From Jiangella alba (GTDB lineage: Bacteria; Actinomycetota; Actinomycetes; Jiangellales; Jiangellaceae), in assembly GCF_900106035.1 (NCBI RefSeq), contig NZ_FNUC01000003.1, positions 124,001 through 188,000 on the forward strand: DNA of 64,000 bases, written 5' to 3'. The stretch's first letter is position 1. Every line of letters begins with the position of its first letter. The translations under genes were made by a program, and so were the position numbers. Of this stretch, positions 1 to 64,000 are shown in pieces. Under the pieces are notes generated by a model. The model was not told the origin of the DNA. It ran no database searches and worked only from the letters and a program-made list of their open reading frames with translations.

Positions 1-37
1 TGACCGCCGTCAGTCGTGCGAGCTCGCCGATGCGCAC
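1..37 (-). CDS. MerR-family transcriptional regulator, N-terminus only
   Basis: Only the first 12 codons lie in the window. The minus strand reads VRIGELARLTAV from a GTG at 37, the typical opening of the winged-helix DNA-binding domain of MerR regulators. A GGAG ribosome-binding site sits 7 bases upstream (48 to 45). The gene diverges from the ene-reductase at 92, and a perfect inverted repeat lies between that gene's -35 and -10 boxes, which is the usual MerR operator position. It therefore probably controls the ene-reductase. The effector is unknown because the sensor domain is outside the window. Confidence 0.75.
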   Translation of the reverse strand, partial: MRIGELARLTAV

Positions 38-53
38 GCGGGGTCTCCAGGGG

Positions 54-85
54 TTGAAACTGACATCAATGTCAGATTCTACCGT
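54..85 (+). promoter_or_regulatory. MerR-type promoter with operator for the ene-reductase
   Basis: A -35 box TTGAAA (54-59) and a -10 box TACCGT (80-85) are separated by 20 bp, longer than the optimal 17 bp, as at MerR-activated promoters. The spacer holds the perfect inverted repeat CTGACATCAATGTCAG (60-75). The -10 box ends 6 bases before the ATG at 92, so the transcript should start at the A of the start codon and be leaderless. Confidence 0.65.
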
Positions 86-91
86 GGCCGC

Positions 92-1168
92 ATGACTGCG
101 AACGCCCTCTTCACGCCGGTCGGCGCCGGCGGCCTGCGGCTGCCGAACCGCATCGTGATGGCCCCGATGACGCGGCTGCGGGCCGCTGTGGACGGGACGC
201 CGACGCCGGAGATGGCCGAGTACTACGCCCAGCGCGCGTGCGCGGGGCTGATCGTCACGGAGGGGATCTGGCCCGAGCCGGCGGGGCAGAGCGAGTGGCG
301 GGTTCCCGGCCTGAGCGGCGAACGGCACGTCGACGGCTGGCGGGCGGTCACCGCCGCCGTCCATGCGGCCGGCGGTGTCGTCGTGGCCCAGCTCATGCAC
401 GGCGGCCGCAATGGGCACCCGGCCGCGCGGTTCGACGGATCGACGCCGGCCGGACCGTCGGCCGTCGCGAAGACCGAGCCGGTGCATCTGCCGGACGGGA
501 CGAAGGCGGTGCCGCCGACGCCGCGCGCGATGACGCGCGCCGACATCGACCGGGCGGTCGCGGCGTACGCGACGGCGGCGGCGAACGCGGTCGCGGCCGG
601 GTTCGACGGCGTCGAGATCCACGCCGCCAACAGCTACCTGCCGCACCAGTTCCTGGCCGACAACACCAACCTGCGCACCGACGAGTACGGCGGCGGCGTG
701 GCTGGGCGCATCCGCTTCCCGCTGCGGGTCGCCCGGGCCGTCGCGGACGCCGTCGGCGCCGCCCGGACCGGTATCCGGCTCTCGCCCGGCAACCCGCAGT
801 TCGAGATGCGCGAGAGCGACCTCGCCCCCGTCTACCGGGCGTTGCTCGGCGAGCTCGACCCGCTCGGCCTGGCCTACCTGCACCTCACCGACGACGACGC
901 CTACCCCGCACTGGCCGACCTGCGGCCGCGGTGGTCCGGCACGTTGATCGCGAACGTCGGCGAGAACCGGGCGCCCACGACCGCGGAGGCGGCGGCGCGT
1001 GTCATCGCCGACGGGCTGGCCGACGCGGTGTCGTTCGGGCGCGGCTTCCTCGTCAACCCGGACCTGCCGTACCGGCTGCGGCACGGACTGTCCTGGAACC
1101 CGCTGGACGAGGCGCACCTCTACACCCCGGGTCCGGTCGGGTACACGGACTATCCGGCCGTGGGTTGA
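92..1168 (+). CDS. Old-yellow-enzyme family alkene reductase
   Basis: This 358-residue protein is an FMN-dependent ene-reductase of the NemA/OYE family, which reduces activated C=C bonds of enones, nitroesters or similar electrophiles with NAD(P)H. The N-terminus (LFTPVGAGGLRLPNRIVMAP) is the typical start of the TIM barrel. The substrate-binding pair His177/Asn180 and the proton-donor-position Tyr182 are in HAANSY, and the family motif NTNLRTDEYGG follows at 191-201. Length is normal for the family. The ATG at 92 is supported by a -10 box 6 bases upstream. The divergent MerR gene suggests induction by an electrophile. The physiological substrate cannot be told from the sequence. Confidence 0.9.
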   Translation: MTANALFTPVGAGGLRLPNRIVMAPMTRLRAAVDGTPTPEMAEYYAQRACAGLIVTEGIWPEPAGQSEWRVPGLSGERHVDGWRAVTAAVHAAGGVVVAQLMHGGRNGHPAARFDGSTPAGPSAVAKTEPVHLPDGTKAVPPTPRAMTRADIDRAVAAYATAAANAVAAGFDGVEIHAANSYLPHQFLADNTNLRTDEYGGGVAGRIRFPLRVARAVADAVGAARTGIRLSPGNPQFEMRESDLAPVYRALLGELDPLGLAYLHLTDDDAYPALADLRPRWSGTLIANVGENRAPTTAEAAARVIADGLADAVSFGRGFLVNPDLPYRLRHGLSWNPLDEAHLYTPGPVGYTDYPAVG

Positions 1169-1199
1169 CCTGCGGTGAGACCCGGCGGCGACGGCGCGA

Positions 1200-1233
1200 A
1201 CCGGCGGGGCGGTCACCACGGCGCCCCGCCGGT
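1200..1233. terminator. Strong GC hairpin between convergent genes
   Basis: The sequence ACCGGCGGGGC (1200-1210) and its exact complement GCCCCGCCGGT (1223-1233) form an 11-bp stem with a 12-base loop. It lies 31 bases after the ene-reductase stop and between convergent genes. There is no U-run, so it would be a U-less actinobacterial terminator if functional. The rest of the gap to 1358 shows nothing else. Confidence 0.45.
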
Positions 1234-1358
1234 CGTACGAGTGGTGCGGACCGACAGCTGGATCGGCCCGCGCTTCGGATCATGATCAACTCCGGCGGAC
1301 CTGTCAAGATCGCGTCCGCCGGCTGGCGGGGCGGCGGCGATCCGGGCGCCGCCGTCGG

Positions 1359-1772
1359 TCAGCCGTCGAGGCCGATGCGGACGGTGTCGAGCAGGTCGGC
1401 CGGCTGGCAGCGTTTCGCCACCTGGCCGACCGGCACCCACTCGGACGCGGTGTACTCGGCGCTGAGCTGGACGGACGTGCCCCACGGCAGCTCGATGCGG
1501 TACACGGCGACCTCGGGGTCGTCGACGCGGACGGGTTCGGGGGTGGCGACGATGCCGGTCTCTTCGCGCAGCTCACGGGCGGCGCAGTCGGCGATCTTCT
1601 CGCCCGGCTGCCTGACGCCGCCGGGCGGCACCCAGGCCCACTCGCCCTCGAGGGACTCGATGTCGGCCGGGTGCAGGAGCAGCACGTGCGGCCCCTTCGG
1701 CCCCCGGCTGGTCACGACGATCGTGGCGACATCCGGGCCGTTCTCGAGCGCCTCGTTGGTCGGGTCGGTCAT
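1359..1772 (-). CDS. Nudix hydrolase
   Basis: This 137-residue Nudix-family protein should hydrolyse a nucleoside diphosphate linked to another moiety; the substrate is unknown. The Nudix box is complete: G-VRQPG-E, seven residues, then RELREETGI, matching Gx5Ex7REUxEExGU. The core strand VLLLHP and the WAWVPPGG turn before the box are also typical. The frame stays open further upstream, but the ATG at 1772 (MTDPTNEALE) gives a normal family length, and the upstream extension is Arg/Pro-rich and looks non-coding. It diverges from the desaturase gene across about 170 bases that hold the desaturase promoter. Confidence 0.85.
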   Translation of the reverse strand: MTDPTNEALENGPDVATIVVTSRGPKGPHVLLLHPADIESLEGEWAWVPPGGVRQPGEKIADCAARELREETGIVATPEPVRVDDPEVAVYRIELPWGTSVQLSAEYTASEWVPVGQVAKRCQPADLLDTVRIGLDG

Positions 1773-1910
1773 GGCGGACAAGTGTGACGCATGACGTGGC
1801 CGAATGCGGCCGTATCGGCAGGATCGCGTCGTCCGGCGCGTCGCGGACGGCGCGGTCGCGGGCGCTCGCGGTGGGGCTAGCCCTACCGCAGGCTCGGGTG
1901 GCAACCGGCC

Positions 1911-1938
1911 TGACCTGCCGATCACACGTACGTATGAT
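1911..1938 (+). promoter_or_regulatory. Desaturase promoter overlapping a near-perfect palindrome
   Basis: The -10 box TATGAT (1933-1938) lies 7 bases before the ATG at 1946, giving an essentially leaderless mRNA. A weak -35 (TGACCT, 1911-1916) is 16 bp upstream. The 18-bp sequence ATCACACGTACGTATGAT (1921-1938) is a palindrome with one mismatched pair (8 of 9 pairs) and covers the -10 box. This is a typical repressor site. The TetR protein encoded at 3054-3620 is the obvious candidate, by inference only. Confidence 0.6.
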
Positions 1939-1945
1939 TTCGATC

Positions 1946-3049
1946 ATGACAGCTCTTGACGCCATGACCAGCACCGATGCCGTCCGGGATCGTCCGCGGC
2001 AACGATTCGTCACCGACTATGCGGAGCTCTCCCAGCGCGTGCGCGACGCCGGCCTGCTGCGGCGGCGGCCGGTCTACTACGCGATCCGGGCCGGGCTCCT
2101 GGCGGCGGCGTTCGCCGGCGGCGTGGCGGCGTTCCTCGCCCTGGGTGACTCGTGGTGGCAGTTGCTGCTGGCGGCCGGGCTCGGCCTGCTGCTGACCCAG
2201 GTGGCCTACCTCGGTCACGACGCGGCACACCGGCAGATCTTCGTGTCGGGCCGGCGCAACGAGCTGACCGCGCTGCTGCTGGGCAACGTCGTCGTCGGGC
2301 TGAGCCACGGCTGGTGGATGTCCAAGCACAGCCGGCACCACGCCAACCCGAACAAGGTGGACGTCGACCCCGACGTCGAGGCGTCGGTGCTGGTGTTCAC
2401 CAGCGACGTGGCGGCCGAGCGGCGCGTGCGCAAGGGGTTCGGCGGCTGGTGGGTGCGCCATCAGGGGACGGTGTTCTTCCCGCTGCTGCTGCTGGCCGGG
2501 CTGAACATGCACGTCAGCGGGCTGCGGACGGTGTTCGGGCGCGGCCGCGTCAAGTTCCGGGCGGTGGAGATCCCGCTGCTGCTGGCCCGGCTCGTGCTGT
2601 ACCCCGTCGCGCTGTTCTCGTTCCTCTCGCCGGGCATCGCGGCCGCGTTCCTGGCCGTCCAGCTGGCGGTGTTCGGGGTGTCGATGGGCGCCACGTTCGC
2701 GCCGAACCACAAGGGCATGCCGATGATCCCCAAGGACCTGACCCTCGACTACCTGCGCCGGCAGGTGCTGACCAGCCGCAACGTCCGCGGCAGCCGGTTC
2801 GTGGACGTCGCGATGGGCGGGCTGAACTTCCAGATCGAGCACCACCTGTTCCCGAGCATGCCGAGCTCCACCCTGCGCGCGGCCCGCCCGATCGTGCGGC
2901 AGTTCTGCGCCGAGCGCGGCGTGCCCTACACCGAGGCGGGCGTGCTGGAGTCGTGGCGCATCGTGGTCGGGCACCTCAACCGGGTCGGCACCACGAACGT
3001 CGACCTGTTCGAGTGCCCCATGGTCAGCCGGCTGCGCGCGCCCGCCTGA
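1946..3049 (+). CDS. Membrane fatty-acid desaturase (acyl-lipid/acyl-CoA type)
   Basis: This 367-residue integral membrane di-iron desaturase would introduce a double bond into a fatty acyl chain. The three histidine boxes are present: HDAAH (from residue 91), HSRHH (from 128) and QIEHH (from 296). Hydrophobic segments around residues 45-90 and 185-250 fit the four-helix membrane topology. Two other in-frame starts exist (1784 and 1934), but the -10 box TATGAT overlaps the 1934 ATG and points to 1946. The frame upstream of this is Arg/Ser-rich and unlike a desaturase. The QIEHHLFP box is typical of front-end/linoleoyl-CoA-desaturase-like members. The regiochemistry is unknown. A convergent TetR gene follows after 4 bases. 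Confidence 0.88.
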   Translation: MTALDAMTSTDAVRDRPRQRFVTDYAELSQRVRDAGLLRRRPVYYAIRAGLLAAAFAGGVAAFLALGDSWWQLLLAAGLGLLLTQVAYLGHDAAHRQIFVSGRRNELTALLLGNVVVGLSHGWWMSKHSRHHANPNKVDVDPDVEASVLVFTSDVAAERRVRKGFGGWWVRHQGTVFFPLLLLAGLNMHVSGLRTVFGRGRVKFRAVEIPLLLARLVLYPVALFSFLSPGIAAAFLAVQLAVFGVSMGATFAPNHKGMPMIPKDLTLDYLRRQVLTSRNVRGSRFVDVAMGGLNFQIEHHLFPSMPSSTLRAARPIVRQFCAERGVPYTEAGVLESWRIVVGHLNRVGTTNVDLFECPMVSRLRAPA

Positions 3050-3053
3050 CCCG

Positions 3054-3620
3054 TCACTCGTCGGCGAGCTCCCCGAGCGCCCCGGCCAGCAAGGCCGCGT
3101 CGGGCAGCGACTCGGGGTCGACGAGCGCCTGCGCGACCACGCCCGTCACCAGCGCGTAGACGAGCGTGCCGAGTCCTTGCGCGGCCGGGGAGTCCGCGTC
3201 GACGGACGGCCGGCCGAGCACGATCGCGGCCAGCGCCGCCCGTCCGCGGGCATGGCCGGCCGCGATCTCGGCGCGCAGTTCGTCGTCGAATTTCGACTGG
3301 GTGAGTGCCAGCAGGCTGGCCGCCTGGATGTCGCCGGAGCGCGGGATCATCTCCAGCAGGGTGGTCAGCAGCGCGCCGAGGCGCTCGGCCCGGGTCGCGC
3401 CGCCCGCCGCCCGCGCGGCCGCCTCGACGGTGTCGCCCCACTCGCTGCTCAGCTCGATCGCGGCGAGGTTCATCAGCCGGTCCTTCGAGCCGAAGTAGTA
3501 GCTGATCGACCCCAGGTTGGCGGCCGCCGCGCCGGCGATGTCGCGGGCGGTGGTGCCGCTGTAGCCCTTCTCGACCAGACACTTCTTCGCCCCCGCGATG
3601 AGGGCTTCGCGCTGCGACAT
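3054..3620 (-). CDS. TetR-family transcriptional regulator
   Basis: This 188-residue protein has the N-terminal TetR helix-turn-helix. The opening MSQREALIAGAKKCLVEKGY is followed by TTARDIAGAAAANLGSISYY, the recognition helix ending in the characteristic YYxF-K/R pattern (YYFGSKDRL). The C-terminal part is the variable ligand-binding domain. It is convergent with the desaturase (stop codons 4 bases apart) and lies 5 bases downstream of the Lrp-type gene in the same direction, so the two regulators are probably cotranscribed. It may repress the desaturase through the palindrome at 1921-1938; that is inferred from position and site geometry. The ligand could be an acyl-CoA. Confidence 0.88.
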   Translation of the reverse strand: MSQREALIAGAKKCLVEKGYSGTTARDIAGAAAANLGSISYYFGSKDRLMNLAAIELSSEWGDTVEAAARAAGGATRAERLGALLTTLLEMIPRSGDIQAASLLALTQSKFDDELRAEIAAGHARGRAALAAIVLGRPSVDADSPAAQGLGTLVYALVTGVVAQALVDPESLPDAALLAGALGELADE

Positions 3621-3625
3621 GGTCG

Positions 3626-4108
3626 TCAGCGTACGGACGCGAGACGCGCGAGGAGAGGGGTGATGCGGTAGGGGACGAGCTCGCGCATGACCAGCGCGGT
3701 GTTGGTGCGCTCGACGCCGGGGATGGCCAGGATCTGGCCGGCGATGCGGTAGAGGTCGGTGTCGTCGACGGCGACGATGTGGACGAGCAGGTCGGTGGGG
3801 CCGCTGATGCCGTGGACCTGCAGCACTTCGGGGATGTCAGCGAGCGCGGCGCCGACCTCGTCGAGGAAGCGTTGGGTGACCTGGGTGGTGACGAACGCCG
3901 TCAGCGGGTAGCCGAGCGTGCGAGGGACGACCCGGCGTTCGAACGAGTCGAGGACGCCCGCACCCTCCAGCCGGGTCAGGCGGGCCTGGACGGTGTTGCG
4001 GGAGAGCTTCAGCCGGTCGGCGAGGGCGAGGACGGTGGCGCGCGGGCTCTCGGTGAGCGCGGCCACCAGCCGCGCGTCGGTGGCGTCGAGTCGGTCGTGC
4101 GTGGGCAT
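3626..4108 (-). CDS. Lrp/AsnC-family transcriptional regulator
   Basis: This 160-residue protein has the standard Lrp layout. The N-terminal winged helix (LDATDARLVAALTESPRATV, then LADRLKLSRNTVQARLTRLE) is followed by a RAM/AsnC ligand-binding domain (DLLVHIVAVDDTDLY, IPGVERTNTALVMREL). The frame continues far upstream on the minus strand, but only the segment from the ATG at 4108 resembles a protein family. A minus-strand -10 box TATGCT (4152-4147) fits this start with a leader of about 30 bases. It diverges from the thiamine-diphosphate enzyme at 4241 and probably controls it in response to an amino acid or keto acid. Confidence 0.88.
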   Translation of the reverse strand: MPTHDRLDATDARLVAALTESPRATVLALADRLKLSRNTVQARLTRLEGAGVLDSFERRVVPRTLGYPLTAFVTTQVTQRFLDEVGAALADIPEVLQVHGISGPTDLLVHIVAVDDTDLYRIAGQILAIPGVERTNTALVMRELVPYRITPLLARLASVR

Positions 4109-4240
4109 TGTGCTCGCTCCCGTCCCCGGTCGGCGTGGTCCGCCTGAGCATACTGCTGAATCTCGACTCGATAGATGGTGCAACCTGGGCTGGTCGTGCT
4201 GTGATCGAGCGCATTCTGTCCGAACGGCGTGGAGGTCGGG

Positions 4241-6550
4241 ATGACGATGGTCGCGGCGGTGCCCGAGGCGGACCGGTTCGAGACGCTGCGCGAGATCGAG
4301 CGCCGGGTGCTGTGGTTGTCGACCGCGATGGTCCACCACGCGAACCGCGTCCGGCCGAACCCGTCGGGCGTGAAGGTCGGCGGTCACCAGGCGTCGTCGG
4401 CGTCGATGACCACCCTCATGACGTCGCTGTGGTTCCGGCACCTGCGCGCCGAGGACCGGGTGTCGGTGAAGCCGCACGCGTCGCCCGTCCTGCACGCCGT
4501 CAACTACCTGCTCGGCCGGCTCGACGCGGCGAAGCTGACGACGCTGCGCGAGTACGGCGGCCTGCAGAGCTACCCGAGCCGGTCGAAGGACCCGGACCCG
4601 GTCGACTACTCCACCGGCTCGGTCGGCATCGGGGCGACGGCGCCGATCTGGGGCGCGCTGGCCGGCCGGTACGTGGGCGCGTCCGGCACCGGACGGCAGT
4701 ACTCGCTGGTCGGCGACGCCGAGCTGGACGAGGGCGCGGTCTGGGAGGCGATCCTCGACCCGCAGGTCGCCGAGCTGGGCGAGATCGTCTGGATCGTCGA
4801 CGTGAACCGGCAGTCGCTGGACCGCGTCGTGCCCGGCATCGCGATCCCGCGGCTGCAGGGCATGTTCGCCGCCGCCGGCTGGCAGGTGCTGACGGTGAAG
4901 TACGGCCGGCTGCTGGACGAGCTGTTCGCCCGGCCGGGCGGCGCGGCGCTGCGCGACCGGCTGGACCGGATGTCCAACCCCGAGTACCAGCGGCTGCTGC
5001 GCTGCACGGCCGCGGAGCTGCGCGACCGGCTGCCCGACGGCGACGCCGCGGTCGGCGAGCTGCTCGCCGGCGTCGACGACGACGCCCTGCTGGCCGCGGT
5101 GCGCAACCTCGGCGGTCACGACCTGCCCGCGCTGGACGCCGCGCTGGGCGCCGTCGACGACACCCGGCCGTCGGTGATCTTCGCCTACACCATCAAGGGC
5201 CACGGCCTGCCCACCGAGGGGCACCCGCAGAACCACTCCGCCCTCCTCACCGACGCGCAGCTGCACGCCCTCGCCGCCACCCTTGGCGTCGACCCGGACC
5301 GGCCATGGGAACGGTTCGCCGACGGCACCGACGCCGGCCGGCTGTGCGCGGCGACGGCGGACCGGCTGGCTCCGCCGGACCTGCGCCCGGCGGCCGCGCC
5401 CGAGCTGCCGGTGGACCTCGGCCGGACGCCGACCGGCAGCGCGACCACTCAGGCCGCGCTCGGCCGGGCGCTGGTCGACCTCACCCGGCAGGCGCCCGAC
5501 GCGGCCCGGCGGGTCGTGACCGTCAGCCCGGACGTCTCGTCCTCGACCAACCTGGGCGGCTGGGTGAACAAGGTCGGCGTCTGGTCGCCGCGCGAACGGG
5601 TGGACTGGTTCGCCGACGACGCCGAGACCATCCTGCACTGGCGCGAGCGGCCGACCGGCCAGCACATCGAGCTGGGCATCGCCGAGACCAACCTGGTCGG
5701 GCTGCTCGGCGAGCTGGGCGCGACGTGGAGCCGGTGGGGCGAGCCGCTGCTGCCCATCGGCGTCCTCTACGACCCGTTCGTCGCGCGCGCCCTCGAGCCG
5801 TGGTCGTTCGGCATCTACGCCGGCGGCCAGTCGATCCTGGTCGGCACCCCGTCCGGCGTCACGCTGGCCCCCGAGGGCGGGGCGCACCAGTCGATCATCA
5901 CGCCGTCCATCGGGCTGGAGCAGCCCGGCTGCGTCAGCTACGAGCCGGCGTTCGCCATCGACCTGGAGTGGACGCTGCTCGCCGCGCTGGCCCGGCTCGG
6001 CCGGCCGGACGGCTCGTCGGCGTACCTGCGGCTGTCCACCCGCCCGGTCGACCAGACCCTCGCCGCCGTGCCCGCCGACCCGGCCGCCCGGGACCGGCGC
6101 CGCCGCCAGACCGTGGCCGGCGGCTACCCGCTGCGCCGGACCGCCCGGCCGGATGTCACCATCGCGGCCATGGGCGCGCTCGTCCCCGAGGCGCTGGCCG
6201 CGGCCGACCGGCTGGCCGAGAACGGGGTCGCCGCCGACGTCGTCTGCGTCACCAGCCCGGACCTGCTGTTCCGCGCCGTCCAGGCCCGCCGCGGCCGCGA
6301 CGACGCCCCGTCCTGGATCCTCGACCAGCTGCTGCCCGCCGGCCGCGCCTGCCCGCTCGTCACCGTCCTCGACGGGCACCCGCACACGCTGGCGTTCCTC
6401 GCCACCGTCCACCGGGTCGACCACCTCGCCCTCGGCGTCGCCGGGTTCGGCCAGTCCGGCTCGCTCGAGGACGTCTACCGTCACCACGGCGTCGACACCG
6501 ACAGCATCATCGGCGCGGCGCTCGACCTCACCGGTACGCTCCTCAGTTGA
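4241..6550 (+). CDS. AceE/transketolase-like thiamine-diphosphate enzyme
   Basis: This roughly 769-residue protein has the three-domain layout of transketolase and the homodimeric E1 of 2-oxoacid dehydrogenases. The N-terminal half has HASPVLHAVNYLLG and the ThDP motif starting GDAELDEG near residue 158 and ending at VDVNRQSLD. The central Pyr domain has LGIAETNLVGLLGELG, and a transketolase C-terminal domain follows. It is shorter than AceE (about 890 residues), and no E2 or E3 gene is nearby. It may therefore act alone or with lipoyl partners elsewhere. The ATG at 4241 is preceded by GGAGG at 4231-4235. The divergent Lrp gene and the downstream PucR/DadA genes suggest amino-acid-derived 2-oxoacid catabolism. 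The exact substrate is not assignable. Confidence 0.75.
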   Translation: MTMVAAVPEADRFETLREIERRVLWLSTAMVHHANRVRPNPSGVKVGGHQASSASMTTLMTSLWFRHLRAEDRVSVKPHASPVLHAVNYLLGRLDAAKLTTLREYGGLQSYPSRSKDPDPVDYSTGSVGIGATAPIWGALAGRYVGASGTGRQYSLVGDAELDEGAVWEAILDPQVAELGEIVWIVDVNRQSLDRVVPGIAIPRLQGMFAAAGWQVLTVKYGRLLDELFARPGGAALRDRLDRMSNPEYQRLLRCTAAELRDRLPDGDAAVGELLAGVDDDALLAAVRNLGGHDLPALDAALGAVDDTRPSVIFAYTIKGHGLPTEGHPQNHSALLTDAQLHALAATLGVDPDRPWERFADGTDAGRLCAATADRLAPPDLRPAAAPELPVDLGRTPTGSATTQAALGRALVDLTRQAPDAARRVVTVSPDVSSSTNLGGWVNKVGVWSPRERVDWFADDAETILHWRERPTGQHIELGIAETNLVGLLGELGATWSRWGEPLLPIGVLYDPFVARALEPWSFGIYAGGQSILVGTPSGVTLAPEGGAHQSIITPSIGLEQPGCVSYEPAFAIDLEWTLLAALARLGRPDGSSAYLRLSTRPVDQTLAAVPADPAARDRRRRQTVAGGYPLRRTARPDVTIAAMGALVPEALAAADRLAENGVAADVVCVTSPDLLFRAVQARRGRDDAPSWILDQLLPAGRACPLVTVLDGHPHTLAFLATVHRVDHLALGVAGFGQSGSLEDVYRHHGVDTDSIIGAALDLTGTLLS

Positions 6551-6551
6551 A

Positions 6552-6566
6552 GCGCCGCCGCGGCGC
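6552..6566 (+). terminator. Short hairpin after the ThDP enzyme gene
   Basis: GCGCCG (6552-6557) and CGGCGC (6561-6566) form a perfect 6-bp stem with a 3-base loop directly after the stop codon at 6548-6550. No U-run follows. It may terminate or stabilise the upstream mRNA before the PucR gene. Confidence 0.3.
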
Positions 6567-6588
6567 AGGACCGACCTGAGGAACCGAG

Positions 6589-7776
6589 TTGCGCAGTCTC
6601 TCGGAGGCACCCGACCTCTTCGCGATGGCGGGAGCGCTCGCGAACCTGCTGGGCGCACCGGTCACGATCGAGGACCACGACGCGAGGGTCCTGGCCTACT
6701 CCGACGGCCAGATGTCGGCCGACCAGGCGCGCACGGCGACCATCCTCGGCCGTCAGGTCCCGCCGGAGTACCGCGAGGCGTTGCGGGCCGCCGGCGTGTA
6801 CCGCCGCATCGCCACCCAGGACGGCGTCGTCTACGCCGACCTCGCCGACGCCGGGATGAAGCCGCGCGCCGTGGTCGGCATCCGCGCCGGCGACGAGCTG
6901 CTCGGGTCGATCTGGGCGCTCGTCCCCGGAACGCTCACCGCGGCGCAGGAGAAGGACCTGCTCGAGGCGGCCCCGATCGTCGCCGACGCCCTCCTGCGCA
7001 TCCGCGCCCGCGACGATCGGGCCGGCGAGCAGGTCGCCGCACTCCTCGAAGGCGGGGCCGACGCGGAGGCCGCGGCCGCCCGGCTCGGGCTGGCCGGCCG
7101 GCTCACCGTGCTGGCCGTCGCGACGACCGACGCGACCCGGGTCGACCGCACGGCCGGCGCGCTGACCCTGCGGCTGGCCGCCTCGGGGACGACGCCGGTC
7201 TCGGCCGTGCTCGACGGCGTGCTGTACGTCGTGGTCCCCGCCGAGGCCGACGTCGTGCACCGCATCGCGGCGGACTTCCTGCGCCGCGGCGGCGGCCCGC
7301 TCGTCGCCGGAATCGGGCGGACGGTTCCCGGCCCGGCGCAGGCCCATCGGTCCAGGTCCGACGCCGACAACATCGTCCGCATGCTGGCCGGCCGGGGCGC
7401 GGCCGGGGTGGCGCTGCCGATCCAGGACGCCTTCGTCGACGTCGTCACGGCCCGGGTCGCCGAGGTCATCGAGGCCGACGACCTCGGCGACTACGGCCCG
7501 CTGGCCGCGCTGGAGCGCTTCGACGCCGAGCGGGGCACGGACCTGGTGAAGACCGCGCGCGCCTACCTGGCCCGAGGCGGCGACGTCAGCGCGGCCGCCG
7601 CGGACCTCGTCGTGCACCCGAACACGCTGCGCAACCGGCTACGCAAGGCGCAGGAGGCCGTCGGGGTCGATCTCGACGACGCCGATACCAGACTGGCGCT
7701 GATGCTGCAGTTGAAGGCGGCGGCACTGGCCGATCGCACCGCGCGCGACGGGGAACGCTGGCCGCGCCGCCAATGA
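6589..7776 (+). CDS. PucR/CdaR-type transcriptional regulator
   Basis: This 395-residue protein matches the actinobacterial PucR-like architecture. An N-terminal GAF-like sensory region (residues about 10-140, PVTIEDHDARVLAYS) is followed by a GGDEF-like linker domain. A C-terminal PucR-type helix-turn-helix (about 320-375) has the signature YLARGGDVSAAAADL and VHPNTLRNRLRKAQE. The start is a TTG at 6589: GAGGA at 6578-6582 is 6 bases upstream, and no ATG or GTG fits as well. Such regulators usually activate nearby catabolic genes, here probably the DadA-like oxidoreductase 58 bases downstream. The inducer is unknown. Confidence 0.85.
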   Translation: MRSLSEAPDLFAMAGALANLLGAPVTIEDHDARVLAYSDGQMSADQARTATILGRQVPPEYREALRAAGVYRRIATQDGVVYADLADAGMKPRAVVGIRAGDELLGSIWALVPGTLTAAQEKDLLEAAPIVADALLRIRARDDRAGEQVAALLEGGADAEAAAARLGLAGRLTVLAVATTDATRVDRTAGALTLRLAASGTTPVSAVLDGVLYVVVPAEADVVHRIAADFLRRGGGPLVAGIGRTVPGPAQAHRSRSDADNIVRMLAGRGAAGVALPIQDAFVDVVTARVAEVIEADDLGDYGPLAALERFDAERGTDLVKTARAYLARGGDVSAAAADLVVHPNTLRNRLRKAQEAVGVDLDDADTRLALMLQLKAAALADRTARDGERWPRRQ

Positions 7777-7834
7777 CCCGGCGCCGCCGCCCGGTGACGA
7801 TGGTCACAAGCCGTCTCACCAGGAGGTTTCGTCC

Positions 7835-9094
7835 ATGTCCGCCCAGTCGTCCGGCCGCGCACCGCGGCACGTCGTCGTCGCCGGCGCCGGCATCGTCGGC
7901 CTGTCCACCGCGTGGTTCCTGCAGGAGCGTGGCGTGGAGGTCACCGTCATCGACGGTGTGGGCGTCGCGGGCGGCTCGTCCTGGGGCAACGCCGGCTGGC
8001 TCGCGCCGGCGCTCACCACGCCGCTGCCGGAGCCGGCCGTCCTGGCCTACGGACTCAAGGCGGTGCTGAGCCCGTCGTCGCCCGTGTACGTGCCGCTGCG
8101 GTTCGACGCCGGGCTGATCCGCTTCCTGGCCGGCTTCGCCCGCAACTCGACGCCGCGGCGGTGGCGGCGGTCGATGGCGGTGTTCGCCGGGCTCGGCCGC
8201 GACGGCCTGGCCGCCTACGAGACGCTGGTGGGCGGCGGCGTCGCCGCGGAAGTGCGCGACGCCGACCCGTTCCTCGTCGGGCTCGGGTCCGACGCGGCGC
8301 TGCGCGGCTTCACCACCGAGCTGCACCACATCGAGGCGGCCGGCGTGGACGTCGCGGCCGACGTGCTCGGCGGCGCCGCGGCGCGCGAACTGGAGCCCGC
8401 CCTCGGCCCGGGCGTGGCGGCGGCGGTGCGGCTGCGCGGGCAGCGCTTCATCGACCCGGCCGTCTTCGTGCACGCCCTCGCCGACGCCGTCGTCGCCCGT
8501 GGCGGCAAGCTGCTGGAGGGCGTCGCCGTCGACGGTGTGCGCGACCTGGGCGGCGAGGTCGTCGTCGATTCCGGTTCCGGCGAGGTGCGCGCCGACGCCG
8601 TCGTGCTGGCGACCGGCGCCCGGCTGGGCGAGCTGGCCCGGCCGTTCGGCGTGCGCCGGGTGGTCCAGGCCGGGCGCGGCTACAGCTTCAGCGTGCCGCT
8701 CGACCACGTCCCCGCTGGACCCGTCTACTTCCCCGACGTGCGGGTGGCCTGCACGCCGCTGCGAGGGCGGCTGCGGGTGGCCGGCACCATGGAGTTCCGC
8801 CGTCCGGACGCGCCCCGCGATCCTCGTCGCATCGCCGCGATCATCGAGTCCGCCCGCACCCGCCTGGCCGGCGTGCGCTGGGACGAGCGCACCGACGAGT
8901 GGGTCGGGTCGCGCCCCTGCACGAGCGACGGCCTGCCCCTGGTCGGACCCACCCGCTCGCCCCGCGTCCACGTCGCCGGCGGCCACGGCATGTGGGGTGT
9001 CGCGCTCGGGCCGCTCACGGGTCGCCACGTGGCCGAGACCCTGGTGACCGGCCAGCGGTCCGGCCAGATCGCGGCCTTCGACCCGCTGCGCTGA
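7835..9094 (+). CDS. DadA-like FAD-dependent amino-acid oxidoreductase
   Basis: This 419-residue flavoprotein of the DAO/DadA family would oxidise an amino acid, most likely a D-amino acid, to the 2-oxoacid with release of ammonia. The dinucleotide-binding motif VVVAGAGIVGLSTAWFL lies at residues 11-27. The second FAD contact (VVLATGARLGEL) and the C-terminal motif DGLPLVGP, followed by GHGMWGVALGP, are as in DadA. AGGAGG at 7821-7826 is 8 bases before the ATG. The upstream PucR-type regulator probably controls it. Together with the ThDP enzyme this reads as a small amino-acid catabolic locus. A glycine-oxidase-like or sarcosine-oxidase-like substrate cannot be excluded. Confidence 0.82.
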   Translation: MSAQSSGRAPRHVVVAGAGIVGLSTAWFLQERGVEVTVIDGVGVAGGSSWGNAGWLAPALTTPLPEPAVLAYGLKAVLSPSSPVYVPLRFDAGLIRFLAGFARNSTPRRWRRSMAVFAGLGRDGLAAYETLVGGGVAAEVRDADPFLVGLGSDAALRGFTTELHHIEAAGVDVAADVLGGAAARELEPALGPGVAAAVRLRGQRFIDPAVFVHALADAVVARGGKLLEGVAVDGVRDLGGEVVVDSGSGEVRADAVVLATGARLGELARPFGVRRVVQAGRGYSFSVPLDHVPAGPVYFPDVRVACTPLRGRLRVAGTMEFRRPDAPRDPRRIAAIIESARTRLAGVRWDERTDEWVGSRPCTSDGLPLVGPTRSPRVHVAGGHGMWGVALGPLTGRHVAETLVTGQRSGQIAAFDPLR

Positions 9095-9109
9095 GGTCGC
9101 CGCTCACCG

Positions 9110-9138
9110 TCGACAGATATCGGGCAAAGGTCCACAAT
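9110..9138 (+). promoter_or_regulatory. Sigma-70-type promoter for a 47-residue protein gene
   Basis: TCGACA (9110-9115) and CACAAT (9133-9138) are 17 bp apart. The -10 box ends 6 bases before the ATG at 9145, so transcription should start on the start codon. Confidence 0.65.
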
Positions 9139-9144
9139 CGGGAC

Positions 9145-9288
9145 ATGAGGCGGTCGTTACTGTGCCTCGTGGGTTGGCACAAGTGGCAACGGCTGTCCAC
9201 CGAGGACGGCCAGCGGTACCTCGTGTGCCGTCGCTGCGGTAAAGACGGCGAAGTCGGCCCCATGATCGGCGGCGACGGCGCGGCGTGA
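9145..9288 (+). CDS. Small Cys/His protein, putative zinc-binding
   Basis: This 47-residue protein opens MRRSLLCLVGWHKWQRLS and has Cys7, His12 and a CRRC pair at 28-31, a spacing suited to a single zinc site. Similar short proteins with an LCxxGWHKW opening and a C-terminal CxxCG are, as far as I know, common in actinobacteria and have no defined function. The leaderless promoter at 9110-9138 supports the gene and its start. A longer open frame covers the same region, but its upstream part overlaps the flavoprotein gene and looks like shadow sequence. Confidence 0.7.
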   Translation: MRRSLLCLVGWHKWQRLSTEDGQRYLVCRRCGKDGEVGPMIGGDGAA

Positions 9289-9331
9289 TCGCCGCCCGCC
9301 TTCGCCCGTCGCCTCGAGCTGGGCCGAGTGG

Positions 9332-9337
9332 CAGGAT
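9332..9337 (+). promoter_or_regulatory. -10 box for the pentapeptide-like protein gene
   Basis: CAGGAT ends 7 bases before the GTG at 9345, which fits the same leaderless geometry seen at neighbouring genes. No convincing -35 is visible. Confidence 0.35.
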
Positions 9338-9344
9338 CGCCGTC

Positions 9345-10013
9345 GTGCGAATGCGGAAGGCGCCGGACTGGTGGCGCGGTACCCGGCCGTCGCGCCTGCC
9401 TGTCCATCCGGGGGCGATCCACCGGCGCGGGCGGTTGTCGCAGCAGAGTTTCCCGACGTTCTCTCAGCGGCCCGCGGACCTCCAAGCCTTGGTCGTCACG
9501 GAGGCCTACGCGGAAGGACTCACGATCTCGTTGGACGACCTGCACTTCGTGGCCAGTTGGTCGGAGTTCGTGGACTGCACCTTCACCCAGCGACGCAGCG
9601 GGCCCGTCTTGAACGCTTCGGGGGCGGCGGCGCAGGGCACCCTGGGTTGGGCCGGCGGTCCCAGCGTCTACCGCGGTTGCCGTTTCGAGGGCATCCGGTT
9701 CAAGCGGCTCGGCGGGTACAGCATGGACGCCGCGACTTTCGAAGGCTGTACTTTCGACCGCTGCCGCTTCAACGGTCACCACCACACGACGGCCGATCTG
9801 ATCGATTGCCGCTTCGTCGGCACGATGGACGGTTGCACCTGGTACGGAACGTCGGCGGAGCCCGTGGGCGGTCGGCGCAACGTGATTCGCGGCAACGACT
9901 TCACCGCGGCCACCATCACGCCGAACGTGGCTTGGCGCGGGAACTTCGATGTCGAGTCACAGCGCTGGCCCGGAGACTTCACTCCCACGGTCGATGACCA
10001 GCCGCACCCGTAG
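9345..10013 (+). CDS. Pentapeptide-repeat-like hypothetical protein
   Basis: This roughly 222-residue protein has a central part (residues about 65-180) rich in short Cys/Phe-centred units such as VDCTFTQ, YRGCRFEGIRF, FEGCTFDRCRFNG and IDCRFVGTMDG. The pattern resembles degenerate pentapeptide repeats and would fold as a right-handed quadrilateral beta-helix. No enzymatic motif is visible. The start is taken as the GTG at 9345 (an ATG at 9351 is the alternative) because a CAGGAT box precedes it and the upstream frame overlaps the previous gene. Codon composition is less GC-biased than in the flanking catabolic genes, which may hint at different ancestry. Function unknown. Confidence 0.6.
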   Translation: MRMRKAPDWWRGTRPSRLPVHPGAIHRRGRLSQQSFPTFSQRPADLQALVVTEAYAEGLTISLDDLHFVASWSEFVDCTFTQRRSGPVLNASGAAAQGTLGWAGGPSVYRGCRFEGIRFKRLGGYSMDAATFEGCTFDRCRFNGHHHTTADLIDCRFVGTMDGCTWYGTSAEPVGGRRNVIRGNDFTAATITPNVAWRGNFDVESQRWPGDFTPTVDDQPHP

Positions 10014-10042
10014 CCCGCGGCGGCCTTCGACGCTCCTCGGGG

Positions 10043-10612
10043 TCAGAAGGCCACCGCCGGGAATCCGATGCGGAGCATCTCCTCGGGCGTGAACACGACC
10101 ATGATCTCGTCGCCGGGGATGAAGACCTCACCCGTCTCGGAGGGGTTGCCTGCGACGAACCACAGCGGGCCGGCCGCGAAGTCGAGCCGAAGCGCCACCG
10201 GCACTTCGACCGTCCGAGCCGGGGTGGCGATGCTCCCGTCGGAGTATCTGCCGGGGCCGAACCCGAGCCGTTCCCAGAAGGTGCCGGCGGCGAGGATCGG
10301 CTGATCGGTGCGTGATCTCCACGCGGGATGGTCCGTGACCGTCCAGTTCCCCGGCCCGTCGTCGCCCCGCACGACGAGCTTCGACAGCGGCTCGTCGAAG
10401 ATCTCGACGCCGTAGGGGTGGAACGTGTTGGTGCACACCACCGAGACGGGCCCGGCATCGGTCGTCAGCTCCACGCCCATGACAGCGTGGTGCCAGTCGC
10501 CGTGGTCCCACTCCCGCGGCTCGACGTCGCGCATGTCCCAGTACTCGACGCCCTCGACTCGGACGCCGGCCAAGCCGGCCGTCTTCCGGTCGTAGTCGTT
10601 TCGCACGCTCAC
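10043..10612 (-). CDS. Hypothetical protein
   Basis: This roughly 189-residue soluble protein has no family I recognise. It has segments such as WDMRDVEPREWDHGDWHHAV, VVCTNTFHPYGVEIFDEPL and GPLWFVAGNPSETGEVFIPG, and ends EEMLRIGFPAVAF. It is downstream of the VOC-family gene on the same strand (about 20 bases), so the two may be cotranscribed. Starts at GTG 10612 or GTG 10606 are both possible; the frame upstream overlaps the VOC gene. No signal peptide or membrane segment is seen. Confidence 0.6.
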   Translation of the reverse strand: MSVRNDYDRKTAGLAGVRVEGVEYWDMRDVEPREWDHGDWHHAVMGVELTTDAGPVSVVCTNTFHPYGVEIFDEPLSKLVVRGDDGPGNWTVTDHPAWRSRTDQPILAAGTFWERLGFGPGRYSDGSIATPARTVEVPVALRLDFAAGPLWFVAGNPSETGEVFIPGDEIMVVFTPEEMLRIGFPAVAF

Positions 10613-10632
10613 GAACCCGACCGATGCACCAC

Positions 10633-11019
10633 TCAGCCGGTCTGGGCGCCGGCAGACCAGTCCGGGAGCTCCTGCAGCGCCCAGCCGTTGCCGTCCGGGT
10701 CGGAGAAGAAGACGAACCGGCCCCACGGCTGGTCGTCGACCTCGCTGACCTCGATGCCGCGCGCGAGTAGGTCGGCCCGGGCTGCGTCCGCGTCGGCCAC
10801 CACCATCTGCAGGTTGTCGAGCGACCCGGGTTCCATCCCGGTCAGCCCCTGGCCGATCGCGATCGAGCAGGCCGACCCCGGCGGAGTGAGCTGCACGAAC
10901 CGCACCGTCTCGCTGACCGCGTGGTCATGGTCGGCGTTGAAGCCGGCCCGGACATAGAACTCCTTGGCCCGGTCGACATCCGTCACGGGCACCGCCACAA
11001 GCTCCAGTCTCATGTCCAT
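10633..11019 (-). CDS. VOC-superfamily protein (glyoxalase/dioxygenase fold)
   Basis: This 128-residue protein has the paired beta-alpha-beta-beta-beta modules of the vicinal-oxygen-chelate superfamily. MRLELVAVPVTDVDRAKEFY opens module 1 and LQMVVADADAARADLLARG opens module 2. WGRFVFFSDPDGNGWALQEL near the end is the classic C-terminal signature. Members include glyoxalases, extradiol dioxygenases and resistance proteins, and this short form cannot be assigned further. The ATG at 11019 is supported by a TACGCT -10 box (11031-11026) that makes the mRNA leaderless. The gene diverges from the nitrilase-family gene at 11125. Confidence 0.8.
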   Translation of the reverse strand: MDMRLELVAVPVTDVDRAKEFYVRAGFNADHDHAVSETVRFVQLTPPGSACSIAIGQGLTGMEPGSLDNLQMVVADADAARADLLARGIEVSEVDDQPWGRFVFFSDPDGNGWALQELPDWSAGAQTG

Positions 11020-11025
11020 GCCGCG

Positions 11026-11031
11026 AGCGTA
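11026..11031 (-). promoter_or_regulatory. -10 box for the VOC gene
   Basis: TACGCT reads on the minus strand from 11031 to 11026 and ends 6 bases before the ATG at 11019, so the transcript should be leaderless. Confidence 0.5.
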
Positions 11032-11112
11032 GCCACTTCGAAGGGCGGCTGGTCAGAACGCGACATTGCCTTTTGGGCCGGATCTGCAGGCTTGCTGCCG
11101 ACTCTCGCGCCT

Positions 11113-11118
11113 TACGAT
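11113..11118 (+). promoter_or_regulatory. -10 box for the nitrilase-family gene
   Basis: TACGAT ends 6 bases before the GTG at 11125. This leaderless geometry is the reason for choosing that GTG over upstream in-frame starts. Confidence 0.5.
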
Positions 11119-11124
11119 CACCAC

Positions 11125-11862
11125 GTGCGCGGGACGTTGCGGGTCGGCGCTTGCCAAACGCCGGAGATCCTGGGCGACACCGGATCAGCGCTCGAGTGCA
11201 TCGAAGACTTCGCGAAGAAAGCCGACGCACAAGACGTCGATCTGCTGCTGTTCCCGGAGTGCTTCCTGCAGGGCTATCTGGTCGAGGAGCAGCACATTCG
11301 CCAGAGCGCGCTCGACCTCAGCTCGTCGGTGTTCGATTCGATACTGAAGTCGCTGGAAGGGATCAAGCCGGCGCTCGTGTTCGGTGTCATCGAGCGGGAC
11401 GGCCAGAGGTACTTCAACTCCGCGGTCGTCGTAACACGCGGCCGGCTCCTGGGTGTCTATCGCAAGACCCATCTCGTGCCGGGCGAGTCCTTGTTCCACG
11501 CAGGTGACGCCTACCCCACCTTCGAACTGCACGGCGTCAGGTTCGGCATCAACATCTGCCATGACACGCAGTTCGCCGAAGCGGCCGCGCCGATCGCGGC
11601 GCAGGGCGCACAGCTTCTCCTCGTCCCAGCGCAGAACATGATGCGCCGCGCGACCGCGATCCATTGGAAGCACCTGCACAACACCATCCGTGCTGAACGC
11701 GTGCGCGAGACCGGGATGTGGTTGGTGTCAGCAGACGTCACCGGCGAACGCGATGAGGATCGCGTCGGTCTGGGTCCCACCAGTGTCATCAACCCGCTGG
11801 CAGAACTCGTGGCACAGGTACCACTGATGACGACAGGCATGATCGTCGCCGACATCGCGTGA
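11125..11862 (+). CDS. Carbon-nitrogen hydrolase (nitrilase superfamily)
   Basis: This 245-residue protein of the nitrilase/amidase superfamily would hydrolyse a non-peptide C-N bond. The catalytic triad is visible: Glu45 in LLLFPECF, Lys114 in YRKTHLVP and Cys145 in GINICHD. Length is normal for the single-domain amidase branch. An open frame extends back to 10921, but it overlaps the divergent VOC gene and its promoter, and the TACGAT box fixes the GTG at 11125. The specificity (omega-amidase, N-carbamoyl, formamidase-like) cannot be told. A 112-base gap with nothing recognisable follows. Confidence 0.82.
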   Translation: MRGTLRVGACQTPEILGDTGSALECIEDFAKKADAQDVDLLLFPECFLQGYLVEEQHIRQSALDLSSSVFDSILKSLEGIKPALVFGVIERDGQRYFNSAVVVTRGRLLGVYRKTHLVPGESLFHAGDAYPTFELHGVRFGINICHDTQFAEAAAPIAAQGAQLLLVPAQNMMRRATAIHWKHLHNTIRAERVRETGMWLVSADVTGERDEDRVGLGPTSVINPLAELVAQVPLMTTGMIVADIA

Positions 11863-11974
11863 CCCTGAGCCGCATGGCGTGTCGTCAGCGCCAGTTGCAG
11901 CGCGCTCGCGCGCCGCCTTGATCCCGATCGGCAGAGGCGCTTGATGGCTTCCGTCCTGTCGCGGGTGATGCCGG

Positions 11975-12223
11975 TCAACTGCCCGGTTGCAGGTACTCGA
12001 AGGCCTCTTCACCCGGGCGCCAGGTCATCCACGCTCGGTCGTCGAAGCTGTTGAGCGTGGCGATTTCGGGGCCGACGAGCTCGTCTAAGGTTGGGCGTAG
12101 CTGAATGGATCCGCCGCTCAGGTCGAGCCTCACGCCTTTACCGATGGCCTCGTGCGTGGCATTGACGTCATAGCCGATGAAAGCCACGAGCCGACCCAGC
12201 AGGGAGTTGAACTCGTAACCCAC
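11975..12223 (-). CDS. Hypothetical protein
   Basis: This 82-residue protein starts at GTG 12223 (MGYEFNSLLGRLVAFIGYDV) and includes VRLDLSGGSIQLRP and WMTWRPGEEAFEYLQPGS. It has no signal peptide, metal site or family I recognise. It looks like a small mixed alpha/beta immunity-like or uncharacterised domain, but that is only an impression. The minus-strand box TAGACT (12235-12230) ends 6 bases before the GTG and supports both gene and start. Confidence 0.5.
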   Translation of the reverse strand: MGYEFNSLLGRLVAFIGYDVNATHEAIGKGVRLDLSGGSIQLRPTLDELVGPEIATLNSFDDRAWMTWRPGEEAFEYLQPGS

Positions 12224-12229
12224 GGCTCG

Positions 12230-12235
12230 AGTCTA
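12230..12235 (-). promoter_or_regulatory. -10 box for the 82-residue protein gene
   Basis: TAGACT reads from 12235 to 12230, with 6 bases before the GTG at 12223, giving a leaderless transcript. Confidence 0.4.
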
Positions 12236-12292
12236 GAGACGCGTATCCGCCGTGGGCCCTGACGCGGCGATGATTGACGCGCGCCCTCGGGG

Positions 12293-13462
12293 TTAGAAGC
12301 TCACCACCCCTTTGAGCAGCTGGCGGGCCATGACCATGCGCTGGATCTGGTTGGTGCCTTCGTAGATCTGGGTGATCTTGGCGTCGCGCATCATGCGCTC
12401 GACCGGGTAGTCGCGGGTGTAGCCGTAGCCGCCGAAGAGCTGGACGGCGTCGGTGGTGACGGCCATGGCGGTGTCGGAGGCGAAGCATTTGGCGGCGGCG
12501 CCGAGGAAGCTCAGCGTGGGTTCGTCGCGCTCGGAGGCGGCGGCCGCGCGGTAGACCATCTGGCGGGCGGCCTCGGTCTTCATGGCCATGTCGGCGAGCA
12601 TGAACTGGACGCCCTGGAAGTCGGCGATGGGACGGCCGAACTGCTGGCGTTGCTGGACGTAGGCGGTGGCTGCCGCGACGGCGCCGGCGGCGATGCCGAC
12701 CGCTTGGGCGCCGATGGTGACGCGGGTGTGGTCGAGCGTGCGCAAGGCGATCTTCAGGCCCTGGCCGAGGTCGCCGACGACGCGGTCGGAGGGGATCCAG
12801 CAGTTGTCGAAGAGCAGCTCGCGGGTGGGCGAGCCCTTGATGCCGAGCTTGCGCTCGGGCGCCCCGTAGGAGAAGCCCTCGTCGGTGGCCTCGACGACGA
12901 AGGCGGAGATGCCGCGCGACCCGGCGGAGGGATCGGTGACGGCCATGACGGTGTAGTACTGCGACACCCCGGCGTTGGTGATCCAGGACTTCTGGCCCGA
13001 CAGCCGGAACCCGTCGCCGTCGGGGATGGCGCGGGTCGTCATGGACGCGGTGTCGGAGCCGGCCTCACGCTCGGACAGCCCGTAGGAGAACATCGCCTCG
13101 CCGGCGGCGACGGGCGGCAGGTAGCGCGACTTGACGGACGGCGACGCGGCCAGCAGCAGCGGCATGGTGCCCAGCTTGTTGACCGCCGGGATGAGCGACG
13201 ACGACGCGCAGACACGGGCGATCTCCTCGATGACGATGCAGGTGGCCAGCGCGTCGGCGCCGGCGCCGCCGTACTCGTCGGGGATGTGCGGCGCGTGGAA
13301 GTCGGCCGAGCGGAGCGCGTCGTACGAGGCCTGCGGGAACGTGCCGGTCTCGTCGGCCTCGGCGGCGTGCGGCGCCACCTTGTCGGTGCACAGCTCGCGC
13401 ACCGCGGACCGGATCGCCTCGTGCTCGTCGCTGAGCCGGTACAGGTCGAAGTCGGCATCCAT
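12293..13462 (-). CDS. Acyl-CoA dehydrogenase
   Basis: This 389-residue FAD enzyme of beta-oxidation or branched-chain amino-acid breakdown oxidises an acyl-CoA to the 2-enoyl-CoA. The N-terminal helical domain ([20 protein letters not shown]) is followed by [13 protein letters not shown] and [11 protein letters not shown], which contact FAD and substrate. C-terminal motifs are [20 protein letters not shown] and [10 protein letters not shown]. Glu368 in the YEGT loop is the catalytic base of the short-, medium- and short-branched-chain group. The ATG at 13462 is supported by TAGCAT (13474-13469). It diverges from the UDP-glucose dehydrogenase gene and is probably unrelated to it in function. 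Confidence 0.92.
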
Positions 13463-13468
13463 GGTCCG

Positions 13469-13474
13469 ATGCTA
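13469..13474 (-). promoter_or_regulatory. -10 box for the acyl-CoA dehydrogenase gene
   Basis: TAGCAT reads from 13474 to 13469 and ends 6 bases before the ATG at 13462, so the mRNA should be leaderless. Confidence 0.5.
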
Positions 13475-13568
13475 CTCGCCAGTAGCGTCAGTACCGCAAG
13501 TGCGGCATGGCGGTGCTCGGCACCGGCTTGTACATTCGATCAAACGAACCGGACACAAACGGGTGGGA

Positions 13569-14891
13569 ATGATCGTGACCATGCGCATCTCCGTCATCGG
13601 CACCGGTTACCTCGGCGCCGTCCACGCCGTCGGCATGGCCGAGCTGGGCTACACCGTCGTCGGCATCGACGTCGACGCCGAGAAGGTCGCGGCGCTGGCC
13701 CGGGGCGAGGCCCCGTTCTACGAGCCCGGGCTCGACGAGCTGCTGGCCAAGCACGCCGGCACCGGACGCCTGACGTTCACCACCGACTTCGCCGCGGCCG
13801 CCGGCGCCGACGTCCACTTCGTGTGCGTCGGCACCCCGCAGCGCCGCGACGGCCTGGCCGCCGACATGCGCTACGTCGAGGCGGCCGTCGACTCCCTCGC
13901 GCCGCACCTCGACGCCGCCTGCCTGGTGGTCGGCAAGTCGACGGTGCCGGTGGGCACGGCTGTGGCGCTGGCCGACCGGCTGGCCAAGACAGCGCCCGTC
14001 GGCGCCGGCGCGGAGCTGGCGTGGAACCCCGAGTTCCTGCGCGAGGGGTTCGCCGTCGAGGACACCCTGCACCCCGACCGCCTGGTCTTCGGCGTGACGT
14101 CCGACGACGCCGAGCGCAAGCTGCGCGAGGTGTACGCGCAGACCATCGCCGACGGCACCCCGGTCATCGTCTCCGACCTGCCGACGGCGGAGCTGGTGAA
14201 GGTGTCCGCCAACGCGTTCCTCGCCACCAAGATCTCGTTCATCAACGCCATGGCCGAGATCGCCGAGGTGGCCGGCGCCGACGTCACCAAGCTGGCCGAC
14301 GCCATCGGGCACGACGCCCGCATCGGCCGGAAGTTCCTCAACGCCGGCATCGGCTTCGGCGGCGGCTGCCTGCCCAAGGACATCCGCGCGTTCATGGCCC
14401 GCGCCGGTGAGCTGGGCGCGTCGCACTCGCTGGCCTTCCTCGCCGAGATCGACGCCATCAACCTGCGTCGCCGCCAGTACGTCGTCGACCTCACCCGCGA
14501 CCTCGTCGGCGGCAGCGTCGCCAACCGCCGCATCGCCGTGCTGGGCGCCGCGTTCAAGCCGCACTCCGACGACGTCCGCGACTCTCCCGCGCTGAACATC
14601 GCCGGCCAGCTGCACCTGCAGGGCGCCCGGGTGTCCGTGTACGACCCGAAGGCCACCGACAACGCCCGCAAGGTCTTCCCGACGCTGCCCTACGCCGACT
14701 CCGCCGTCGAGGCCTGCCGCGACGCCAGCGTCGTCCTGCACCTCACCGAGTGGCAGGAGTTCCGCGAGCTCGATCCCGCCGAGCTGGCCGGCATCGTCGA
14801 GACCCCGGTCGTCGTCGACGGCCGCAACTGCCTCGACGCCGACGCCTGGCGGGCGGCCGGGTGGACCTACCGGGGGCTCGGCCGCCCCTGA
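13569..14891 (+). CDS. ugd: UDP-glucose 6-dehydrogenase
   Basis: This roughly 440-residue NAD-dependent dehydrogenase should oxidise UDP-glucose to UDP-glucuronate for polysaccharide synthesis. The Rossmann motif (MRISVIGTGYLGAVHAVGMA) is followed by the family motifs YVEAAVDSLAP, KSTVPVGT and WNPEFLREGFAVEDTLHPDR. GFGGGCLPKDIRA holds the catalytic cysteine. The C-terminal domain has LGAAFKPHSDDVRDSPALNI. The start may be ATG 13569 or ATG 13581. A TACATT box at 13531-13536 would give a 26-base leader, and GGGTGGGA could serve as a weak ribosome-binding site for 13569. It is the first gene of the polysaccharide region. Confidence 0.92.
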   Translation: MIVTMRISVIGTGYLGAVHAVGMAELGYTVVGIDVDAEKVAALARGEAPFYEPGLDELLAKHAGTGRLTFTTDFAAAAGADVHFVCVGTPQRRDGLAADMRYVEAAVDSLAPHLDAACLVVGKSTVPVGTAVALADRLAKTAPVGAGAELAWNPEFLREGFAVEDTLHPDRLVFGVTSDDAERKLREVYAQTIADGTPVIVSDLPTAELVKVSANAFLATKISFINAMAEIAEVAGADVTKLADAIGHDARIGRKFLNAGIGFGGGCLPKDIRAFMARAGELGASHSLAFLAEIDAINLRRRQYVVDLTRDLVGGSVANRRIAVLGAAFKPHSDDVRDSPALNIAGQLHLQGARVSVYDPKATDNARKVFPTLPYADSAVEACRDASVVLHLTEWQEFRELDPAELAGIVETPVVVDGRNCLDADAWRAAGWTYRGLGRP

Positions 14892-14907
14892 CCCGCCCCC
14901 GGCTGCG

Positions 14908-16170
14908 TCACGGCTGGGCGTCGATGACGGACTGGGGGACGGCGTCGCCGTTCTGCAGGGCGGTCCAGAGCTCGCCGGACAGTTCGGGGTCCCAGCTGAC
15001 GGTGTTGCCGATCTGGCCCAGCGGGACGGTGATGGTGTCGCCGGAGCCGCCGGAGACCGAGCCCATGCCGCGGGCGAACGCGAACATGTCCATGGGGCCG
15101 GTGTCTTCGTCGAGCACCAGGGCGTCGCCGCCGGCCAGCGCGGTGCGGGTCAGCTCGATCGGGTTGATCAGCGTGCCGGGCGACGTCGCCTTGTCGGCGA
15201 TGGCCGAGATCAGCTCGCGCTGGCGCTGCACGCGGCCGATGTCGGCGGTGGGGTCGAAGTAACGGGCCCGGGCGTAGCCGAGCGCGTCGGGGCCGTTGAG
15301 CGTCTGGCATCCGGCCGGGAGGTCGATGTGCGCCTTGTCGTCCTGGATGGCTTCGTCGAGGCACATCTCGACGCCGCCGAGGGCGTCGACGATGCCGGCG
15401 AAGCCGCCGAAGCCGATCTGCACGTAGTCGTCGATGGCGACGCCGGTGGCCGCCTCGATGGTCTCGACCAGCAGCGGGGCGCCACCGAACGCGAACGCGG
15501 CGTTGATGCGGTTCTCGCCGTGCCCGGGGATGTCGACGACGGAGTCGCGCGGGATGCTGATCAGCGCGTTGCGCTCGCCGCCGCCGGGGACGCTCAGCAG
15601 CATGATGGTGTCGGTGCGCTGGCCCTCGACGCTGCCGGTGCCCAGCTCGCTCTGCTCCTCGTCGGAGAGGTCCTCGCGGCTGTCCGAGCCGACCAGCAGG
15701 AACACCCGGCCCTCGGACGTCGCCGAGCCGTGGTCGGACGGGATGGCGTCGACCTTCTCGATGCGGCCCCACACGTACCAGAGGAGCGCGCCGAGCGCGA
15801 CGAGGACGACCAGCCAGAACGACAGGAACCAGCGGAGGAAGCGGACGAAGCCGGAGCGCTTGCGCTTCGGCCGGCCGGGCGGCTCGGCGCTCTCGCGGCG
15901 ACGACGGGTGGGCGGCGGCGCCGCTGGGGGCGCGCCGGCGCCGTCGGTCTCGGCCGGGCCGTACGCGTCGGCCGGCATGACGCTGGTGCCGCTCGGCACC
16001 GCCGCGGCCGGGGCCGGCGCGGGCTCGTCCTGCGGGCTGTGGGCCACGCCGCCGCGATAGGAGACGCCGGGGACGTGGCCGGCCTGGTACTCGGTGACCT
16101 TGACCTCGGTCCCCCGGGCACCGCCGTCAGCCCCGTATGCCGCCATGCCTGCCTCGCCGTCTGGTCGCAT
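14908..16170 (-). CDS. LytR-CpsA-Psr (LCP) family cell-wall ligase
   Basis: This roughly 420-residue LCP phosphotransferase attaches lipid-linked glycopolymers to peptidoglycan outside the membrane. A proline-rich cytoplasmic N-terminus with a basic stretch (TRRRRESAEPPGRPKRKRSG) leads to one transmembrane helix near residues 108-133 (FLSFWLVVLVALGALLWYV). The LCP domain follows: LLVGSDSRED, RTDTIMLLSVP, LISIPRDSVVDIPG, ENRINAAFAFGG and DALGYARARYFDPTADIGR, which hold the conserved Arg and Asp residues. The ATG at 16170 is chosen because TATGGT (16183-16178) lies 7 bases upstream. Longer starts would run into the next gene. It is convergent with ugd. Confidence 0.92.
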   Translation of the reverse strand: MRPDGEAGMAAYGADGGARGTEVKVTEYQAGHVPGVSYRGGVAHSPQDEPAPAPAAAVPSGTSVMPADAYGPAETDGAGAPPAAPPPTRRRRESAEPPGRPKRKRSGFVRFLRWFLSFWLVVLVALGALLWYVWGRIEKVDAIPSDHGSATSEGRVFLLVGSDSREDLSDEEQSELGTGSVEGQRTDTIMLLSVPGGGERNALISIPRDSVVDIPGHGENRINAAFAFGGAPLLVETIEAATGVAIDDYVQIGFGGFAGIVDALGGVEMCLDEAIQDDKAHIDLPAGCQTLNGPDALGYARARYFDPTADIGRVQRQRELISAIADKATSPGTLINPIELTRTALAGGDALVLDEDTGPMDMFAFARGMGSVSGGSGDTITVPLGQIGNTVSWDPELSGELWTALQNGDAVPQSVIDAQP

Positions 16171-16177
16171 CAGCTCG

Positions 16178-16183
16178 ACCATA
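16178..16183 (-). promoter_or_regulatory. -10 box for the LCP gene
   Basis: TATGGT reads from 16183 to 16178, 7 bases before the ATG at 16170. It places the promoter inside the short gap after the upstream SAM-hydrolase-type gene. Confidence 0.45.
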
Positions 16184-16222
16184 CCGTCGCCGGACGGCTC
16201 TGTAACCTGCCGATCTCGCGTG

Positions 16223-17029
16223 TCAGCCCTGGACGACCACGGCATCACCGGCGCTCAGGCCGAACTCGGCGGCCGCCGAGCCGCCGTTCACGACCAGCTC
16301 CAGGAAGCCCGGGCCGGAGCTGCCGGTGACCAGCGCGGCGGCGCCGACGGGCACGTCGGAGAGCCGCTCGTGGTGGCGCACCTTCGTGGCGCCGACGGCG
16401 ACCCGGTCGCCCGCGACGATGCCGAGGTCGGCGGCGGTGCAGGTCAACTTGCAGTTGCCGAAGTTGTCGACGAGCGCGACGTGGACGCCGTCCGGCTGCT
16501 CCGGCGCCGTCAGCTCGACGGCCGACGACGGCACCGGCCGGTCGTCGAGCACCCACTTGGCCAGCAGCGGCAGGTACCAGAGGCTGCGGAACTGCGTGGT
16601 GGCCAGCCCGGCGGCGTCGGCCGCGCCGATGGACGCCCACTCGGCCGCCGCCAGCACCGTCGCCGCGTCCGTCACCGAGACCGAGCTCACGCCGAGGTAG
16701 CGGCGCACCGGGTCCAGCAGCACCGGGTCGTACGTCGTGAACACGGTGTGCCGGCCGTGCCGGAACCAGCCGAACGGCGCCCCGTTGGGCCACCGGCCGT
16801 CCCGCGGCGCCACGTTGACCAGCGTCACCGTCGGGAAGCCGTCCTCGCCGAGCAGCCGCGTTGACAGCAGCACGTCCAGCAGCGTCAGCCCGGCCGACCG
16901 CAGCGGCGCCGGCCCGTCCAGCGGCAGCAGCACCGGCGACCGCCCGAACAGCGCCGCCATGCGGGTGGTCAGCCTGGCCTGCGCGTTCGCGTCGGAACAG
17001 TCGGTGAGGTAGGTGATCGGCGGATACAT
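16223..17029 (-). CDS. SAM hydroxide adenosyltransferase-like protein (DUF62)
   Basis: This 268-residue protein resembles the DUF62/duf-62 family, whose characterised members split S-adenosylmethionine with water to adenosine and methionine and are related to fluorinases and chlorinases. The N-terminal YLTDCSDANAQARLTTRM corresponds to the family opening with a conserved Asp. The C-terminal domain has ALVDNFGNCKLTC, the family's DNFGN motif, and ends in a beta-barrel segment (GPGFLELVVNGGSAAAEFGL). The N-terminal half is divergent, so the activity is uncertain. The ATG at 17029 has a GAGGGGA ribosome-binding site. A Met-rich leader peptide and a terminator hairpin precede it, suggesting attenuation. 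Confidence 0.7.
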   Translation of the reverse strand: MYPPITYLTDCSDANAQARLTTRMAALFGRSPVLLPLDGPAPLRSAGLTLLDVLLSTRLLGEDGFPTVTLVNVAPRDGRWPNGAPFGWFRHGRHTVFTTYDPVLLDPVRRYLGVSSVSVTDAATVLAAAEWASIGAADAAGLATTQFRSLWYLPLLAKWVLDDRPVPSSAVELTAPEQPDGVHVALVDNFGNCKLTCTAADLGIVAGDRVAVGATKVRHHERLSDVPVGAAALVTGSSGPGFLELVVNGGSAAAEFGLSAGDAVVVQG

Positions 17030-17048
17030 GCTTCCCCTCGGTGGGCAC

Positions 17049-17080
17049 AAAAAAAGGGCCCCCGCGCGGTGCGGGAGCCC
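17049..17080 (-). terminator. Intrinsic terminator/attenuator before the SAM-hydrolase-type gene
   Basis: On the minus strand, GGGC-U-CCCGC, a short loop, then GCGGG-G-GCCC (80 to 56 within 17056-17080) form a 9-bp stem with one mismatch. Seven U residues follow (17055-17049). It ends 19 bases before the ATG at 17029 and after a small leader ORF, so it should act as an attenuator rather than end an upstream gene. Confidence 0.75.
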
Positions 17081-17102
17081 GAGAGACTGACGGAGGGACG
17101 CG

Positions 17103-17150
17103 TCAGGCCAGCATCGAACGGCCGCACAAGGAGTGCAGCATTCGCATCAT
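17103..17150 (-). CDS. Putative Met-rich leader peptide
   Basis: A 15-codon ORF encodes MMRMLHSLCGRSMLA, with four Met and one Cys. It lies between a good promoter and the terminator hairpin at 17049-17080, in front of the gene for a SAM-consuming enzyme family. The stop codon is 22 bases before the stem, a spacing that would let a stalled or terminating ribosome influence folding. This layout matches ribosome-mediated attenuation. Sensing of methionyl-tRNA is inferred from the residue content; I cannot show conservation from this sequence alone. Confidence 0.5.
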   Translation of the reverse strand: MMRMLHSLCGRSMLA

Positions 17151-17175
17151 GGCGTGGCCGTGCGTCACGTCACAG

Positions 17176-17205
17176 ACCGTACCGACGCGCTTTCGGCCGG
17201 GTCAA
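17176..17205 (-). promoter_or_regulatory. Promoter for the leader peptide and SAM-hydrolase-type gene
   Basis: TTGACC (17205-17200) and TACGGT (17181-17176) on the minus strand are 18 bp apart. Transcription would start near 17169, about 19 bases before the leader peptide ATG at 17150. It overlaps the region used by the divergent thioesterase promoter. Confidence 0.6.
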
Positions 17206-17209
17206 GCCG

Positions 17210-17215
17210 TAGCGT
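17210..17215 (+). promoter_or_regulatory. -10 box for the thioesterase gene
   Basis: TAGCGT ends 7 bases before the ATG at 17223, giving an essentially leaderless transcript. The divergent -35 box at 17200-17205 is only a few bases away. Confidence 0.45.
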
Positions 17216-17222
17216 GGCGGCC

Positions 17223-17735
17223 ATGAGTCCCGAGGGCCGTCCGGCCTCCGCCGCGCAGACCAGCCTGTCGCGCATCATGACCGCGCTCGACACCAACCTG
17301 CTCGGCACCGTGCACGGTGGCGTCATCATGAAGCTCGTCGACGACGTCGCGGGCGCGGTGGCGCAGCGGCACTCCGGCGGCCCGGCGGTCACGGCGTCGA
17401 TGGACGAGATGACGTTCCTCGAGCCGGTGCACGTCGGCAACCTCGTGCACGCGCACGCGAAGGTGAACTGGACCGGCCGGACGTCGATGGAGGTCGGCGT
17501 GCGGGTGGTCGCCGAGCCGTGGAACGAGGTCCGCCCGGCCACCGCGGTCGCCAACGCCTACCTCGTCTTCGTCGCGCTCGACCCCGACGGCGCGCCGCGC
17601 GAGGTCCCGCCGGTGCTGCCGGAGACCGACGAGGACCGCCGCCGGTTCGCCGAGGCCGAGATCCGCCGCACCCATCGGCTGGCCCGGCGCGCGGCGATCC
17701 TGCGCTCGCGCGAGGAGGCCGCGCCGACGGCCTGA
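17223..17735 (+). CDS. Acyl-CoA thioesterase (hotdog fold)
   Basis: This 170-residue single-hotdog acyl-CoA thioesterase of the YciA/BACH type should hydrolyse acyl-CoA esters. The hotdog helix motif is NLLGTVHGGVIMKLVDDVAG, followed by VTASMDEMTFLEPVHVGNLV and WTGRTSMEVGVRVVAEPW. Length is normal. The ATG at 17223 is supported by a -10 box 7 bases upstream. Its last roughly 80 bases, including the stop codon, recur almost unchanged at 18013-18093, and a shorter piece recurs at 17878-17912. The 3' end has therefore been duplicated into the downstream spacer. Confidence 0.85.
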   Translation: MSPEGRPASAAQTSLSRIMTALDTNLLGTVHGGVIMKLVDDVAGAVAQRHSGGPAVTASMDEMTFLEPVHVGNLVHAHAKVNWTGRTSMEVGVRVVAEPWNEVRPATAVANAYLVFVALDPDGAPREVPPVLPETDEDRRRFAEAEIRRTHRLARRAAILRSREEAAPTA

Positions 17736-18200
17736 CGGCGGCGGCTGGCGGCCCGGTGGCTGGCGGCCCGGCGGTTCGCGGCCCGGTGGCGAGTACTGGT
17801 AGTGGTTGCCGGGGTGGTGACGAGAACGCCAACTGTTGGCGCTGGTGTCAACAGGTCCGAGACCTTGGGCCGACTGGCCGAGATCCGCCGCACCCACCGG
17901 CTGGCCCGGCGGTTCGTGGCCCGGCGGCGGGAGCTGTGGTGGTTGCCGGGGTGGTGACGAGAACGCCAACTGTTGGCGCTGTTGTCACGGGTCCGGGACC
18001 TTGGGCTGGCCGGCCGAGATCCGCCGCACCCATCGGCTGGCCCGGCGCGCGGCGATCCTGCGCTCGCGCGAGGAGTCCGCGCCGACGGCCTGACGGCGAC
18101 TGGCGGCCCGGCGGCGGGAGTTGGTGGTGGTTGCCGGGGTGGTGACGAGAACGCCAACTGTTGGCGCTGATGTCAACAGGTCCGAGACCTTGGGCCGACC
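17736..18200. repeat. Three-copy intergenic repeat interleaved with copies of the thioesterase 3' end
   Basis: A 67-68-base unit beginning TGGTTGCCGGGGTGGTGACG occurs at 17803-17870, 17940-18006 and 18128-18195 with few differences. Each copy holds the perfect palindrome CGCCAACTGTTGGCG (17827-17841, 17964-17978, 18152-18166). Between copies 2 and 3 lies a near-exact copy of the thioesterase C-terminal coding end (18013-18093, one difference seen), and between copies 1 and 2 a shorter piece. GC-rich filler of the type TGGCGGCCCGG flanks the units. The rest of this 685-base gap (18201-18420) holds only the leader of the next gene. I see no complete gene here. Confidence 0.85.
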
Positions 18201-18420
18201 GCGCCGACCGGCCGACCGGCCGCGAGCGGGACGCGACCTGACCGTCGGACTGACACGGAGTCAACCGAACGGCCAGTTCTGCCCACTCCTGTGACTCATG
18301 TGACAGAAGAGGCGCTTGGGCTCGGCGTGCCGCCCGTGAATTCGGACCGGCCTGTGGTGATACTGGCCAAGCGGCGAGCACGGGGACTCGCCGGCACGTC
18401 CGGTTCGATGGGGGAAGTGC

Positions 18421-19953
18421 ATGACGACAGCGGCACGTCCGCCGGATCCACGGCGGGTGCGGGCCCGCCGCGAAGCCATGGCAGCGCTACGGGCCCAGCG
18501 GGCCGAGGCGGCGCGGTTCCGCCGATCGGTGACGCTGGTCGCAATGTCCGTCGTCGCCCCCGGAAGCGCGCAGCTGATCGCGGGGCACAGGAAGACCGGC
18601 AAGATCGCGCTGGGGATCTACGGCGGGCTGATCGGCGTCCTGCTGCTGGTGCTGTGGCTGGTGCCGCTGCAGGACCTCGCCGGGCTGGCCGTCCGGCCGT
18701 GGCTGCTGACGGCGTTCAAGCTGCTCGCGTTCGGCGTCGCGGGCGCGTGGATCGTGCTGCTGCTGGACGCGTGGCGGCTCGGCCACCCGCCGGGGCTGAG
18801 CCAGAAGCACCGGCTGATCATGATCGGCGCGACGCTCGCGCTGGCGGCCATGGTGTCGACGCCGTTCTTCGTGGCCGCCCGGTACGCGACGGCCGCGCAC
18901 GACGCCGTCGTCGAGATGTTCCCGTCCGGGCAGGTGGCGGCCGCGAGCGACGGCCGGCTCAACATCCTGCTGCTCGGCGTCGACGCCGGTGACGGGCGGG
19001 TCGGCGTGCGGCCGGACAGCATCAACCTGGTCTCCATCGACGTCCGCACCGGCGAGCCGGCGATGATCAGCCTGCCGCGCAACCTCGAGAACGCCCGGTT
19101 CCCCGACGGCACGCCCGCCGACGCCGAGTTCCCGCGCGGCTTCTCCGGCGACGGCGACGAGTCCGACTACATGCTGAACGCGACGTGGACCTTCGGCGAG
19201 GAGAACCCGGAGCTGTTCGAGGGCCCGTCCGGCCCCGGCCCGACCGCCGTCAAGCAGGCCGTCGAGGGCACCCTCGGCGTGCCGGTGCACTACTACGTGG
19301 CCGTCGACCTGCAGGGCTTCCGCGACATCATCGACGCGATCGGCGGCATCACCATCAGGGTGAACGAGGAACTGCCGATCGGCGACAAGGGCAAGGTGCT
19401 CGAGCCCGGGCTGCAGGAGCTGGACGGCTACCACGCGCTCTGGTACGCGCGGTCCCGCGAGGGCTCGTCCGACTACGCGCGCATGGCCCGGCAGCGCTGC
19501 GTCATCGGCGCGCTGGTCAACCAGGCCGACCCGCAGACCGTGCTGTCGAACTTCGTCGAGCTGGCCGACGCGTCGAAGTCGGTCATCACCACCGACATCC
19601 CGCGCCAGGACCTCGCCAACCTCGTCGACCTCGCGCTCAAGGCGAAGGACGAGGAGATCACCTCGCTGCAGTTCGTGCCGCCGCTGATCGTGCCGGCCGA
19701 CCCGGACATCGGGCTCATCCACGACGAGGTCGACGCGCTGCTGTCCGGCGACGCGAAGCCGGCGCCGTCGGAGACGGCTTCCGAGGAGCCGTCCGACCCG
19801 CCCGCCGACGAGCCGGCGGAGGAAGCGCCGGCGGAGGAGTCGACCGACGAGCCGACGGACGAGCCGACGGACGACGGCGCGCAGGACGAGGAGGACGAGG
19901 AGACCGAGGAGCAGACGCCGGTCGAGATGTCGTCGGTGTGCTCCTACGAGTGA
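18421..19953 (+). CDS. LCP-family protein with multi-pass N-terminus and acidic tail
   Basis: This 510-residue LytR-CpsA-Psr protein has an N-terminal region with about four hydrophobic segments (residues about 35-160). The extracytoplasmic LCP domain follows: LLLGVDAGDGRVGVRPDSIN, MISLPRNLENARFPD, YYVAVDLQGFRDIIDAIGGI, WYARSREGSSDYARMARQR. A roughly 60-residue tail very rich in Glu, Asp and Pro (PSETASEEPSDPP, TDEPTDEPTDD) follows. The tail may keep the protein in the wall or contact a cationic polymer; that is inference. A GGGGAAG ribosome-binding site precedes the ATG. With the other LCP gene at 14908 it gives the cluster two possible polymer-to-peptidoglycan ligases. Confidence 0.9.
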   Translation: MTTAARPPDPRRVRARREAMAALRAQRAEAARFRRSVTLVAMSVVAPGSAQLIAGHRKTGKIALGIYGGLIGVLLLVLWLVPLQDLAGLAVRPWLLTAFKLLAFGVAGAWIVLLLDAWRLGHPPGLSQKHRLIMIGATLALAAMVSTPFFVAARYATAAHDAVVEMFPSGQVAAASDGRLNILLLGVDAGDGRVGVRPDSINLVSIDVRTGEPAMISLPRNLENARFPDGTPADAEFPRGFSGDGDESDYMLNATWTFGEENPELFEGPSGPGPTAVKQAVEGTLGVPVHYYVAVDLQGFRDIIDAIGGITIRVNEELPIGDKGKVLEPGLQELDGYHALWYARSREGSSDYARMARQRCVIGALVNQADPQTVLSNFVELADASKSVITTDIPRQDLANLVDLALKAKDEEITSLQFVPPLIVPADPDIGLIHDEVDALLSGDAKPAPSETASEEPSDPPADEPAEEAPAEESTDEPTDEPTDDGAQDEEDEETEEQTPVEMSSVCSYE

Positions 19954-19961
19954 GCCGGGCG

Positions 19962-21059
19962 TCAGGCGCGGCGCGTGCGCAGGAGCACCACCGCGCCGGC
20001 CGCCAGCAGCACGACGCCGGCCAGCAGCACCGGCAGCCGGGCGGCGCCGGTGTCGGCCAGCTCGTCGCCGCCGGTGTTCGGCAGTTCGGTCCCGCCGTCC
20101 GTGCCGGCCTCGGTCCCGCCGCCGGAGGCCGTGCCGCCGTAGCCGCCTGTCTCCGCGCCGGCGCCCGCGGTCACCGTCAGCGCGGTCTCCGCCGTGTCGA
20201 CGGTGTCCTCGTCGCCCTGGTCGCCCGCGCCGCGGATGGTCGCGACGCCCAGGTCGCCGGCGGCCGCGTCGTCGTCGAAGCGCACCTGCACCGTGGCCTC
20301 GAGGTAGCCGTCGTAGGCCACCAGCGTCTGGTCGGTATGGCACCGCAGCTGTCGCGGGCTCACCACGTCGCAGTCGTCCAGGCCGGTGGCGCCGACGACG
20401 GTGGCGCCCGCGGGCACGTCGACGTCCAGGCTCACGCCGTCGATGTCGACGCTGCCGTCGTTGCTCACGGTGGTGAGCAGGGCGACGGTCGCGCCGGCCG
20501 CGCCCTCCGCGGAAGCCGGGGCCGTGACCCGCAGGTGGTAGCCGTCGGGCGGGCCGACCTCGAGGACCGACGTGACGGTGTCCTCGCCGCCGTTGCCGCC
20601 CACGACGTGCAGCGTGGCCTCGCCCACGACCACTTCGGCCATGCGGTCGGGCAACTGGACCAGGAAGGTCGCCGTGGCCGTCTCGCCCGTCGCCAGGGCG
20701 GCGTCGGTGCGGCATTCGACCCGCTGCGGCGTCACCTGCTCGCAGCCGTCGCCGCCCTCGACCCCGGCGATGGTGACGTCGTCGCCGGTCACGTCGAAGC
20801 TCGCGCTGCCGCCGGTCATCTCCGCCGTGCCGGTGTTCGTCACGGCCGCGTCGATCGGCACGACCGATCCCGGCGGCGCGAAGACGTTCTGCGGGTCCAG
20901 GGTCGCCTCGAGGACGACCTCGCCGGCCGGCGTGGCCTCGGCGGTGGGCTCCGGCGTCGGTGTCGCCGTCGCGGCGAGCGGTGCGAGGACCAGCAGGGCG
21001 GGTCCGGCCAGCAGCCCGAGCGTGCGCGGCAGCCGGCGGGTACGGGTGTGTGGGGACAT
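19962..21059 (-). CDS. Secreted DUF11-like surface protein with sorting signals
   Basis: This 365-residue exported protein begins with a signal peptide (RTRRLPRTLGLLAGPALLVL). Two or three immunoglobulin-like DUF11/CARDB-type repeats follow, with recurring phrases such as VTNTGTAEMTGGSASFDV and VSNDGSVDIDGVSLDVDVP, and paired cysteines (GCEQVTPQRVECRTD; DCDVVSPRQLRCHTD). A Gly/Thr-rich linker leads to LPNTGGDELADTGA, a hydrophobic helix and the basic end RTRRA, the layout of a sortase substrate. LADTG fits the LAxTG signal of class E sortases, while LPNTG fits the classical signal. The ATG at 21059 has a GGAGGAG ribosome-binding site. It is convergent with the LCP gene. Confidence 0.8.
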   Translation of the reverse strand: MSPHTRTRRLPRTLGLLAGPALLVLAPLAATATPTPEPTAEATPAGEVVLEATLDPQNVFAPPGSVVPIDAAVTNTGTAEMTGGSASFDVTGDDVTIAGVEGGDGCEQVTPQRVECRTDAALATGETATATFLVQLPDRMAEVVVGEATLHVVGGNGGEDTVTSVLEVGPPDGYHLRVTAPASAEGAAGATVALLTTVSNDGSVDIDGVSLDVDVPAGATVVGATGLDDCDVVSPRQLRCHTDQTLVAYDGYLEATVQVRFDDDAAAGDLGVATIRGAGDQGDEDTVDTAETALTVTAGAGAETGGYGGTASGGGTEAGTDGGTELPNTGGDELADTGAARLPVLLAGVVLLAAGAVVLLRTRRA

Positions 21060-21182
21060 CGCGATCTCCTCCGTGGGTTCGCTCACAGAGGACGACGCCT
21101 GGCCGCCGGAAGAGGTTGCCCGGTGTCGCGGAGACGATCACTGAGCTCCCCGGCGCCGGCACCGGGTAAGGTGCCAGCCGAC

Positions 21183-22268
21183 ATGAACGCCGCCGATCCC
21201 ACCCCTTCCGGCCGGCCGGTCGCGCCCGACGAGCGCGTGTGGCCGGCCGTCTCGGTCATCATGCCCGTGCTCGACGAGGAGCGGCACCTGGCCGAGGCCG
21301 TCGCCGGTGTGCTGGCCCAGGAGTACCCGGGCGAGCTGGAGCTGCTGCTGGCGCTCGGCCCGTCCCGCGACCGCACCGACGAGATCGCCCGCGAGCTGGC
21401 CGCCGCCGACCCCCGGGTGCGGCTGGTCGCCAACCCGGCCGGGCGCACCCCCGCCGGGCTGAACGCGGCGCTCGGCGCCGCGCGGCACGGCGTCGTCGTG
21501 CGGGTCGACGGCCACGGCGTGCTGTCCGACCACTACATCCGCACCGCCGTCGCCGAGCTGGAGCGCACCGGCGCGGCCAACGTCGGCGGCATCATGAACG
21601 CCGAGGGGCAGACCGACTTCGAGCGGGCCGTCGCCTGGGCGTACACGTCGCCGTTCGGGCTGGGCGGGGCGAAGTTCCACCTCGGCGGGCAGGCCGGCCC
21701 CGCCGACACCGTCTACCTGGGGGTGTTCCGGCGCGAGGTGCTCGACCGCCTCGGCGGCTTCGACGAGCACTTCGTCCGCGCCCAGGACTGGGAGCTGAAC
21801 TACCGCATCCGGGCGGCCGGCGAGACCGTGTGGTTCACGCCCGACCTCGTCGTCAGCTACCGGCCGCGGCCGAACCTGCGCGCGCTGGCCCGGCAGTTCC
21901 TCAAGACCGGCCAGTGGCGGCGCGAGGTGGTCCGCCGCTATCCCGACACCGCGAACGTCCGTTACCTCGCCGCACCCGCCGTCACGGTCGCCGTCGCCGC
22001 CGGGACGGTGGCCGGGCTGGCCGGCCTGGTGGGGCCGTCGTGGCTGCTGATCGGCTGGCTGGCGCCGGCCGGGTACGCCGTGGGCGTCACCGGCGCGGCA
22101 CTGCTGGCCGGCCGCGGGCTGCCGGCGAAGGCGCGCGCCTGGCTGCCGCCCGTCCTCGCGACGATGCACCTGACCTGGGGCGCCGGGTTCATCCTGGGGT
22201 CCCGCGACGCCGCCCGGTCGCGGCGCGCCGACCGCGACGCCGCGGCCGCGGGAGGACCGGCGACGTGA
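21183..22268 (+). CDS. Family 2 glycosyltransferase
   Basis: This 361-residue inverting GT2 enzyme has a GT-A domain (AVSVIMPVLDEERHLAEAV, then VVRVDGHGVLSDHYI containing the metal-binding DxD-type acidic site, and FVRAQDWELNYRIRAAG with the ED base motif). Two or three C-terminal membrane helices follow (residues about 260-340). It resembles succinoglycan-type or membrane-tethered transferases that extend lipid-linked sugars on the cytoplasmic face. A TAAGGT box (21167-21172) sits 10 bases before the ATG. The stop overlaps the next gene's GTG by four bases (GTGA), so the two are translationally coupled. Confidence 0.88.
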   Translation: MNAADPTPSGRPVAPDERVWPAVSVIMPVLDEERHLAEAVAGVLAQEYPGELELLLALGPSRDRTDEIARELAAADPRVRLVANPAGRTPAGLNAALGAARHGVVVRVDGHGVLSDHYIRTAVAELERTGAANVGGIMNAEGQTDFERAVAWAYTSPFGLGGAKFHLGGQAGPADTVYLGVFRREVLDRLGGFDEHFVRAQDWELNYRIRAAGETVWFTPDLVVSYRPRPNLRALARQFLKTGQWRREVVRRYPDTANVRYLAAPAVTVAVAAGTVAGLAGLVGPSWLLIGWLAPAGYAVGVTGAALLAGRGLPAKARAWLPPVLATMHLTWGAGFILGSRDAARSRRADRDAAAAGGPAT

Positions 22269-23431
22269 ACGTCCTGATGCTCGTGCAGTCACCGGTGGCC
22301 GGCGACTCGCGGGTGCTCCGGGAGGCCGCCACCCTGACGGCCGAGGGGCACGCCGTGCACATCGTCGGCCGCGACGTCCCCGACGGCTTCGACCCCGGCG
22401 ACGGCGTCACCGTCGAGTCGGTGACGCGGTCGCGCGGCATGCGCCCACCCGGCACCCCGCGCGGCGCCGCGCTGGCGTCGTCGTCCGGGCCCAAGACGGT
22501 GCTGCGCCGGTCCGGGCGGTGGCTGCTGCTGCCCGAGCACCGCGAGCGCACCGAGCGGCGCTGGCGTGACGACGCCGCCCGGCTGCTGGCCGGCCGGCCG
22601 GCCCACGACGTCGTGCACGCCCACGACTACAACACGCTGGCGCTCGGCGCCGACCTCGCCCGGCGGTGGTCCGCCCGGCTGGTCTACGACAGCCACGAGC
22701 TGTGGTTCGACCGCGGACTGCCAGGCCGGCCCACGCCGGTGGCGCGGTGGCGCGGACGGCGCAAGGAGACCGCGCTGGCCGGGCAGGCCCGGGTGGTCCT
22801 GACCGTCAGCGAGGGCATCGCGGCCCGGCTGCGCGGGCGCGGCCTGCCCGACGTCCGGGTCGTCCGCAACACCTTCCCGCTGGCCGACCACGAGCCGCCG
22901 GAGCTGCCCGCCACCCCCGCCGGGTTCGCCTACGCCGGGCGCATCGGCCCTGGCCGCGACCTCGAGGCCGTGGTCGGCGCCGCCGCCCGGCTGCCGTCGC
23001 TGCGCACCGTCGTCGCCGGACCGGCCGACCCCGGCTACCGCCTCGACACCACCGGCGTCGAGGTGCTGCCGCCGATGTCGCTGCCCGCGGTCGACACCCT
23101 GTACCAGGAGGTGGGTGTGGCGGTGGTCACCCTCACCGACACCTGCCTGAACCACCGGCTGGCGCTGCCGAACAAGCTGTTCCACGCCGTCCGGGCCGGC
23201 GTTCCGGTGGTGGCGGCGAACCTCCCGGAACTCCATTCCTTCGTGCTCCGTTACGGTCTGGGCCGCCTCTACACGCCCGGCGACGCGTCGTCGCTGGCCA
23301 CGGCCGTGGAGGCGGTCGCGTCCGATTACACTGGCTACGTCGAGGCGGTGCGCAAGGCACGGCAGGAACTGGCCTGGGAGCACGACTCCCGCGTACTCGC
23401 CGACGCGTACGCGAACCTGGGGACGGCGTGA
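22265..23431 (+). CDS. GT4-type glycosyltransferase (stand-alone B-type)
   Basis: This 388-residue GT-B fold enzyme begins VNVLMLVQSPVAGDSRVLRE and has DVVHAHDYNT, VYDSHELWFDRG, VVLTVSEGIAARL and the C-lobe signature ALPNKLFHAVRAGVPVVAAN. The same motif series (ANDVVTDSRV, YDAHEY, VSP/VSE, NKxFEY..AGLPV) is found in the B halves of the two bimodular transferases at 29860 and 41480, so this is a free-standing relative of that domain. The GTG at 22265 overlaps the upstream stop, with a GGAGG site. Donor and acceptor sugars cannot be predicted. Confidence 0.87.
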   Translation: MNVLMLVQSPVAGDSRVLREAATLTAEGHAVHIVGRDVPDGFDPGDGVTVESVTRSRGMRPPGTPRGAALASSSGPKTVLRRSGRWLLLPEHRERTERRWRDDAARLLAGRPAHDVVHAHDYNTLALGADLARRWSARLVYDSHELWFDRGLPGRPTPVARWRGRRKETALAGQARVVLTVSEGIAARLRGRGLPDVRVVRNTFPLADHEPPELPATPAGFAYAGRIGPGRDLEAVVGAAARLPSLRTVVAGPADPGYRLDTTGVEVLPPMSLPAVDTLYQEVGVAVVTLTDTCLNHRLALPNKLFHAVRAGVPVVAANLPELHSFVLRYGLGRLYTPGDASSLATAVEAVASDYTGYVEAVRKARQELAWEHDSRVLADAYANLGTA

Positions 23432-23488
23432 GATGACATACATCGTCGCGTGTGGCCCACGGGTGCGATATTTCGTCTGTGTGTCGTC

Positions 23489-23494
23489 TACCCT
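23489..23494 (+). promoter_or_regulatory. Candidate -10 box upstream of the ABC exporter
   Basis: TACCCT would start a transcript near 23501 with a leader of about 58 bases before the permease ATG at 23559. The 127-base gap after the glycosyltransferase gene suggests that a separate transcription unit starts here. The -35 is not clear. Confidence 0.3.
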
Positions 23495-23558
23495 TGACCC
23501 GATCCGGTGCGGATCCACTCGGTCCAGCGCCTGGCCGCGGTAGAAAGGCAAGCCTTCG

Positions 23559-24422
23559 ATGAACGCCACTCGTACCGACGAGGATTTCACCTCGTCGGTG
23601 CACGTGTACGAGCCGCATCGGGCGGGGCTGCCCCGCCTCGGGCCGTACATCCGTACCCTGTGGCACCGCAGGCAGTTCGCCGCGGAGATGTCGCGGTCGA
23701 ACATCCGGGCAGCGAACACCAACACGTTCTTCGGCCAGATCTGGCTGGTGCTCAACCCGCTGCTGCTGGCCTGCGTGTACTACGTGCTGATCACCATCCT
23801 GCGCGGCGGCGACAGCAGCGACGCGGCGGAGCGGTTCGTGCACCTGTGCGCCGGGCTGTTCGCCTTCTACTACTTCTCCGGCTGCCTGCAGACCGGAGCG
23901 TCCAGCGTGGTGGGCGGCGGCAAGCTGCTGCTGAACATGTCGTTCCCGCGGCTGCTGCTGCCGTTGTCGGCGGTGCGCACGGCGTTCTTCCGGTTCCTGC
24001 CCACGCTCATCGTGTACTTCCCCATCCACATCGCGTTCGGGCAGCCGCTGCGCTGGGAGATGTTGCTGGCGCCGGTGTTCCTGCTGCTGCTGACGATCTT
24101 CGGCGCGGGCGCGGCGATGATGTTCGCCACGCTGCAGGTGTACTTCCGCGACACCGCCAGCTTCCTGCCGTACTTCGTGCGCATGTGGCTGTACCTGTCG
24201 CCGGTGCTGTGGTTCGCCGAGGACGCCCCCGAGCGGTTCAAGTCGCTCATGATCTTCAACCCGCTGTACTCACTGCTGGGTGGCTGGACCGACCTGCTGG
24301 TCCGCGGGCAGATCCCGGACCTGTCGCTGTGGATCTCCGGCGTCGCCTGGGCGGCCGCCGCAGCCATCGTCGGCAGCCTGTTCTTCATGTCGAGGGAGCG
24401 CGAGTTTGTCGTCCGTCTCTGA
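23559..24422 (+). CDS. ABC-2 type polysaccharide exporter, permease (Wzm/TagG-like)
   Basis: This 287-residue membrane protein has six predicted transmembrane segments (for example IWLVLNPLLLACVYYVLITI and APVFLLLLTIFGAGAAMMFA) and the family motif RYFRDTASFLPYFVRMWLYLSPV in the form VYFRDTASFLPYFVRMWLYL. This is the Wzm/TagG/RfbA family that moves undecaprenyl-diphosphate-linked polymers across the membrane. GAAAGG at 23543-23548 precedes the ATG. The ATPase gene follows immediately. With two LCP ligases nearby, the exported substrate is likely a wall-anchored glycopolymer. Confidence 0.9.
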   Translation: MNATRTDEDFTSSVHVYEPHRAGLPRLGPYIRTLWHRRQFAAEMSRSNIRAANTNTFFGQIWLVLNPLLLACVYYVLITILRGGDSSDAAERFVHLCAGLFAFYYFSGCLQTGASSVVGGGKLLLNMSFPRLLLPLSAVRTAFFRFLPTLIVYFPIHIAFGQPLRWEMLLAPVFLLLLTIFGAGAAMMFATLQVYFRDTASFLPYFVRMWLYLSPVLWFAEDAPERFKSLMIFNPLYSLLGGWTDLLVRGQIPDLSLWISGVAWAAAAAIVGSLFFMSREREFVVRL

Positions 24423-24432
24423 GGTTGGCGCC

Positions 24433-25218
24433 GTGACCACCACATCGGCCACGCCTGATGCCGTCGTCGTCGAGAACGTCTCGCTGACGTACCGCACCAC
24501 GTTCGAGCGTGTCCCGACGTTCAAGACGGCGATCGTGCGGTTCGGCCGCGGCGAACGCGCCGTCAAGGAGGTCCAGGCGGTCCAGGACGTCTCGTTCTCG
24601 GTGCCGCACGGCAACGCCATCGGCATCATCGGCGCCAACGGCGCCGGCAAGTCCACGCTGATGCGCATGATCGCCGGCATCCTGCCGCCGACGAAGGGCC
24701 GCATCCAGGTCAACGGCCGGGTCAGCACGCTGCTGTCGCTCGGCGTCGGCTTCAACGCGGCGCTCACCGGCCGCGAGAACGTCGTCCTGGGCGGGCTGGC
24801 CGCGGGCCTGAGCCGCAAGGAGATCCAGGAGCGCTACGAAGAGATCGCCGACTTCGCCGAGATCGGCGAGTTCATCGACATGCCGATGCGCACCTACTCC
24901 TCCGGCATGTTCCAGCGCCTGGCGTTCTCCGTCGCCGTGCACATGGACCCCGACATCCTGCTCATCGACGAGGCACTGTCGGCCGGCGACGCCAAGTTCA
25001 AGCAGAAGGCCGCGGCCAAGATGAAGGACCTGGTGACGCACGCGCGCACCATGTTCCTCGTCAGCCACGCCCTCAGCAGCGTCCGCGACCTCTGCAACGA
25101 CGCCGTGTGGCTGCACAAGGGCAAGCTGATGATGCGCGGCACCCCCAACGAGGTCATCGAGGCCTACAACACCTTCCTCAAGGTCGGCGAGGACGCCTTC
25201 AGCCTCGAGGACCTCTGA
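24433..25218 (+). CDS. ABC-2 type polysaccharide exporter, ATPase (Wzt/TagH-like)
   Basis: This roughly 261-residue ATPase pairs with the permease just upstream. It has the family-specific N-terminal VVVENVSLTYRTT, Walker A GANGAGKST, signature YSSGMFQRLAFSVAVHMDPD and Walker B ILLIDEALSAGDA, typical of the Wzt/TagH subgroup. No C-terminal carbohydrate-binding domain is present, so chain-end recognition as in E. coli O9a Wzt is not expected. The start is ambiguous. GTG 24433 has GAGG 8 bases upstream, while TTG 24406 has a fuller GAGGGAG site and would overlap the permease gene by 17 bases. Confidence 0.9.
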   Translation: MTTTSATPDAVVVENVSLTYRTTFERVPTFKTAIVRFGRGERAVKEVQAVQDVSFSVPHGNAIGIIGANGAGKSTLMRMIAGILPPTKGRIQVNGRVSTLLSLGVGFNAALTGRENVVLGGLAAGLSRKEIQERYEEIADFAEIGEFIDMPMRTYSSGMFQRLAFSVAVHMDPDILLIDEALSAGDAKFKQKAAAKMKDLVTHARTMFLVSHALSSVRDLCNDAVWLHKGKLMMRGTPNEVIEAYNTFLKVGEDAFSLEDL

Positions 25219-25221
25219 GTC

Positions 25222-26322
25222 GTGGCCGCACCACGTGTCGACGTCGCCATCGTGTCCGCCGGGCACGACGTCGCCGACGCGCGGCTGCACAAGATCACCG
25301 CGGCGCTGCGACGGGCCGGCCTGAGCGTCGAGCTGGCCGGCCTCGGTGACGCCGACGGCGGGCCGGCCGGCGTCCGCGTCCGCACCGAACAGCGCGGCGG
25401 CATGGCCCGGCGCGCCGTGCGGGCGGCCATGTTGCCGTGGCGCTCCCGCGCCCGCGTGCTGATGACCGTCGACCCCGACGTCGTCCCGATGGCCCGCGCC
25501 GCCGCGTCGGTGCGCCGCTGCAAGGTCGTCGTCGACATCCACGAGGACTACGCCCGGCTGCTGTCCGACCGGTCCTGGGCGCGCGGCCTCATCGGCATCG
25601 GCGCGCGCATGATCGTGCACGCCAGCACCCGCCTGGCCGCCGGCGCCGACGTCACCGTCGTGGCCGACGACCACATCCCGCCGCACCAGGCCCGCCGGCG
25701 CCTCGTCGTCGAGAACCTGCCCGACCTCCAGCTGCTCTCGCCCGGGCCGCCGGACGACCGTCCGCGCGCCGTCTACATCGGCGACCTCCGCGCCAGCCGC
25801 GGCCTGTTCGACATGGTCGACGCCGTCGCGGGGGCGCCCGCCTGGACGCTCGACCTCATCGGCCCGGTGGCCGCCGCCGACCGCGACCAGCTGGCCGCCC
25901 GGCTGGCCCACCCCGACGTCGCCGGCCGGGTCGTCCTGCACGGCCGGCAGCCACCGGAACTGGCCTGGCAGATCGCCCGCGGCGCCTGGGCCGGCCTGGT
26001 GTTCCTGCGCGAGACGCCGGCGTTCCGGCAGGCGATGCCGACCAAGCTGTACGAGTACCTCGCCAGCGGCCTGCCCGTACTGTCGACGCCGCTGCCCCGG
26101 CAGACCTCGGTCATCCGCGAGTCCGGCGGCGGCGTCCTCATCTCCGGCCCCGCCGAGGCCGCCGACGTCCTGCGCCGCTGGAGCGACCACCCCGAGGAAC
26201 TGGACGACTACCGCGCGGCGGCCGCGGAGTGGACGGAGCGCAAGCTCAGCGAGCGCACCCCCTACGACCTCCTCGCCGAGACCGTCGCCGAACTGCTCGG
26301 TCAGCGTTCGACCGTGGCCTGA
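25222..26322 (+). CDS. Glycosyltransferase (GT4-like)
   Basis: This 366-residue GT-B fold protein begins VAAPRVDVAIVSAGHDVADARLHKITAALR. It continues VVVDIHEDYARLL, VVADDHIPPHQARRRLVVEN and the C-lobe MPTKLYEYLASGLPVLSTPL, matching the NKxFEYxAxGLPV signature of GT4 enzymes. The GTG at 25222 lies 3 bases after the ATPase stop, so it is in the exporter operon. It may act late in the synthesis of the exported polymer. The sugar is unknown. Confidence 0.85.
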   Translation: MAAPRVDVAIVSAGHDVADARLHKITAALRRAGLSVELAGLGDADGGPAGVRVRTEQRGGMARRAVRAAMLPWRSRARVLMTVDPDVVPMARAAASVRRCKVVVDIHEDYARLLSDRSWARGLIGIGARMIVHASTRLAAGADVTVVADDHIPPHQARRRLVVENLPDLQLLSPGPPDDRPRAVYIGDLRASRGLFDMVDAVAGAPAWTLDLIGPVAAADRDQLAARLAHPDVAGRVVLHGRQPPELAWQIARGAWAGLVFLRETPAFRQAMPTKLYEYLASGLPVLSTPLPRQTSVIRESGGGVLISGPAEAADVLRRWSDHPEELDDYRAAAAEWTERKLSERTPYDLLAETVAELLGQRSTVA

Positions 26323-26662
26323 CGGTCGGTGGCCGCTTTGCGCTAGTTGGCCGCTTTGCGGCGGTGCGCCGCTTGGCGGCCGTTGGCCGTCCCCCTGCTG
26401 CCCATTGTCTTGGCCGCGCACGCGCGCCTCAAGTCCGCGCCGTTGTGGTCGGTGTTCGCTGTGGTCGGGGGCTTTGGACTTGACCCGCGCGCACGCGGCC
26501 AAGAACGTTCGCCGCCAGTCGCGAGCCGCGAGTCGCCAGCCGCCAGCCGCTAGCGGCCACCCGGCCGCCAGCCCTTGGCCTCCCGACGACTCGGTGGTGG
26601 GCAGGCTCGGCAGAGTGGCAGGCCGGTTCACGAGAGGCCGGCCAACGAATGGCTCGACGAGG
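26323..26662. other. 340-base gap with a long imperfect inverted repeat
   Basis: This gap lies between convergent genes. Arms at 26409-26436 and 26476-26503 pair at 24 of 28 positions around a 39-base loop; the arm ends read CTTGGCCGCG and CGCGGCCAAG. A direct repeat TGGCCGCTTTGCG occurs at about 26330 and 26348. GC-rich low-complexity sequence of the type GCCAGCCGCCAGCCGC follows near 26540. It could act as a bidirectional terminator or be the remnant of a mobile element. I see no credible gene. Confidence 0.6.
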
Positions 26663-27154
26663 TCAGCGGGCGGCGAGCTCGCGGCCGGCCGCCGCTGCGC
26701 CGTTGAGGACCCGTGGCGCGGACGGACGGCGGGCCAGGTGCCAGCCGGCGCGGAGGGCGCGGCTGTCGAGCACCACGACGAGGTCGGCGCCGGTGGCGGC
26801 GGCCAGCGCTTCGGGCCGCGAGCGCAACCGGGACCAGTACCGCGCCGCCAGCCGGCCGGCCTTGTACTGGCGCACCAGCTTGCGCAGCCGCGAGACCGGC
26901 CGGGCCGGAGCGGGCGCCACTGGGGGAGACGGGGGAGCAGGAGCCGCCGCGGCCGGGGCGGCAGCCGCCGGAGCGGGCGCAGCCGCGCCCGACCCACTCA
27001 ACACGATGACGTGCGGCACGACGTCGGCGACGGGGCCGAGGGGCGGCTGCCACGAGATCAGCGTCAGCTCGAGGTCGTCGCGGCCGAGGTCCTTGGCGAC
27101 GGTGGCCAGCTGGGCGTGGCCGAGCTTCCCGGTGCCGAGCAGGGTGACCTTCAC
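26663..27154 (-). CDS. Hypothetical protein with Rossmann-like start and Ala/Pro linker
   Basis: This 163-residue protein begins MKVTLLGTGKLGHAQLATVA, which looks like a dinucleotide-binding turn. A long Ala/Pro linker (residues about 54-85) follows, then a basic segment (VSRLRKLVRQYKAGRLAARY) and ADLVVVLDSRALRAGWHLAR. It starts at GTG 27154 and overlaps the upstream glycosyltransferase stop by four bases (GTGA), so it is translated with that gene. I do not recognise the family. It may be a small accessory protein of the transferase. The linker suggests two short domains. Confidence 0.6.
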   Translation of the reverse strand: MKVTLLGTGKLGHAQLATVAKDLGRDDLELTLISWQPPLGPVADVVPHVIVLSGSGAAAPAPAAAAPAAAAPAPPSPPVAPAPARPVSRLRKLVRQYKAGRLAARYWSRLRSRPEALAAATGADLVVVLDSRALRAGWHLARRPSAPRVLNGAAAAGRELAAR

Positions 27155-28521
27155 GACGCGGCCTCCACGGCGACGGGTGCGCCGCGCAGGGCCTCGATGC
27201 GCGGGTCGAGCTGGAGGTCGCGGCGGTAGCCGGCGCCGAACGCACGGGCCTGCGCGCGCTGCTCGGGCGTGGCCGAGCGGGCGGCCTCAGCGGCCGCGGC
27301 CAGGGCGGCGGCGACGGTCTCGGGGCGCAGGTCGGCGACCGGGAACCAGAGCGGGTGGCCGCGCAGCACGTCGGTGGCGGCGTTGCCGGGCTCGTGGACG
27401 GAGACGACGGGCAGGCCGGTGGCGAGGTACTCGAACACCTTGCCGCTGGTGACGTAGCGGCCGGCGCCGAGGATCAGCAGCAGCACGTCGAACCCCGCGT
27501 AGGTGGCGGCGATGTCGGCCTTGCCGACCGGGCCGCGGTAGCTGACGCCGTCGGCGGAGGCGGAGTCGATGACGGCCAGCAGGTCGGGCCGCGGCTGGCC
27601 GTAGAAGCCGAGGTAGCCGTGGATGCGGGCCTCGGCCCCGGCCAGCGCCGGCGACGTGGCGCGGCCGTGCTGCCAGCCGCGGACGAACTCGGCCAGCGGC
27701 ACCTTCGGTGTGACGGTGCCGACGTAGCCGAAGACGACGGGACGGTCGCCGACCGGCGGCCGCTCGCCCGTGGGCGCCGGCGCCAGCTCGGCGTCGAAGC
27801 CGTTGGCGACCGTGTGCATGCGATCGGCCTGCGCCGGGTAGAGCCGCCGGTGCCAGTCGCGGATCGGGTCGTTGACGAACCACACCTCGCGCGCGCCGGC
27901 CACCAGCCGCCGCTCCCAGCGGGCCGCCCGGCTGCGGGGGGAGTGCAGCCGCCCGCCGCTGAACACGTCCAGCAGCCAGGCGTCGCGGTAGTCCATGACG
28001 TACGGGACGCCGTGGCGCCGGTGCAACCGCCAGGCGGCGGTGAACGCGACGTGCGGGTTGGCGGTGGCGAGGACGAGGTCGACGGGGTCGGCGGCGTGGA
28101 TGCGCTCGGCGGCGGCCTCGATGACGCGGCGCCACGGGCCGTAGCCGACCTCGGGGAACGCGACGGTGTCGCGGCGGGCCCGCCATTTGGCCCACGCGCG
28201 CGGGAACCGGGCCCGGAACCGCGACCAGCGGCGCAGGTCGGGCTCGTGGACGGGCCACGCGAACGGCACCCGGACCACCTCGACGGCGGGATCGATGCGC
28301 GCCTCGAGGGTGGGGTCGGTGCCGGTGAACCGGACGAAGGTGTCGCGCTCGACCGTCAGCACCGTGACGCGCCAGCCCAGCCGGGCGAACCGGTTGGCGG
28401 TGGCGAGGCCGCGGTAGACGCCGCCGCCCCGGCAGGGAGGGAAGCCCCAGGCCACGTAGAGCAGGTGCGGCCGGCGGTCTTGGGGCGCGCCGGAGCGCCC
28501 CGAGCTGGCGTGCGTCATCAT
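27151..28521 (-). CDS. Glycosyltransferase (GT4-like, long form)
   Basis: This 456-residue GT-B protein begins HLLYVAWGFPPCRGGGVYRG, with the Gly-rich N-lobe loop of GT4 enzymes. It also has PYVMDYRDAWLLDVFSGG, EVWFVNDPIRDWHRRLYP, VVFGYVGTVTPKVPLAEFV and SGKVFEYLATGLPVVSVHEP. Paralogues of this form are found next to actinobacterial polysaccharide clusters. Starts at ATG 28521 and ATG 28518 are adjacent; TAGCCT (28536-28531) would give a leader of about 3 bases. It diverges from the A-module gene at 28555 with only 33 bases between start codons, so their promoters overlap. Confidence 0.87.
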   Translation of the reverse strand: MMTHASSGRSGAPQDRRPHLLYVAWGFPPCRGGGVYRGLATANRFARLGWRVTVLTVERDTFVRFTGTDPTLEARIDPAVEVVRVPFAWPVHEPDLRRWSRFRARFPRAWAKWRARRDTVAFPEVGYGPWRRVIEAAAERIHAADPVDLVLATANPHVAFTAAWRLHRRHGVPYVMDYRDAWLLDVFSGGRLHSPRSRAARWERRLVAGAREVWFVNDPIRDWHRRLYPAQADRMHTVANGFDAELAPAPTGERPPVGDRPVVFGYVGTVTPKVPLAEFVRGWQHGRATSPALAGAEARIHGYLGFYGQPRPDLLAVIDSASADGVSYRGPVGKADIAATYAGFDVLLLILGAGRYVTSGKVFEYLATGLPVVSVHEPGNAATDVLRGHPLWFPVADLRPETVAAALAAAAEAARSATPEQRAQARAFGAGYRRDLQLDPRIEALRGAPVAVEAAS

Positions 28522-28554
28522 GTCACGGACAGGCTACGACACCCGGAGGGCTCC

Positions 28555-29742
28555 ATGGCACTGCGCACGGCGGCGAAACGCTGGCTGCCCGGCGCCGTCG
28601 TCGACGCGCTCGCCGAGGCCCGGCGGCGGGTCTCCTGGCTGCGCCGCCCGCTGCCGCCGCAAGAGCCGTTCCCGCAGGTCCGTGCGGTCACCGCGCGGCT
28701 GCTGGTGGGCCCGACGAACTCCGCCGGCCAGGGCTGGGCGTGGGCCCGGGCCGCCGAGCGGGCCGGCGACGACGTCGCGGCGGCCTGCTTCGCCATCCGG
28801 CGCAACAGCTACGGGTTCGCCGACGACTACGGCGTCCCGGTGCCGGTCTACGCGCACCCGGCGTGGCAGCGGGCGCACGAGCAGTACGTGCTCGGCACCT
28901 TCACGCACGCCGTCGTCGAGTCGATGCGGCCGCTGTTCGGCGCCCGGCACGCCCGCGACGCCAGCGGCGACATCGCCGTGCTGACGGAGGCCGGCCTGCG
29001 GGTCGCGCTGGCCTTCCACGGGTCCGACCTCCGGCTGCCCAGCCGGCACGCCGAGCGCGAGCCGTGGTCGCCGTTCCGGGTCCGCGACGACCTCACCGCG
29101 CGGCTGGAGGAGCAGGCCCGCCGGCACGCCGCGTTCGCGACGGAATTCGTGGCGGGCGGCGGCGCGGTGCTGGTGTCCACCCCGGACCTCTTCGACGACC
29201 TGCCGGACGCCACCTGGCTGCCGGTCGTCGTCGACCCCGACCGCTGGCAGGCGCCGCCGTCGCCGGGCCGCCGCCGTCCCGTGGTGGTGCACGCGCCGTC
29301 GAACTCGCGGCTCAAGGGCACCGAGGCCGTCGAGGCGGCCATGCAGGCGCTCAGCGCGCAGGGAGTCGTGGAGTACCGCCGGCTCGAGGGCGTCCCGAAC
29401 GACCGCATGCCGGACGCGCTGGCCGAGGCCGACATCGTCGTCGACCAGCTGACCATGGGCCTGTACGGGGTCGGCGCGTGCGAGGCGATGGCGGCCGGGC
29501 GCACCGTCGTCTCGTACGTCGGGACGGCCGTCCGCGAGCGGGTCCGCGAACGCACCGGGCTCGACGTCCCGATCGCCGAGGCCACCCCCGACGACCTCGC
29601 CGACGTCGTCGCCGCGCTGGCCGCCGACCCGGACGCCGCGGGGGAGCTCGCGGCCCGCGGTCCCGGCTTCGTCCGCGCGGTGCACGACGGCACGGTGTCC
29701 GGGACCGTGCTCGACGATTGGCTTCGGCAGACGACCCGATGA
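28555..29742 (+). CDS. Stand-alone A-module glycosyltransferase-like protein
   Basis: This 395-residue protein is the free form of the module I call A. Its landmarks are LLVGPTNSAGQGWAWARAAE (from about residue 50), HGSDLRLPSRHAEREPWSPF, VSTPDLFDDLPDATWLPVVV, VVHAPSNSRLKGTE, YRRLEGV and VDQLTMGLYGVGACEAMAAG (to about 312), then PIAEATPDDL. The last part resembles the C-lobe acidic/EAMAxG signature of GT-B enzymes, while the N-terminal GPxNxAGQG loop is not one I can match to a named CAZy family. GGAGGG is 4 bases before the ATG. It is the first of three A modules in the window. Confidence 0.75.
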   Translation: MALRTAAKRWLPGAVVDALAEARRRVSWLRRPLPPQEPFPQVRAVTARLLVGPTNSAGQGWAWARAAERAGDDVAAACFAIRRNSYGFADDYGVPVPVYAHPAWQRAHEQYVLGTFTHAVVESMRPLFGARHARDASGDIAVLTEAGLRVALAFHGSDLRLPSRHAEREPWSPFRVRDDLTARLEEQARRHAAFATEFVAGGGAVLVSTPDLFDDLPDATWLPVVVDPDRWQAPPSPGRRRPVVVHAPSNSRLKGTEAVEAAMQALSAQGVVEYRRLEGVPNDRMPDALAEADIVVDQLTMGLYGVGACEAMAAGRTVVSYVGTAVRERVRERTGLDVPIAEATPDDLADVVAALAADPDAAGELAARGPGFVRAVHDGTVSGTVLDDWLRQTTR

Positions 29743-29780
29743 TCTGATGGGAACCGGCGGAGCGTCTCTGCGAGACTGGG

Positions 29781-29786
29781 TATATT
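29781..29786 (+). promoter_or_regulatory. -10 box of the bimodular transferase operon
   Basis: TATATT is the most AT-rich hexamer of the area and would start a transcript near 29793, ahead of the 20-bp palindrome at 29807-29826 and the GTG at 29860. The -35 is weak. Confidence 0.4.
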
Positions 29787-29806
29787 CGCCGATCGGCCGG
29801 CAAACA

Positions 29807-29826
29807 GCCCCGGGAGCTCCCGGGGC
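29807..29826. promoter_or_regulatory. Perfect 20-bp palindrome in the 5' leader
   Basis: GCCCCGGGAGCTCCCGGGGC is fully self-complementary. It sits between the candidate promoter and the ribosome-binding site GGAGGG (29847-29852) of the A-B transferase gene. It could be a protein-binding operator or an RNA hairpin. No U-run follows, so it is not a standard intrinsic terminator. Confidence 0.5.
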
Positions 29827-29859
29827 CGATATCTCGTGAAGGGCGTGGAGGGCAACACG

Positions 29860-32703
29860 GTGGCTCGGGGAACAGACAGGCGCCGAGACGACCGGCCGGA
29901 AGTCGAGGACGACGCACCCGCCACGCGAGACGGGTTCCCGCCGCGGCTCGACGCGCCGGTCCGGCTGCTGGTGGGTCCGGCCAACTTCGCGGGCCAGGGC
30001 ACCCGCTGGGCGCGGGCGCTGGAAGAACGCGTGCCCACCGCGAAGGCGACGTCGTACGCCTTCCTCAAGGGCGTCCTCGACTACCCGGTCGACTACGGCA
30101 TCCCGGCGGGCACGTACCGGCGCAGCCGCCGCTGGCAGCAGAAGTTCCTCACCCACGTGCTGCAGAACTACACCCACGTGCTGGTCGAGGCGTCGCGGCC
30201 GATCTTCGGCACCTGGCACGGCCAGGACGCCTCCTTCGACATCCCGCCCATGCTGGCGAAGGGGCTGCGGGTCGGGCTCATCGCGCACGGCTCCGACGTC
30301 CGCATCCCCAGCCGGCACGTCGAGACCGAGCCGTGGTCGCCGTTCCCCGACCTCGAGGACGAGACCGTCGAGCTGCTGGAGCGCAACTCCACCCGCGCGG
30401 TCGAGCTGTTCACGTCGTACCCCGGCGCGGTCTACGTCTCCACCCCGGACCTCCTCGACTACGTGCCCAACGCGGTCTGGTGCCCGGTGGTCGTCGACGT
30501 CGCCACCTGGCGCAGCGACGCGCCCGTGCTCGAGCACGAGAAGCCGGTGGTGGCGCACGCGCCGAGCAAGTCGGCCATGAAGGGCTCGGAGCTGATCGAC
30601 CCCATCATGGAGAGCCTGGCCGAGCGTGGCCTCATCACCTACCGCCGGGTCGAGGGCGTCGACCCCGAGGACATGCCGGGCGTCTACCGCGACGCCGACA
30701 TCGTCCTCGACCAGTTCCGGGTCGGCAGCTACGGCGTCGCCGCGTGCGAGGCCATGGCGGCCGGCCGCGTGGTCGTCGGGCACATCTCCCAGCACGTCCG
30801 CGACCGCGTCCTGGCCGACACCGGCCTCGAGCTGCCGATCGTCGAGGCCACGCCCGACACCATCGAGCAGGTCGTCCTCGACCTCATCTCGCACCCCGGC
30901 CGCGCCCGCGAGGTGGCCGCCAGCGGCCCGGCCTTCGTCGAAGAGGTGCACGACGGCCGCCGCTCGGCCGAGTCGCTGGCGCCGTTCGTCGAGCGGCCCG
31001 GCGCCGTGCCGGCCGAGTGGAAGCCGTCGTGGATCCGCCCCAAGGTCGTCATGATGGCCGGCAACGACATCATCCCCGACGCGCGCGTGCTCAAGTACGC
31101 GCAGACGGTGGCCAACTGGGACCTCGACGTCACCTGCATCGGCATTCCCGGACGCCGGCTCAAGGGCGCCCGCGAGCTGGGCCGGGTGCACGTCCTGTGC
31201 CCGCCCATCCAGTCGAAGGTGCTGGTCACGGGGTGGCGTAAGCGGCTGGCCAACCTCCGGCCGTGGTTCACCACCGAGGCCGAGTACACCCTGGCCTACG
31301 GCCGCTGGCAGTACGCCAGCCGGGAGCTGCGCGGCGACCGCGGCCGCGACCGCCGCGACTCCGGGCGCGCCGACGGTGTCGACGCGGCGCCCGCGGGCCG
31401 GCGTTCCACCCGCGACCGCCTGCTGCGCGCGGCCCGCTGGCGCACGCTGCGGCTGCACCGCGCCGTCCTCGACGCCCGCGCCTACCCGGTCCGGCGGGCG
31501 AAGCGGAAGAGCCCGCCCACCGACCTCGGCATCGGCAAGCGGCGCGAGCGGCTGCTGCAGCTCTACCGCTACCTGCCGTCGGGCCGCTGGCGCCGGGTGA
31601 TGCCCGAGGTGGTCGACCAGGAGCTGACCCTCGGCCCGCTGCTGGACCGCCTGCAGCCCGAGGTCATCCACGTGCACGACGTGTTCATGCTCGGCATCGC
31701 CGCCCGCGCGGCGCACCGGGCGGCGCTCGACGACCGCACCATCAAGATCATCTACGACGCGCACGAGTACATCCCGGGCGTGCCGGTGGTGGCGCCGCGC
31801 CGGGTCGCGGCCTACAGCGACCTCGAGCGCGAGTTCATCCACGACGCCGACCGCGTCATCACGGTGTCCGAGCCGCTGGCCGGCTGGCTGCAGCGCGACC
31901 ACAAGATGGCCCGCCGGCCCGACGTCGTCCTCAACGCGCCGGTCGAGCCGCCCGAGGACGCCAAGGTCAAGGGACTGCGCCAGCACCTCAAGCTGCCCGA
32001 CGACGTCCCGCTGCTGGTCTACGGCGGCGGCGTCAACCGCGCCCGCGGCGTCGGCACGGCGGTCGAGGCGCTGCCGCAGCTGCCCGGCGTGCACCTCGCC
32101 GTCGTGGCCCGCGCCAACCCGGTCACCGCGGAGCTGCAGGCGCGCGCCGTCGAGCTGGGCGTGGGCGACCGCGTGCACCTGGCGCCGTTCGTCGACGCCG
32201 AGGTGGTGCCGCTGTACCTGCGCTCGGCCACCATCGGGCTGAGCCCGCTGCTGCACGCGCCCAACCACGACATCGCCGTCACGAACAAGTTCTGCGAGTA
32301 CATCGCCGCGGGACTGCCGATCATCACCAGCGACACCCCCGCGCAGGCCGACCTCGTGCGCGAGCTCGACCTCGGCGCGGTGCACACCGCCGGCGACGTC
32401 GACGACTTCGTGCGGGCGGTCCGCACGGTGCTGGCCGACCGCGACCGCATCGCCAAGCGCATCGCCGACGACCCCCAGCTGCGGCACCGCTTCTCGTGGG
32501 CGGCGCAGGCCGAGGTCATCCGGTCGGTGTACGCCGAGGTCATGGAGAAGCTGCCCGACGCCGCGTGGGCGCCGGGCGCCACCGTCGTCAACCGGCTGAT
32601 CCCCGACCCGCCGGAGCCGCCCGAGACCAAGTGGCGCGCCTTCAAGGAGGCGGCCCGCGTGGCCGAGCGGGACCACCAGGAGCAGGAGAAGAAGCAGCGG
32701 TGA
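29860..32703 (+). CDS. Bimodular glycosyltransferase, order A-B
   Basis: This roughly 947-residue cytoplasmic protein has two glycosyltransferase-like halves. Module A (about 35-385) has LLVGPANFAGQGTRWARALE, HGSDVRIPSRHVETEPWSPF, VAHAPSKSAMKGSE, YRRVEGV and FRVGSYGVAACEAMAAGR. Module B (about 390-930) is GT4-like: VVMMAGNDIIPDARVLKYAQ, IYDAHEYIPGVPV, DRVITVSEPLAGWL, LLVYGGGVNRARGVGTAVEA and VTNKFCEYIAAGLPIITSD. The start is GTG 29860 with GGAGGG 7 bases upstream (GTG 29836 is possible). It heads an operon with acetyltransferase, aminotransferase and oxidoreductase genes joined by overlapping stops and starts. It probably transfers two sugars in sequence, one possibly the diacetamido-uronate made by those enzymes. 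Confidence 0.82.
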   Translation: MARGTDRRRDDRPEVEDDAPATRDGFPPRLDAPVRLLVGPANFAGQGTRWARALEERVPTAKATSYAFLKGVLDYPVDYGIPAGTYRRSRRWQQKFLTHVLQNYTHVLVEASRPIFGTWHGQDASFDIPPMLAKGLRVGLIAHGSDVRIPSRHVETEPWSPFPDLEDETVELLERNSTRAVELFTSYPGAVYVSTPDLLDYVPNAVWCPVVVDVATWRSDAPVLEHEKPVVAHAPSKSAMKGSELIDPIMESLAERGLITYRRVEGVDPEDMPGVYRDADIVLDQFRVGSYGVAACEAMAAGRVVVGHISQHVRDRVLADTGLELPIVEATPDTIEQVVLDLISHPGRAREVAASGPAFVEEVHDGRRSAESLAPFVERPGAVPAEWKPSWIRPKVVMMAGNDIIPDARVLKYAQTVANWDLDVTCIGIPGRRLKGARELGRVHVLCPPIQSKVLVTGWRKRLANLRPWFTTEAEYTLAYGRWQYASRELRGDRGRDRRDSGRADGVDAAPAGRRSTRDRLLRAARWRTLRLHRAVLDARAYPVRRAKRKSPPTDLGIGKRRERLLQLYRYLPSGRWRRVMPEVVDQELTLGPLLDRLQPEVIHVHDVFMLGIAARAAHRAALDDRTIKIIYDAHEYIPGVPVVAPRRVAAYSDLEREFIHDADRVITVSEPLAGWLQRDHKMARRPDVVLNAPVEPPEDAKVKGLRQHLKLPDDVPLLVYGGGVNRARGVGTAVEALPQLPGVHLAVVARANPVTAELQARAVELGVGDRVHLAPFVDAEVVPLYLRSATIGLSPLLHAPNHDIAVTNKFCEYIAAGLPIITSDTPAQADLVRELDLGAVHTAGDVDDFVRAVRTVLADRDRIAKRIADDPQLRHRFSWAAQAEVIRSVYAEVMEKLPDAAWAPGATVVNRLIPDPPEPPETKWRAFKEAARVAERDHQEQEKKQR

Positions 32704-33314
32704 ACGTGCGCATCATGGCCTCGGCCGACGTCGACGACAACGCCGAGATCGGCGCCGGGTCGTCGGTCTGGCACCTGGCCCAGGTCCGCGAGAAGGCCGT
32801 CCTCGGCCGCGACTGCGTCATCGGCCGCGGCGCCTACATCGGCACCGGCGTCCGCGCCGGCGACAACTGCAAGGTGCAGAACTACGCGCTGGTCTACGAG
32901 CCGGCGGTGCTCGAGGACGGCGTGTTCGTCGGCCCCGCGGCGGTGCTCACCAACGACACCTTCCCGCGCGCCGTCAACCCCGACGGCAGCGCCAAGAGCG
33001 CGGCCGACTGGGACGCCGTCGGCGTCACGCTGCGCGAGGGGTGTTCCGTGGGGGCCCGGGCGGTATGCGTGGCTCCGGTCACCGTGGGACGATGGGCTAC
33101 CGTAGCCGCCGGAGCCGTCGTCACCCGAGACGTCCCTGATTTCGCGCTGGTGGTCGGTGTGCCGGCGCGGCGGGTCGCGTGGGTGGGGCGTGCGGGCGTC
33201 CCGCTCGAGGACGCCGGCGAGGGCACCTGGCGGTGTCCGCGCACCGGCGAGCTGTACATCGAAGAGCACGGGCACCTGCGGGAAGCCGGTCAGAGCACGG
33301 AGGACAACGCATGA
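32700..33314 (+). CDS. wbpD: WbpD/WlbB-like N-acetyltransferase
   Basis: This 204-residue left-handed beta-helix acetyltransferase has hexapeptide repeats such as VLGRDCVIGRGAYIGTGVRA and PVTVGRWATVAAGAVVTRDV, the loop FVGPAAVLTNDTFPRAVNPD, and a C-terminal tail WRCPRTGELYIEEHG as in the WbpD/WlbB group. In that group the enzyme acetylates the 3-amino group of UDP-2-acetamido-3-amino-2,3-dideoxyglucuronate using acetyl-CoA. The GTG at 32700 overlaps the upstream stop (GTGA), and the stop overlaps the next ATG (ATGA). The neighbouring WbpE-like and WbpB-like genes support the assignment. Confidence 0.85.
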   Translation: MNVRIMASADVDDNAEIGAGSSVWHLAQVREKAVLGRDCVIGRGAYIGTGVRAGDNCKVQNYALVYEPAVLEDGVFVGPAAVLTNDTFPRAVNPDGSAKSAADWDAVGVTLREGCSVGARAVCVAPVTVGRWATVAAGAVVTRDVPDFALVVGVPARRVAWVGRAGVPLEDAGEGTWRCPRTGELYIEEHGHLREAGQSTEDNA

Positions 33315-34402
33315 GCACCAGCCCGATCCCCGCCGCGAAGCCGATCATCGGCGACGATGAGCGCGAGGCGGTCGACCGCGTGCTGCGCAGCGGCATGATG
33401 GCGCAGGGACCGGAGGTCGCGGCCTTCGAGCAGGAGTTCTCGGCCGAGCTGGTCGCCGGGCGGGCCTGCGTGGCGGTCAACTCCGGCACGTCCGGCCTGC
33501 ACCTGGGCCTGCTGGCCGCGGGCGTCGGGCCCGGCGACGAAGTCATCGTCCCGTCCTTCACGTTCGCCGCCACCGCCAACTCCGTCGCGCTCACCGGCGC
33601 CACCCCGGTGTTCGCCGACATCGAGCCGCGGTACTTCTGCCTCGACCCCGCCGCCGTCGAGGCCGCCGTCACCGAGCGGACCGTCGGCATCATGCCGGTG
33701 CACCTCTACGGCCACCCGGCCGACCTCACGGCGCTCGGCGACATCGCCGAGCGGCACGGCCTGAAGATCTTCGAGGACGCCGCCCAGGCGCACGCCGCCA
33801 CCTGGAAGGGCGCGCCGGTCGGCTCGTTCGGCACCTTCGCCATGTTCAGCCTGTACCCGACGAAGAACATGACGTCGGGCGAGGGCGGCATGGTCAGCAC
33901 CGGCGACGACGACCTCGAGCGACGGCTGCGGCTGCTGCGCAACCAGGGCATGCTGCGCCAGTACGAGAACGAGCTGGTCGGCCTGAACAACCGCATGACC
34001 GACATCCACGCCGCCATCGGCCGGGTCCAGCTGCGGAAGCTGGCCGGCTGGACGAAGCAGCGGCAGGAGAACGCCGCCTTCCTCGACGCCCACCTCGACG
34101 GCGTCGTGGTGCCGCCGGTGTCCGAGCACGCCACGCACGTCTACCACCAGTACACCGTCCGGGTGTCCGGCGACCGCGACGGCTTCGCGGCCGCGCTGCG
34201 CTCCGAGTACGGGGTCGGCTGCGGCGTGTACTACCCCATCCCGAACCACCGCCTGCCGTCGTTCGGCCGCGACGCCGACCTCCCCGAGACCGAGCGCGCG
34301 GCGGCCGAGGTCATCTCGCTGCCGGTGCATCCGTCGCTGAGCTCGGAAGACCTCGACCGCATTGTGACCGCCGTGAACACGCTGGCGAAGGCGGGTGCCT
34401 GA
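33311..34402 (+). CDS. wbpE: DegT/DnrJ/EryC1-type sugar aminotransferase (WbpE-like)
   Basis: This 363-residue PLP enzyme has VAVNSGTSGLHLGLLAAGVG, EVIVPSFTFAATANSVALTG, FEDAAQAHAATWKG and SLYPTKNMTSGEGG with the Schiff-base lysine. It also has LLRNQGMLRQYENELVGLNN and HVYHQYTVRV. It should transfer an amino group from glutamate to C3 of the 3-keto UDP-GlcNAc-uronate made by the WbpB-like enzyme. The start ATG overlaps the acetyltransferase stop, and a GGAGG site precedes it. The related role in other keto-sugar pathways cannot be fully excluded, but the WbpB/D partners favour this one. Confidence 0.87.
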   Translation: MSTSPIPAAKPIIGDDEREAVDRVLRSGMMAQGPEVAAFEQEFSAELVAGRACVAVNSGTSGLHLGLLAAGVGPGDEVIVPSFTFAATANSVALTGATPVFADIEPRYFCLDPAAVEAAVTERTVGIMPVHLYGHPADLTALGDIAERHGLKIFEDAAQAHAATWKGAPVGSFGTFAMFSLYPTKNMTSGEGGMVSTGDDDLERRLRLLRNQGMLRQYENELVGLNNRMTDIHAAIGRVQLRKLAGWTKQRQENAAFLDAHLDGVVVPPVSEHATHVYHQYTVRVSGDRDGFAAALRSEYGVGCGVYYPIPNHRLPSFGRDADLPETERAAAEVISLPVHPSLSSEDLDRIVTAVNTLAKAGA

Positions 34403-35394
34403 TGACCAACCTGCGAGCCGGGCTGATCGGCCTGGGCATGATGGGCCGGCACCACGCGCGGGTGCTGCGCTCCATCGACGGCGTCGACCTCGTCGGCGTG
34501 GCCGACCCCGCCGGCGACCCGCACAAGGTGGCCGGCGGGCTGACCGTCCAGCCCGACATCGAGGCGCTGATCGAGACCGGCCTCGACTACTGCGTCGTCG
34601 CCACCCCGACCGCCTACCACGAGGAGATCGGCCTCGCGCTGGCCGCGGCCGGCGTGCACGCGCTGGTCGAGAAGCCGCTGGCCAAGGACAGCGAGGGCTC
34701 GGCCAAGCTGGCGGCGGCGTTCCAGGCGGCCGGGCTGGTCGGCGCCGTCGGGCACATCGAGCGCTACAACCCGGCGCTGCAGAGCCTGCGGTCGCGGCTG
34801 CTGGCCGGCGACCTCGGTGACATCTACCAGATCATCACCCGCCGGCAGGGCCCGTTCCCGGCCCGCATCGCCGACGTCGGCGTCGTCAAGGACCTCGCCA
34901 CCCACGACATCGACCTCACCGCCTGGGTGGTGGGCTCGCCGTTCGTGTCCGTCGCGGCCCGCACGGTGCACAAGAGCGGCCGCGCCCACGAGGACCTCGT
35001 CGCCGTCACCGGCCAGCTCGCCGACGGCACCGTCACCAGCCACCTGGTCAACTGGCTGTCGCCGATGAAAGAGCGGGTCACCATCGTCACCGGCGACCGC
35101 GGCGCCTACATCGCCGACACCCTGCACGCCGACCTCACCTTCCACGCCAACGGCTCCATCCCCACCGCCTGGGACGACCTCGCCCAGTTCCGCGGTGTGT
35201 CCGAGGGCGACGTCGTCAGGTACGCCATCGCCAAGCCCGAGCCGCTGCGCACCGAACACGAATCGTTCCGCGACGCCATTCTGGGCAAGGAATCGGATAT
35301 TGTCACAATGCAGCAGGGCCTGGCGACGGTGGAGGTCGCCGAGGCCGTGCTCGATTCCGCCCGGGAAGGCACGACCGTGCGGTTGCCACACTAG
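34402..35394 (+). CDS. wbpB: Gfo/Idh/MocA oxidoreductase (WbpB/WlbA-like)
   Basis: This 330-residue NAD-dependent oxidoreductase begins RAGLIGLGMMGRHHARVLRS. It has VEKPLAKDSEGSAKLAAAFQ with the family EKP motif, GHIERYNPALQSL and a catalytic-region segment VVKDLATHDIDLTAWVVGSP with the Lys/His pair. WbpB/WlbA oxidise C3 of UDP-N-acetylglucosaminuronate. The ATG shares one base with the aminotransferase stop (TGATG). It is the last of the three tightly coupled modification genes, and a membrane acyltransferase follows 22 bases later. Confidence 0.87.
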   Translation: MTNLRAGLIGLGMMGRHHARVLRSIDGVDLVGVADPAGDPHKVAGGLTVQPDIEALIETGLDYCVVATPTAYHEEIGLALAAAGVHALVEKPLAKDSEGSAKLAAAFQAAGLVGAVGHIERYNPALQSLRSRLLAGDLGDIYQIITRRQGPFPARIADVGVVKDLATHDIDLTAWVVGSPFVSVAARTVHKSGRAHEDLVAVTGQLADGTVTSHLVNWLSPMKERVTIVTGDRGAYIADTLHADLTFHANGSIPTAWDDLAQFRGVSEGDVVRYAIAKPEPLRTEHESFRDAILGKESDIVTMQQGLATVEVAEAVLDSAREGTTVRLPH

Positions 35395-35416
35395 GTAAGG
35401 ACCTAAGGGGGGTCCG

Positions 35417-36574
35417 GTGACGCACGGCACGGTGCATTCCGGTTCCGAACGGCGCCCGGCGACGGGCGCCGTCCGCTTGCCCTGGGTCGACATCGCCAAG
35501 TCCGCCGCCATCGTGCTGGTGGTCTTCTACCACGTAGGGCGGGTCGGCCTGGGCGCCGCGCCCGGCACCGTCGGCCCGGCCACGCGTCCGTGGCTCGACC
35601 TCAACATGGTGCTCGTCCCGGTGCGGATGCCCGTGTTCTTCCTGGTGTCCGGGCTGCTGGCGGCGTCGGCGCTGTCCCGCCCGTGGCCGCGGGTGCTGCG
35701 CGGCAAGGTGCTGGACCTGCTCTGGCCGTACGTGCTGTGGACGGTCCTGTTCGGGTTCGTGTGGGTGCACGCGTCGTTCCCCGACGACCCCGGCACGTGG
35801 TTCTGGTACAACCTGCGCATGCTGCCCTTCGGCGGCCTGGCCTACTGGTACCTGAGCCTGCTGATCGTGTTCTTCCTGGCGGCCAAGGCGCTGCGGCGGC
35901 ACCCGGTCCCCGTCCTGGTGGGCTCGCTGGTGCTGCTGGCGGCGGCGCCGGCCATCGGCACGCTGGTCGACGCGAACGGCGACCAGTCCGGGACGGTCAA
36001 CGTCATGCGGCTGGCGACGTTCGCCGTCTGGTTCTTCGCCGGCGCCTACCTGCCGGCGCTGGTGCGCCGGGTGGCGACGGCCGGCGGTCCGGGCGGCCTG
36101 GTGACCGCCGTGGCCGGTTACGCGCTGCTGGCCTACCTGTTCTACTACGACCACGCGCCGGGCGGCGTCGAGTTCTTCCTGGCCCCGGTCGGCGTGCTGG
36201 CGTCGGTCTGGGCGGCCGTGGCGCTGGCGCGGTTCGGCTGGATCCGCCGGCTGGCCGGCTACCTGTCGCGGCGGACGCTGGCCATCTACGTGCTGCACCC
36301 GATCCTGATCCACGCCACGGTGTGGGCGGCCCGCAGTTCGGGCGCCGACCCGCTCGGCGACCTCGACAACGTCGTGGTCGACTTCCTGTTCGTGCCCACG
36401 TTCGCGCTGCTGGTGACGGCGGTGGCGGTCGGGTTCTACGACCTCGCCGGACGCATCGGGCTGGGCTGGCTGTTCCGCTGGCCGCTGCGCCCGGCCGTCA
36501 GCGCTTCGCCGTCATCGCCTGGTTCAGCCGTTCCCCCAGCACCGGAGCCAGCGCCGCAGCGTACTCCCGCGTGA
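35417..36574 (+). CDS. Membrane acyltransferase (acyltransferase-3 family)
   Basis: This roughly 385-residue integral membrane protein of the acyltransferase-3 family has LPWVDIAKSAAIVLVVFYHV, with the conserved His of the YH motif, VRMPVFFLVSGLLAASAL, and about ten hydrophobic segments. RTLAIYVLHPILIH is near the end. It would O-acetylate a sugar, probably of the polymer made by this operon. The start is GTG 35417 after an AGGGGGG site. Its 3' end overlaps the convergent SGNH-acyltransferase gene by 77 bases (36498-36574), where it encodes a Pro/Ser-rich tail. Confidence 0.87.
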   Translation: MTHGTVHSGSERRPATGAVRLPWVDIAKSAAIVLVVFYHVGRVGLGAAPGTVGPATRPWLDLNMVLVPVRMPVFFLVSGLLAASALSRPWPRVLRGKVLDLLWPYVLWTVLFGFVWVHASFPDDPGTWFWYNLRMLPFGGLAYWYLSLLIVFFLAAKALRRHPVPVLVGSLVLLAAAPAIGTLVDANGDQSGTVNVMRLATFAVWFFAGAYLPALVRRVATAGGPGGLVTAVAGYALLAYLFYYDHAPGGVEFFLAPVGVLASVWAAVALARFGWIRRLAGYLSRRTLAIYVLHPILIHATVWAARSSGADPLGDLDNVVVDFLFVPTFALLVTAVAVGFYDLAGRIGLGWLFRWPLRPAVSASPSSPGSAVPPAPEPAPQRTPA

Positions 36575-38663
36575 GGTGGCTGTAGTCGCGGTACACGATG
36601 ATGTCGCCGACCACCGGGTAGCAGTACTCGTCGTCGCAGAATCGGTCGGTGAGGTCGACGGCGTGCACCTTGGGGTCGTCGAGGCGTCCGACCTCGACGA
36701 CGGCGGCGTCGTCGGGGAGGTCGGCGGTGGACGTGGCGCAGTCGATGAGGCTGTCCGGGTGCGCCGACAGGCAGGTCGGGACGTACTCGCCCTGCGTCGG
36801 CGGCACGTCGCGGAGCACGATGACGTCCTTGCCGGAGTCGGTCCACTGCTGCCAGATCGGCGCGAAGCCGTCGTGGGCGGGGTCGTCGAACTCGGTGCCG
36901 CGGGCGTCGGTGAACTCGTAGGCGTTGGTGTACGACGACGTCAGCACCATGGAGATGGAGTCGTCGGCGGCGATCTCGTCGCGGACCTCGCGCACCCAGC
37001 TGTCGCAGCTGTCGGCGGCCTCGCCGGTCTGCTCGGAGTCGAGCACGCGCCGCGCGGCCGTCACGGGGCAGGAGCTCTTCAGGTAGGTGACGACGGTCCA
37101 GTCGCTGGACTCGCCGATCAGCTCGATGGCCGGTAGCCAGTGGGTGGCGTGGGAGTCGCCGACCACCGCGATGACCCGCTTGGGGTCGGGGCCGGTGTAG
37201 CCCTTCTCGCAGCGGATGACGTCGGGCTCGGTGATGGCCTGCTGGCACTCCTGGTAGTCCGAGCGGCGGTTCTGCTCGACCGCCACCTCGGGCGGCGGGA
37301 TGAGCGGGCCGGACCCGATGGGGTCGCAGTCGCTGCCGGGCGCGAGCGCGCCCGGTCCGACGCACGGCTCGGCGGCCGCGTCGGCCGACAGGACCGCCTC
37401 GGCGCGCTCCTCCGCCTCGGCCTCGCGGCGGTCGAGGTCGTTGGTGACGGCGACGGTGCCGGCCACGACCACGGCCATGCCGGCGGCGGCGAACGCGAAC
37501 GAGCGCCACGGCGCCGCGGCCAGGAACGTCCGCGTGCGCAGCGGGTCCTCGACGAACACCTTGCTGAGCCAGGCCAGCAGCAGCGTGGCCGCGAGGATGC
37601 CCAGCTTGTCGCCCCAGCGCAGCTCGGTGCCGGTGACGTGCGGCAGCACCACGATGAGCGGCCAGTGCCACAGGTACACCGAGTAGGAGATGTCGCCGAC
37701 GAACGTGACCGGGCGGCGGGTCAGCCACCAGTGCGGCGCGAACCGGCGATACGTCGGCCCGGCCGCCATGACGGCGACGGTGCCCAGCACCGGCAGCAGC
37801 GCCACCCAGCCGGGGAACAGCGTGGCGCCGTCGTACGCCACGCCCGCGACGACGATGGCGACCAGCCCGGCGGCGGCGATCAGCGCGCGGACGATGCCGC
37901 GGCGGGCCGGGCGCACGGCCAGCAGCGCCAGCAGGGCGCCCGCGGCGAACTCCCAGATGCGGGTGGGGGTGACGAAGTAGGCGGCGGCGGGGTCGGCGTT
38001 GGTGGCGATGATCGACCACGTCAGCGACGCCGCGCCGAGCACCGCGATGCCGCCGGCCAGCAGCCGCCGGGTGGACCACCGGATCCAGGCGCGCCGGCTC
38101 AGCACGACGATGGCCAGCACCAGCACCGGCCACAGGACGTAGAACTGCTCCTCGACCGACAGCGACCAGTAGTGCTGCGCCAGCGTCGGCGCGTTGTCCT
38201 GGGCCATGTAGTCGACCGCGTCGCCGGCCAGCGCCCAGTTCTCGACGTAGAGCGCGCTGGCGGCCAGCTGGCGCGCGGTGTTGGCCCACTCGGTGGCCGG
38301 CAGCAGCGTGACCGTCGCGACCGCTCCCAGCGCCAGCACCAGCAGCGACGCCGGCAGCAGGCGGCGGATGCGGCGGGCCCAGAACCGGCGCAGCGAGAGC
38401 GTGCCGGTGCGCTGGGTCTCGCGGTGGATGTGGTCGGTGATGAGGTAGCCGGAGATCACGAAGAACACGTCGACCCCGACGAACCCGCCGCTCAGCTCCG
38501 TCGGCCAGAGGTGGAAGAACACCACCAGCAGCACGGCGACCGCGCGCAGCCCCTGGATCTCCGGGCGGTGGCGGGCCGTCGGCGCGCCCGTGGCGGTGCG
38601 CTGCCGGTCCGGCGTCGCGGGCTCGGGCGCCTGCTCGGGGCGGACCTGGGCGTCGGTGCTCAT
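36498..38663 (-). CDS. OafA-type acyltransferase with SGNH domain
   Basis: This roughly 721-residue protein has an N-terminal acyltransferase-3 membrane domain (EIQGLRAVAVLLVVFFHLWP; GVDVFFVISGYLITDHI; HYWSLSVEEQFYVLWPVL; SVYLWHWPLIV). An extracytoplasmic SGNH hydrolase domain follows (about 480-720), with VIAVVGDSHATHWLPAIEL as block I and DYSHLTREYAAALAPVL holding the catalytic Asp/His pair. Such two-domain enzymes move acetyl groups across the membrane onto surface sugars. It starts at ATG 38663, overlapping the epimerase stop (ATGA), so it is coupled to it. Confidence 0.9.
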   Translation of the reverse strand: MSTDAQVRPEQAPEPATPDRQRTATGAPTARHRPEIQGLRAVAVLLVVFFHLWPTELSGGFVGVDVFFVISGYLITDHIHRETQRTGTLSLRRFWARRIRRLLPASLLVLALGAVATVTLLPATEWANTARQLAASALYVENWALAGDAVDYMAQDNAPTLAQHYWSLSVEEQFYVLWPVLVLAIVVLSRRAWIRWSTRRLLAGGIAVLGAASLTWSIIATNADPAAAYFVTPTRIWEFAAGALLALLAVRPARRGIVRALIAAAGLVAIVVAGVAYDGATLFPGWVALLPVLGTVAVMAAGPTYRRFAPHWWLTRRPVTFVGDISYSVYLWHWPLIVVLPHVTGTELRWGDKLGILAATLLLAWLSKVFVEDPLRTRTFLAAAPWRSFAFAAAGMAVVVAGTVAVTNDLDRREAEAEERAEAVLSADAAAEPCVGPGALAPGSDCDPIGSGPLIPPPEVAVEQNRRSDYQECQQAITEPDVIRCEKGYTGPDPKRVIAVVGDSHATHWLPAIELIGESSDWTVVTYLKSSCPVTAARRVLDSEQTGEAADSCDSWVREVRDEIAADDSISMVLTSSYTNAYEFTDARGTEFDDPAHDGFAPIWQQWTDSGKDVIVLRDVPPTQGEYVPTCLSAHPDSLIDCATSTADLPDDAAVVEVGRLDDPKVHAVDLTDRFCDDEYCYPVVGDIIVYRDYSHLTREYAAALAPVLGERLNQAMTAKR

Positions 38664-39730
38664 GCCGCGCCACCGCCGAGCAGCGCCTGGACCACCTGCC
38701 CGGCGGCGTGACCGTCGCCGTACGGGGTGCCCTGCGGCGCCGACGGGACCGGCCGGGTGACGGCGTCGGCGAGGTCGGCCGGCTCGGGCACCAGCACGTT
38801 CCAGCCATCGTGCAGGGTCTCGAGCCACTCGGTCTCGGTGCGCAGCGTGCTGCACGGGCGGCCCAGCAGGTAGGCCTCCTTCTGCAGGCCGCCGGAGTCG
38901 GTGACGACACCGGCGGAGTGCAGCACGGCCGCGACCATGCCCGGGTACGGCAGCGGCGGCGCGGTGTGCAGGGCGCTGCCCGGACGGTCCAGCTCGATGC
39001 CGAACTCGCGGCAGCGGGCCACCAGCCGCGGGTGCGCCAGCAGCAGCACCGGCACCGGCAGCCCCGCCAGCGCCTCGACGACGGCCGTCAGCCGCTTGGG
39101 GTCGTCGGTGTTCTCGGCGCGGTGCACCGTGGCCGCGACGTAGCCGCCCGGCTCGAGGCCGGACGGCAGCTCGGGCGGGGTGTCGCGCACGGCGTCGCGG
39201 ACCCGGAAGCAGACGTCCGTCATGACGTCGCCGACCCGGACGGTGCGCTCGGCGAGGCCCTCGCGGGCGAGATTCGCCACCGCGACGTCGGTGGGCGCGA
39301 GCAGGAGGTCGGCCGCATGGTCGGTCAGTACCCGATTGTGCTCTTCCGGCATCGCCCGGTTGAACGAACGGAGCCCGGCCTCGAGGTGCGCGACCGGAAG
39401 GTGGAGCTTGACCGCGGCCAGCGTTGCGGCCAGGGTGGAGTTCGTGTCGCCGTAGACGAGCACCCAGTCGGGGCGGCGGTCGGCGAGCACGCCGTCCAAC
39501 GCCGCCAGCATGGCGCCGGTCTGCGTGCCGTGGCTGCCCGAGCCGATGCCCAGGTGCACGTCGGGAGCCGGGATGCGCAGGTCGGCGAAGAACACGTCGG
39601 ACATGTTCGCGTCGTAGTGCTGCCCCGTGTGCACGATGACGTGCTCGTGTCCGCCCGCCGTCAAGGCCTCGGCCACGGGAGCGAGCTTGACGAATTGCGG
39701 GCGGGCTCCGACGATGCTGAGCACCTGCAT
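38660..39730 (-). CDS. wbpI: Non-hydrolysing UDP-sugar 2-epimerase (WbpI/WlbD-like)
   Basis: This 356-residue GT-B fold 2-epimerase begins MQVLSIVGARPQFVKLAPVA. It has VYGDTNSTLAATLAAVKLHL and HLEAGLRSFNRAMPEEHNRV. The late motif TDSGGLQKEAYLLGRPCSTL followed by ETEWLET matches, from memory of the family, the WbpI/WlbD subgroup (UDP-GlcNAc3NAcA to UDP-ManNAc3NAcA) better than WecB, which has DSGGIQEEAP. The ATG at 39730 has a GAGGA site; upstream in-frame codons lie in the shared promoter gap. It diverges from the WecC-like dehydrogenase and is coupled to the SGNH acyltransferase. Confidence 0.82.
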   Translation of the reverse strand: MQVLSIVGARPQFVKLAPVAEALTAGGHEHVIVHTGQHYDANMSDVFFADLRIPAPDVHLGIGSGSHGTQTGAMLAALDGVLADRRPDWVLVYGDTNSTLAATLAAVKLHLPVAHLEAGLRSFNRAMPEEHNRVLTDHAADLLLAPTDVAVANLAREGLAERTVRVGDVMTDVCFRVRDAVRDTPPELPSGLEPGGYVAATVHRAENTDDPKRLTAVVEALAGLPVPVLLLAHPRLVARCREFGIELDRPGSALHTAPPLPYPGMVAAVLHSAGVVTDSGGLQKEAYLLGRPCSTLRTETEWLETLHDGWNVLVPEPADLADAVTRPVPSAPQGTPYGDGHAAGQVVQALLGGGAA

Positions 39731-39840
39731 GGAAGTCCGTCCTCGAAACCAGTGCACGACCCCGACACCGGGCAAGGCCGCGAGCCAACCCCGGTAGCCT
39801 ATACGCCGGACCGCATCCGCCATCACGACCGAGGTCATAC

Positions 39841-41148
39841 GTGAGAATCACCGTCGTCGCCCTGGGCAAGATAGGGCTGCCGTTAGCCGTCCAGTTCGCC
39901 ACCAAGGGTCACGAGGTCATCGGCGTCGATGTCAACGAGACCGTCGTCGACCTCGTCAACAAGGGCGAAGAGCCGTTCCCCGGCGAGGACCAGCTGGCCG
40001 AGAAGCTGGCCGAGGTGGTGAGCGCCGGCCGGCTGCGGGCCACCACCGACTACGCCGACGCCGTCCCCGGCAGCGACGCCGTCGTCCTCGTGGTGCCGTT
40101 GTTCGTCGACGACACCACCGGCGAGCCCGACTTCGGGTGGATGGACTCCGCCACCCAGTCGCTGGCCGAGAACCTGACGCCGGGCACGCTCGTCTCCTAC
40201 GAGACCACGCTGCCGGTCGGTACCACCCGCAACCGGTGGCGGCCGCTCATCGAGAAGGTGTCCGGGCTCACCGAGGGCACCGACTTCCACCTGGTGTTCT
40301 CGCCCGAGCGGGTGCTCACCGGGCGGGTCTTCGCCGACCTCCGCAAGTACCCCAAGCTCATCGGCGGCCTCACGCCGGCCGGCGCCGACCGCGCCCGCGA
40401 GTTCTACGAGGCCGTCCTCGACTTCGACGACCGCGCCGACCTCCCGCGCGGCAACGGCGTCTGGGACCTCGGCAGCGCCGAGGCGGCCGAGATGGCCAAG
40501 CTCGCCGAGACCACCTACCGCGACGTCAACATCGGCCTGGCCAACCAGTTCGGCCGGTTCGCCGCCGCCAACGGCATCGACGTCTTCCAGGTCATCGAGG
40601 CGTCGAACTCGCAGCCGTACAGCCACATCCACCGGCCCGGCATCGCGGTCGGCGGCCACTGCATCCCCGTCTACCCGCGGCTGTACCTGTGGACCGACCC
40701 CGACGCCACCGTCGTGCGGGCCGCGCGTGAGGCCAACGTCGGCATGCCCGAGTACACCGTCGGCCTGGTCGAGGCCGCGGCCGGCGGCTCGGTCGACGGC
40801 CTGCGCGTCGTCGTGCTGGGCGCGGCCTACCGCGGCCGCGTCAAGGAGACCGCCTTCTCCGGCGTCTTCCCGACGGTGGCGGCGCTGCGCTCGCGCGGGG
40901 CCGAGGTGCTCGTCCACGACCCCATGTACACCGACGACGAGCTGCGCGGGCTCGGCTTCGCGCCGTACCACCTCGGCGAGCCGGCCGACGCCGTCGTCGT
41001 CCAGGCCGACCACCCCGAGTACGCCGAGGTCGGCGCCGCCGACGTCCCGGGCGCCAAGATCCTGGTCGACGGCCGCGACGTCACCGACGCCGCCCGCTGG
41101 GACGGCGTCACCCGCATCGTCGTGGGCCGGGCGTCGTCACCGGCATGA
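39841..41148 (+). CDS. Nucleotide-sugar dehydrogenase (WecC-like)
   Basis: This 435-residue UDP-sugar dehydrogenase begins MRITVVALGKIGLPLAVQFA and has YETTLPVGTTRNRWRP and FSPERVLTGRVFADLRKYPK. EMAKLAETTYRDVNIGLANQ and the catalytic-cysteine loop GIAVGGHCIPVYP follow. It resembles UDP-ManNAc/UDP-GlcNAc dehydrogenases more than UDP-glucose dehydrogenase. Its C-terminal domain is atypical (LGAAYRGRVKETAFSGVFPT in place of the usual FKPxxDDxRxSP), so the substrate is uncertain. The GTG at 39841 has a GAGG site. It diverges from the WbpI-like gene across 110 bases that must hold both promoters. Confidence 0.85.
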   Translation: MRITVVALGKIGLPLAVQFATKGHEVIGVDVNETVVDLVNKGEEPFPGEDQLAEKLAEVVSAGRLRATTDYADAVPGSDAVVLVVPLFVDDTTGEPDFGWMDSATQSLAENLTPGTLVSYETTLPVGTTRNRWRPLIEKVSGLTEGTDFHLVFSPERVLTGRVFADLRKYPKLIGGLTPAGADRAREFYEAVLDFDDRADLPRGNGVWDLGSAEAAEMAKLAETTYRDVNIGLANQFGRFAAANGIDVFQVIEASNSQPYSHIHRPGIAVGGHCIPVYPRLYLWTDPDATVVRAAREANVGMPEYTVGLVEAAAGGSVDGLRVVVLGAAYRGRVKETAFSGVFPTVAALRSRGAEVLVHDPMYTDDELRGLGFAPYHLGEPADAVVVQADHPEYAEVGAADVPGAKILVDGRDVTDAARWDGVTRIVVGRASSPA

Positions 41149-41479
41149 CCACCGTGTCGGTGCCGGCTGGACGAGCCCCTGTGCGCCCGTCCGGCCGGCG
41201 CCCGTTCAGCCGGCGCCCGGCGGGGGAACGTCCGGCGGGGGAACGTCCGGCGGGGGAATGCCCGGCGGGGGAACGCCCGGCGGGGGAACGCCCGGCCGGG
41301 GAACGCCCGGCCGGGGAACGCCCGGCCGGCGGAGTCGCGACTGGTTCGCCCACGCCGGACACCCATCGGCCGGATCCGTATGCGTCGGGTCCGCAGGCGT
41401 CGGACTCGGGTCCGTTTCGTCGGCGCGCGCTCTGTCAGTGCCCGCCCGTAGGGTGGGTCCCACCCGGTAGGGGCGGGTC
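41149..41479. repeat. 331-base gap with seven 15-bp tandem repeats
   Basis: The unit GGCGGGGGAACGTCC and its variants repeat seven times at 41219-41323 and break off at 41324. Because 15 is a multiple of 3, all frames stay open. One frame spans 41145-41483, reads repeated PAGER units and overlaps both neighbouring genes by ATGA, but its codon use outside the repeat is not convincing. Downstream lie GGGTGGGTCCCACCC (41451-41465), a palindrome with one central base, and a possible -10 box TAGGGT (41449-41454) for the next gene. Confidence 0.75.
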
Positions 41480-44098
41480 ATGACTACGCCTGAATCGAAC
41501 ACGTCGCAACCGGGCACGTCGGGTTCCACCGCCGCCGACGCCCGTGCGCACGTCGTCATGCTGGTGGCCAACGACGTCGTCACCGACAGCCGGGTCAAGA
41601 AAGAGGCGCAGGCCGTCGCCGACGCCGGGTACCGGGTCACGGTGCTGGGCGTCGCGGCCGACGGGCGGCGGTCGCTCGAGGTGCTCGGCGACGTACTGGT
41701 GGTCCGGGTGCCCGTGGCGTTCCAGCTGCGCGACGAGCGCGACCGCAAGCGCCGCTCCCACCGCGACTGGCGCCCGCCGTACGTCGGCTACCCGGTGAAG
41801 TCGGCACAGACGGCGCGCAAGCAGGCGCTGAAGGCCCGGCGCGTCGAGCTGAGCGGCCGGCCCGGCGCGGGCGGCCTCGGCCAACGGCTGGCCGCCGCCC
41901 GGTTGAGCGCCGCCGAGCGGGCCGCCTGGCTGCGCGCCGGCGTCGGCAACCGCGCCGACAAGCTGTTCCGGTTCGGCTGGCGGGCGTGGGACGGCGTCGC
42001 CGCGCGCACGCCGTGGCCGGCCCGCTGGCGGCTGGTGCACCCGCAGGCCTACGACTACGAGCTCGCCTTCGGGCCGCTGCTCGACCAGCTCGCGCCCGAC
42101 GCCGTCCACGCCCACGACATGCACGTCATCGGCGTCGCGGTGCGTGCCGCCGAGCGGGCCCGTGCCGCCGGGCGCCGGCTCCCCGTCGTCTACGACGCGC
42201 ACGAGTACGTCCCCGGCCTGTCCCGCTACGGCCCCCGCACGCCGCGGTTCATCGCCGCCTGGGCCCACCACGAGCGCGAGTACATCGGCCGCGCCGACCG
42301 CGTCGTCACCGTCAGCCCGGCCATCGCCCGCACGCTGCGGCAGCGGTACCGCCTCGACCGCGAGCCCACGGTCGTCATCAACTCGCCGAGCATGACCGAG
42401 CTGGACGGCGGCGACGTCCCCGGCCTGCGCGCCCGCGTCGGTCTCGCGGCGGACGTGCCGCTGCTGGTCTACAGCGGCGGCGTCACCAAGGCGCGCGGCG
42501 TCGAGACCGCCGTCGAGGCGTTGCCGTCGCTGCCAGGTGTCCACCTGGCGGTCGTGTCCGTCCCGCACATCGAGATCGCGCCCGTACACCAATTGCGCGC
42601 GCTGGCCGGACGCCTCGGCGTCGCCGACCGCGTCCACTTCCTCGACCCCGTGCGGCCGCACGAGGTGGTCGCGTTCCTGTCGTCGGCCGACGTCGGGCTG
42701 ATCCCGATCCTGCGCTACCCCAGCCACGAGATGGCGCTGCCGAACAAGGTGTTCGAGTACGCGTTCGCCGGCCTGCCGGTGGTCACGAGCGACATGCCGA
42801 GCCTGACGGAGTTCATGCGGCAGTCCGGCATCGGCGAGGTCTACCGCGTCGGCGACGCCGCCGACCTCGCGGCCAAGGTGCGCGCCGTCCTCGCCGACCC
42901 CGCGCCGTACCGCGCCCGGCTGGAGCGGCCGGAGTTCCGCCGGGAGGTGTCCTGGGAGGGGCAGGCGCAGCACCTGCGCGAGCTGTACGCCGGCCTGCTC
43001 GGGACGGCGGCCGCGACGACGGTGCCCGCGGTGGCGGCCACGACGGCGGCCGAGGCCACGGCGCCGCACCTGCTCATCGGCCCGTCCAACAGTGCCGGCC
43101 AGGGCTGGCGCTGGGCGCGCGCCGTCGAGCGGTACGCACCGCCGGCGACGGCCGAGAACCTCATGACCGAGTCGGGCTCGTTCGCGTTCCGCGCCGACCA
43201 CGTCGTCACGGCCGAGCGGTTCCAGCACGACGCCGCCTGGGTGGTCGAGTTCGCCGGCCATGTGCTGCGCACCGCCACCCACGTGCTGTTCGAGGCGGCC
43301 CGGCCGGTGCTCGGCCAGGCCCGCGGCCAGCTGTTCGTCGAGGACCTGCCGACGCTGCGGGCGGCCGGCATCGCGGCCGGCGTGATCCTGCACGGATCCG
43401 AGGTCCGCGACCCGCGGCGGCACCGCGAGCTGTTCGGCCACTCGCCGTTCGCCGACCCCGACGACCCGCTGACGCAGCGGCTGCAGCAGGCCACCCGGGT
43501 CGTGCTCGGGCACCTGCGCGACTTCGACGGCCCGCGCTTCGTCACCACGCCCGACCTCCTCGACTTCGTCGACGGCGCCCAGTGGCTGCCGGTCGTGGTC
43601 GACGTCGACGACCTCGCCACCGACCGGCCGGTGCTGGACCGGCCGGTGCCGGTGGTGCTGCACGCGCCGTCGCGCGGGGCGCTCAAGGGCTCGGCCGCCG
43701 CCGACCCCGTCCTGCGCGACCTGCACGACCGCGGCCTGATCGAGTACCGGCGCATCGAGGGCATCGCGCACACCGAGCTGATGGCCCAGCTGCGCGACGC
43801 CGACGTCGTCGTCGACCAGCTGGCGCTCGGGTCGTACGGCGTGCTGGCCTGCGAGGCGATGGCGGCCGGACGGGTCACCGTCGGGCACGTCGCCGAGCAC
43901 GTCCGGGCCGCGATCCCGGCCGAACTGCCGATCGTCGAGGCCACGCCGGACGACCTCGGCGCCGTCGTCGAGCGCCTGGTCGCCGAGCGTGAGGCCGCGG
44001 CCAAGACCGCCTCGGCCGGCCCCGACTACGTCCGCCGGTTCCATGACGGCCAGGCATCGGCGCGGGTCCTGGCGCCGTTCCTGGGCGTCGCGGACTGA
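41480..44098 (+). CDS. Bimodular glycosyltransferase, order B-A
   Basis: This 872-residue cytoplasmic protein has the reverse domain order of the enzyme at 29860. Module B (about 15-515) is GT4-like: VVMLVANDVVTDSRVKKEAQ, VYDAHEYVPGLSRYG, DRVVTVSPAIARTL, LLVYSGGVTKARGVETAVEA and ALPNKVFEYAFAGLPVVTSD. Module A (about 530-870) has LLIGPSNSAGQGWRWARAVE, LHGSEVRDPRRHRELFGHSP, VTTPDLLDFVDGAQWLPVVV, VLHAPSRGALKGSA, YRRIEGI and LGSYGVLACEAMAAGR. A Thr/Ala-rich linker of about 20 residues joins the halves. The ATG at 41480 has AGGGGCGGG upstream. It probably adds two residues of the polymer. Confidence 0.82.
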   Translation: MTTPESNTSQPGTSGSTAADARAHVVMLVANDVVTDSRVKKEAQAVADAGYRVTVLGVAADGRRSLEVLGDVLVVRVPVAFQLRDERDRKRRSHRDWRPPYVGYPVKSAQTARKQALKARRVELSGRPGAGGLGQRLAAARLSAAERAAWLRAGVGNRADKLFRFGWRAWDGVAARTPWPARWRLVHPQAYDYELAFGPLLDQLAPDAVHAHDMHVIGVAVRAAERARAAGRRLPVVYDAHEYVPGLSRYGPRTPRFIAAWAHHEREYIGRADRVVTVSPAIARTLRQRYRLDREPTVVINSPSMTELDGGDVPGLRARVGLAADVPLLVYSGGVTKARGVETAVEALPSLPGVHLAVVSVPHIEIAPVHQLRALAGRLGVADRVHFLDPVRPHEVVAFLSSADVGLIPILRYPSHEMALPNKVFEYAFAGLPVVTSDMPSLTEFMRQSGIGEVYRVGDAADLAAKVRAVLADPAPYRARLERPEFRREVSWEGQAQHLRELYAGLLGTAAATTVPAVAATTAAEATAPHLLIGPSNSAGQGWRWARAVERYAPPATAENLMTESGSFAFRADHVVTAERFQHDAAWVVEFAGHVLRTATHVLFEAARPVLGQARGQLFVEDLPTLRAAGIAAGVILHGSEVRDPRRHRELFGHSPFADPDDPLTQRLQQATRVVLGHLRDFDGPRFVTTPDLLDFVDGAQWLPVVVDVDDLATDRPVLDRPVPVVLHAPSRGALKGSAAADPVLRDLHDRGLIEYRRIEGIAHTELMAQLRDADVVVDQLALGSYGVLACEAMAAGRVTVGHVAEHVRAAIPAELPIVEATPDDLGAVVERLVAEREAAAKTASAGPDYVRRFHDGQASARVLAPFLGVAD

Positions 44099-44101
44099 TC
44101 C

Positions 44102-44119
44102 GAATCGTCCGAACGATTC
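44102..44119. promoter_or_regulatory. Inverted repeat between transferase and amidase genes
   Basis: GAATCGT (44102-44108) and ACGATTC (44113-44119) are exact complements around a 4-base centre. It lies 4 bases after the transferase stop and about 95 bases before the amidase start. No U-run follows, so it may be an operator or a weak terminator. Confidence 0.4.
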
Positions 44120-44213
44120 ACCCCAATCGGTTGCGTGTCTCGTGTTACTGGTGAGACTGTTGTTGCAGCAGTAGTCATCTGAAGCATCACAGCTGGTCTG
44201 CGGGGGACGAGTC

Positions 44214-46370
44214 GTGAAGGTCATCAACGCGGGACTGGCGGGCGCGCTCGTCGCGTTCGCGATGGCACCGGCCGTGCCCACGTACGGCGTTCCGGAGGTG
44301 CCGCCGGCGTCGCCGCCGGCATCGGGGAGTGCGACGGCGGCGCCGGACGCCGCGGCACCGGAGGACGCGTCGCCGGGCGACGCCGCGCCGGACGAGGGCA
44401 CGGCCGGAGCGGCGGATGGCGCCGAGGGCGCGCCGGCCACCGAGGGTGCGCCTGCTGGCGGCGCCGCTGGGCCGACCGCCGAGGGTGCGCCGGGCGCTGA
44501 GGGCACACCGGCCGCTGGGGGTGCGCCGGCCGCTGGGGGTGCGCCGTCCGCCGGCACCGCTGCGCCGGTCGCCGACGACCTGCAGACGATCAGCCTGCCG
44601 GTCGCGACCGGCGGGTTCGGGCGGCTGCCCAGCCTGCCGCCGGCGCCGGGCGGCACGCCGCGCGAGTTCTCCGACCTCGCCGCCACGATCCCGATCGTCT
44701 ACTCCGAGGAGTACACCGTCCGGCCGTTCCGGCTGGCCGCCGTCACCTGGACCGGCGCCGCGCCGGTGCGGGCGTGGGCGCGGGTGCACTCCGACGGCGA
44801 GTGGTCGCAGTGGTACGAGCTGCCCGGCAGCGACGACCACCAGCCCGACCCCGGCACGGCGGAGGCGGCGGGCGCCCGCAACGGGACCGACCCGCTGCTG
44901 GTGCCGGCGTCCGACGGCATCCAGGTGCGCGTCGACGGCGCGCAGTCCGGTGCCCGGCGCCCGTCCGACCTGCGGCTGGACCTCGTCGAACCGGGCACCG
45001 CGCCGGCCGCGAGGGTCGAGGCGCCGGAGCTGACCGTCAACGGCGGCCCGACCATCTACAGCCGGGCGCAGTGGGGCGCGGACGAGTCGCTGCGGGCCGA
45101 TCCGCCCAGCTACGGCGAGGCGCGCGGCGCGTTCGTGCACCACACCGTCAGCGCCAACGCCTACAGCTCCGCCGAGGTCCCGGCCCTGATCAGGTCGATC
45201 TACGTCTACCACGTGCGGTCGCGCGGCTGGAACGACATCGGCTACAACTTCGTCATCGACCGCTTCGGCCGCATCTGGGAGGGCCGCTACGGCGGCGTCG
45301 ACCGCGCGGTCATCGGCGCGCACACCCAGGGCTACAACGACGACGCGTTCGCCGCGTCCGCGCTGGGCACCTACGAGAACACCGCGCCGTCCAGCGTCAT
45401 GCTCGGCGCGTACGCGCGGCTGTTCGGGTGGAAGTTCCGCATCCACGGCATCCGCCCGCTGCGGCAGGTCAACTACGACGGCGAGGCGTGGCCGGCCATC
45501 GCCGGGCACCGCGACGCCGCCGCCACCGCCTGTCCCGGCGACGCCCTGTACGCGCGGCTGAACACCATCCGGTCCGGCACGCTGCGGCAGATGGGCATCG
45601 GCGGCGACTCGACCAGCGGCCGCGACGTCAACGGCGGCGGCCGGTCCGACATCATGGCCCGGCAGCGCTCGAACGGCTCGTTCTGGCTGTGGCCCGGCAG
45701 CACCATCGCCGGGTTCGGCAACCGCCTCGCGTTCGGCACCGGCTGGTCGTCGATGATCTCCGTCGCACTGCCCGGCGACTGGGACGGCGACGGCCACGAC
45801 GACGTCATCGCCCGCAGCGCGACCGGCGGGCTGTGGCTGTACTCCGGCCGGTCCGGCCAGGGGTTCTCGGCGCAGCGGCGCATCGGCACCGGCTGGGCCG
45901 GCTTCACCTACGTCGTCGCGCCGGGCGACTGGGACGGCGACGGCCGGGTCGACCTCATCGCGCGCCGCCGCGACGGCGTGCTGATGCTGTACCCGGGCAA
46001 CGGCCGCGGCGGGTTCGGCACGGCGCGGGCCATCGGCACCGGCTGGGGCTCGTTCACCGCCATCGTCGGGGCCGGCGACTGGAACAGCGACGGCGCCGTC
46101 GACCTCATCGCCCGGCTGCCCAACGGCGCCCTGCTGCTGTACCCGGGCACCGGGAAGGGCGGCTTCGGCAAGGCCCGCACCATCGGCACCGGCTGGGCCG
46201 GGTTCACCGGCATCGCCGCAGCGGGCGACGTCAACGACGACTACGTGCTCGACCTCGTCGTGTGGACGTCCGGCGGCGGCATGCTCCTCTACCCCGGCAA
46301 CGGCTCGGGTGGCTTCCTGCCGAGCCGCAGCATCGGCTCCGGCTGGAACGCCTTCGACCTGCGCAGCTGA
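44214..46370 (+). CDS. Secreted N-acetylmuramoyl-L-alanine amidase (PGRP type) with FG-GAP propeller
   Basis: This 718-residue exported protein has a signal peptide (MKVINAGLAGALVAFAMAPA) and a roughly 100-residue Ala/Gly/Pro-rich linker with repeats of the type EGAPA. The PGRP/amidase_2 domain (about 280-455) follows. Zinc ligands fit His309 or His310 (FVHHTVS), His432 (AGHRD) and Cys440 (TACPG). The C-terminus (about 470-718) has five or more FG-GAP/VCBS blades with Ca-binding DxDxDG turns (GDWDGDGHDD) and the phrase IGTGWAGFT. It should cut the amide between MurNAc and L-Ala in the wall. The start is GTG 44214. The SpoIID-type gene follows after 15 bases. Confidence 0.88.
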   Translation: MKVINAGLAGALVAFAMAPAVPTYGVPEVPPASPPASGSATAAPDAAAPEDASPGDAAPDEGTAGAADGAEGAPATEGAPAGGAAGPTAEGAPGAEGTPAAGGAPAAGGAPSAGTAAPVADDLQTISLPVATGGFGRLPSLPPAPGGTPREFSDLAATIPIVYSEEYTVRPFRLAAVTWTGAAPVRAWARVHSDGEWSQWYELPGSDDHQPDPGTAEAAGARNGTDPLLVPASDGIQVRVDGAQSGARRPSDLRLDLVEPGTAPAARVEAPELTVNGGPTIYSRAQWGADESLRADPPSYGEARGAFVHHTVSANAYSSAEVPALIRSIYVYHVRSRGWNDIGYNFVIDRFGRIWEGRYGGVDRAVIGAHTQGYNDDAFAASALGTYENTAPSSVMLGAYARLFGWKFRIHGIRPLRQVNYDGEAWPAIAGHRDAAATACPGDALYARLNTIRSGTLRQMGIGGDSTSGRDVNGGGRSDIMARQRSNGSFWLWPGSTIAGFGNRLAFGTGWSSMISVALPGDWDGDGHDDVIARSATGGLWLYSGRSGQGFSAQRRIGTGWAGFTYVVAPGDWDGDGRVDLIARRRDGVLMLYPGNGRGGFGTARAIGTGWGSFTAIVGAGDWNSDGAVDLIARLPNGALLLYPGTGKGGFGKARTIGTGWAGFTGIAAAGDVNDDYVLDLVVWTSGGGMLLYPGNGSGGFLPSRSIGSGWNAFDLRS

Positions 46371-46385
46371 GCGACGGGGACGCGG

Positions 46386-48572
46386 GTGGGCGGCGTGGCG
46401 CTGGCGCTGACCGCGCTACTGATCGCGTCTGGGGCAACTTCGGCCGACCTGGGGGCGACCCCGGCGGACCTGGGGGCGACCCCGGCGGACCTGGGGGCGA
46501 CCCCGGCGGACCCGTCGCCGTCGCCGTCGACCCGGGTGCCGGCCGACCTGCTGGCGGAATGGGCGGACGAGGCCGGCGCCGAGCCCGCGACGCCGGTGCC
46601 GGACGACCTGCCGGACGGCTTCACCGGCGAGCTCGACCTCCCCGTCGACCCCGCCGTCGAGGTCGTGCGCTGGCCGTCGTCGGGCGAGCTCGTGCTGGAG
46701 GGCCGCGGCTACGGGCACGGGCGCGGGATGTCGCAGTGGGGCGCCTACGGTGCGGCGGCGAGCGGACTCGGCTACGGGCGGATCCTCGCGCACTACTACC
46801 GCGGCACGTCGCTGGAGCGGCGCGACGACATCCGGCTGCGGGTCCGCATCACGGCCGACGACGACGGTGAGACCCGGGTGGCGCCGGCCCGCGGGCTGAC
46901 CGCGACCGCCGGTGACGCGGCGCTGGCGCTGCCGTCGTCGCTGGGCGGGAGCCGCGTGACCGCCTGGCGTGTGGTGCGCGACGGCGACCGGCTGGTGCTG
47001 CAGGGGTACGCGGGCAGCTGGCGGACGACGGCGATCGGCGGGGCCACCGCGCACGCCGGGCCGATCGCCTTCACGACCCCCGCCGGCGCCGTCCGCCTCG
47101 TCCTCGGCTCCACGCACCGCGAGTACCGCGGCGCCGTCGAGGCGGTCGCCACCGGCTCCGGCGTCGGCACCCGCGTGGCCACGTCGCTGGAGTCGTACCT
47201 GCGCAGCGTCGTGCCGGCGGAGATGCCGGCCAGCTGGCCCGCCGCGGCGCTGCAGGCGCAGGCCGTCGCCGCGCGCACGTACGCCCGGTGGCAGCGCACC
47301 GAGGAGCCCGGATCCTGGTACGACACCTGCGACAGCACCCGCTGCCAGGTGTTCAACGGCGCCGCCGACTACACCGCCGGCGGCGACCTCATCCGCCGCT
47401 ACGACCACCCGGCCAGCGACGCCGCCGTCGGCGCGACCGCCGAGCGGATCCTGCTGTACGACGGCGAGCCCGCGTTCACCCAGTTCACGTCCGCGAACGG
47501 AGGGTGGACGGTGCGCGGGTCGCGGCCGTACCTGCGCGCGTTCGCCGACGAGTACGACGGCGTGGTGTCCGGCTCGCCGCACCGCTGGCGCACGACGCTG
47601 ACCACCCGCGCCGTCGCCGCCGCCTTTCCTCGCGTCGGCCGCCCGGTCACCCTGCGGGTCGACGCCCGGAACGGCCACGGCGCGTGGGGCGGGCGGACCA
47701 CGTGGGTGGTGGTGGCCGGCACGGAGGGGTCGGTCGAGGTCAGCGGCGAGGCGTTCCGGTCGGCGCTCGGGCTGCGCAGCGACTGGTGGCGCGTCAGCGG
47801 CGTCGCGGGGGCGGCGCACGACCTCACCGGCGACCGCCGGGCCGACCTCGTGGCGCGGCGCTCGTCCGACGGGTCGCTGTGGCTGTATCCGGGCAACGGC
47901 GCGGGCGGCTTCGGCGCGACCCGGCCGCTCGGCACCGGCTGGCGAGCGATGACGTCGATCCTGGTCACACCCGACTGGGACGGCGACGGGCGCACCGACC
48001 TGGTGGCGCGGTCGCGGTCCGGCGACCTGTGGCTGTACTCGGGCGACGGTGCGGGCGGGGTGTCGGGGCGGCCGGTGGGGCAGGGGTGGGCGGGGATGAA
48101 CGCGCTGGCGGCGCCCGGTGACTGGGACGGTGACGGGCGGGCGGACCTGCTGGCGCGGCGGTCGCGAGAGGGGTCGCTGTGGCTGTACGCGGGGGCGGGG
48201 CGGGCGGGCTTCGGTACGGTCCGGCCGATCGGCACCGGGTGGAGCGCGTGGAACCTGATCACCGGCACCCCCGACTTCGACGGTGACGGCCACGCCGACC
48301 TCCTCGCGCGCCGTCGTGGCGACGGCACCCTCTGGCTCTTCCCCGGCGACGGGCGCGGCGGGTTCGGAACCGCTCGCCGGGTCGGGCACGGCTGGGCCGA
48401 CATGAACGCCCTCGTCGCCCCCGGCGACTGGGACGGTGACGGTCGCGCCGACCTCATCGCCCGCAGCGCCACCGACGGTGCCCTCTGGTTCTACGCCGGC
48501 AACGGCCGCGGCGACATCGCCGCCGTACGGCGCATCGGCACCGGCTGGACCGCCGTCGACGCGATCGGCTGA
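46386..48572 (+). CDS. Secreted SpoIID/LytB-domain protein with FG-GAP propeller
   Basis: This roughly 728-residue exported protein has a hydrophobic start (VALALTALLIASG) and three exact ADLGATP repeats (21-bp DNA repeat, 46446-46508). The SpoIID/LytB domain (about 100-420) has LEGRGYGHGRGMSQWGAYGA and VVPAEMPASWPAAALQAQAV. Glu279 in PAEM aligns with the catalytic Glu of B. subtilis SpoIID, as far as I recall. A propeller of about five FG-GAP blades (500-728, GDWDGDGRADLLARR) closely resembles that of the upstream amidase. SpoIID enzymes are lytic transglycosylases acting on peptide-free glycan. The start is GTG 46386 (GTG 46395 possible). Confidence 0.87.
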   Translation: MGGVALALTALLIASGATSADLGATPADLGATPADLGATPADPSPSPSTRVPADLLAEWADEAGAEPATPVPDDLPDGFTGELDLPVDPAVEVVRWPSSGELVLEGRGYGHGRGMSQWGAYGAAASGLGYGRILAHYYRGTSLERRDDIRLRVRITADDDGETRVAPARGLTATAGDAALALPSSLGGSRVTAWRVVRDGDRLVLQGYAGSWRTTAIGGATAHAGPIAFTTPAGAVRLVLGSTHREYRGAVEAVATGSGVGTRVATSLESYLRSVVPAEMPASWPAAALQAQAVAARTYARWQRTEEPGSWYDTCDSTRCQVFNGAADYTAGGDLIRRYDHPASDAAVGATAERILLYDGEPAFTQFTSANGGWTVRGSRPYLRAFADEYDGVVSGSPHRWRTTLTTRAVAAAFPRVGRPVTLRVDARNGHGAWGGRTTWVVVAGTEGSVEVSGEAFRSALGLRSDWWRVSGVAGAAHDLTGDRRADLVARRSSDGSLWLYPGNGAGGFGATRPLGTGWRAMTSILVTPDWDGDGRTDLVARSRSGDLWLYSGDGAGGVSGRPVGQGWAGMNALAAPGDWDGDGRADLLARRSREGSLWLYAGAGRAGFGTVRPIGTGWSAWNLITGTPDFDGDGHADLLARRRGDGTLWLFPGDGRGGFGTARRVGHGWADMNALVAPGDWDGDGRADLIARSATDGALWFYAGNGRGDIAAVRRIGTGWTAVDAIG

Positions 48573-48691
48573 CCGGCCGCTCCCGCCGCCCTCACGCGCT
48601 GCCCTCCGCCCATGATCATCAACCTTTTGCGCTCCCATGACGACTGAAATGGTGGATGGTTCGGTCAGACCCCGAGTGATGGGGCCGCCGG

Positions 48692-49654
48692 TCAGAGGAG
48701 GGTCGGGCGGCCGCCGGGGGCTGGGTAGCGCAGGTAGGCCAGCCGGGCGGTCTCTTCGCGTCCGCGCCGGATGGTCTCCAGCAGGTACCCGACCCCCAGG
48801 GTGACGACGGCGATGATGGCGATGGCCGCCGCGAGGAAGGCGGTCGGGAAGCGGGGGACGAGGCCGGTCTCGAGGTACTCCGCGACGACGGGGAGACCGA
48901 GGATCAGCGCCACCACACCGAAGACGCCCGCCAGCACGCCGTGGAACAGCGTGGGCCGCTCGTGCCGCGTGACCGTGACCAGCCAGTGCAGAATGCGCAA
49001 GCCGTCGCGGTAGGTGCGCAGTTTGCTCTCACTGCCGTCCGGACGTTCCTTGTAACCGACCGGGATCTCGGCCACGGGAACGCGTAGCCGCAACGAGTGA
49101 ATGGTCAGCTCGGTCTCGATCTCGAATTCCTGCGACAACGCCGGGAAAGATTTCACATAGCGCCGCGAGAACGCCCGGTACCCGCTGAGCAGATCAGTGA
49201 GCTGCCGGCCGAACAGCGCGCCGACGACGCCGCTGAAGGCGCGGTTGCCCAGGACGTGGCCGGCCCGGTAGGCGGCGTCGCTGGAGTGCGTGCGGACCCC
49301 GACCACGTGATCGTACGGGCCGTCCAGCAACACCTTGACCAGCATGGACGCGGAGGCGGCGTCGTAGGTGTCGTCGCCGTCGATGATGAGGTAGACGTCC
49401 GCGTCGACGTCGGCGAAGGCGCGGCGGACGACGTTGCCCTTGCCCTGGCGCGACTCGGTGCGGACGACGGCGCCCGCGGCGAGCGCCTCGGCGACCGTGG
49501 TGTCGGTGGAGTTGTTGTCGTACACGTAGATGGTCGAATCGGGCAGCGCGGTGCGGATATCGGCGACGACGGTCGCAATGGCAACTGCCTCGTTATGGCA
49601 CGGAATGATAACAGCGACGTCCGGCCCGCCCGGTTCTGTCACGCGTCTCTCCAT
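48692..49654 (-). CDS. GT2 polyprenyl-phosphate glycosyltransferase (GtrB/CsbB/DPM1-like)
   Basis: This roughly 320-residue protein has a GT-A domain (VAVIIPCHNEAVAIATVVAD, DNNSTDTT, SRQGKGNVVRRAF, VYLIIDGDDTYD with the metal-binding DxD, LTDLLSGYRAFSRRYVKSFP). Two C-terminal membrane helices follow (about 230-255 and 270-300). Relatives (GtrB, CsbB, dolichol-phosphate mannose synthase) put one sugar on undecaprenyl phosphate at the inner face. ATG 49654 and GTG 49660 are both possible; TATGAA (49672-49667) would make the GTG leaderless. It diverges from a YfhO-like membrane protein that is the likely user of the lipid-linked sugar. Confidence 0.88.
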   Translation of the reverse strand: MERRVTEPGGPDVAVIIPCHNEAVAIATVVADIRTALPDSTIYVYDNNSTDTTVAEALAAGAVVRTESRQGKGNVVRRAFADVDADVYLIIDGDDTYDAASASMLVKVLLDGPYDHVVGVRTHSSDAAYRAGHVLGNRAFSGVVGALFGRQLTDLLSGYRAFSRRYVKSFPALSQEFEIETELTIHSLRLRVPVAEIPVGYKERPDGSESKLRTYRDGLRILHWLVTVTRHERPTLFHGVLAGVFGVVALILGLPVVAEYLETGLVPRFPTAFLAAAIAIIAVVTLGVGYLLETIRRGREETARLAYLRYPAPGGRPTLL

Positions 49655-49736
49655 TGTCACGATCTATTCATATCACGTGTTACTGTCTGCGTAGTCGGAG
49701 TGCGAATTGCCACTCCCCGTGGATTGGGGCGTCACT

Positions 49737-52292
49737 GTGTATACGCACGGGCGGCTCGCGAGGTTGCATGGCCTGCCGAACGTGCTGGCCGCGGCCCTCG
49801 CGGCGGCCGGGTTCGTGGTGAGCGGCATGGTCCGCGGGACGTTCCCGTTCGGCGACGTGTCGCGCAACACCAACGACCTCGGCCAGCAGCTCATCCCCAT
49901 GCACGCCCACCTGCGCGACGTGCTCACGGGCGACGCGGCGGGCGACCTCACGTTCAACTGGGCCAGCGGGTTCGGCGTCGCGTTCCTCGGCGACTACCAG
50001 TCCTATCTCGGCAGCACGCTGTCGTGGCTGGTGCTGCTGTTTCCTCGCGACGGCATGGACCTCGCGCTGTTCGTCATCGCGACGACGGCGCTGGCGCTGG
50101 CCGCGGCGGCCATGACGGCGTACCTGCGGCTGCTGCGTCCGGCCGGCCCGGCCTGGCTCGCCGTCGCCGCCGGGGTGTCGTACGCGCTGGGCGGCTGGGC
50201 GCTCGACGACGGCGCGTACATGACCATCTGGCTCTATGGGCTGGTCGCGTTCCCGACGCTGTGCCTGCTGTGCGAGTGGATCCTGCGACGACGGCGCTCG
50301 TGGCTGCCGGTCTGCGTGGCGCCGTTCGTGGTGGCGCTGCTGTGGACGTCGCACTTCTACACCGTCTACATGGCCACCATCGGCGCGGCCATCGTCGTGC
50401 TGGTGCGGGTGATCTCCTACGACGCGACGGTGTCGTGGCGGGTGCGGGTGGGCGGCGTGCTGCGCTGCGCGGTCGCCGTCGTCGCGGGCATCGGGCTGGC
50501 CGCGCCGCTGCTGGTGCCGACGTTCTGGGCGGTGCGGTACTCGCGGCCGAGCCCCGACGTGCAGTTCCACGCCATGGACTGGCTCGACTTCCTGTCCCGG
50601 CTGCTGGCCGGCAGCGAGGGCGTCGGGTCCAGCCCCGGCCTGGCGGTCGGGACGGTGCTCCTGCTGCTGGCCGCGAGCCTGCCGTTCAACCGCGCGGTGC
50701 CGGTGCGGGAACGGCTGGTGTGGACGGTCGCCATCGGGCTGACGGTGCTGAGCATGCAGGTCGCGCTGACACACACGGTGTGGCACGGGTTCGACACCCC
50801 CAACGGCAGCCCGTTCCGGCAGGCGTTCGTGGTGGCGGGGCTGCTGGTGATCGCCGGCTGGATCTCCGGCTCGGCCGGGCTGCGCGGCGTCGCGCCGGTG
50901 GTGGCGCCGCTGGTGCTGGTCGGCGGCCTGTATCTGGTGGTGCGGTCCGGCCCGTTCGTCACGCCGACCACGCGCGTCGTCGTCCCGGTGGTCGCGGGCG
51001 TCGCGCTCGTCGCCTGGCTGGCCTGGCGGTTCACCGAGCGCCGGCCGTGGGTCGCGGCGGTGGCCGCGGGCGTCGTCGGCGCGGCCGTGGTCGTCGAGGC
51101 GACCGCCGGAGCGGTGGCGATCGACCAGGCGCGGGCCGAGTTCCTGTACGCCTACCCGGGCTGGGGCGACGTGAACGACGAGGTCAGGGCGCTGGTCCAG
51201 GGTGGCGAGCGGTGGCCCGAGGCGCGGCTGTCGCCGGGTGCGCACGCCACCCAGAACGACCCCATGCTGCTGGGCGGGCAGGGGTCGCAGTACTACTCGA
51301 GCACGATCCCCGACGAGCTGTCCGCCGCGCTCGCCGGGCTGGGCTTCGGGTACAGCGCGTATGTGCGGGCCAACGTCGATCCCGCGAACCCCGTGGTCGA
51401 CGCGGTGTTCGCCGTCGGCGCCCGGGCGGTCGCCGACGACGGAGCGCTCCGGCTCGATGAGAACCCCGACGTCGCGCCGCTGGTCACCGTCCGTCCCGCC
51501 GAGCCCTGGACCTCGTCCGACCCGGCTCCGTTCGGCACCCAGGAGACCGCCCTCGGCGCCGACGTCTACACCGTCCCGCGGGTCGCGCTGGCGCCCGAGC
51601 CGGGGCTGACGGTGACCGGCCGGCGCCGCGACTCCCTGCTCGAGCCGGCGACGCCGGGGGAGCCGGCCGAGCTACGCGTGACGGCGTCGTGCCCGGCCGG
51701 CTCCGAGGTGTACCTGGCGGCGCCGGCGTTCGTCGGCGAGGTGCTCACCGAGGCCACCGGCTGGCTCACCGTCCTGCGGCAGACCACGCGGTCACCCGGC
51801 GTGTACACCGGCGCGCCGATGCTGCGGGTGGGCACCGCGGCCGCCGACGGCGCCGTCGAGGTCGTGCTGCGGGTCTACGGCCCGGCGCGGCTGCCGGCCA
51901 GCCCCGTCGGCTGCCTCGACCGGGCCGCGCTGACGGAGGCGGTGGCAGCGCTGCGGGCCGGCGCGCCGTCGTCGGTGGACGTCGGCGGCCACGACGTCAC
52001 GGCCACCCTGCCACCGTCCGCCTCCGCGTCGACGGTGGTGCTCGGCGTGCTGCGCACGCCCGGCTGGCGTTGCTCGGTCGACGGCGGCGAGGCCGCGACC
52101 CCGGCGACGGTGGCGGGGCTGATCGCGGTCCCGGCCGAGGCCGGTGCGTCCGAGGTGTCCTGCGCGTACCGGCCGCGCGGCCTGCGCATGGGCCTCGCCG
52201 TCGGCGCCGCCGCCCTCGCCGTCGTCGCGGCCCTGGGCGTGGCCGCCGCCGTGCGCCGTCGGCTCAGCGGACCAGCCGGAAGAACGTCCTGA
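49737..52292 (+). CDS. YfhO-like multi-pass membrane glycosyltransferase
   Basis: This roughly 851-residue protein has about twelve hydrophobic segments in its first 430 residues and a large extracytoplasmic domain (about 440-820) before a final helix (LRMGLAVGAAALAVVAALGV). The first loop has FPFGDVSRNTNDLGQQLIPM, with the acidic residues typical of GT-C enzymes, and later loops contain FNWASGFGVAFLGDYQSYLG and WHGFDTPNGSPFRQAF. This fits the YfhO family, which in Firmicutes transfers a lipid-linked sugar to teichoic acid outside the cell. The start is uncertain (TTG 49707, GTG 49719 or GTG 49737). It overlaps the convergent epoxide hydrolase gene by 29 bases. Confidence 0.82.
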   Translation: MYTHGRLARLHGLPNVLAAALAAAGFVVSGMVRGTFPFGDVSRNTNDLGQQLIPMHAHLRDVLTGDAAGDLTFNWASGFGVAFLGDYQSYLGSTLSWLVLLFPRDGMDLALFVIATTALALAAAAMTAYLRLLRPAGPAWLAVAAGVSYALGGWALDDGAYMTIWLYGLVAFPTLCLLCEWILRRRRSWLPVCVAPFVVALLWTSHFYTVYMATIGAAIVVLVRVISYDATVSWRVRVGGVLRCAVAVVAGIGLAAPLLVPTFWAVRYSRPSPDVQFHAMDWLDFLSRLLAGSEGVGSSPGLAVGTVLLLLAASLPFNRAVPVRERLVWTVAIGLTVLSMQVALTHTVWHGFDTPNGSPFRQAFVVAGLLVIAGWISGSAGLRGVAPVVAPLVLVGGLYLVVRSGPFVTPTTRVVVPVVAGVALVAWLAWRFTERRPWVAAVAAGVVGAAVVVEATAGAVAIDQARAEFLYAYPGWGDVNDEVRALVQGGERWPEARLSPGAHATQNDPMLLGGQGSQYYSSTIPDELSAALAGLGFGYSAYVRANVDPANPVVDAVFAVGARAVADDGALRLDENPDVAPLVTVRPAEPWTSSDPAPFGTQETALGADVYTVPRVALAPEPGLTVTGRRRDSLLEPATPGEPAELRVTASCPAGSEVYLAAPAFVGEVLTEATGWLTVLRQTTRSPGVYTGAPMLRVGTAAADGAVEVVLRVYGPARLPASPVGCLDRAALTEAVAALRAGAPSSVDVGGHDVTATLPPSASASTVVLGVLRTPGWRCSVDGGEAATPATVAGLIAVPAEAGASEVSCAYRPRGLRMGLAVGAAALAVVAALGVAAAVRRRLSGPAGRTS

Positions 52293-53400
52293 TCTCGTCG
52301 ACGACGACGTCAGGCTGTTCCAGCGCGGCGAAGTGGCCGCCGCGGGCCGGCTCGCTCCAGTGCCTGATGTTCGTGAACCGCCGCTCCGCCCAGCGTCGCG
52401 ACGGCCGCTGCAACTCCTTCGGGAACACGGTGCATCCGGTGGGGACGTCGACGGCGGCGCCGGTGCTGCCGGAGATCCACTCGTCGACCTGGCGGATGCT
52501 CTCCCAGTAGAGGCGCGCGGCGGACGAGCCCGTGGCGGGCAGCCAGTAGAGCATGACGGTGTCGAGCAGTTCGTCCCGGCTGACGACGGCGTCGAGGGCG
52601 CCGTCGTGGTCGGTCCAGAACCAGTACTTCTCCGCGATCCACGCGCACAGCGCCGCCGGCGAGTCGACCAGACCGTAGCCGACGGTCTGCGGCCGGGTGG
52701 CCTGCTGGCGTGAGTAGCCCGACCCCCACTCGTCCGCCGCGCGCAGGTCGTCCAGCGCGGACCGCTCGGCGGCGGTGAGCTCACCGAACGTGGCCGGGTC
52801 GGGCGGGGCCAGCGGCGGCATCAGGTGGATTCCGGCGACGCGGTCCGGGTGCGCGACGCCGAGCAGCGTCGACACCGTCGTGCCCCAGTCGCTGCCCTGC
52901 GCGCCGTAGCGGTCGTAGCCGAGCCGCTCCATCAGCGTCGCCCAGGCGGCGGCGATGCGCTCGACGCCCCAGCCGGTGCGGGCCGGCCGGTCGCTGAACC
53001 CGTAGCCGGGCAGCGACGGCACCACGACGTGGAAGGCGTCGGCGGGGTCGGGCGGATCGGTGAGCGGGCCGATGACCTTGCGGAACTCCAGCAGCGAGCC
53101 CGGCCAGCCGTGCGTCAGGACCAGCGGGAACGCGTCGTCGTGCGGCGAGCGGACGTGCAGCAGGTGCACGCCCAGCCCGTCGAGCACCGTCCGGAACTGT
53201 GGCAGCCCGTTCAGCCAGCCCTCCGCCCGCCGCCAGTCGTACCCCGTCGCCCAGTAGTCGCAGAGGTCGCGCAGCCAGTCCAGCGGCACGCCCTGCGACC
53301 AGTCGTCGACGGTGGCCGGCTCGGGCCAGCGGGTGGCGCGCAGCCGGGCGCGGAGGTCGTCCAGCTGGGACTCGGGCACCTCGAGGCGGAACGGTTCCAC
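52264..53400 (-). CDS. Epoxide hydrolase-type alpha/beta hydrolase
   Basis: This 378-residue protein opens with the EHN (epoxide hydrolase N-terminal) segment (FRLEVPESQLDDLRARLRAT, WSQGVPLDWLRDLCDYWATG, YDWRRAEGWLN). The hydrolase fold follows with the oxyanion motif THGWPGSLLEF, nucleophile Asp in QGSDWGTTVS and base His in ARGGHFAALEQP. It should open an epoxide to a diol; juvenile-hormone-epoxide-hydrolase-like members are similar. The GTG at 53400 is supported by TAGGGT (53413-53408). It is unrelated to the polysaccharide genes and convergent with the YfhO-like gene. Confidence 0.9.
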   Translation of the reverse strand: MEPFRLEVPESQLDDLRARLRATRWPEPATVDDWSQGVPLDWLRDLCDYWATGYDWRRAEGWLNGLPQFRTVLDGLGVHLLHVRSPHDDAFPLVLTHGWPGSLLEFRKVIGPLTDPPDPADAFHVVVPSLPGYGFSDRPARTGWGVERIAAAWATLMERLGYDRYGAQGSDWGTTVSTLLGVAHPDRVAGIHLMPPLAPPDPATFGELTAAERSALDDLRAADEWGSGYSRQQATRPQTVGYGLVDSPAALCAWIAEKYWFWTDHDGALDAVVSRDELLDTVMLYWLPATGSSAARLYWESIRQVDEWISGSTGAAVDVPTGCTVFPKELQRPSRRWAERRFTNIRHWSEPARGGHFAALEQPDVVVDEIRTFFRLVR

Positions 53401-53407
53401 CCGGACG

Positions 53408-53413
53408 ACCCTA
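53408..53413 (-). promoter_or_regulatory. -10 box for the epoxide hydrolase gene
   Basis: TAGGGT reads from 53413 to 53408, 7 bases before the GTG at 53400, so the transcript is essentially leaderless. Confidence 0.45.
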
Positions 53414-53515
53414 TTCGGGTGCGCTTCATCCGCTCCTCACCACGGCGATGGCTGCTGGTGCCCGGCGGCCGTTAGCCTCCCCGGCACCACCACCGTCACA
53501 GGAGATGAGGCCGCC

Positions 53516-54724
53516 ATGACCGAGCACGACCAGCAGCACGCCGAGGACACCCCCGGCTGGGACCGGCGCGACTTCGTCCGGATGAGCGGCCTCGGCACCG
53601 CCGCCCTCGCGCTCGGCGGCACCGGTGCGCTCGCCGGCGCGGCCACCGCCGGCGCGGCGGACGAGGACCGGCCGCTGCGGTTCACCGGCGACGGCACGTT
53701 CAAGATCGTCCAGTTCAACGACACCCAGGACGACGAGCGCATCGACCGGCGCACCATCGAGCTGATGGAGAAGGTCCTCGACAGCGAGCGGCCCGACCTC
53801 GTCGTCCACAACGGCGACAACATCACCGGCGGCTGCGCCAACGCCACCGAGATGAAGCAGGCGATGAACAACGTCGTCCAGCCGATGGAGTCGCGGGCGA
53901 TCCCGTGGGTCGTCACCTACGGCAACCACGACGAGGACTCCACGCCCGACACCGGGATGGACGAGGAGGACATGCTCGCCTTCTACCGGTCGTACGCGCA
54001 CAACCTGAACCAGCCCAGCCCGCGCGGCGTCACCGGCTCGGGCAACATGAACCTGCTGATCCGCGGCGCCCGCGGCCAGCGTCCCGTCTTCAACCTGTTC
54101 CTGCTCGACAGCGGCCGCTACGCCCCGTCGACCATCGCCGGGCAGGACTTCGCCGGCTACCCGACGTGGGACTGGCTGCGGATGAACCAGGTGCACTGGT
54201 ACACCGAGACGTCCGAACTGGTCGAGAAGCGGGCCGGGCAGAAGGTGCCGGCGCTGATGTTCATTCACATTCCGCTGTGGGAATACCGGTTCATGTGGTG
54301 GGGCAGCGTCGACGGCCGCACCGCCGCCGACCACGAGCGCGCCGTCGTCAGGCACGGCATCGTCGGCGAGCGCAACGAGGACGAGTGCCCCGGCCCGTTC
54401 AACAGCGGCATGTTCTCCGCCATCCTCGACCGCGGCGACGTCCGCGGCGTCTTCTGCGGCCACGACCACGTCAACACCTACGTCGGCAGCTACTACGGCG
54501 TCATGCTCGGCTACGCCGGCAACACCGGGTTCGGCACGTACGGCCTCAGCGGCGCCGAACGGAACCGGCTGCGCGGCGCCCGCGTCTACAACCTCACCCA
54601 GCAGGCCGACGACGTGGAGATCGAGACCCACATGGTGTTCGCCGCCGACCTGGGCATCGACCTGACCGCGGACGACCAGAGCATCGACCCGCTTCCCCTG
54701 CCCGACGGCCGGCGCCGCAAGTAG
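53516..54724 (+). CDS. Tat-exported metallophosphoesterase
   Basis: This 402-residue calcineurin-like phosphoesterase has a twin-arginine signal (DRRDFVRMSGLGTAALALGG). The five metal motifs are visible: FNDTQDD, HNGDNITGG, YGNHDED, FIHIPLWEY and CGHDHVN. It resembles the family annotated as purple-acid-phosphatase-like or phosphohydrolase related to yeast Dcr2/ICC proteins. Folded export with bound metals fits the Tat route. The ATG at 53516 has a GATGAGG site 5 bases upstream, and TAGCCT (53473-53478) may be its -10. The substrate is unknown; phosphate scavenging or wall-phosphodiester cleavage are possible. Confidence 0.87.
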   Translation: MTEHDQQHAEDTPGWDRRDFVRMSGLGTAALALGGTGALAGAATAGAADEDRPLRFTGDGTFKIVQFNDTQDDERIDRRTIELMEKVLDSERPDLVVHNGDNITGGCANATEMKQAMNNVVQPMESRAIPWVVTYGNHDEDSTPDTGMDEEDMLAFYRSYAHNLNQPSPRGVTGSGNMNLLIRGARGQRPVFNLFLLDSGRYAPSTIAGQDFAGYPTWDWLRMNQVHWYTETSELVEKRAGQKVPALMFIHIPLWEYRFMWWGSVDGRTAADHERAVVRHGIVGERNEDECPGPFNSGMFSAILDRGDVRGVFCGHDHVNTYVGSYYGVMLGYAGNTGFGTYGLSGAERNRLRGARVYNLTQQADDVEIETHMVFAADLGIDLTADDQSIDPLPLPDGRRRK

Positions 54725-54731
54725 CGGCTCG

Positions 54732-54935
54732 CCGGTCGACAGGCACCGGCCCGCCCGGAGGGTGGGACCCCTCCCTGGGGGGTGGGCCCCCACACTACGC
54801 GCGAGCACCGACAAGCCGACGCGGCCGAGTTAGCGGGCGCGCCGCCCTCCGGTCGACAGTCACCGGCCCGCCCGGAGGGTGGGACCCCTCCCTGGGGGGT
54901 GGGCCCCCACACTACGCGCGACGACCGACAAGCCG
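54732..54935. repeat. Two 87-bp direct repeats
   Basis: Copies at 54732-54818 and 54849-54935 start CCGGTCGACAG and end ACAAGCCG, with only a few differences. They are separated by 30 bases. Each holds runs of the form GGGTGGGACCCCTCCC and TGGGGGGTGGGCCCCC, able to form several alternative hairpins. They lie between the convergent phosphoesterase and ligase genes, so termination is one possible role. The remaining bases of the 222-base gap show nothing. Confidence 0.8.
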
Positions 54936-54946
54936 GCGCCGACGGG

Positions 54947-56911
54947 TCAGGCGGTGCCGGACGCCAGGGCGACGAACGGGTCGAGGGCCGCGGGGTTGCG
55001 CAGCGCTTCGCGGCTCACGGCCCGGTCGGCCGCCACCCCGGCGAGGATCCGCTTCACCGGCACCTCGCACTTCTTGCCGGTCAGCGTCCGCGGCACGTCG
55101 TCGACGACGAGGAAGCGGTCGGGGACGTGGCGGGGCGAGAGCTCGGCGCGCAGTGACGTGCGCAGCGACGGCTCGACGTCGGACAAGGACGCGCCGGGCG
55201 CCAGCACCAGGAAGCAGATCAGCTCACCGTCCGGCGACGCGGCACCGGACGTGTCGATGACCAGCGAGTCGACGACCGCCGGGTGGCCCTCGACGACCCG
55301 GTAGAACTCGGCCGTCCCCATGCGGACGCCGCCGCGGTTGAGGGTGGAGTCGCTGCGGCCGTGGATGACGGCGGACCCGTGCGGCGTGATCGTCACCCAG
55401 TCGCCGTGCCGCCACACCCCCGGGTAGTCCTCGAAGTAGGCTGCCCGCAGCCGCGAGCCGTCGTCGTCGCCCCAGAAGGAGACCGGCATGGACGGCAGCG
55501 GCGCCGTCAGCACCAGCTCGCCGACCTCGCCGATGACGGGGTGCCCGGCCTCGTCGAACGCGGCCAGCGCGGCACCGAGCGCGGGCCGGGACAGCTCGCC
55601 CAGCCACACCGGCACGTCCGGCGCCGGGCCGACGAACGCCGTGCAGGCGTCGGTGCCGCCGGAGAGGCTGGCGATCTGCACCGACGGGCCCAGGTTGCGG
55701 CTCAGCCAGCGGAAGCCGTCGGTCGACAGCGGCGCCCCGGTGCTGCCGACCGCCCGCAGCGCCGGGAACGCCGACGGGTCCAGCGTCAGGCCGTCCTTCA
55801 GGCAGGCCTGCACGAACGGCGCCGACGTGCCGAGGACGGCGACCCGTTCCTCGGCCGCGAACTCCCACAGCGACCGCAGCGACGGGTACCCCGGGCTGCC
55901 GTCGTACAGCACCACCGTCGACCCGACGAGCAGCCCGCCGATGAGGAAGTTCCACATCATCCAGCCGGTCGTGGTGTACCAGAAGAACCGTTCGCCGGGC
56001 TTGAGATCGAGCTGCAGGCCGGCCGACTTGACGTGCTCGAGGACGATGCCGCCGTGGCCCTGGACGATCCCCTTCGGCAGGCCGGTGGTGCCGGACGAGT
56101 ACAGCACCCATAGCGGTTGGTCGAACGGCACCGGCTCGAACTCCAGCGGCGCGCCGTCGTGCTCGGCCAGCAGCTCCGGCCACGAGTGCGCGTCGGGCAC
56201 GTCCGTCCCCGCGAACGGGAACGAGACGACGGCGCGTAGGTCCGGCAGTTGCGCCCGCAGCGCCGCCACCGTCGGCCGGACGTCGATCGTCTTCCCGTTG
56301 TAGACGTAGCCGTCGCAGGTCACGAGCACGGTCGGCGCGATCTGCGCGAACCGGTCGGCCGCCGCGCGCACGCCGAAGTCGGGGGAGCAGGACGACCAGA
56401 CGGCGCCCAGGCTGGCCGTCGCCAGGAACGCGACCAGCGTCTCCGGCGCGTTCGGCACCAGCGCCGCGACCCGGTCGCCTCGCCGCACGCCCAGGGCGGC
56501 CAGCGCCGCCCGCATGGCCGCGACCTGCCGGCGCAGCTCACCGTGGGTCAGCTCGGCGCGCAGCCCGTCCTCGCGGCGGAACACGACCGCGACGTCGTCG
56601 TCGCCCTTGCCGTCGCCGGGGCCCAGCGCCTGCTCGGCGTAGTTGAGCGTCGCGCCGGGGAACCAGCGGGTCCCCGGCATCGCGACGTCGGGCAGCACGT
56701 CCTCGGGCGGCGTGCGGAACGCGACGTCGAAGAAGCGGGTGACGGCGCCCCAGAACTCGCCCGGCTCACCGACCGACCAGCGCCACAGCTCGTCGTAGTC
56801 GGCGGCGTCGACCAGGCCCTCGTCGCGCAACCGGCGGCGGAACGCGGCGATGCGGCTGTGGGCCACGGCCTCGGGATCGGGCCGCCACACGACTTCGGCG
56901 TCGTCGGTCAT
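54947..56911 (-). CDS. Acetoacetate-CoA ligase
   Basis: This 654-residue adenylate-forming enzyme would activate acetoacetate (or a related short 3-oxoacid) with ATP and CoA. The N-terminal segment characteristic of the acetyl/acetoacetyl-CoA synthetase group (ELWRWSVGEPGEFWGAVTRF, PGTRWFPGATLNYAEQAL) is followed by the AMP-binding motif VLYSSGTTGLPKGIVQGHGG and the motif WYTTTGWMMWN. HGRSDSTLNRGGVRMGTAEF and the C-terminal catalytic lysine region LTGKKCEVPVKRIL follow. The gap WYTTTGWMMWN is the usual AacS landmark. The ATG at 56911 is supported by TAGGTT (56924-56919). It is a metabolic gene inside the surface region. Confidence 0.92.
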   Translation of the reverse strand: MTDDAEVVWRPDPEAVAHSRIAAFRRRLRDEGLVDAADYDELWRWSVGEPGEFWGAVTRFFDVAFRTPPEDVLPDVAMPGTRWFPGATLNYAEQALGPGDGKGDDDVAVVFRREDGLRAELTHGELRRQVAAMRAALAALGVRRGDRVAALVPNAPETLVAFLATASLGAVWSSCSPDFGVRAAADRFAQIAPTVLVTCDGYVYNGKTIDVRPTVAALRAQLPDLRAVVSFPFAGTDVPDAHSWPELLAEHDGAPLEFEPVPFDQPLWVLYSSGTTGLPKGIVQGHGGIVLEHVKSAGLQLDLKPGERFFWYTTTGWMMWNFLIGGLLVGSTVVLYDGSPGYPSLRSLWEFAAEERVAVLGTSAPFVQACLKDGLTLDPSAFPALRAVGSTGAPLSTDGFRWLSRNLGPSVQIASLSGGTDACTAFVGPAPDVPVWLGELSRPALGAALAAFDEAGHPVIGEVGELVLTAPLPSMPVSFWGDDDGSRLRAAYFEDYPGVWRHGDWVTITPHGSAVIHGRSDSTLNRGGVRMGTAEFYRVVEGHPAVVDSLVIDTSGAASPDGELICFLVLAPGASLSDVEPSLRTSLRAELSPRHVPDRFLVVDDVPRTLTGKKCEVPVKRILAGVAADRAVSREALRNPAALDPFVALASGTA

Positions 56912-56918
56912 GCGGCAC

Positions 56919-56924
56919 AACCTA
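56919..56924 (-). promoter_or_regulatory. -10 box for the acetoacetate-CoA ligase gene
   Basis: TAGGTT reads from 56924 to 56919, 7 bases before the ATG at 56911, consistent with a leaderless transcript. Confidence 0.5.
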
Positions 56925-57019
56925 ACGCACGCCGGAACCGGTTCGGACCGGGCTGTACGGGTGCGGCCGGACTGCTACCTTGGGGCAATCTTCGCCTTTC
57001 ACCACGCGGAGGTGGACCG

Positions 57020-57937
57020 ATGAGGCTCATCGCGACGGCTCTGGTGCTCACGCTCGCGGCCGCCGGCCTGGCCGCCGCCGGTCCGGCAGCCGCCGCGGCC
57101 GCGGGCGCGCCGATCGACTGCCCCGTCAACATGGCGAGCGTCGACACCGACGGGCACTACCGCGCCATCCGCGTCAGCGGGAGCACCGGCCGGGCCCCGT
57201 CCGTCACCGACTACGGAGCGGTCACCGGGCTGACGTCCATCCGGTCGCTGGCCACCGGCAGCCTCGACGCCGACGTCTCGACGCCCGAGGAGTCGTACCG
57301 GGAGACCACCCACCTCGGCACCGGCACGAACGTGATCTTCCAGCTCGTCGCCCGGGCCGACGCCACCGGATCGCGCGCCACGGCGCAGAACCTCGCGTCG
57401 CGCTGGGGCGGCTTCCGGCGAACGGTGCTGGCCAGCTCGCTGATGCCGCACCAGTACCTCTACGGCCTGCACGACAACGGCTCGCTGTACCGCTACCGCG
57501 TCACGTACGGGGACGGCAGCCGTCCGACCCTGGCGAGCGCGGGCCACCTGCCCGGCTTCGGCACGGTCCGCGACATCACGCTGATCGGGCGCACGTCGCA
57601 GTACGACGCGCTGCTGGCGAACACGACCACCGGCCGGCTGATCCTCGTCAAGATCCCGGTGACCACCACGATGACCGCGACGACCACCACCATCCGGTCG
57701 CGGACGTGGCAGGGCTTCGACCACCTGGCCGTCGGCAGCTGCACCGACCCCGCCGGCGGCGTCGTCACGACGTTGATCGGGACGAACAGCAGCGCCGGAG
57801 CCGCCTACGCCTACCGCCTGGGCTTCCTCCGCGACGCGACGACGCCCATCGAGGGCCTCGGGCAACTGGCCGGGACCTGGCACTATCCGACCCTCGCCAC
57901 CGTCTTCGAGGCCACCAGCCACCCCCGCGGGGCCTGA
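57020..57937 (+). CDS. Secreted hypothetical protein, possibly propeller-like
   Basis: This 305-residue protein has a clear Ala-rich signal peptide (MRLIATALVLTLAAAGLAAA, cleavage probably after the AxA near residue 29). The mature part has beta-rich, Tyr/Gly-containing segments such as YLYGLHDNGSLYRYRVTYGD, FGTVRDITLIGR and AYAYRLGFLRD that recur at roughly even spacing. They look like irregular blades of a beta-propeller similar to tachylectin-like domains. I recognise no catalytic motif. GGAGG is 7 bases before the ATG, and TACCTT (56976-56981) may be the -10. It probably has a surface or extracellular role. Confidence 0.7.
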   Translation: MRLIATALVLTLAAAGLAAAGPAAAAAAGAPIDCPVNMASVDTDGHYRAIRVSGSTGRAPSVTDYGAVTGLTSIRSLATGSLDADVSTPEESYRETTHLGTGTNVIFQLVARADATGSRATAQNLASRWGGFRRTVLASSLMPHQYLYGLHDNGSLYRYRVTYGDGSRPTLASAGHLPGFGTVRDITLIGRTSQYDALLANTTTGRLILVKIPVTTTMTATTTTIRSRTWQGFDHLAVGSCTDPAGGVVTTLIGTNSSAGAAYAYRLGFLRDATTPIEGLGQLAGTWHYPTLATVFEATSHPRGA

Positions 57938-57989
57938 CGCAACCCGGGTCCGGTCCGGCCACGTCCACGAGATGAGGAAGCGCGGACCC

Positions 57990-58387
57990 ATGCGGACGAG
58001 ACGAGGCGTGCGGGCGCTGGCCGCGGCCCAGCTCGTCCTCGAGGTGTTCGCCGACCCGAGCCGCGACGCCATCTGGGCGAAGTATCACTACACCGATGCG
58101 GGCGACGGTGTCATCGTCAACCTGGTGGCCGGCTGGGAGGACACGGTCGTCGGGCCGGAGATCCAGCGGGTGATCGCGACGGCGCCCGCCCCGGTCGAGG
58201 TGCGCGAGGTCGAACACAGCCACGACGACCTCATGCGGCCCGTCCACGACCTGATGGGCGGCGACCGCAGCTTCGCCGGCGCCACGATGGTCTCCGCCAC
58301 CGTCGACGCGGAGCGCGTCGGGGCGGTCACCGCCGTCCTGGGGCGGACGTGTTCGTCCGTCAGGACGAGCCGGCGACCCTCACCTGA
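57990..58387 (+). pseudogene. Hypothetical protein gene with a likely frameshift near 58340
   Basis: From the ATG at 57990 (GAGGAAG site upstream) the frame reads RALAAAQLVLEVFADPSRDA, VAGWEDTVVGPEIQRVI, VEHSHDDLMRPVHDLMGG and VSATVDAERVGAVTAVLG, and then degrades into Arg/Ser-rich sequence that runs into the WbpA gene. One base earlier in frame the sequence continues ADVFVRQDEPATLT and stops at 58385-58387, directly abutting the convergent WbpA stop. A single missing base around 58338-58346 would join the two parts into a roughly 133-residue protein. I do not know the family. It could be a real mutation or a sequencing error. Confidence 0.45.
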
Positions 58388-59671
58388 TCACATGTGCTCG
58401 ACGTTGTCGTCCTGGGGGGTGATGCCGCGGGTGTCGAAGACCCGCTGCGCCGTCTTGGCGATGAGCGTGCCGTCGTAGTCGCTGTGCGGCTGGAGCACCA
58501 CGGTGAGGTCGGACGCGGCCAGCGCGGCGTCGAGGTCGGTGACCGACTCGAGGACGGCGCCGTCGACCTTCCAGGTGGGGACCTTGGGGTCGTGGAAGAT
58601 CACGTGGGCGCCGAGCGACGCGAGCCGCTTGGCCAGCGGGACGGCGGGCGACTCGCGCTGGTCGGCGATGTCGGGCTTGTACGTGACGCCGAGCAGCAGG
58701 ATCGTCGAGCCGTTGATGGCCTTGCCGTCGGTGTTGAGGATGTTCATGATGCGCTGGGTGACGTACGCCGGCATGGTGGCGTTGATCTCCTGCGCCAGCT
58801 CGACGAACCGGAACGGGTAGCCGAGGCGCACCCGCACGTTGTGGCTCAGGTAGTTCGGGTCGATCGGGATGCAGTGCCCGCCGACGCCGGGGCCGGGGTA
58901 GAACGCCTGGAAGCCGAACGGCTTGGTCTTGGCCAGCCGGATGACGTCCCAGAGGTCGATGCCGAGCTCGTGGCAGAACCGCGCCATCTCGTTGACCAGC
59001 GCGATGTTGACGTGCCGGTAGGTGTTCTCGAGCAGCTTCGCGGTCTCGGCCTCGCGGGTGCCCTTGGCCTCGACGACGGTGTCGACGAAGCGGCGGTAGA
59101 ACGTGGCCGCCCGCTCGGTGCAGGCGGAGGTCTGGCCGCCGACGACCTTGGGGGTATTGCGCATGCCGAACTTCGGGTTGCCCGGGTCGATGCGCTCGGG
59201 CGAGAACGCGAGGTGGAAGTCGCGGCCGGCGACGAGGCCGGAGGCCTCCTCCAGCATCGGCCGGACCACCTCGTCGGTGGTGCCGGGGTAGGTGGTCGAC
59301 TCGAGCACCACCAGCATGCCGGCGGAGAGGTGCCGCCCGACGGTGCCGACGGCGGCCTTGACGGCGCCGAGGTCGGGCCCGCCGTCGTCGGACAGCGGCG
59401 TCGGCACGCAGATGACGATGGTGTCGGCGTCGTCGAGGTCGTCCTCGTTCGCCGACGCCTGGAAGCCGGCCGCCAGCATCTCGGCGATGTGGGCGTCGGA
59501 CAGGTCGTCGACGTGCGACCGACCTTCGTTCAGACCTTCGACGACATGGGTGCTGACGTCGAAGCCCATGACCCGCAGGCCCGAGCGGCTGGCTTCCTGC
59601 GCCAGCGGCAATCCCACGTATCCCAGTCCAACCACTGCGACATCTGTCGACACTGCTTCGTTCCCGTCCAT
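58388..59671 (-). CDS. wbpA: UDP-N-acetylglucosamine 6-dehydrogenase (WbpA-like)
   Basis: This roughly 427-residue NAD-dependent dehydrogenase has VAVVGLGYVGLPLAQEASRS, VPTPLSDDGGPDLGAVKAAV, LESTTYPGTTDEVVRPMLEE, FHLAFSPERIDPGNPKFGMR and AETAKLLENTYRHVNIALVN. The catalytic loop is PGPGVGGHCIPIDPNYLSH. The ESTTYPGTT and FSPERIDPGN motifs mark the UDP-GlcNAc/UDP-GalNAc dehydrogenase group of WbpA/WbpO rather than UDP-glucose dehydrogenases. It would start the diacetamido-mannuronate pathway. The ATG at 59671 has a TAAAGT box (59697-59692) giving a 14-base leader; GTG 59653 is an alternative. It diverges from a kinase-like gene across an 18-bp palindrome. Confidence 0.88.
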   Translation of the reverse strand: MDGNEAVSTDVAVVGLGYVGLPLAQEASRSGLRVMGFDVSTHVVEGLNEGRSHVDDLSDAHIAEMLAAGFQASANEDDLDDADTIVICVPTPLSDDGGPDLGAVKAAVGTVGRHLSAGMLVVLESTTYPGTTDEVVRPMLEEASGLVAGRDFHLAFSPERIDPGNPKFGMRNTPKVVGGQTSACTERAATFYRRFVDTVVEAKGTREAETAKLLENTYRHVNIALVNEMARFCHELGIDLWDVIRLAKTKPFGFQAFYPGPGVGGHCIPIDPNYLSHNVRVRLGYPFRFVELAQEINATMPAYVTQRIMNILNTDGKAINGSTILLLGVTYKPDIADQRESPAVPLAKRLASLGAHVIFHDPKVPTWKVDGAVLESVTDLDAALAASDLTVVLQPHSDYDGTLIAKTAQRVFDTRGITPQDDNVEHM

Positions 59672-59749
59672 GTGGCGCTCGTGACCGTGCGACTTTACAG
59701 CAGGTCTGGGCATGCTCTGTTTCGCGCGGCCCGCGAGAGCCGTCCAGAA

Positions 59750-59767
59750 GATGAGAACATTCTCATC
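59750..59767. promoter_or_regulatory. 18-bp palindrome between divergent genes
   Basis: GATGAGAACATTCTCATC has 8-bp perfect arms around a CA centre. It is notably AT-richer than its surroundings and lies in the 150-base gap between the WbpA-like gene and the phosphotransferase-like gene. This is a good candidate operator for a dimeric regulator. No regulator gene is adjacent. Confidence 0.55.
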
Positions 59768-59821
59768 GTGCTCCCATGAAAACCGGTCTGAACTGCACTG
59801 TTGCACTGGTACACATATGCG

Positions 59822-60967
59822 GTGCCTGCCGTCTCCGATGCCGTCCGTTCGCTCGAATGGGCCGCTGCGATCGAGCGTACGACGGGCAGCCTGCCGTCCG
59901 CACGGGGCGTCGCCCGGCTGCGCCGGCGGCACTTCTTCCACGACAACCGCATCGCCTTCTCCGACCGGCTGGACCCGTCGGGGGCGTTCCCGTCCAGCGG
60001 CGTCTTCGTCAACCAGCGGACGGGGGCATCGGTGCTGGTCACGGACGGACGGCCGCGGGTGCGCTCGACGGCCGCCGCGGACGTCGTCGTCGCCGGGACG
60101 ATGCGCACGGCGGAGCAGCTGCGGTTCCGCGCGTTCTACGTCACCGAGGCCGGCCGGACCCTCGTCGTGCAGCAGCGGTTCGCGCCCGGGACGCCGACGC
60201 CGCTGGTGGCGGGCAGTGCGCACCAGCGGTCGGTCGTCGGCCGGACGCCGTTCACCGTGCCGCGGGTGCTGGAGAGCGGGCTGGCCGGACGTGGCCTGGC
60301 CGGGCCCGGGCCGTCCGGCGGAGCCGTCGCGGACTGGCTGGTCGAGGAGGCGGTCGACGGCGCGGCGGTGCGGCCCGAGGACGCCTCCGACACCGTCGTG
60401 GAACTGCTCGCGCTGCTGGCCGAGACGTGGCAGCGGCTGGGCGTGACGCACGCGCCGCTGGACGGTGAGCAGCGGTCTCGCGCGCTGGCCGCGTTCACCG
60501 GCCTGGCCGAGGACCCGCCGCCGGGCAGCTGGCCCGGCGCGCTCGACCGCCCGGCGACGCTCAAGCGGGCCCGTGCCCTCCTCGACGACGGGCGGCCGCT
60601 CACGATGGGGCTCAGCCACGGCGACCCGGGCCTGGGCAACGTGCTGCGGACGACCGACGGCCGGCTCGCCCTGGTCGACTGGGAGGACGCCGGACACCGG
60701 CCGCTCGCGCACGACGTCCTCAAGGTGCTGATGTCCGCGCCCGACCCCCGCGCCCTCGCCGCGACGCTGGACGCACCCGCCTCGCTGCGGCCCGCCCTCG
60801 GCACCGCCGGCGCCGTCCCGTGGCGGCTGCAGGTGGCGCTGGCCCTGCTGCTGTTCCTGAGCGGCTGGCGCAACCGCTACTTCCGCGCCGTCAAGCGAGG
60901 CAGTGTGAAGGCCGCCGACCGGCGGATGCACACGATGCTGCGGCTGCTGGACGACCTGCTGCCCTGA
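59822..60967 (+). CDS. Aminoglycoside-phosphotransferase-fold kinase-like protein
   Basis: This roughly 381-residue protein has the APH/choline-kinase-type catalytic loop GLSHGDPGLGNVLRTTDGRL followed by LVDWEDAGHRPLAHDVLKVL, which supplies the HGDxxxxN and DxE motifs. The N-lobe is poorly conserved (FRAFYVTEAGRTLVVQQRFA). C-terminal helices with a hydrophobic stretch (VALALLLFLSGWRNRYF) follow. It may phosphorylate a sugar or lipid precursor of the surface polymer; this is inferred from its neighbours. Antibiotic resistance is not indicated. Starts at GTG 59822 and TTG 59801 are both possible. Confidence 0.72.
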   Translation: MPAVSDAVRSLEWAAAIERTTGSLPSARGVARLRRRHFFHDNRIAFSDRLDPSGAFPSSGVFVNQRTGASVLVTDGRPRVRSTAAADVVVAGTMRTAEQLRFRAFYVTEAGRTLVVQQRFAPGTPTPLVAGSAHQRSVVGRTPFTVPRVLESGLAGRGLAGPGPSGGAVADWLVEEAVDGAAVRPEDASDTVVELLALLAETWQRLGVTHAPLDGEQRSRALAAFTGLAEDPPPGSWPGALDRPATLKRARALLDDGRPLTMGLSHGDPGLGNVLRTTDGRLALVDWEDAGHRPLAHDVLKVLMSAPDPRALAATLDAPASLRPALGTAGAVPWRLQVALALLLFLSGWRNRYFRAVKRGSVKAADRRMHTMLRLLDDLLP

Positions 60968-60988
60968 GCGCGGCGCACCCGGCGAATC

Positions 60989-63130
60989 TCAGCGGGCCGG
61001 CGGCAGCTTGGCCCGCGGCGCGCAGGCGGTGGTGAAGGCCGAGCCGGTGCTGAGGTGGTAGCGCCACTGCGACTCGCCCTCGCCGCAGCGGCCGCGGTAG
61101 CCGAGGTCGGCGTCGCCGTCGCCGTCGATGTCGCCGACGGAGATGCCGTAGTGGGCGGTGGTGCCGTCGGGCTCGGTCCAGAAGGCGTCGCCCCAGCTGC
61201 GCACCTTGAAACCGTTGTCGCCGCTGGCGTGCATGCGCCAGCACGGTTCCGCGCGGGAGCCGCAGGCGCCGCGGTAGAGGACGTCGTCGCGGCCGTCGCC
61301 GGAGAAGTCGGCGACGAGCAGGCCGTACACGTCGGACTCGGTGGTCCAGGCGGCGGCGTCGCCCCAGGAGGAGACCTGGAACGACTCGCCGTCACTGCCG
61401 AGCATGCGCCAGCACGGCTCGTCGTCGGCGCCGCAGCCGCCGCGGTAGAGCAGGTCGTCGCGGGCGTCGCCGTCGAAGTCGCCGACCTGGACGCCGAACC
61501 GGGTGGTCTCGGCGGTGACGGAGCCGAGCCGTGCCCACGGGCGGGGCGGCGCGAACCCGTCGTCGCCGCTGAGGGCGACCCGCCAGCAGTTGCCCTGGTC
61601 GCGGCAGGTGCCGGCCCAGGCGAGGTCGTCGCGGCCGTCGCCGTCGAAGTCGCCGACCTGGACGCCGAGCCGGGCGGCCAGCTGGGCGCCGCCGACGTGC
61701 GCGGGCCATTCCTGGATCTCGACGCCGTTGCCCGCGCTCAGGTGCGCCCGCCAGTACGGATCCTCGCCGTCGTCGCGGACCAGCTGGACGAAGTCCTCCC
61801 GGTCGTCGCCGTCGAAGTCGCCGCGCAGCACCCCGGCGAACGGTTCCTCCCACTCGGGCGCGGCCCCGCAGTCGCTGGTCCGGACGTCGCCGAGGTGCGA
61901 GATCAGCGCGGCCCGGCTGTTGCCCTGGACGCAGAACTCGGCGGCGCGGTCGGTGGAGACCGAGATCAGCCCGCCGTCGACGAACGCGTTGCCGCCGATG
62001 AACACGTCGCTCTCCGGCGCGCCCTGCTGGCCGAGGATCTCCGCGTCGCGCCAGTACGTGACGCCGCAGTAGTGCCGGCAGCCGGTCGCGCCGCGCATGT
62101 CGATGGTGTTGTCGCGCAGCGACACCCGGCGGAACACCTCGGGCATGTTCGAGCTGGCGTAGACGTAGCTGAGGATGCCCGACGAACGCAGCCGGTTGCC
62201 GACGACGAAGGTGTCGGTCTGGTTGCGCAACTTCATCGAGCCGCCGGCGGGCGACGCGTCCCAGCCGTCGGCGCGGTTGCCGACGATCGACAGCCGCCGG
62301 CTGCCCCACGCGTACAGGCCGTGGTCCTGGCAGAACTGGCAGCCCGACGGCGCCCCGATGCCGGGCGTGCGCCGCCACACGTTGCCGTCGACGACGACCT
62401 CGTCGTTGCCCTGGCCGTTGGCGAGGTCGTGGCCCCAGAAGTTGATCGCGGTGCGGAACCAGCCGTCCGGCACCGACGGGTCGAGGTCGGCGGTGGTGCC
62501 GAACCAGGAGTCCTTGACGACGGTGAGGCGGGTGCTGTCGGACACGACGCCGCGGCCGGGGTGGGCGCTGTCGCGGAGGAACTCGCAGCCCTCGACGGTG
62601 ACGCCGACGGTGTGCCGCAGCAGCACGTACGCGACGCCCCACTCGCTGCCCACGGCCCCGTTGCGGAACGTGCAGTCGCGCAGCGTGACGTCGGTGACGG
62701 AGGTGTGGTCGTCGGAGCCGTCCAGTTCGAGGCGGACGTTGTCGAACTCCAGCCCGCTGATGGTGACGTCGCTGAGGTCGTCGTGGGCGAGCGTGACGCC
62801 GTCCTCGCCGGAGCCGCGCAGCACCACGCGGGCGCCGTCGGCGGCGGTGTAGTTGCGCCCGGACCGGAACCGGATGGGCCGCTCCAACTGGTAGACGCCG
62901 GCGGGGAAGACGACGGTCTGGCCGGGGTCGGCGGCGTCGATGGCGGCCTGGACGGCCTCGGCGTCGCCCTGGGCGGAGGCGAAGAACACGCCGACGTCGA
63001 CGGTCTTCGACGGCGGCTGGCGCACGTCGCGCGGTGCCGTCGAGTCGCCGCCGGGCCAGCCGGGCGCCCAGCCGGTGAGGAGGGTCGCCGCCAGCACCGT
63101 CGCCAGAATGACGCCGAGCGCACGCCGCAA
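60989..63130 (-). CDS. Secreted right-handed beta-helix protein with Cys-rich FG-GAP repeats
   Basis: This 713-residue protein has a signal peptide (LGVILATVLAATLLTGWAPG). A pectate-lyase-like beta-helix (about 45-400) opens with VGVFFASAQGDAEAVQAAID and VVFPAGVYQLERPIRFRSGR, then repeating rungs such as VTISGLEFDNVRLEL and LTVVKDSWFG. The C-terminal third has about five FG-GAP blades, GDFDGDGRDDLAWAGTCRD and YRGACGSRAEPCWRM, each with a Cys pair unlike the amidase and SpoIID propellers. It may bind or process an extracellular polysaccharide. The start is TTG 63130 with GGGAGG 10 bases upstream. It is convergent with the kinase-like gene. Confidence 0.8.
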   Translation of the reverse strand: MRRALGVILATVLAATLLTGWAPGWPGGDSTAPRDVRQPPSKTVDVGVFFASAQGDAEAVQAAIDAADPGQTVVFPAGVYQLERPIRFRSGRNYTAADGARVVLRGSGEDGVTLAHDDLSDVTISGLEFDNVRLELDGSDDHTSVTDVTLRDCTFRNGAVGSEWGVAYVLLRHTVGVTVEGCEFLRDSAHPGRGVVSDSTRLTVVKDSWFGTTADLDPSVPDGWFRTAINFWGHDLANGQGNDEVVVDGNVWRRTPGIGAPSGCQFCQDHGLYAWGSRRLSIVGNRADGWDASPAGGSMKLRNQTDTFVVGNRLRSSGILSYVYASSNMPEVFRRVSLRDNTIDMRGATGCRHYCGVTYWRDAEILGQQGAPESDVFIGGNAFVDGGLISVSTDRAAEFCVQGNSRAALISHLGDVRTSDCGAAPEWEEPFAGVLRGDFDGDDREDFVQLVRDDGEDPYWRAHLSAGNGVEIQEWPAHVGGAQLAARLGVQVGDFDGDGRDDLAWAGTCRDQGNCWRVALSGDDGFAPPRPWARLGSVTAETTRFGVQVGDFDGDARDDLLYRGGCGADDEPCWRMLGSDGESFQVSSWGDAAAWTTESDVYGLLVADFSGDGRDDVLYRGACGSRAEPCWRMHASGDNGFKVRSWGDAFWTEPDGTTAHYGISVGDIDGDGDADLGYRGRCGEGESQWRYHLSTGSAFTTACAPRAKLPPAR

Positions 63131-63203
63131 GTCCTCGCTACCTCCCGATCGACCACAGGGTCGTCTTCGAGTATGCCCCGGCTCGCTGCGGACGAACCCC
63201 CGA

Positions 63204-64000
63204 TCAGCGGTTCTTCAGCGGCTCCCACCACGACCGCCCGCCGCGGTACCAGTCGACCGTCGCGGCCAGCCCGGCGGCGAAGTCCTGCCGCGGCACGTAG
63301 CCCAGCTCGGCGCGGATCTTGCCGTCGTCGACGGAGTAGCGGCGGTCGTGCGCGAGGCGGTCCTCGACGTGGTCGACGCGGTCCCAGCCGGCCCCGCAGG
63401 CGTCCAGCAGCAGGCCGGTGAGCTCTTTGTTCGTCAGCTCGCGGCCGCCGCCGATGTTGTAGATCTCGCCGGACCGGCCGCCCGAGCGGACCAGCTCGAT
63501 GCCCTGGCAGTGGTCGTCGACGTGCAGCCAGTCGCGCACGTTGAGGCCGTCGCCGTACAACGGCACGTTGAGGCCGTCGAGCAGGTTGGTCACGAACAGC
63601 GGGATGACCTTCTCGGGGTACTGGTACGGACCGTAGTTGTTCGAGCAGCGGGTGACCGACACGGGGACGCCGTGGGTGCGGTGGTAGGCGAGCGCGACGA
63701 GGTCGCTGCTCGCCTTGCTGGCGCTGTACGGCGAGTTCGGCGCGAGCAGGTGGTCCTCGGTCCACGAGCCGGACTCGATGGAGCCGTACACCTCGTCGGT
63801 GGAGACGTGCACGAAGCGGTCGACGCCGTGGCGCCGGGCGGCGTCGAGCAGCGTCTGGGTGCCGACGACGTTGGTCTCGACGAACGCGGCCGCGCCCTGG
63901 ATGGAGCGGTCGACGTGGCTCTCGGCGGCGAAGTGGACCACCTGGTCGGCGGCGGCGACGAGCTCGTCGACCAGCCCGGTGTCGAGGATGTCGCCCTTGA
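63204..64000 (-). CDS. rfbB: dTDP-glucose 4,6-dehydratase, N-terminus outside the window
   Basis: The 3' part (265 codons) of an SDR dehydratase converting dTDP-glucose to dTDP-4-keto-6-deoxyglucose, the entry to dTDP-rhamnose and other deoxysugars. Visible landmarks are VVHFAAESHVDRSI, VHVSTDEVYGSI with the catalytic Thr-Asp-Glu, and YSASKASSD with the Tyr-xxx-Lys pair. TRCSNNYGPYQYPEKVIPLF and NVRDWLHVDDHCQGI follow. The NAD-binding Gly-rich loop and the start lie beyond base 64000. An internal ATG at 63941 is not the real start, because the frame is open and conserved to the window edge. Confidence 0.93.
   Translation of the reverse strand, partial: KGDILDTGLVDELVAAADQVVHFAAESHVDRSIQGAAAFVETNVVGTQTLLDAARRHGVDRFVHVSTDEVYGSIESGSWTEDHLLAPNSPYSASKASSDLVALAYHRTHGVPVSVTRCSNNYGPYQYPEKVIPLFVTNLLDGLNVPLYGDGLNVRDWLHVDDHCQGIELVRSGGRSGEIYNIGGGRELTNKELTGLLLDACGAGWDRVDHVEDRLAHDRRYSVDDGKIRAELGYVPRQDFAAGLAATVDWYRGGRSWWEPLKNR

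Follow-up and report, generated by a model that had tools for sequence, protein, structure and literature searches.

The DUF62-type gene of Jiangella alba considered here, which lies in a 64,000-nucleotide stretch of DNA (hereafter the window), is preceded by a short, methionine-rich open reading frame and a hairpin. The question raised by this locus is whether the two act as a ribosome-mediated attenuator and, if so, what is being sensed. A reading made from the sequence alone had proposed a methionine-sensing leader of this kind, and the promoter, the terminator with its seven U residues and the ribosome-binding site that it named were all recovered on the minus strand. The features of the locus are as follows.

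17200..17205, minus strand: -35 box TTGACC, from the sequence; present in 10 of the 11 distinct Jiangella leaders and absent from L003
17176..17181, minus strand: -10 box TACGGT (TAnnnT), from the sequence
17103..17168, minus strand: leader peptide gene encoding VTHGHAMMRMLHSLCGRSMLA and a stop codon, with a GTG start at 17168, probably leaderless
17136..17147, minus strand: core (A/C)TG-CGA-ATG-(A/C)TG, here ATG CGA ATG CTG (M-R-M-L), the proposed stall site
17133..17137, minus strand: segment 1, TGCAC, which by folding can pair with segment 2 (protector hairpin within the ORF); its columns are invariant in 11 Jiangella leaders
17122..17127, minus strand: segment 2, GTGCGG, the putative antiterminator strand, starting 20 nt past the first base of the core
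17069..17074, minus strand: segment 3, CCGCAC, the end of the 5′ arm and the first two bases of the terminator loop, complementary to segment 2
17056..17080, minus strand: terminator hairpin GGGCTCCCGCACCGCGCGGGGGCCC, 10 pairs, nine of them G-C
17049..17055, minus strand: U-run of seven
17032..17039, minus strand: ribosome-binding site GAGGGGAA of the structural gene, with GAGGGG ahead of ATG 17029
16223..17029, minus strand: divergent protein of the predicted DUF62 / SAM hydrolase fold, 268 aa

The two promoter boxes (TTGACC, 17205-17200, and TACGGT, 17181-17176, minus strand) are separated by an 18-nt spacer, exactly as had been claimed. The promoter was not listed by a sigma-70 scan, and TACGGT shares only T, A and T with TATAAT. 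The consensus given for Streptomyces lividans is TAnnnT at -10 and nTGACn at -35 (PMC8079986). The short ORF of the sequence-only reading (MMRMLHSLCGRSMLA and a stop codon, 17150-17103, minus strand) is present, but it probably constitutes the last 16 codons of a longer leader ORF, with an in-frame GTG at 17168 that lies 7 nt past the -10 box, at the expected transcription start. The leader ORF very probably starts at this GTG and not at ATG 17150, and its transcript looks leaderless, since the start codon of every distinct leader collected (see below) falls 6-8 nt behind a TAnnnT. This spacing also suggests that transcription starts at or beside the leader GTG or ATG. Across both strands of the 64-kb window there are 12 [A/G]TG starts placed 6-8 nt after a TAnnnT, and the leader alone among them opens an ORF of 10-35 codons. 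It contains four internal Met within 20 codons past the start, compared with a Met frequency of 1.43% of codons in the window's long ORFs. The hairpin (17080-17056) with its U-run (17055-17049) is the one terminator-like site found between 16000 and 18600. As 0.7 such sites are expected in shuffles, its mere presence is not beyond chance; the leader is lifted above chance by the conservation of the arrangement across relatives.

A separate feature of this neighbourhood is that the 3′ end of the adjacent thioesterase gene is partly duplicated behind that gene (17654-18199). The duplications comprise a unit of about 96 nt and a unit of about 106 nt, each present three times, which are 60-95% alike. 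A palindromic stretch within these repeats occurs three times there and once elsewhere in the genome.

Sixty four relatives of the protein were fetched, 43 from Actinobacteria and 21 from MAGs of Patescibacteria and other non-actinobacterial groups. The core TGCGAATG was found within a short upstream ORF at 42 of the 43 actinobacterial loci, the exception being L065, whose gene lacks its N-terminal half. These 42 leaders, together with 19 found later and that of the window, gave 62 leaders, of which 51 were distinct (Streptomycetaceae 25, Kribbella 12, Jiangella 11, Actinospica 2, Catellatospora 1). Two rows were omitted, namely L065 (a gene without its N-terminal half, in a locus that lacks the core) and L101, the second part of the gene that is split at L100. 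The same layout ahead of the same gene was observed in 51/51 distinct leaders from these five actinobacterial groups. The distance from TAnnnT to the in-frame ATG or GTG was 7 nt in 49 leaders, 6 nt in one and 8 nt in one; the start chosen was the most upstream in-frame one with a TAnnnT 3-12 nt ahead, and all came out at 6-8. The CGA-ATG of the core, translated in context as (M/L)-R-M-(M/L), is present in all 51. Because leaders were selected via TGCGAATG itself, the invariance of the core is supported by its presence with every intact copy of the gene and not by the alignment. The sequence-only reading had named a lack of conservation in relatives as grounds for its refutation, and it withstood this check, as the ORF, the Met codons and the hairpin accompany all actinobacterial copies found but the truncated L065. 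A chance ORF was rejected as an explanation by the 51/51 start layout, the uniqueness of the leader in the window and the copies in the Kribbella order described below.

Leader peptides differ between the groups. Those of the 11 Jiangella leaders resemble VTHGxAMMRMLHSxCGRSMLA, those of the 12 Kribbella leaders VTWYAAMRMLSPRCG and those of the 25 Streptomycetaceae leaders MQHTATLAMMRMMPPPPEALR; one of the two Actinospica leaders has MTAGFAMMMRMMPRSPEALR, and the one from Catellatospora has VTSPEPQPSLRMMRPVGRETAGA. An Ala is often found shortly ahead of the core R-M, and Met and Leu exchange on either side of it. Leaders outside Kribbella and Catellatospora contain 3-5 internal Met and the single core Arg, and those of Kribbella and Catellatospora contain one or two internal Met (for example VTWYAALRMLSPRCGGL of Kribbella). 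The Kribbella leaders with one are L013, L143, L146 and L147, the others having two. In the alignments of Jiangella and of streptomycete leaders, neither of which includes L049, every indel within the leader ORF measures 3 or 6 nt. L049 has a 1-nt deletion that breaks its leader frame, and its stop was set by hand for the duplex and fold tests. Alignment A5 comprises 20 of the 27 leaders from streptomycetes and Actinospica. Kribbella leaders are free to vary in the peptide past the core, where the frame is shifted by an indel of 1 nt, so their C-terminal part may serve RNA pairing or spacing and not a peptide function.

Leader and gene go together. The gene is present in 12 of 393 genomes sampled across the class, 11 of these in the window's genus (for which there are 12 genomes) and one elsewhere (G377). 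The exact core 15-mer was found in 15 of the 393, comprising 11 of the 12 gene-bearing genomes and four of the 381 without the gene. All four of these occurrences fall inside apparent long ORFs, two of the four being on the opposite strand. In the remaining gene-bearing genome (G226, locus L083) the core differs at one base, with ACG for the first ATG, and G113, the sole genome of the window's genus without the gene, also lacks the core. The genus of G377 is called Streptomyces here, since named Streptomyces loci have leaders identical to several of those found in it; there, the gene is present in 9/343 genomes (split by a frameshift in one) and the leader in 9/9. Within the order to which the Kribbella genome G717 belongs, which is that of Kribbella capetownensis (L010), the gene is present in 24/391 genomes, and the core and a start 7 nt past TAnnnT are found in 24/24. 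Half of these leaders (12) are identical to some of the 51 and 12 are new; the fold tests below covered the 51. Given this sparse distribution, leader and gene may have moved between Actinobacteria as one unit.

The core was also considered as a mark of other genes. The exact 15-mer gave no such case, as it occurs outside the locus only four times in the 393 class genomes, always in apparent long ORFs. A shorter string, TGCGAATGMTG, gave 2-7 hits in each of five relatives' genomes against 0-2 for the reversed control, and is too short for specificity. At the 21 non-actinobacterial loci (L042-L048, L050-L055, L057-L063, L066) no core was found within 420 nt upstream or the extent of the locus. 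The homologues at these loci, mostly from Patescibacteria MAGs, are 29-39% identical and stand without the leader. Patescibacteria have reduced genomes, yet the homologue has been kept. In the Kitasatospora copy (L065:3900-4500) the N-terminal half of the gene and the leader are both missing, and the two seem to have been lost together.

A hairpin of -17.7 to -27.2 kcal/mol was found 14-31 nt past the leader stop in 51/51 leaders under a loosened U rule; a stricter U-run rule recovers it in 45 of the 51 and misses six. Most leaders from Jiangella and streptomycetes have a good U-run; it is poor in several from Kribbella and nearly absent in Catellatospora L018. An Rfam search at gathering score returned no match in the window and a single match, a tRNA, in the loci of 12 relatives. 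A SAM riboswitch or other Rfam element was rejected accordingly.

An antiterminator of the sort expected by the sequence-only reading exists on paper, as pairing between segments 2 and 3 and in folds computed in silico. In the examples from Jiangella, streptomycetes and Actinospica, segment 2 starts 20-21 nt downstream of the core's first base, and the size of the ribosome footprint puts it just outside a ribosome with a core Met codon in its A site. The complementarity of segments 2 and 3 takes the form GUGCGG-CCGCAC in Jiangella and CGGAGG-CCUCCG in Streptomycetaceae. All 11 Jiangella leaders have the six pairs (one pair is GU in two of them); A99, an unpaired base of the terminator loop, is invariant and the bases past C100 vary. 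Six pairs are likewise present in 20/20 streptomycete rows, where segments 2 and 3 are invariant and the 3′ arm of the terminator is variable. Within clades, the leader alignments contain almost no covariation.

When a ribosome was placed at the core in silico, the upstream RNA captured at least half of the terminator 5′ arm in 51/51 leaders. Moving the ribosome to the stop codon reduced this to 8/51 (Streptomycetaceae 0/25, Actinospica 0/2, Kribbella 2/12, Jiangella 6/11, Catellatospora 0/1), and with no ribosome the arm was captured in 11/51, eight of which were from Jiangella (8/11). In the window leader, 8/10 bases of the arm are held with the ribosome at the core, 0/10 with it at the stop and 7/10 with no ribosome. 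When the ORF part was shuffled, capture and energy together were equalled in 0-5 of 100 trials, depending on the clade; shuffles of the whole upstream region matched capture alone, per 100, in 23 for Jiangella, 13 for Kribbella, 28 for Catellatospora, 6 for Streptomycetaceae and 4 for Actinospica. Duplex z-scores were modest for Jiangella (-1.16, 9 leaders) and Kribbella (-0.88, 9) and good only for Streptomycetaceae and Actinospica together (-2.43, 27). Swapping segments between clades showed that the Jiangella segment 2 favours Jiangella arms (-17.9 vs -8.3 to -15.9 kcal/mol). That of Streptomyces does nearly as well on Kribbella arms as on its own (-19.4 vs -20.4 kcal/mol), that of Actinospica pairs better with Streptomyces arms than with its own, and that of Catellatospora pairs best with Jiangella arms. 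The swap therefore gives only partial support. Overall, the predicted antiterminator pairing can be graded by clade as good (Streptomycetaceae and Actinospica), fair (Jiangella) or weak (Kribbella).

The completed terminator is favoured at equilibrium in the leaders shown from the fold test, and because the finished terminator wins in this way, a switch would have to be kinetic. That the terminator is the equilibrium fold also suits a plainer account, in which the small ORF is untranslated or senses nothing and the hairpin is a constitutive partial terminator or the end of a small RNA. We think this improbable, as the start spacing is kept in 51/51 leaders, indels inside the ORF are confined to 3 or 6 nt in the Jiangella and streptomycete alignments (L049 excluded) and segment 2 is conserved inside the ORF.

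The reading that we prefer, and hold to be probable, is trp-type ribosome-mediated transcription attenuation that turns on when charged Met-tRNA is scarce. RNA polymerase would start at or next to the GTG or ATG of a leaderless leader gene, and a ribosome would translate the leader ORF. If elongator Met-tRNA is scarce, the ribosome would stall with, we infer, a core ATG in its A site; segment 2, just outside the stalled ribosome, would then pair with the 5′ arm of the terminator and permit read-through into the DUF62-type gene. If Met is plentiful, the ribosome would reach the stop and cover segment 2, and the terminator would form. The rare CGA before the key ATG may slow the ribosome and so keep it in step with the polymerase. 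In Streptomycetaceae and Actinospica the leader would also head an amino-acid ABC importer, which would make it a methionine-salvage switch.

The methionine-sensing leader of the sequence-only reading is supported in part, by the conservation of its Met codons. Against a plain Met sensor, however, the strictly invariant part of the leader is R(CGA)-M(ATG), with M or L on each side, and not the Met count, which in Kribbella comes to only one or two internal Met. Since CGA-ATG is invariant though CGA makes up just 2.9% of the window's Arg codons, the codon CGA or Arg probably also matters. With the invariant part being CGA-ATG and the Met count varying, we rank Met-tRNA limitation first and a signal from the nascent peptide second. 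In the latter, a chain ending (M/L)-R-M-(M/L) would stall the ribosome in response to a small molecule, be it SAM, methionine or a related metabolite. Precedents are the arrest peptides that respond to SAM in plants (CGS1) and to Trp or ornithine in bacteria. In all five groups the R-M is kept without exception and has M or L on either side, and CGA-ATG is fixed at the codon level where the number of Met codons is not, both of which point towards arrest; against it, the chain is just about 8-13 residues long when the core is reached, and we regard this account as unlikely. Among the open-licence papers listed for MMRMM, none concerned a leader peptide by title. A bolder form, in which the nascent (M/L)-R-M-(M/L) chain, aided by the rare CGA, directly senses SAM or methionine, stalling the ribosome with the metabolite either bound or absent, and so controls a mobile SAM-cleaving salvage module (the enzyme and, in some groups, an amino-acid importer) that carries its leader with it, strikes us as doubtful.

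The core M-R-(M/L) also resembles the M-R-L at which the ErmD leader stalls in a macrolide-dependent manner. A drug, or a general slowing of translation, might accordingly stall the ribosome at the core, the leader then reporting translation stress. Stall-induced leaders do exist in Actinobacteria, one example being whiB7 (PMC13236596). Nevertheless, the neighbouring ABC genes look like those of an importer, and we give stress stalling a small chance. We know of no resistance family to which the DUF62-type gene belongs.

The gene had been called a SAM-hydrolase type. This description is upheld by the predicted fold and only in part by family models. Pfam recognises the C-terminal SAM_HAT_C alone (PF20257, 44 bits vs a cut-off of 25.5) and leaves the N-terminal domain unrecognised; SAM_HAT_C is found in 19/19 family members (E up to 1). 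Of 23 sequences, the protein alignment (A1) comprises 19; it omits L044, L056, L060 and L051, whose given frame contains a stop. The NCBIfam (R)-SAM hydrolase models NF058624 and NF053629 are missed, with 28.6 of 350 and 13.6 of 470 bits respectively, and a sequence search of solved structures gave weak DUF62 matches over the C-terminal part. The AlphaFold2 model (pLDDT 89.6), by comparison, aligns along its entire length with structures of SAM hydrolases, chlorinases and fluorinases (Z 15.9-20.6), the best match being 2zbv_C (Z 20.6, 239 aligned, 3.5 Å). Judged by this model, the protein is a DUF62 fold with a divergent N-terminal domain.

A canonical DUF62 paralogue is encoded elsewhere in the same genome (G000:C3:444714; L002:985-1773), a point that counts against the preferred reading. 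Relative to it, VVDPGVGT is replaced by LVNVAPRDG and DGRD by QFRS, and VDxFGN is kept. We take the VVDPGVGT and DGRD stretches to hold the catalytic residues of the hydrolase; SAM hydrolases have a catalytic Asp-Arg-His set. In the sequence alignment with the paralogue, Asn72 lies beside the Asp of VVDPG, and the paralogue itself has no His at the DGRD stretch. Binding of a SAM-type ligand by the protein is likely from the modelled fold, and its probable substrate is SAM or a closely related compound, cleaved to return methionine. Release of methionine from SAM is put as probable and not as certain because Pfam sees the C-terminal domain only and the NCBIfam models are missed by far. The same genome also contains two metK-like genes (G000:C2:119825 and C3:2269128), one with a TGA inside the match.

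Genes for an amino-acid-type ABC importer lie directly behind the DUF62-type gene at L009 and at streptomycete loci. A solute-binding-protein motif was found downstream in 21/23 streptomycete and Actinospica loci (L065 is not among the 23); the two without it are L023, where the contig ends, and L026. Family searches confirmed a binding protein and a permease in two loci and an ATPase in one. The best NCBIfam match of two binding proteins tested was of the Lys/Arg/Orn type, all such models scoring below cut-off. In Catellatospora (L018:3995-6905) the divergent DUF62 gene is followed by metK and a B3/4-domain gene, an arrangement seen in one genome only. Inspection by eye of two Jiangella and two Kribbella loci revealed no importer or metK neighbours, and neither was noticed among the ORFs of 13 of the 21 non-actinobacterial loci viewed in the same manner. 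At three of the latter (L046, L052 and L055) a nearby ORF resembles one shared recombinase-type protein.

The binding-protein matches bear on arginine control, whereby the invariant CGA would be the control codon and charged Arg-tRNA the quantity reported. Such control would fit both these matches, below cut-off as they are, and the presence of CGA in all cores (leaders were picked by TGCGAATG, yet every intact gene copy had the core). The protein family and the metK neighbour point instead to SAM or Met, and outside Kribbella and Catellatospora 3-5 internal Met stand against the single core Arg; we consider arginine control very improbable. Under Met-tRNA limitation, our preferred reading, the combination of a transporter with a Met-releasing enzyme under a Met-codon leader suggests the salvage of methionine from an imported compound.

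Lastly, we compared the leader with known systems. Attenuation of this class is a classical mechanism, and Actinobacteria already have known leaderless leaders for amino acids. Mycobacterial Cys leaders are reportedly leaderless, to go by the title of Canestrari 2020. Like the DUF62 leader, they are leader ORFs for a sulfur amino acid in Actinobacteria (PMC1262725), but they have runs of Cys and no conserved terminator hairpin; they have been termed translation attenuation (PMC13236596). The ilvB1 attenuator of Mycobacterium tuberculosis shares control codons in a uORF, masking by the ribosome and a choice between terminator and antiterminator, but it has branched-chain codons, serves a biosynthetic operon and has a 166-nt leader (PMC13236596). 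The leaderless leaders of S. lividans (leuL, trpL, ilvL, metL) likewise consist of a short leaderless ORF with control codons and a downstream hairpin (PMC8079986). Of these, metL, which precedes metNIQ, is the proposed Met leader of that species; it differs in its peptide (MSTTSDRTPATEATTTPGARCMCRRMCAF), in preceding a Met importer and in missing a typical terminator (PMC8079986). The eight S. lividans leaders tabulated in that paper include no DUF62 leader.

In the papers considered, control of Met and SAM genes in Actinobacteria has been attributed to riboswitch-type RNAs and this one proposed Met leader (PMC8079986), and a 2005 comparative survey described no conserved RNA elements at actinobacterial Met operons (PMC1262725). 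SAM riboswitches and the Streptomyces-metK/metH RNAs of Rfam are likewise cis control of Streptomyces Met/SAM genes (PMC8079986); the DUF62 leader differs from them in having a conserved coding ORF and no Rfam match. Among the open-licence papers listed in the literature searches, no title or opening of an abstract mentions a leader peptide ahead of a DUF62-type gene, in agreement with the earlier view that this control is undescribed. The present leader is a conserved and apparently leaderless addition to those of Actinobacteria, a probable attenuator with Met codons.

With DUF62 SAM hydrolases, including the (R,S)-SAM hydrolase of Salinispora tropica (PMC12120602), the Jiangella protein shares the predicted full-length fold and SAM_HAT_C; it differs in an N-terminal domain that Pfam does not recognise and in the changed VVDPGVGT and DGRD stretches. 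The Salinispora tropica enzyme has a preference for (R,S)-SAM, there is debate over what it does physiologically, and why cells keep enzymes that destroy costly SAM is an open question (PMC12120602). If the switch answers Met shortage, the role of such a SAM-destroying enzyme would be salvage. The compact leader occurs in cultivable Jiangella, Kribbella and Streptomyces, making this directly testable, and its CGA-ATG core is the feature that could set it apart from leaders of the known kind.
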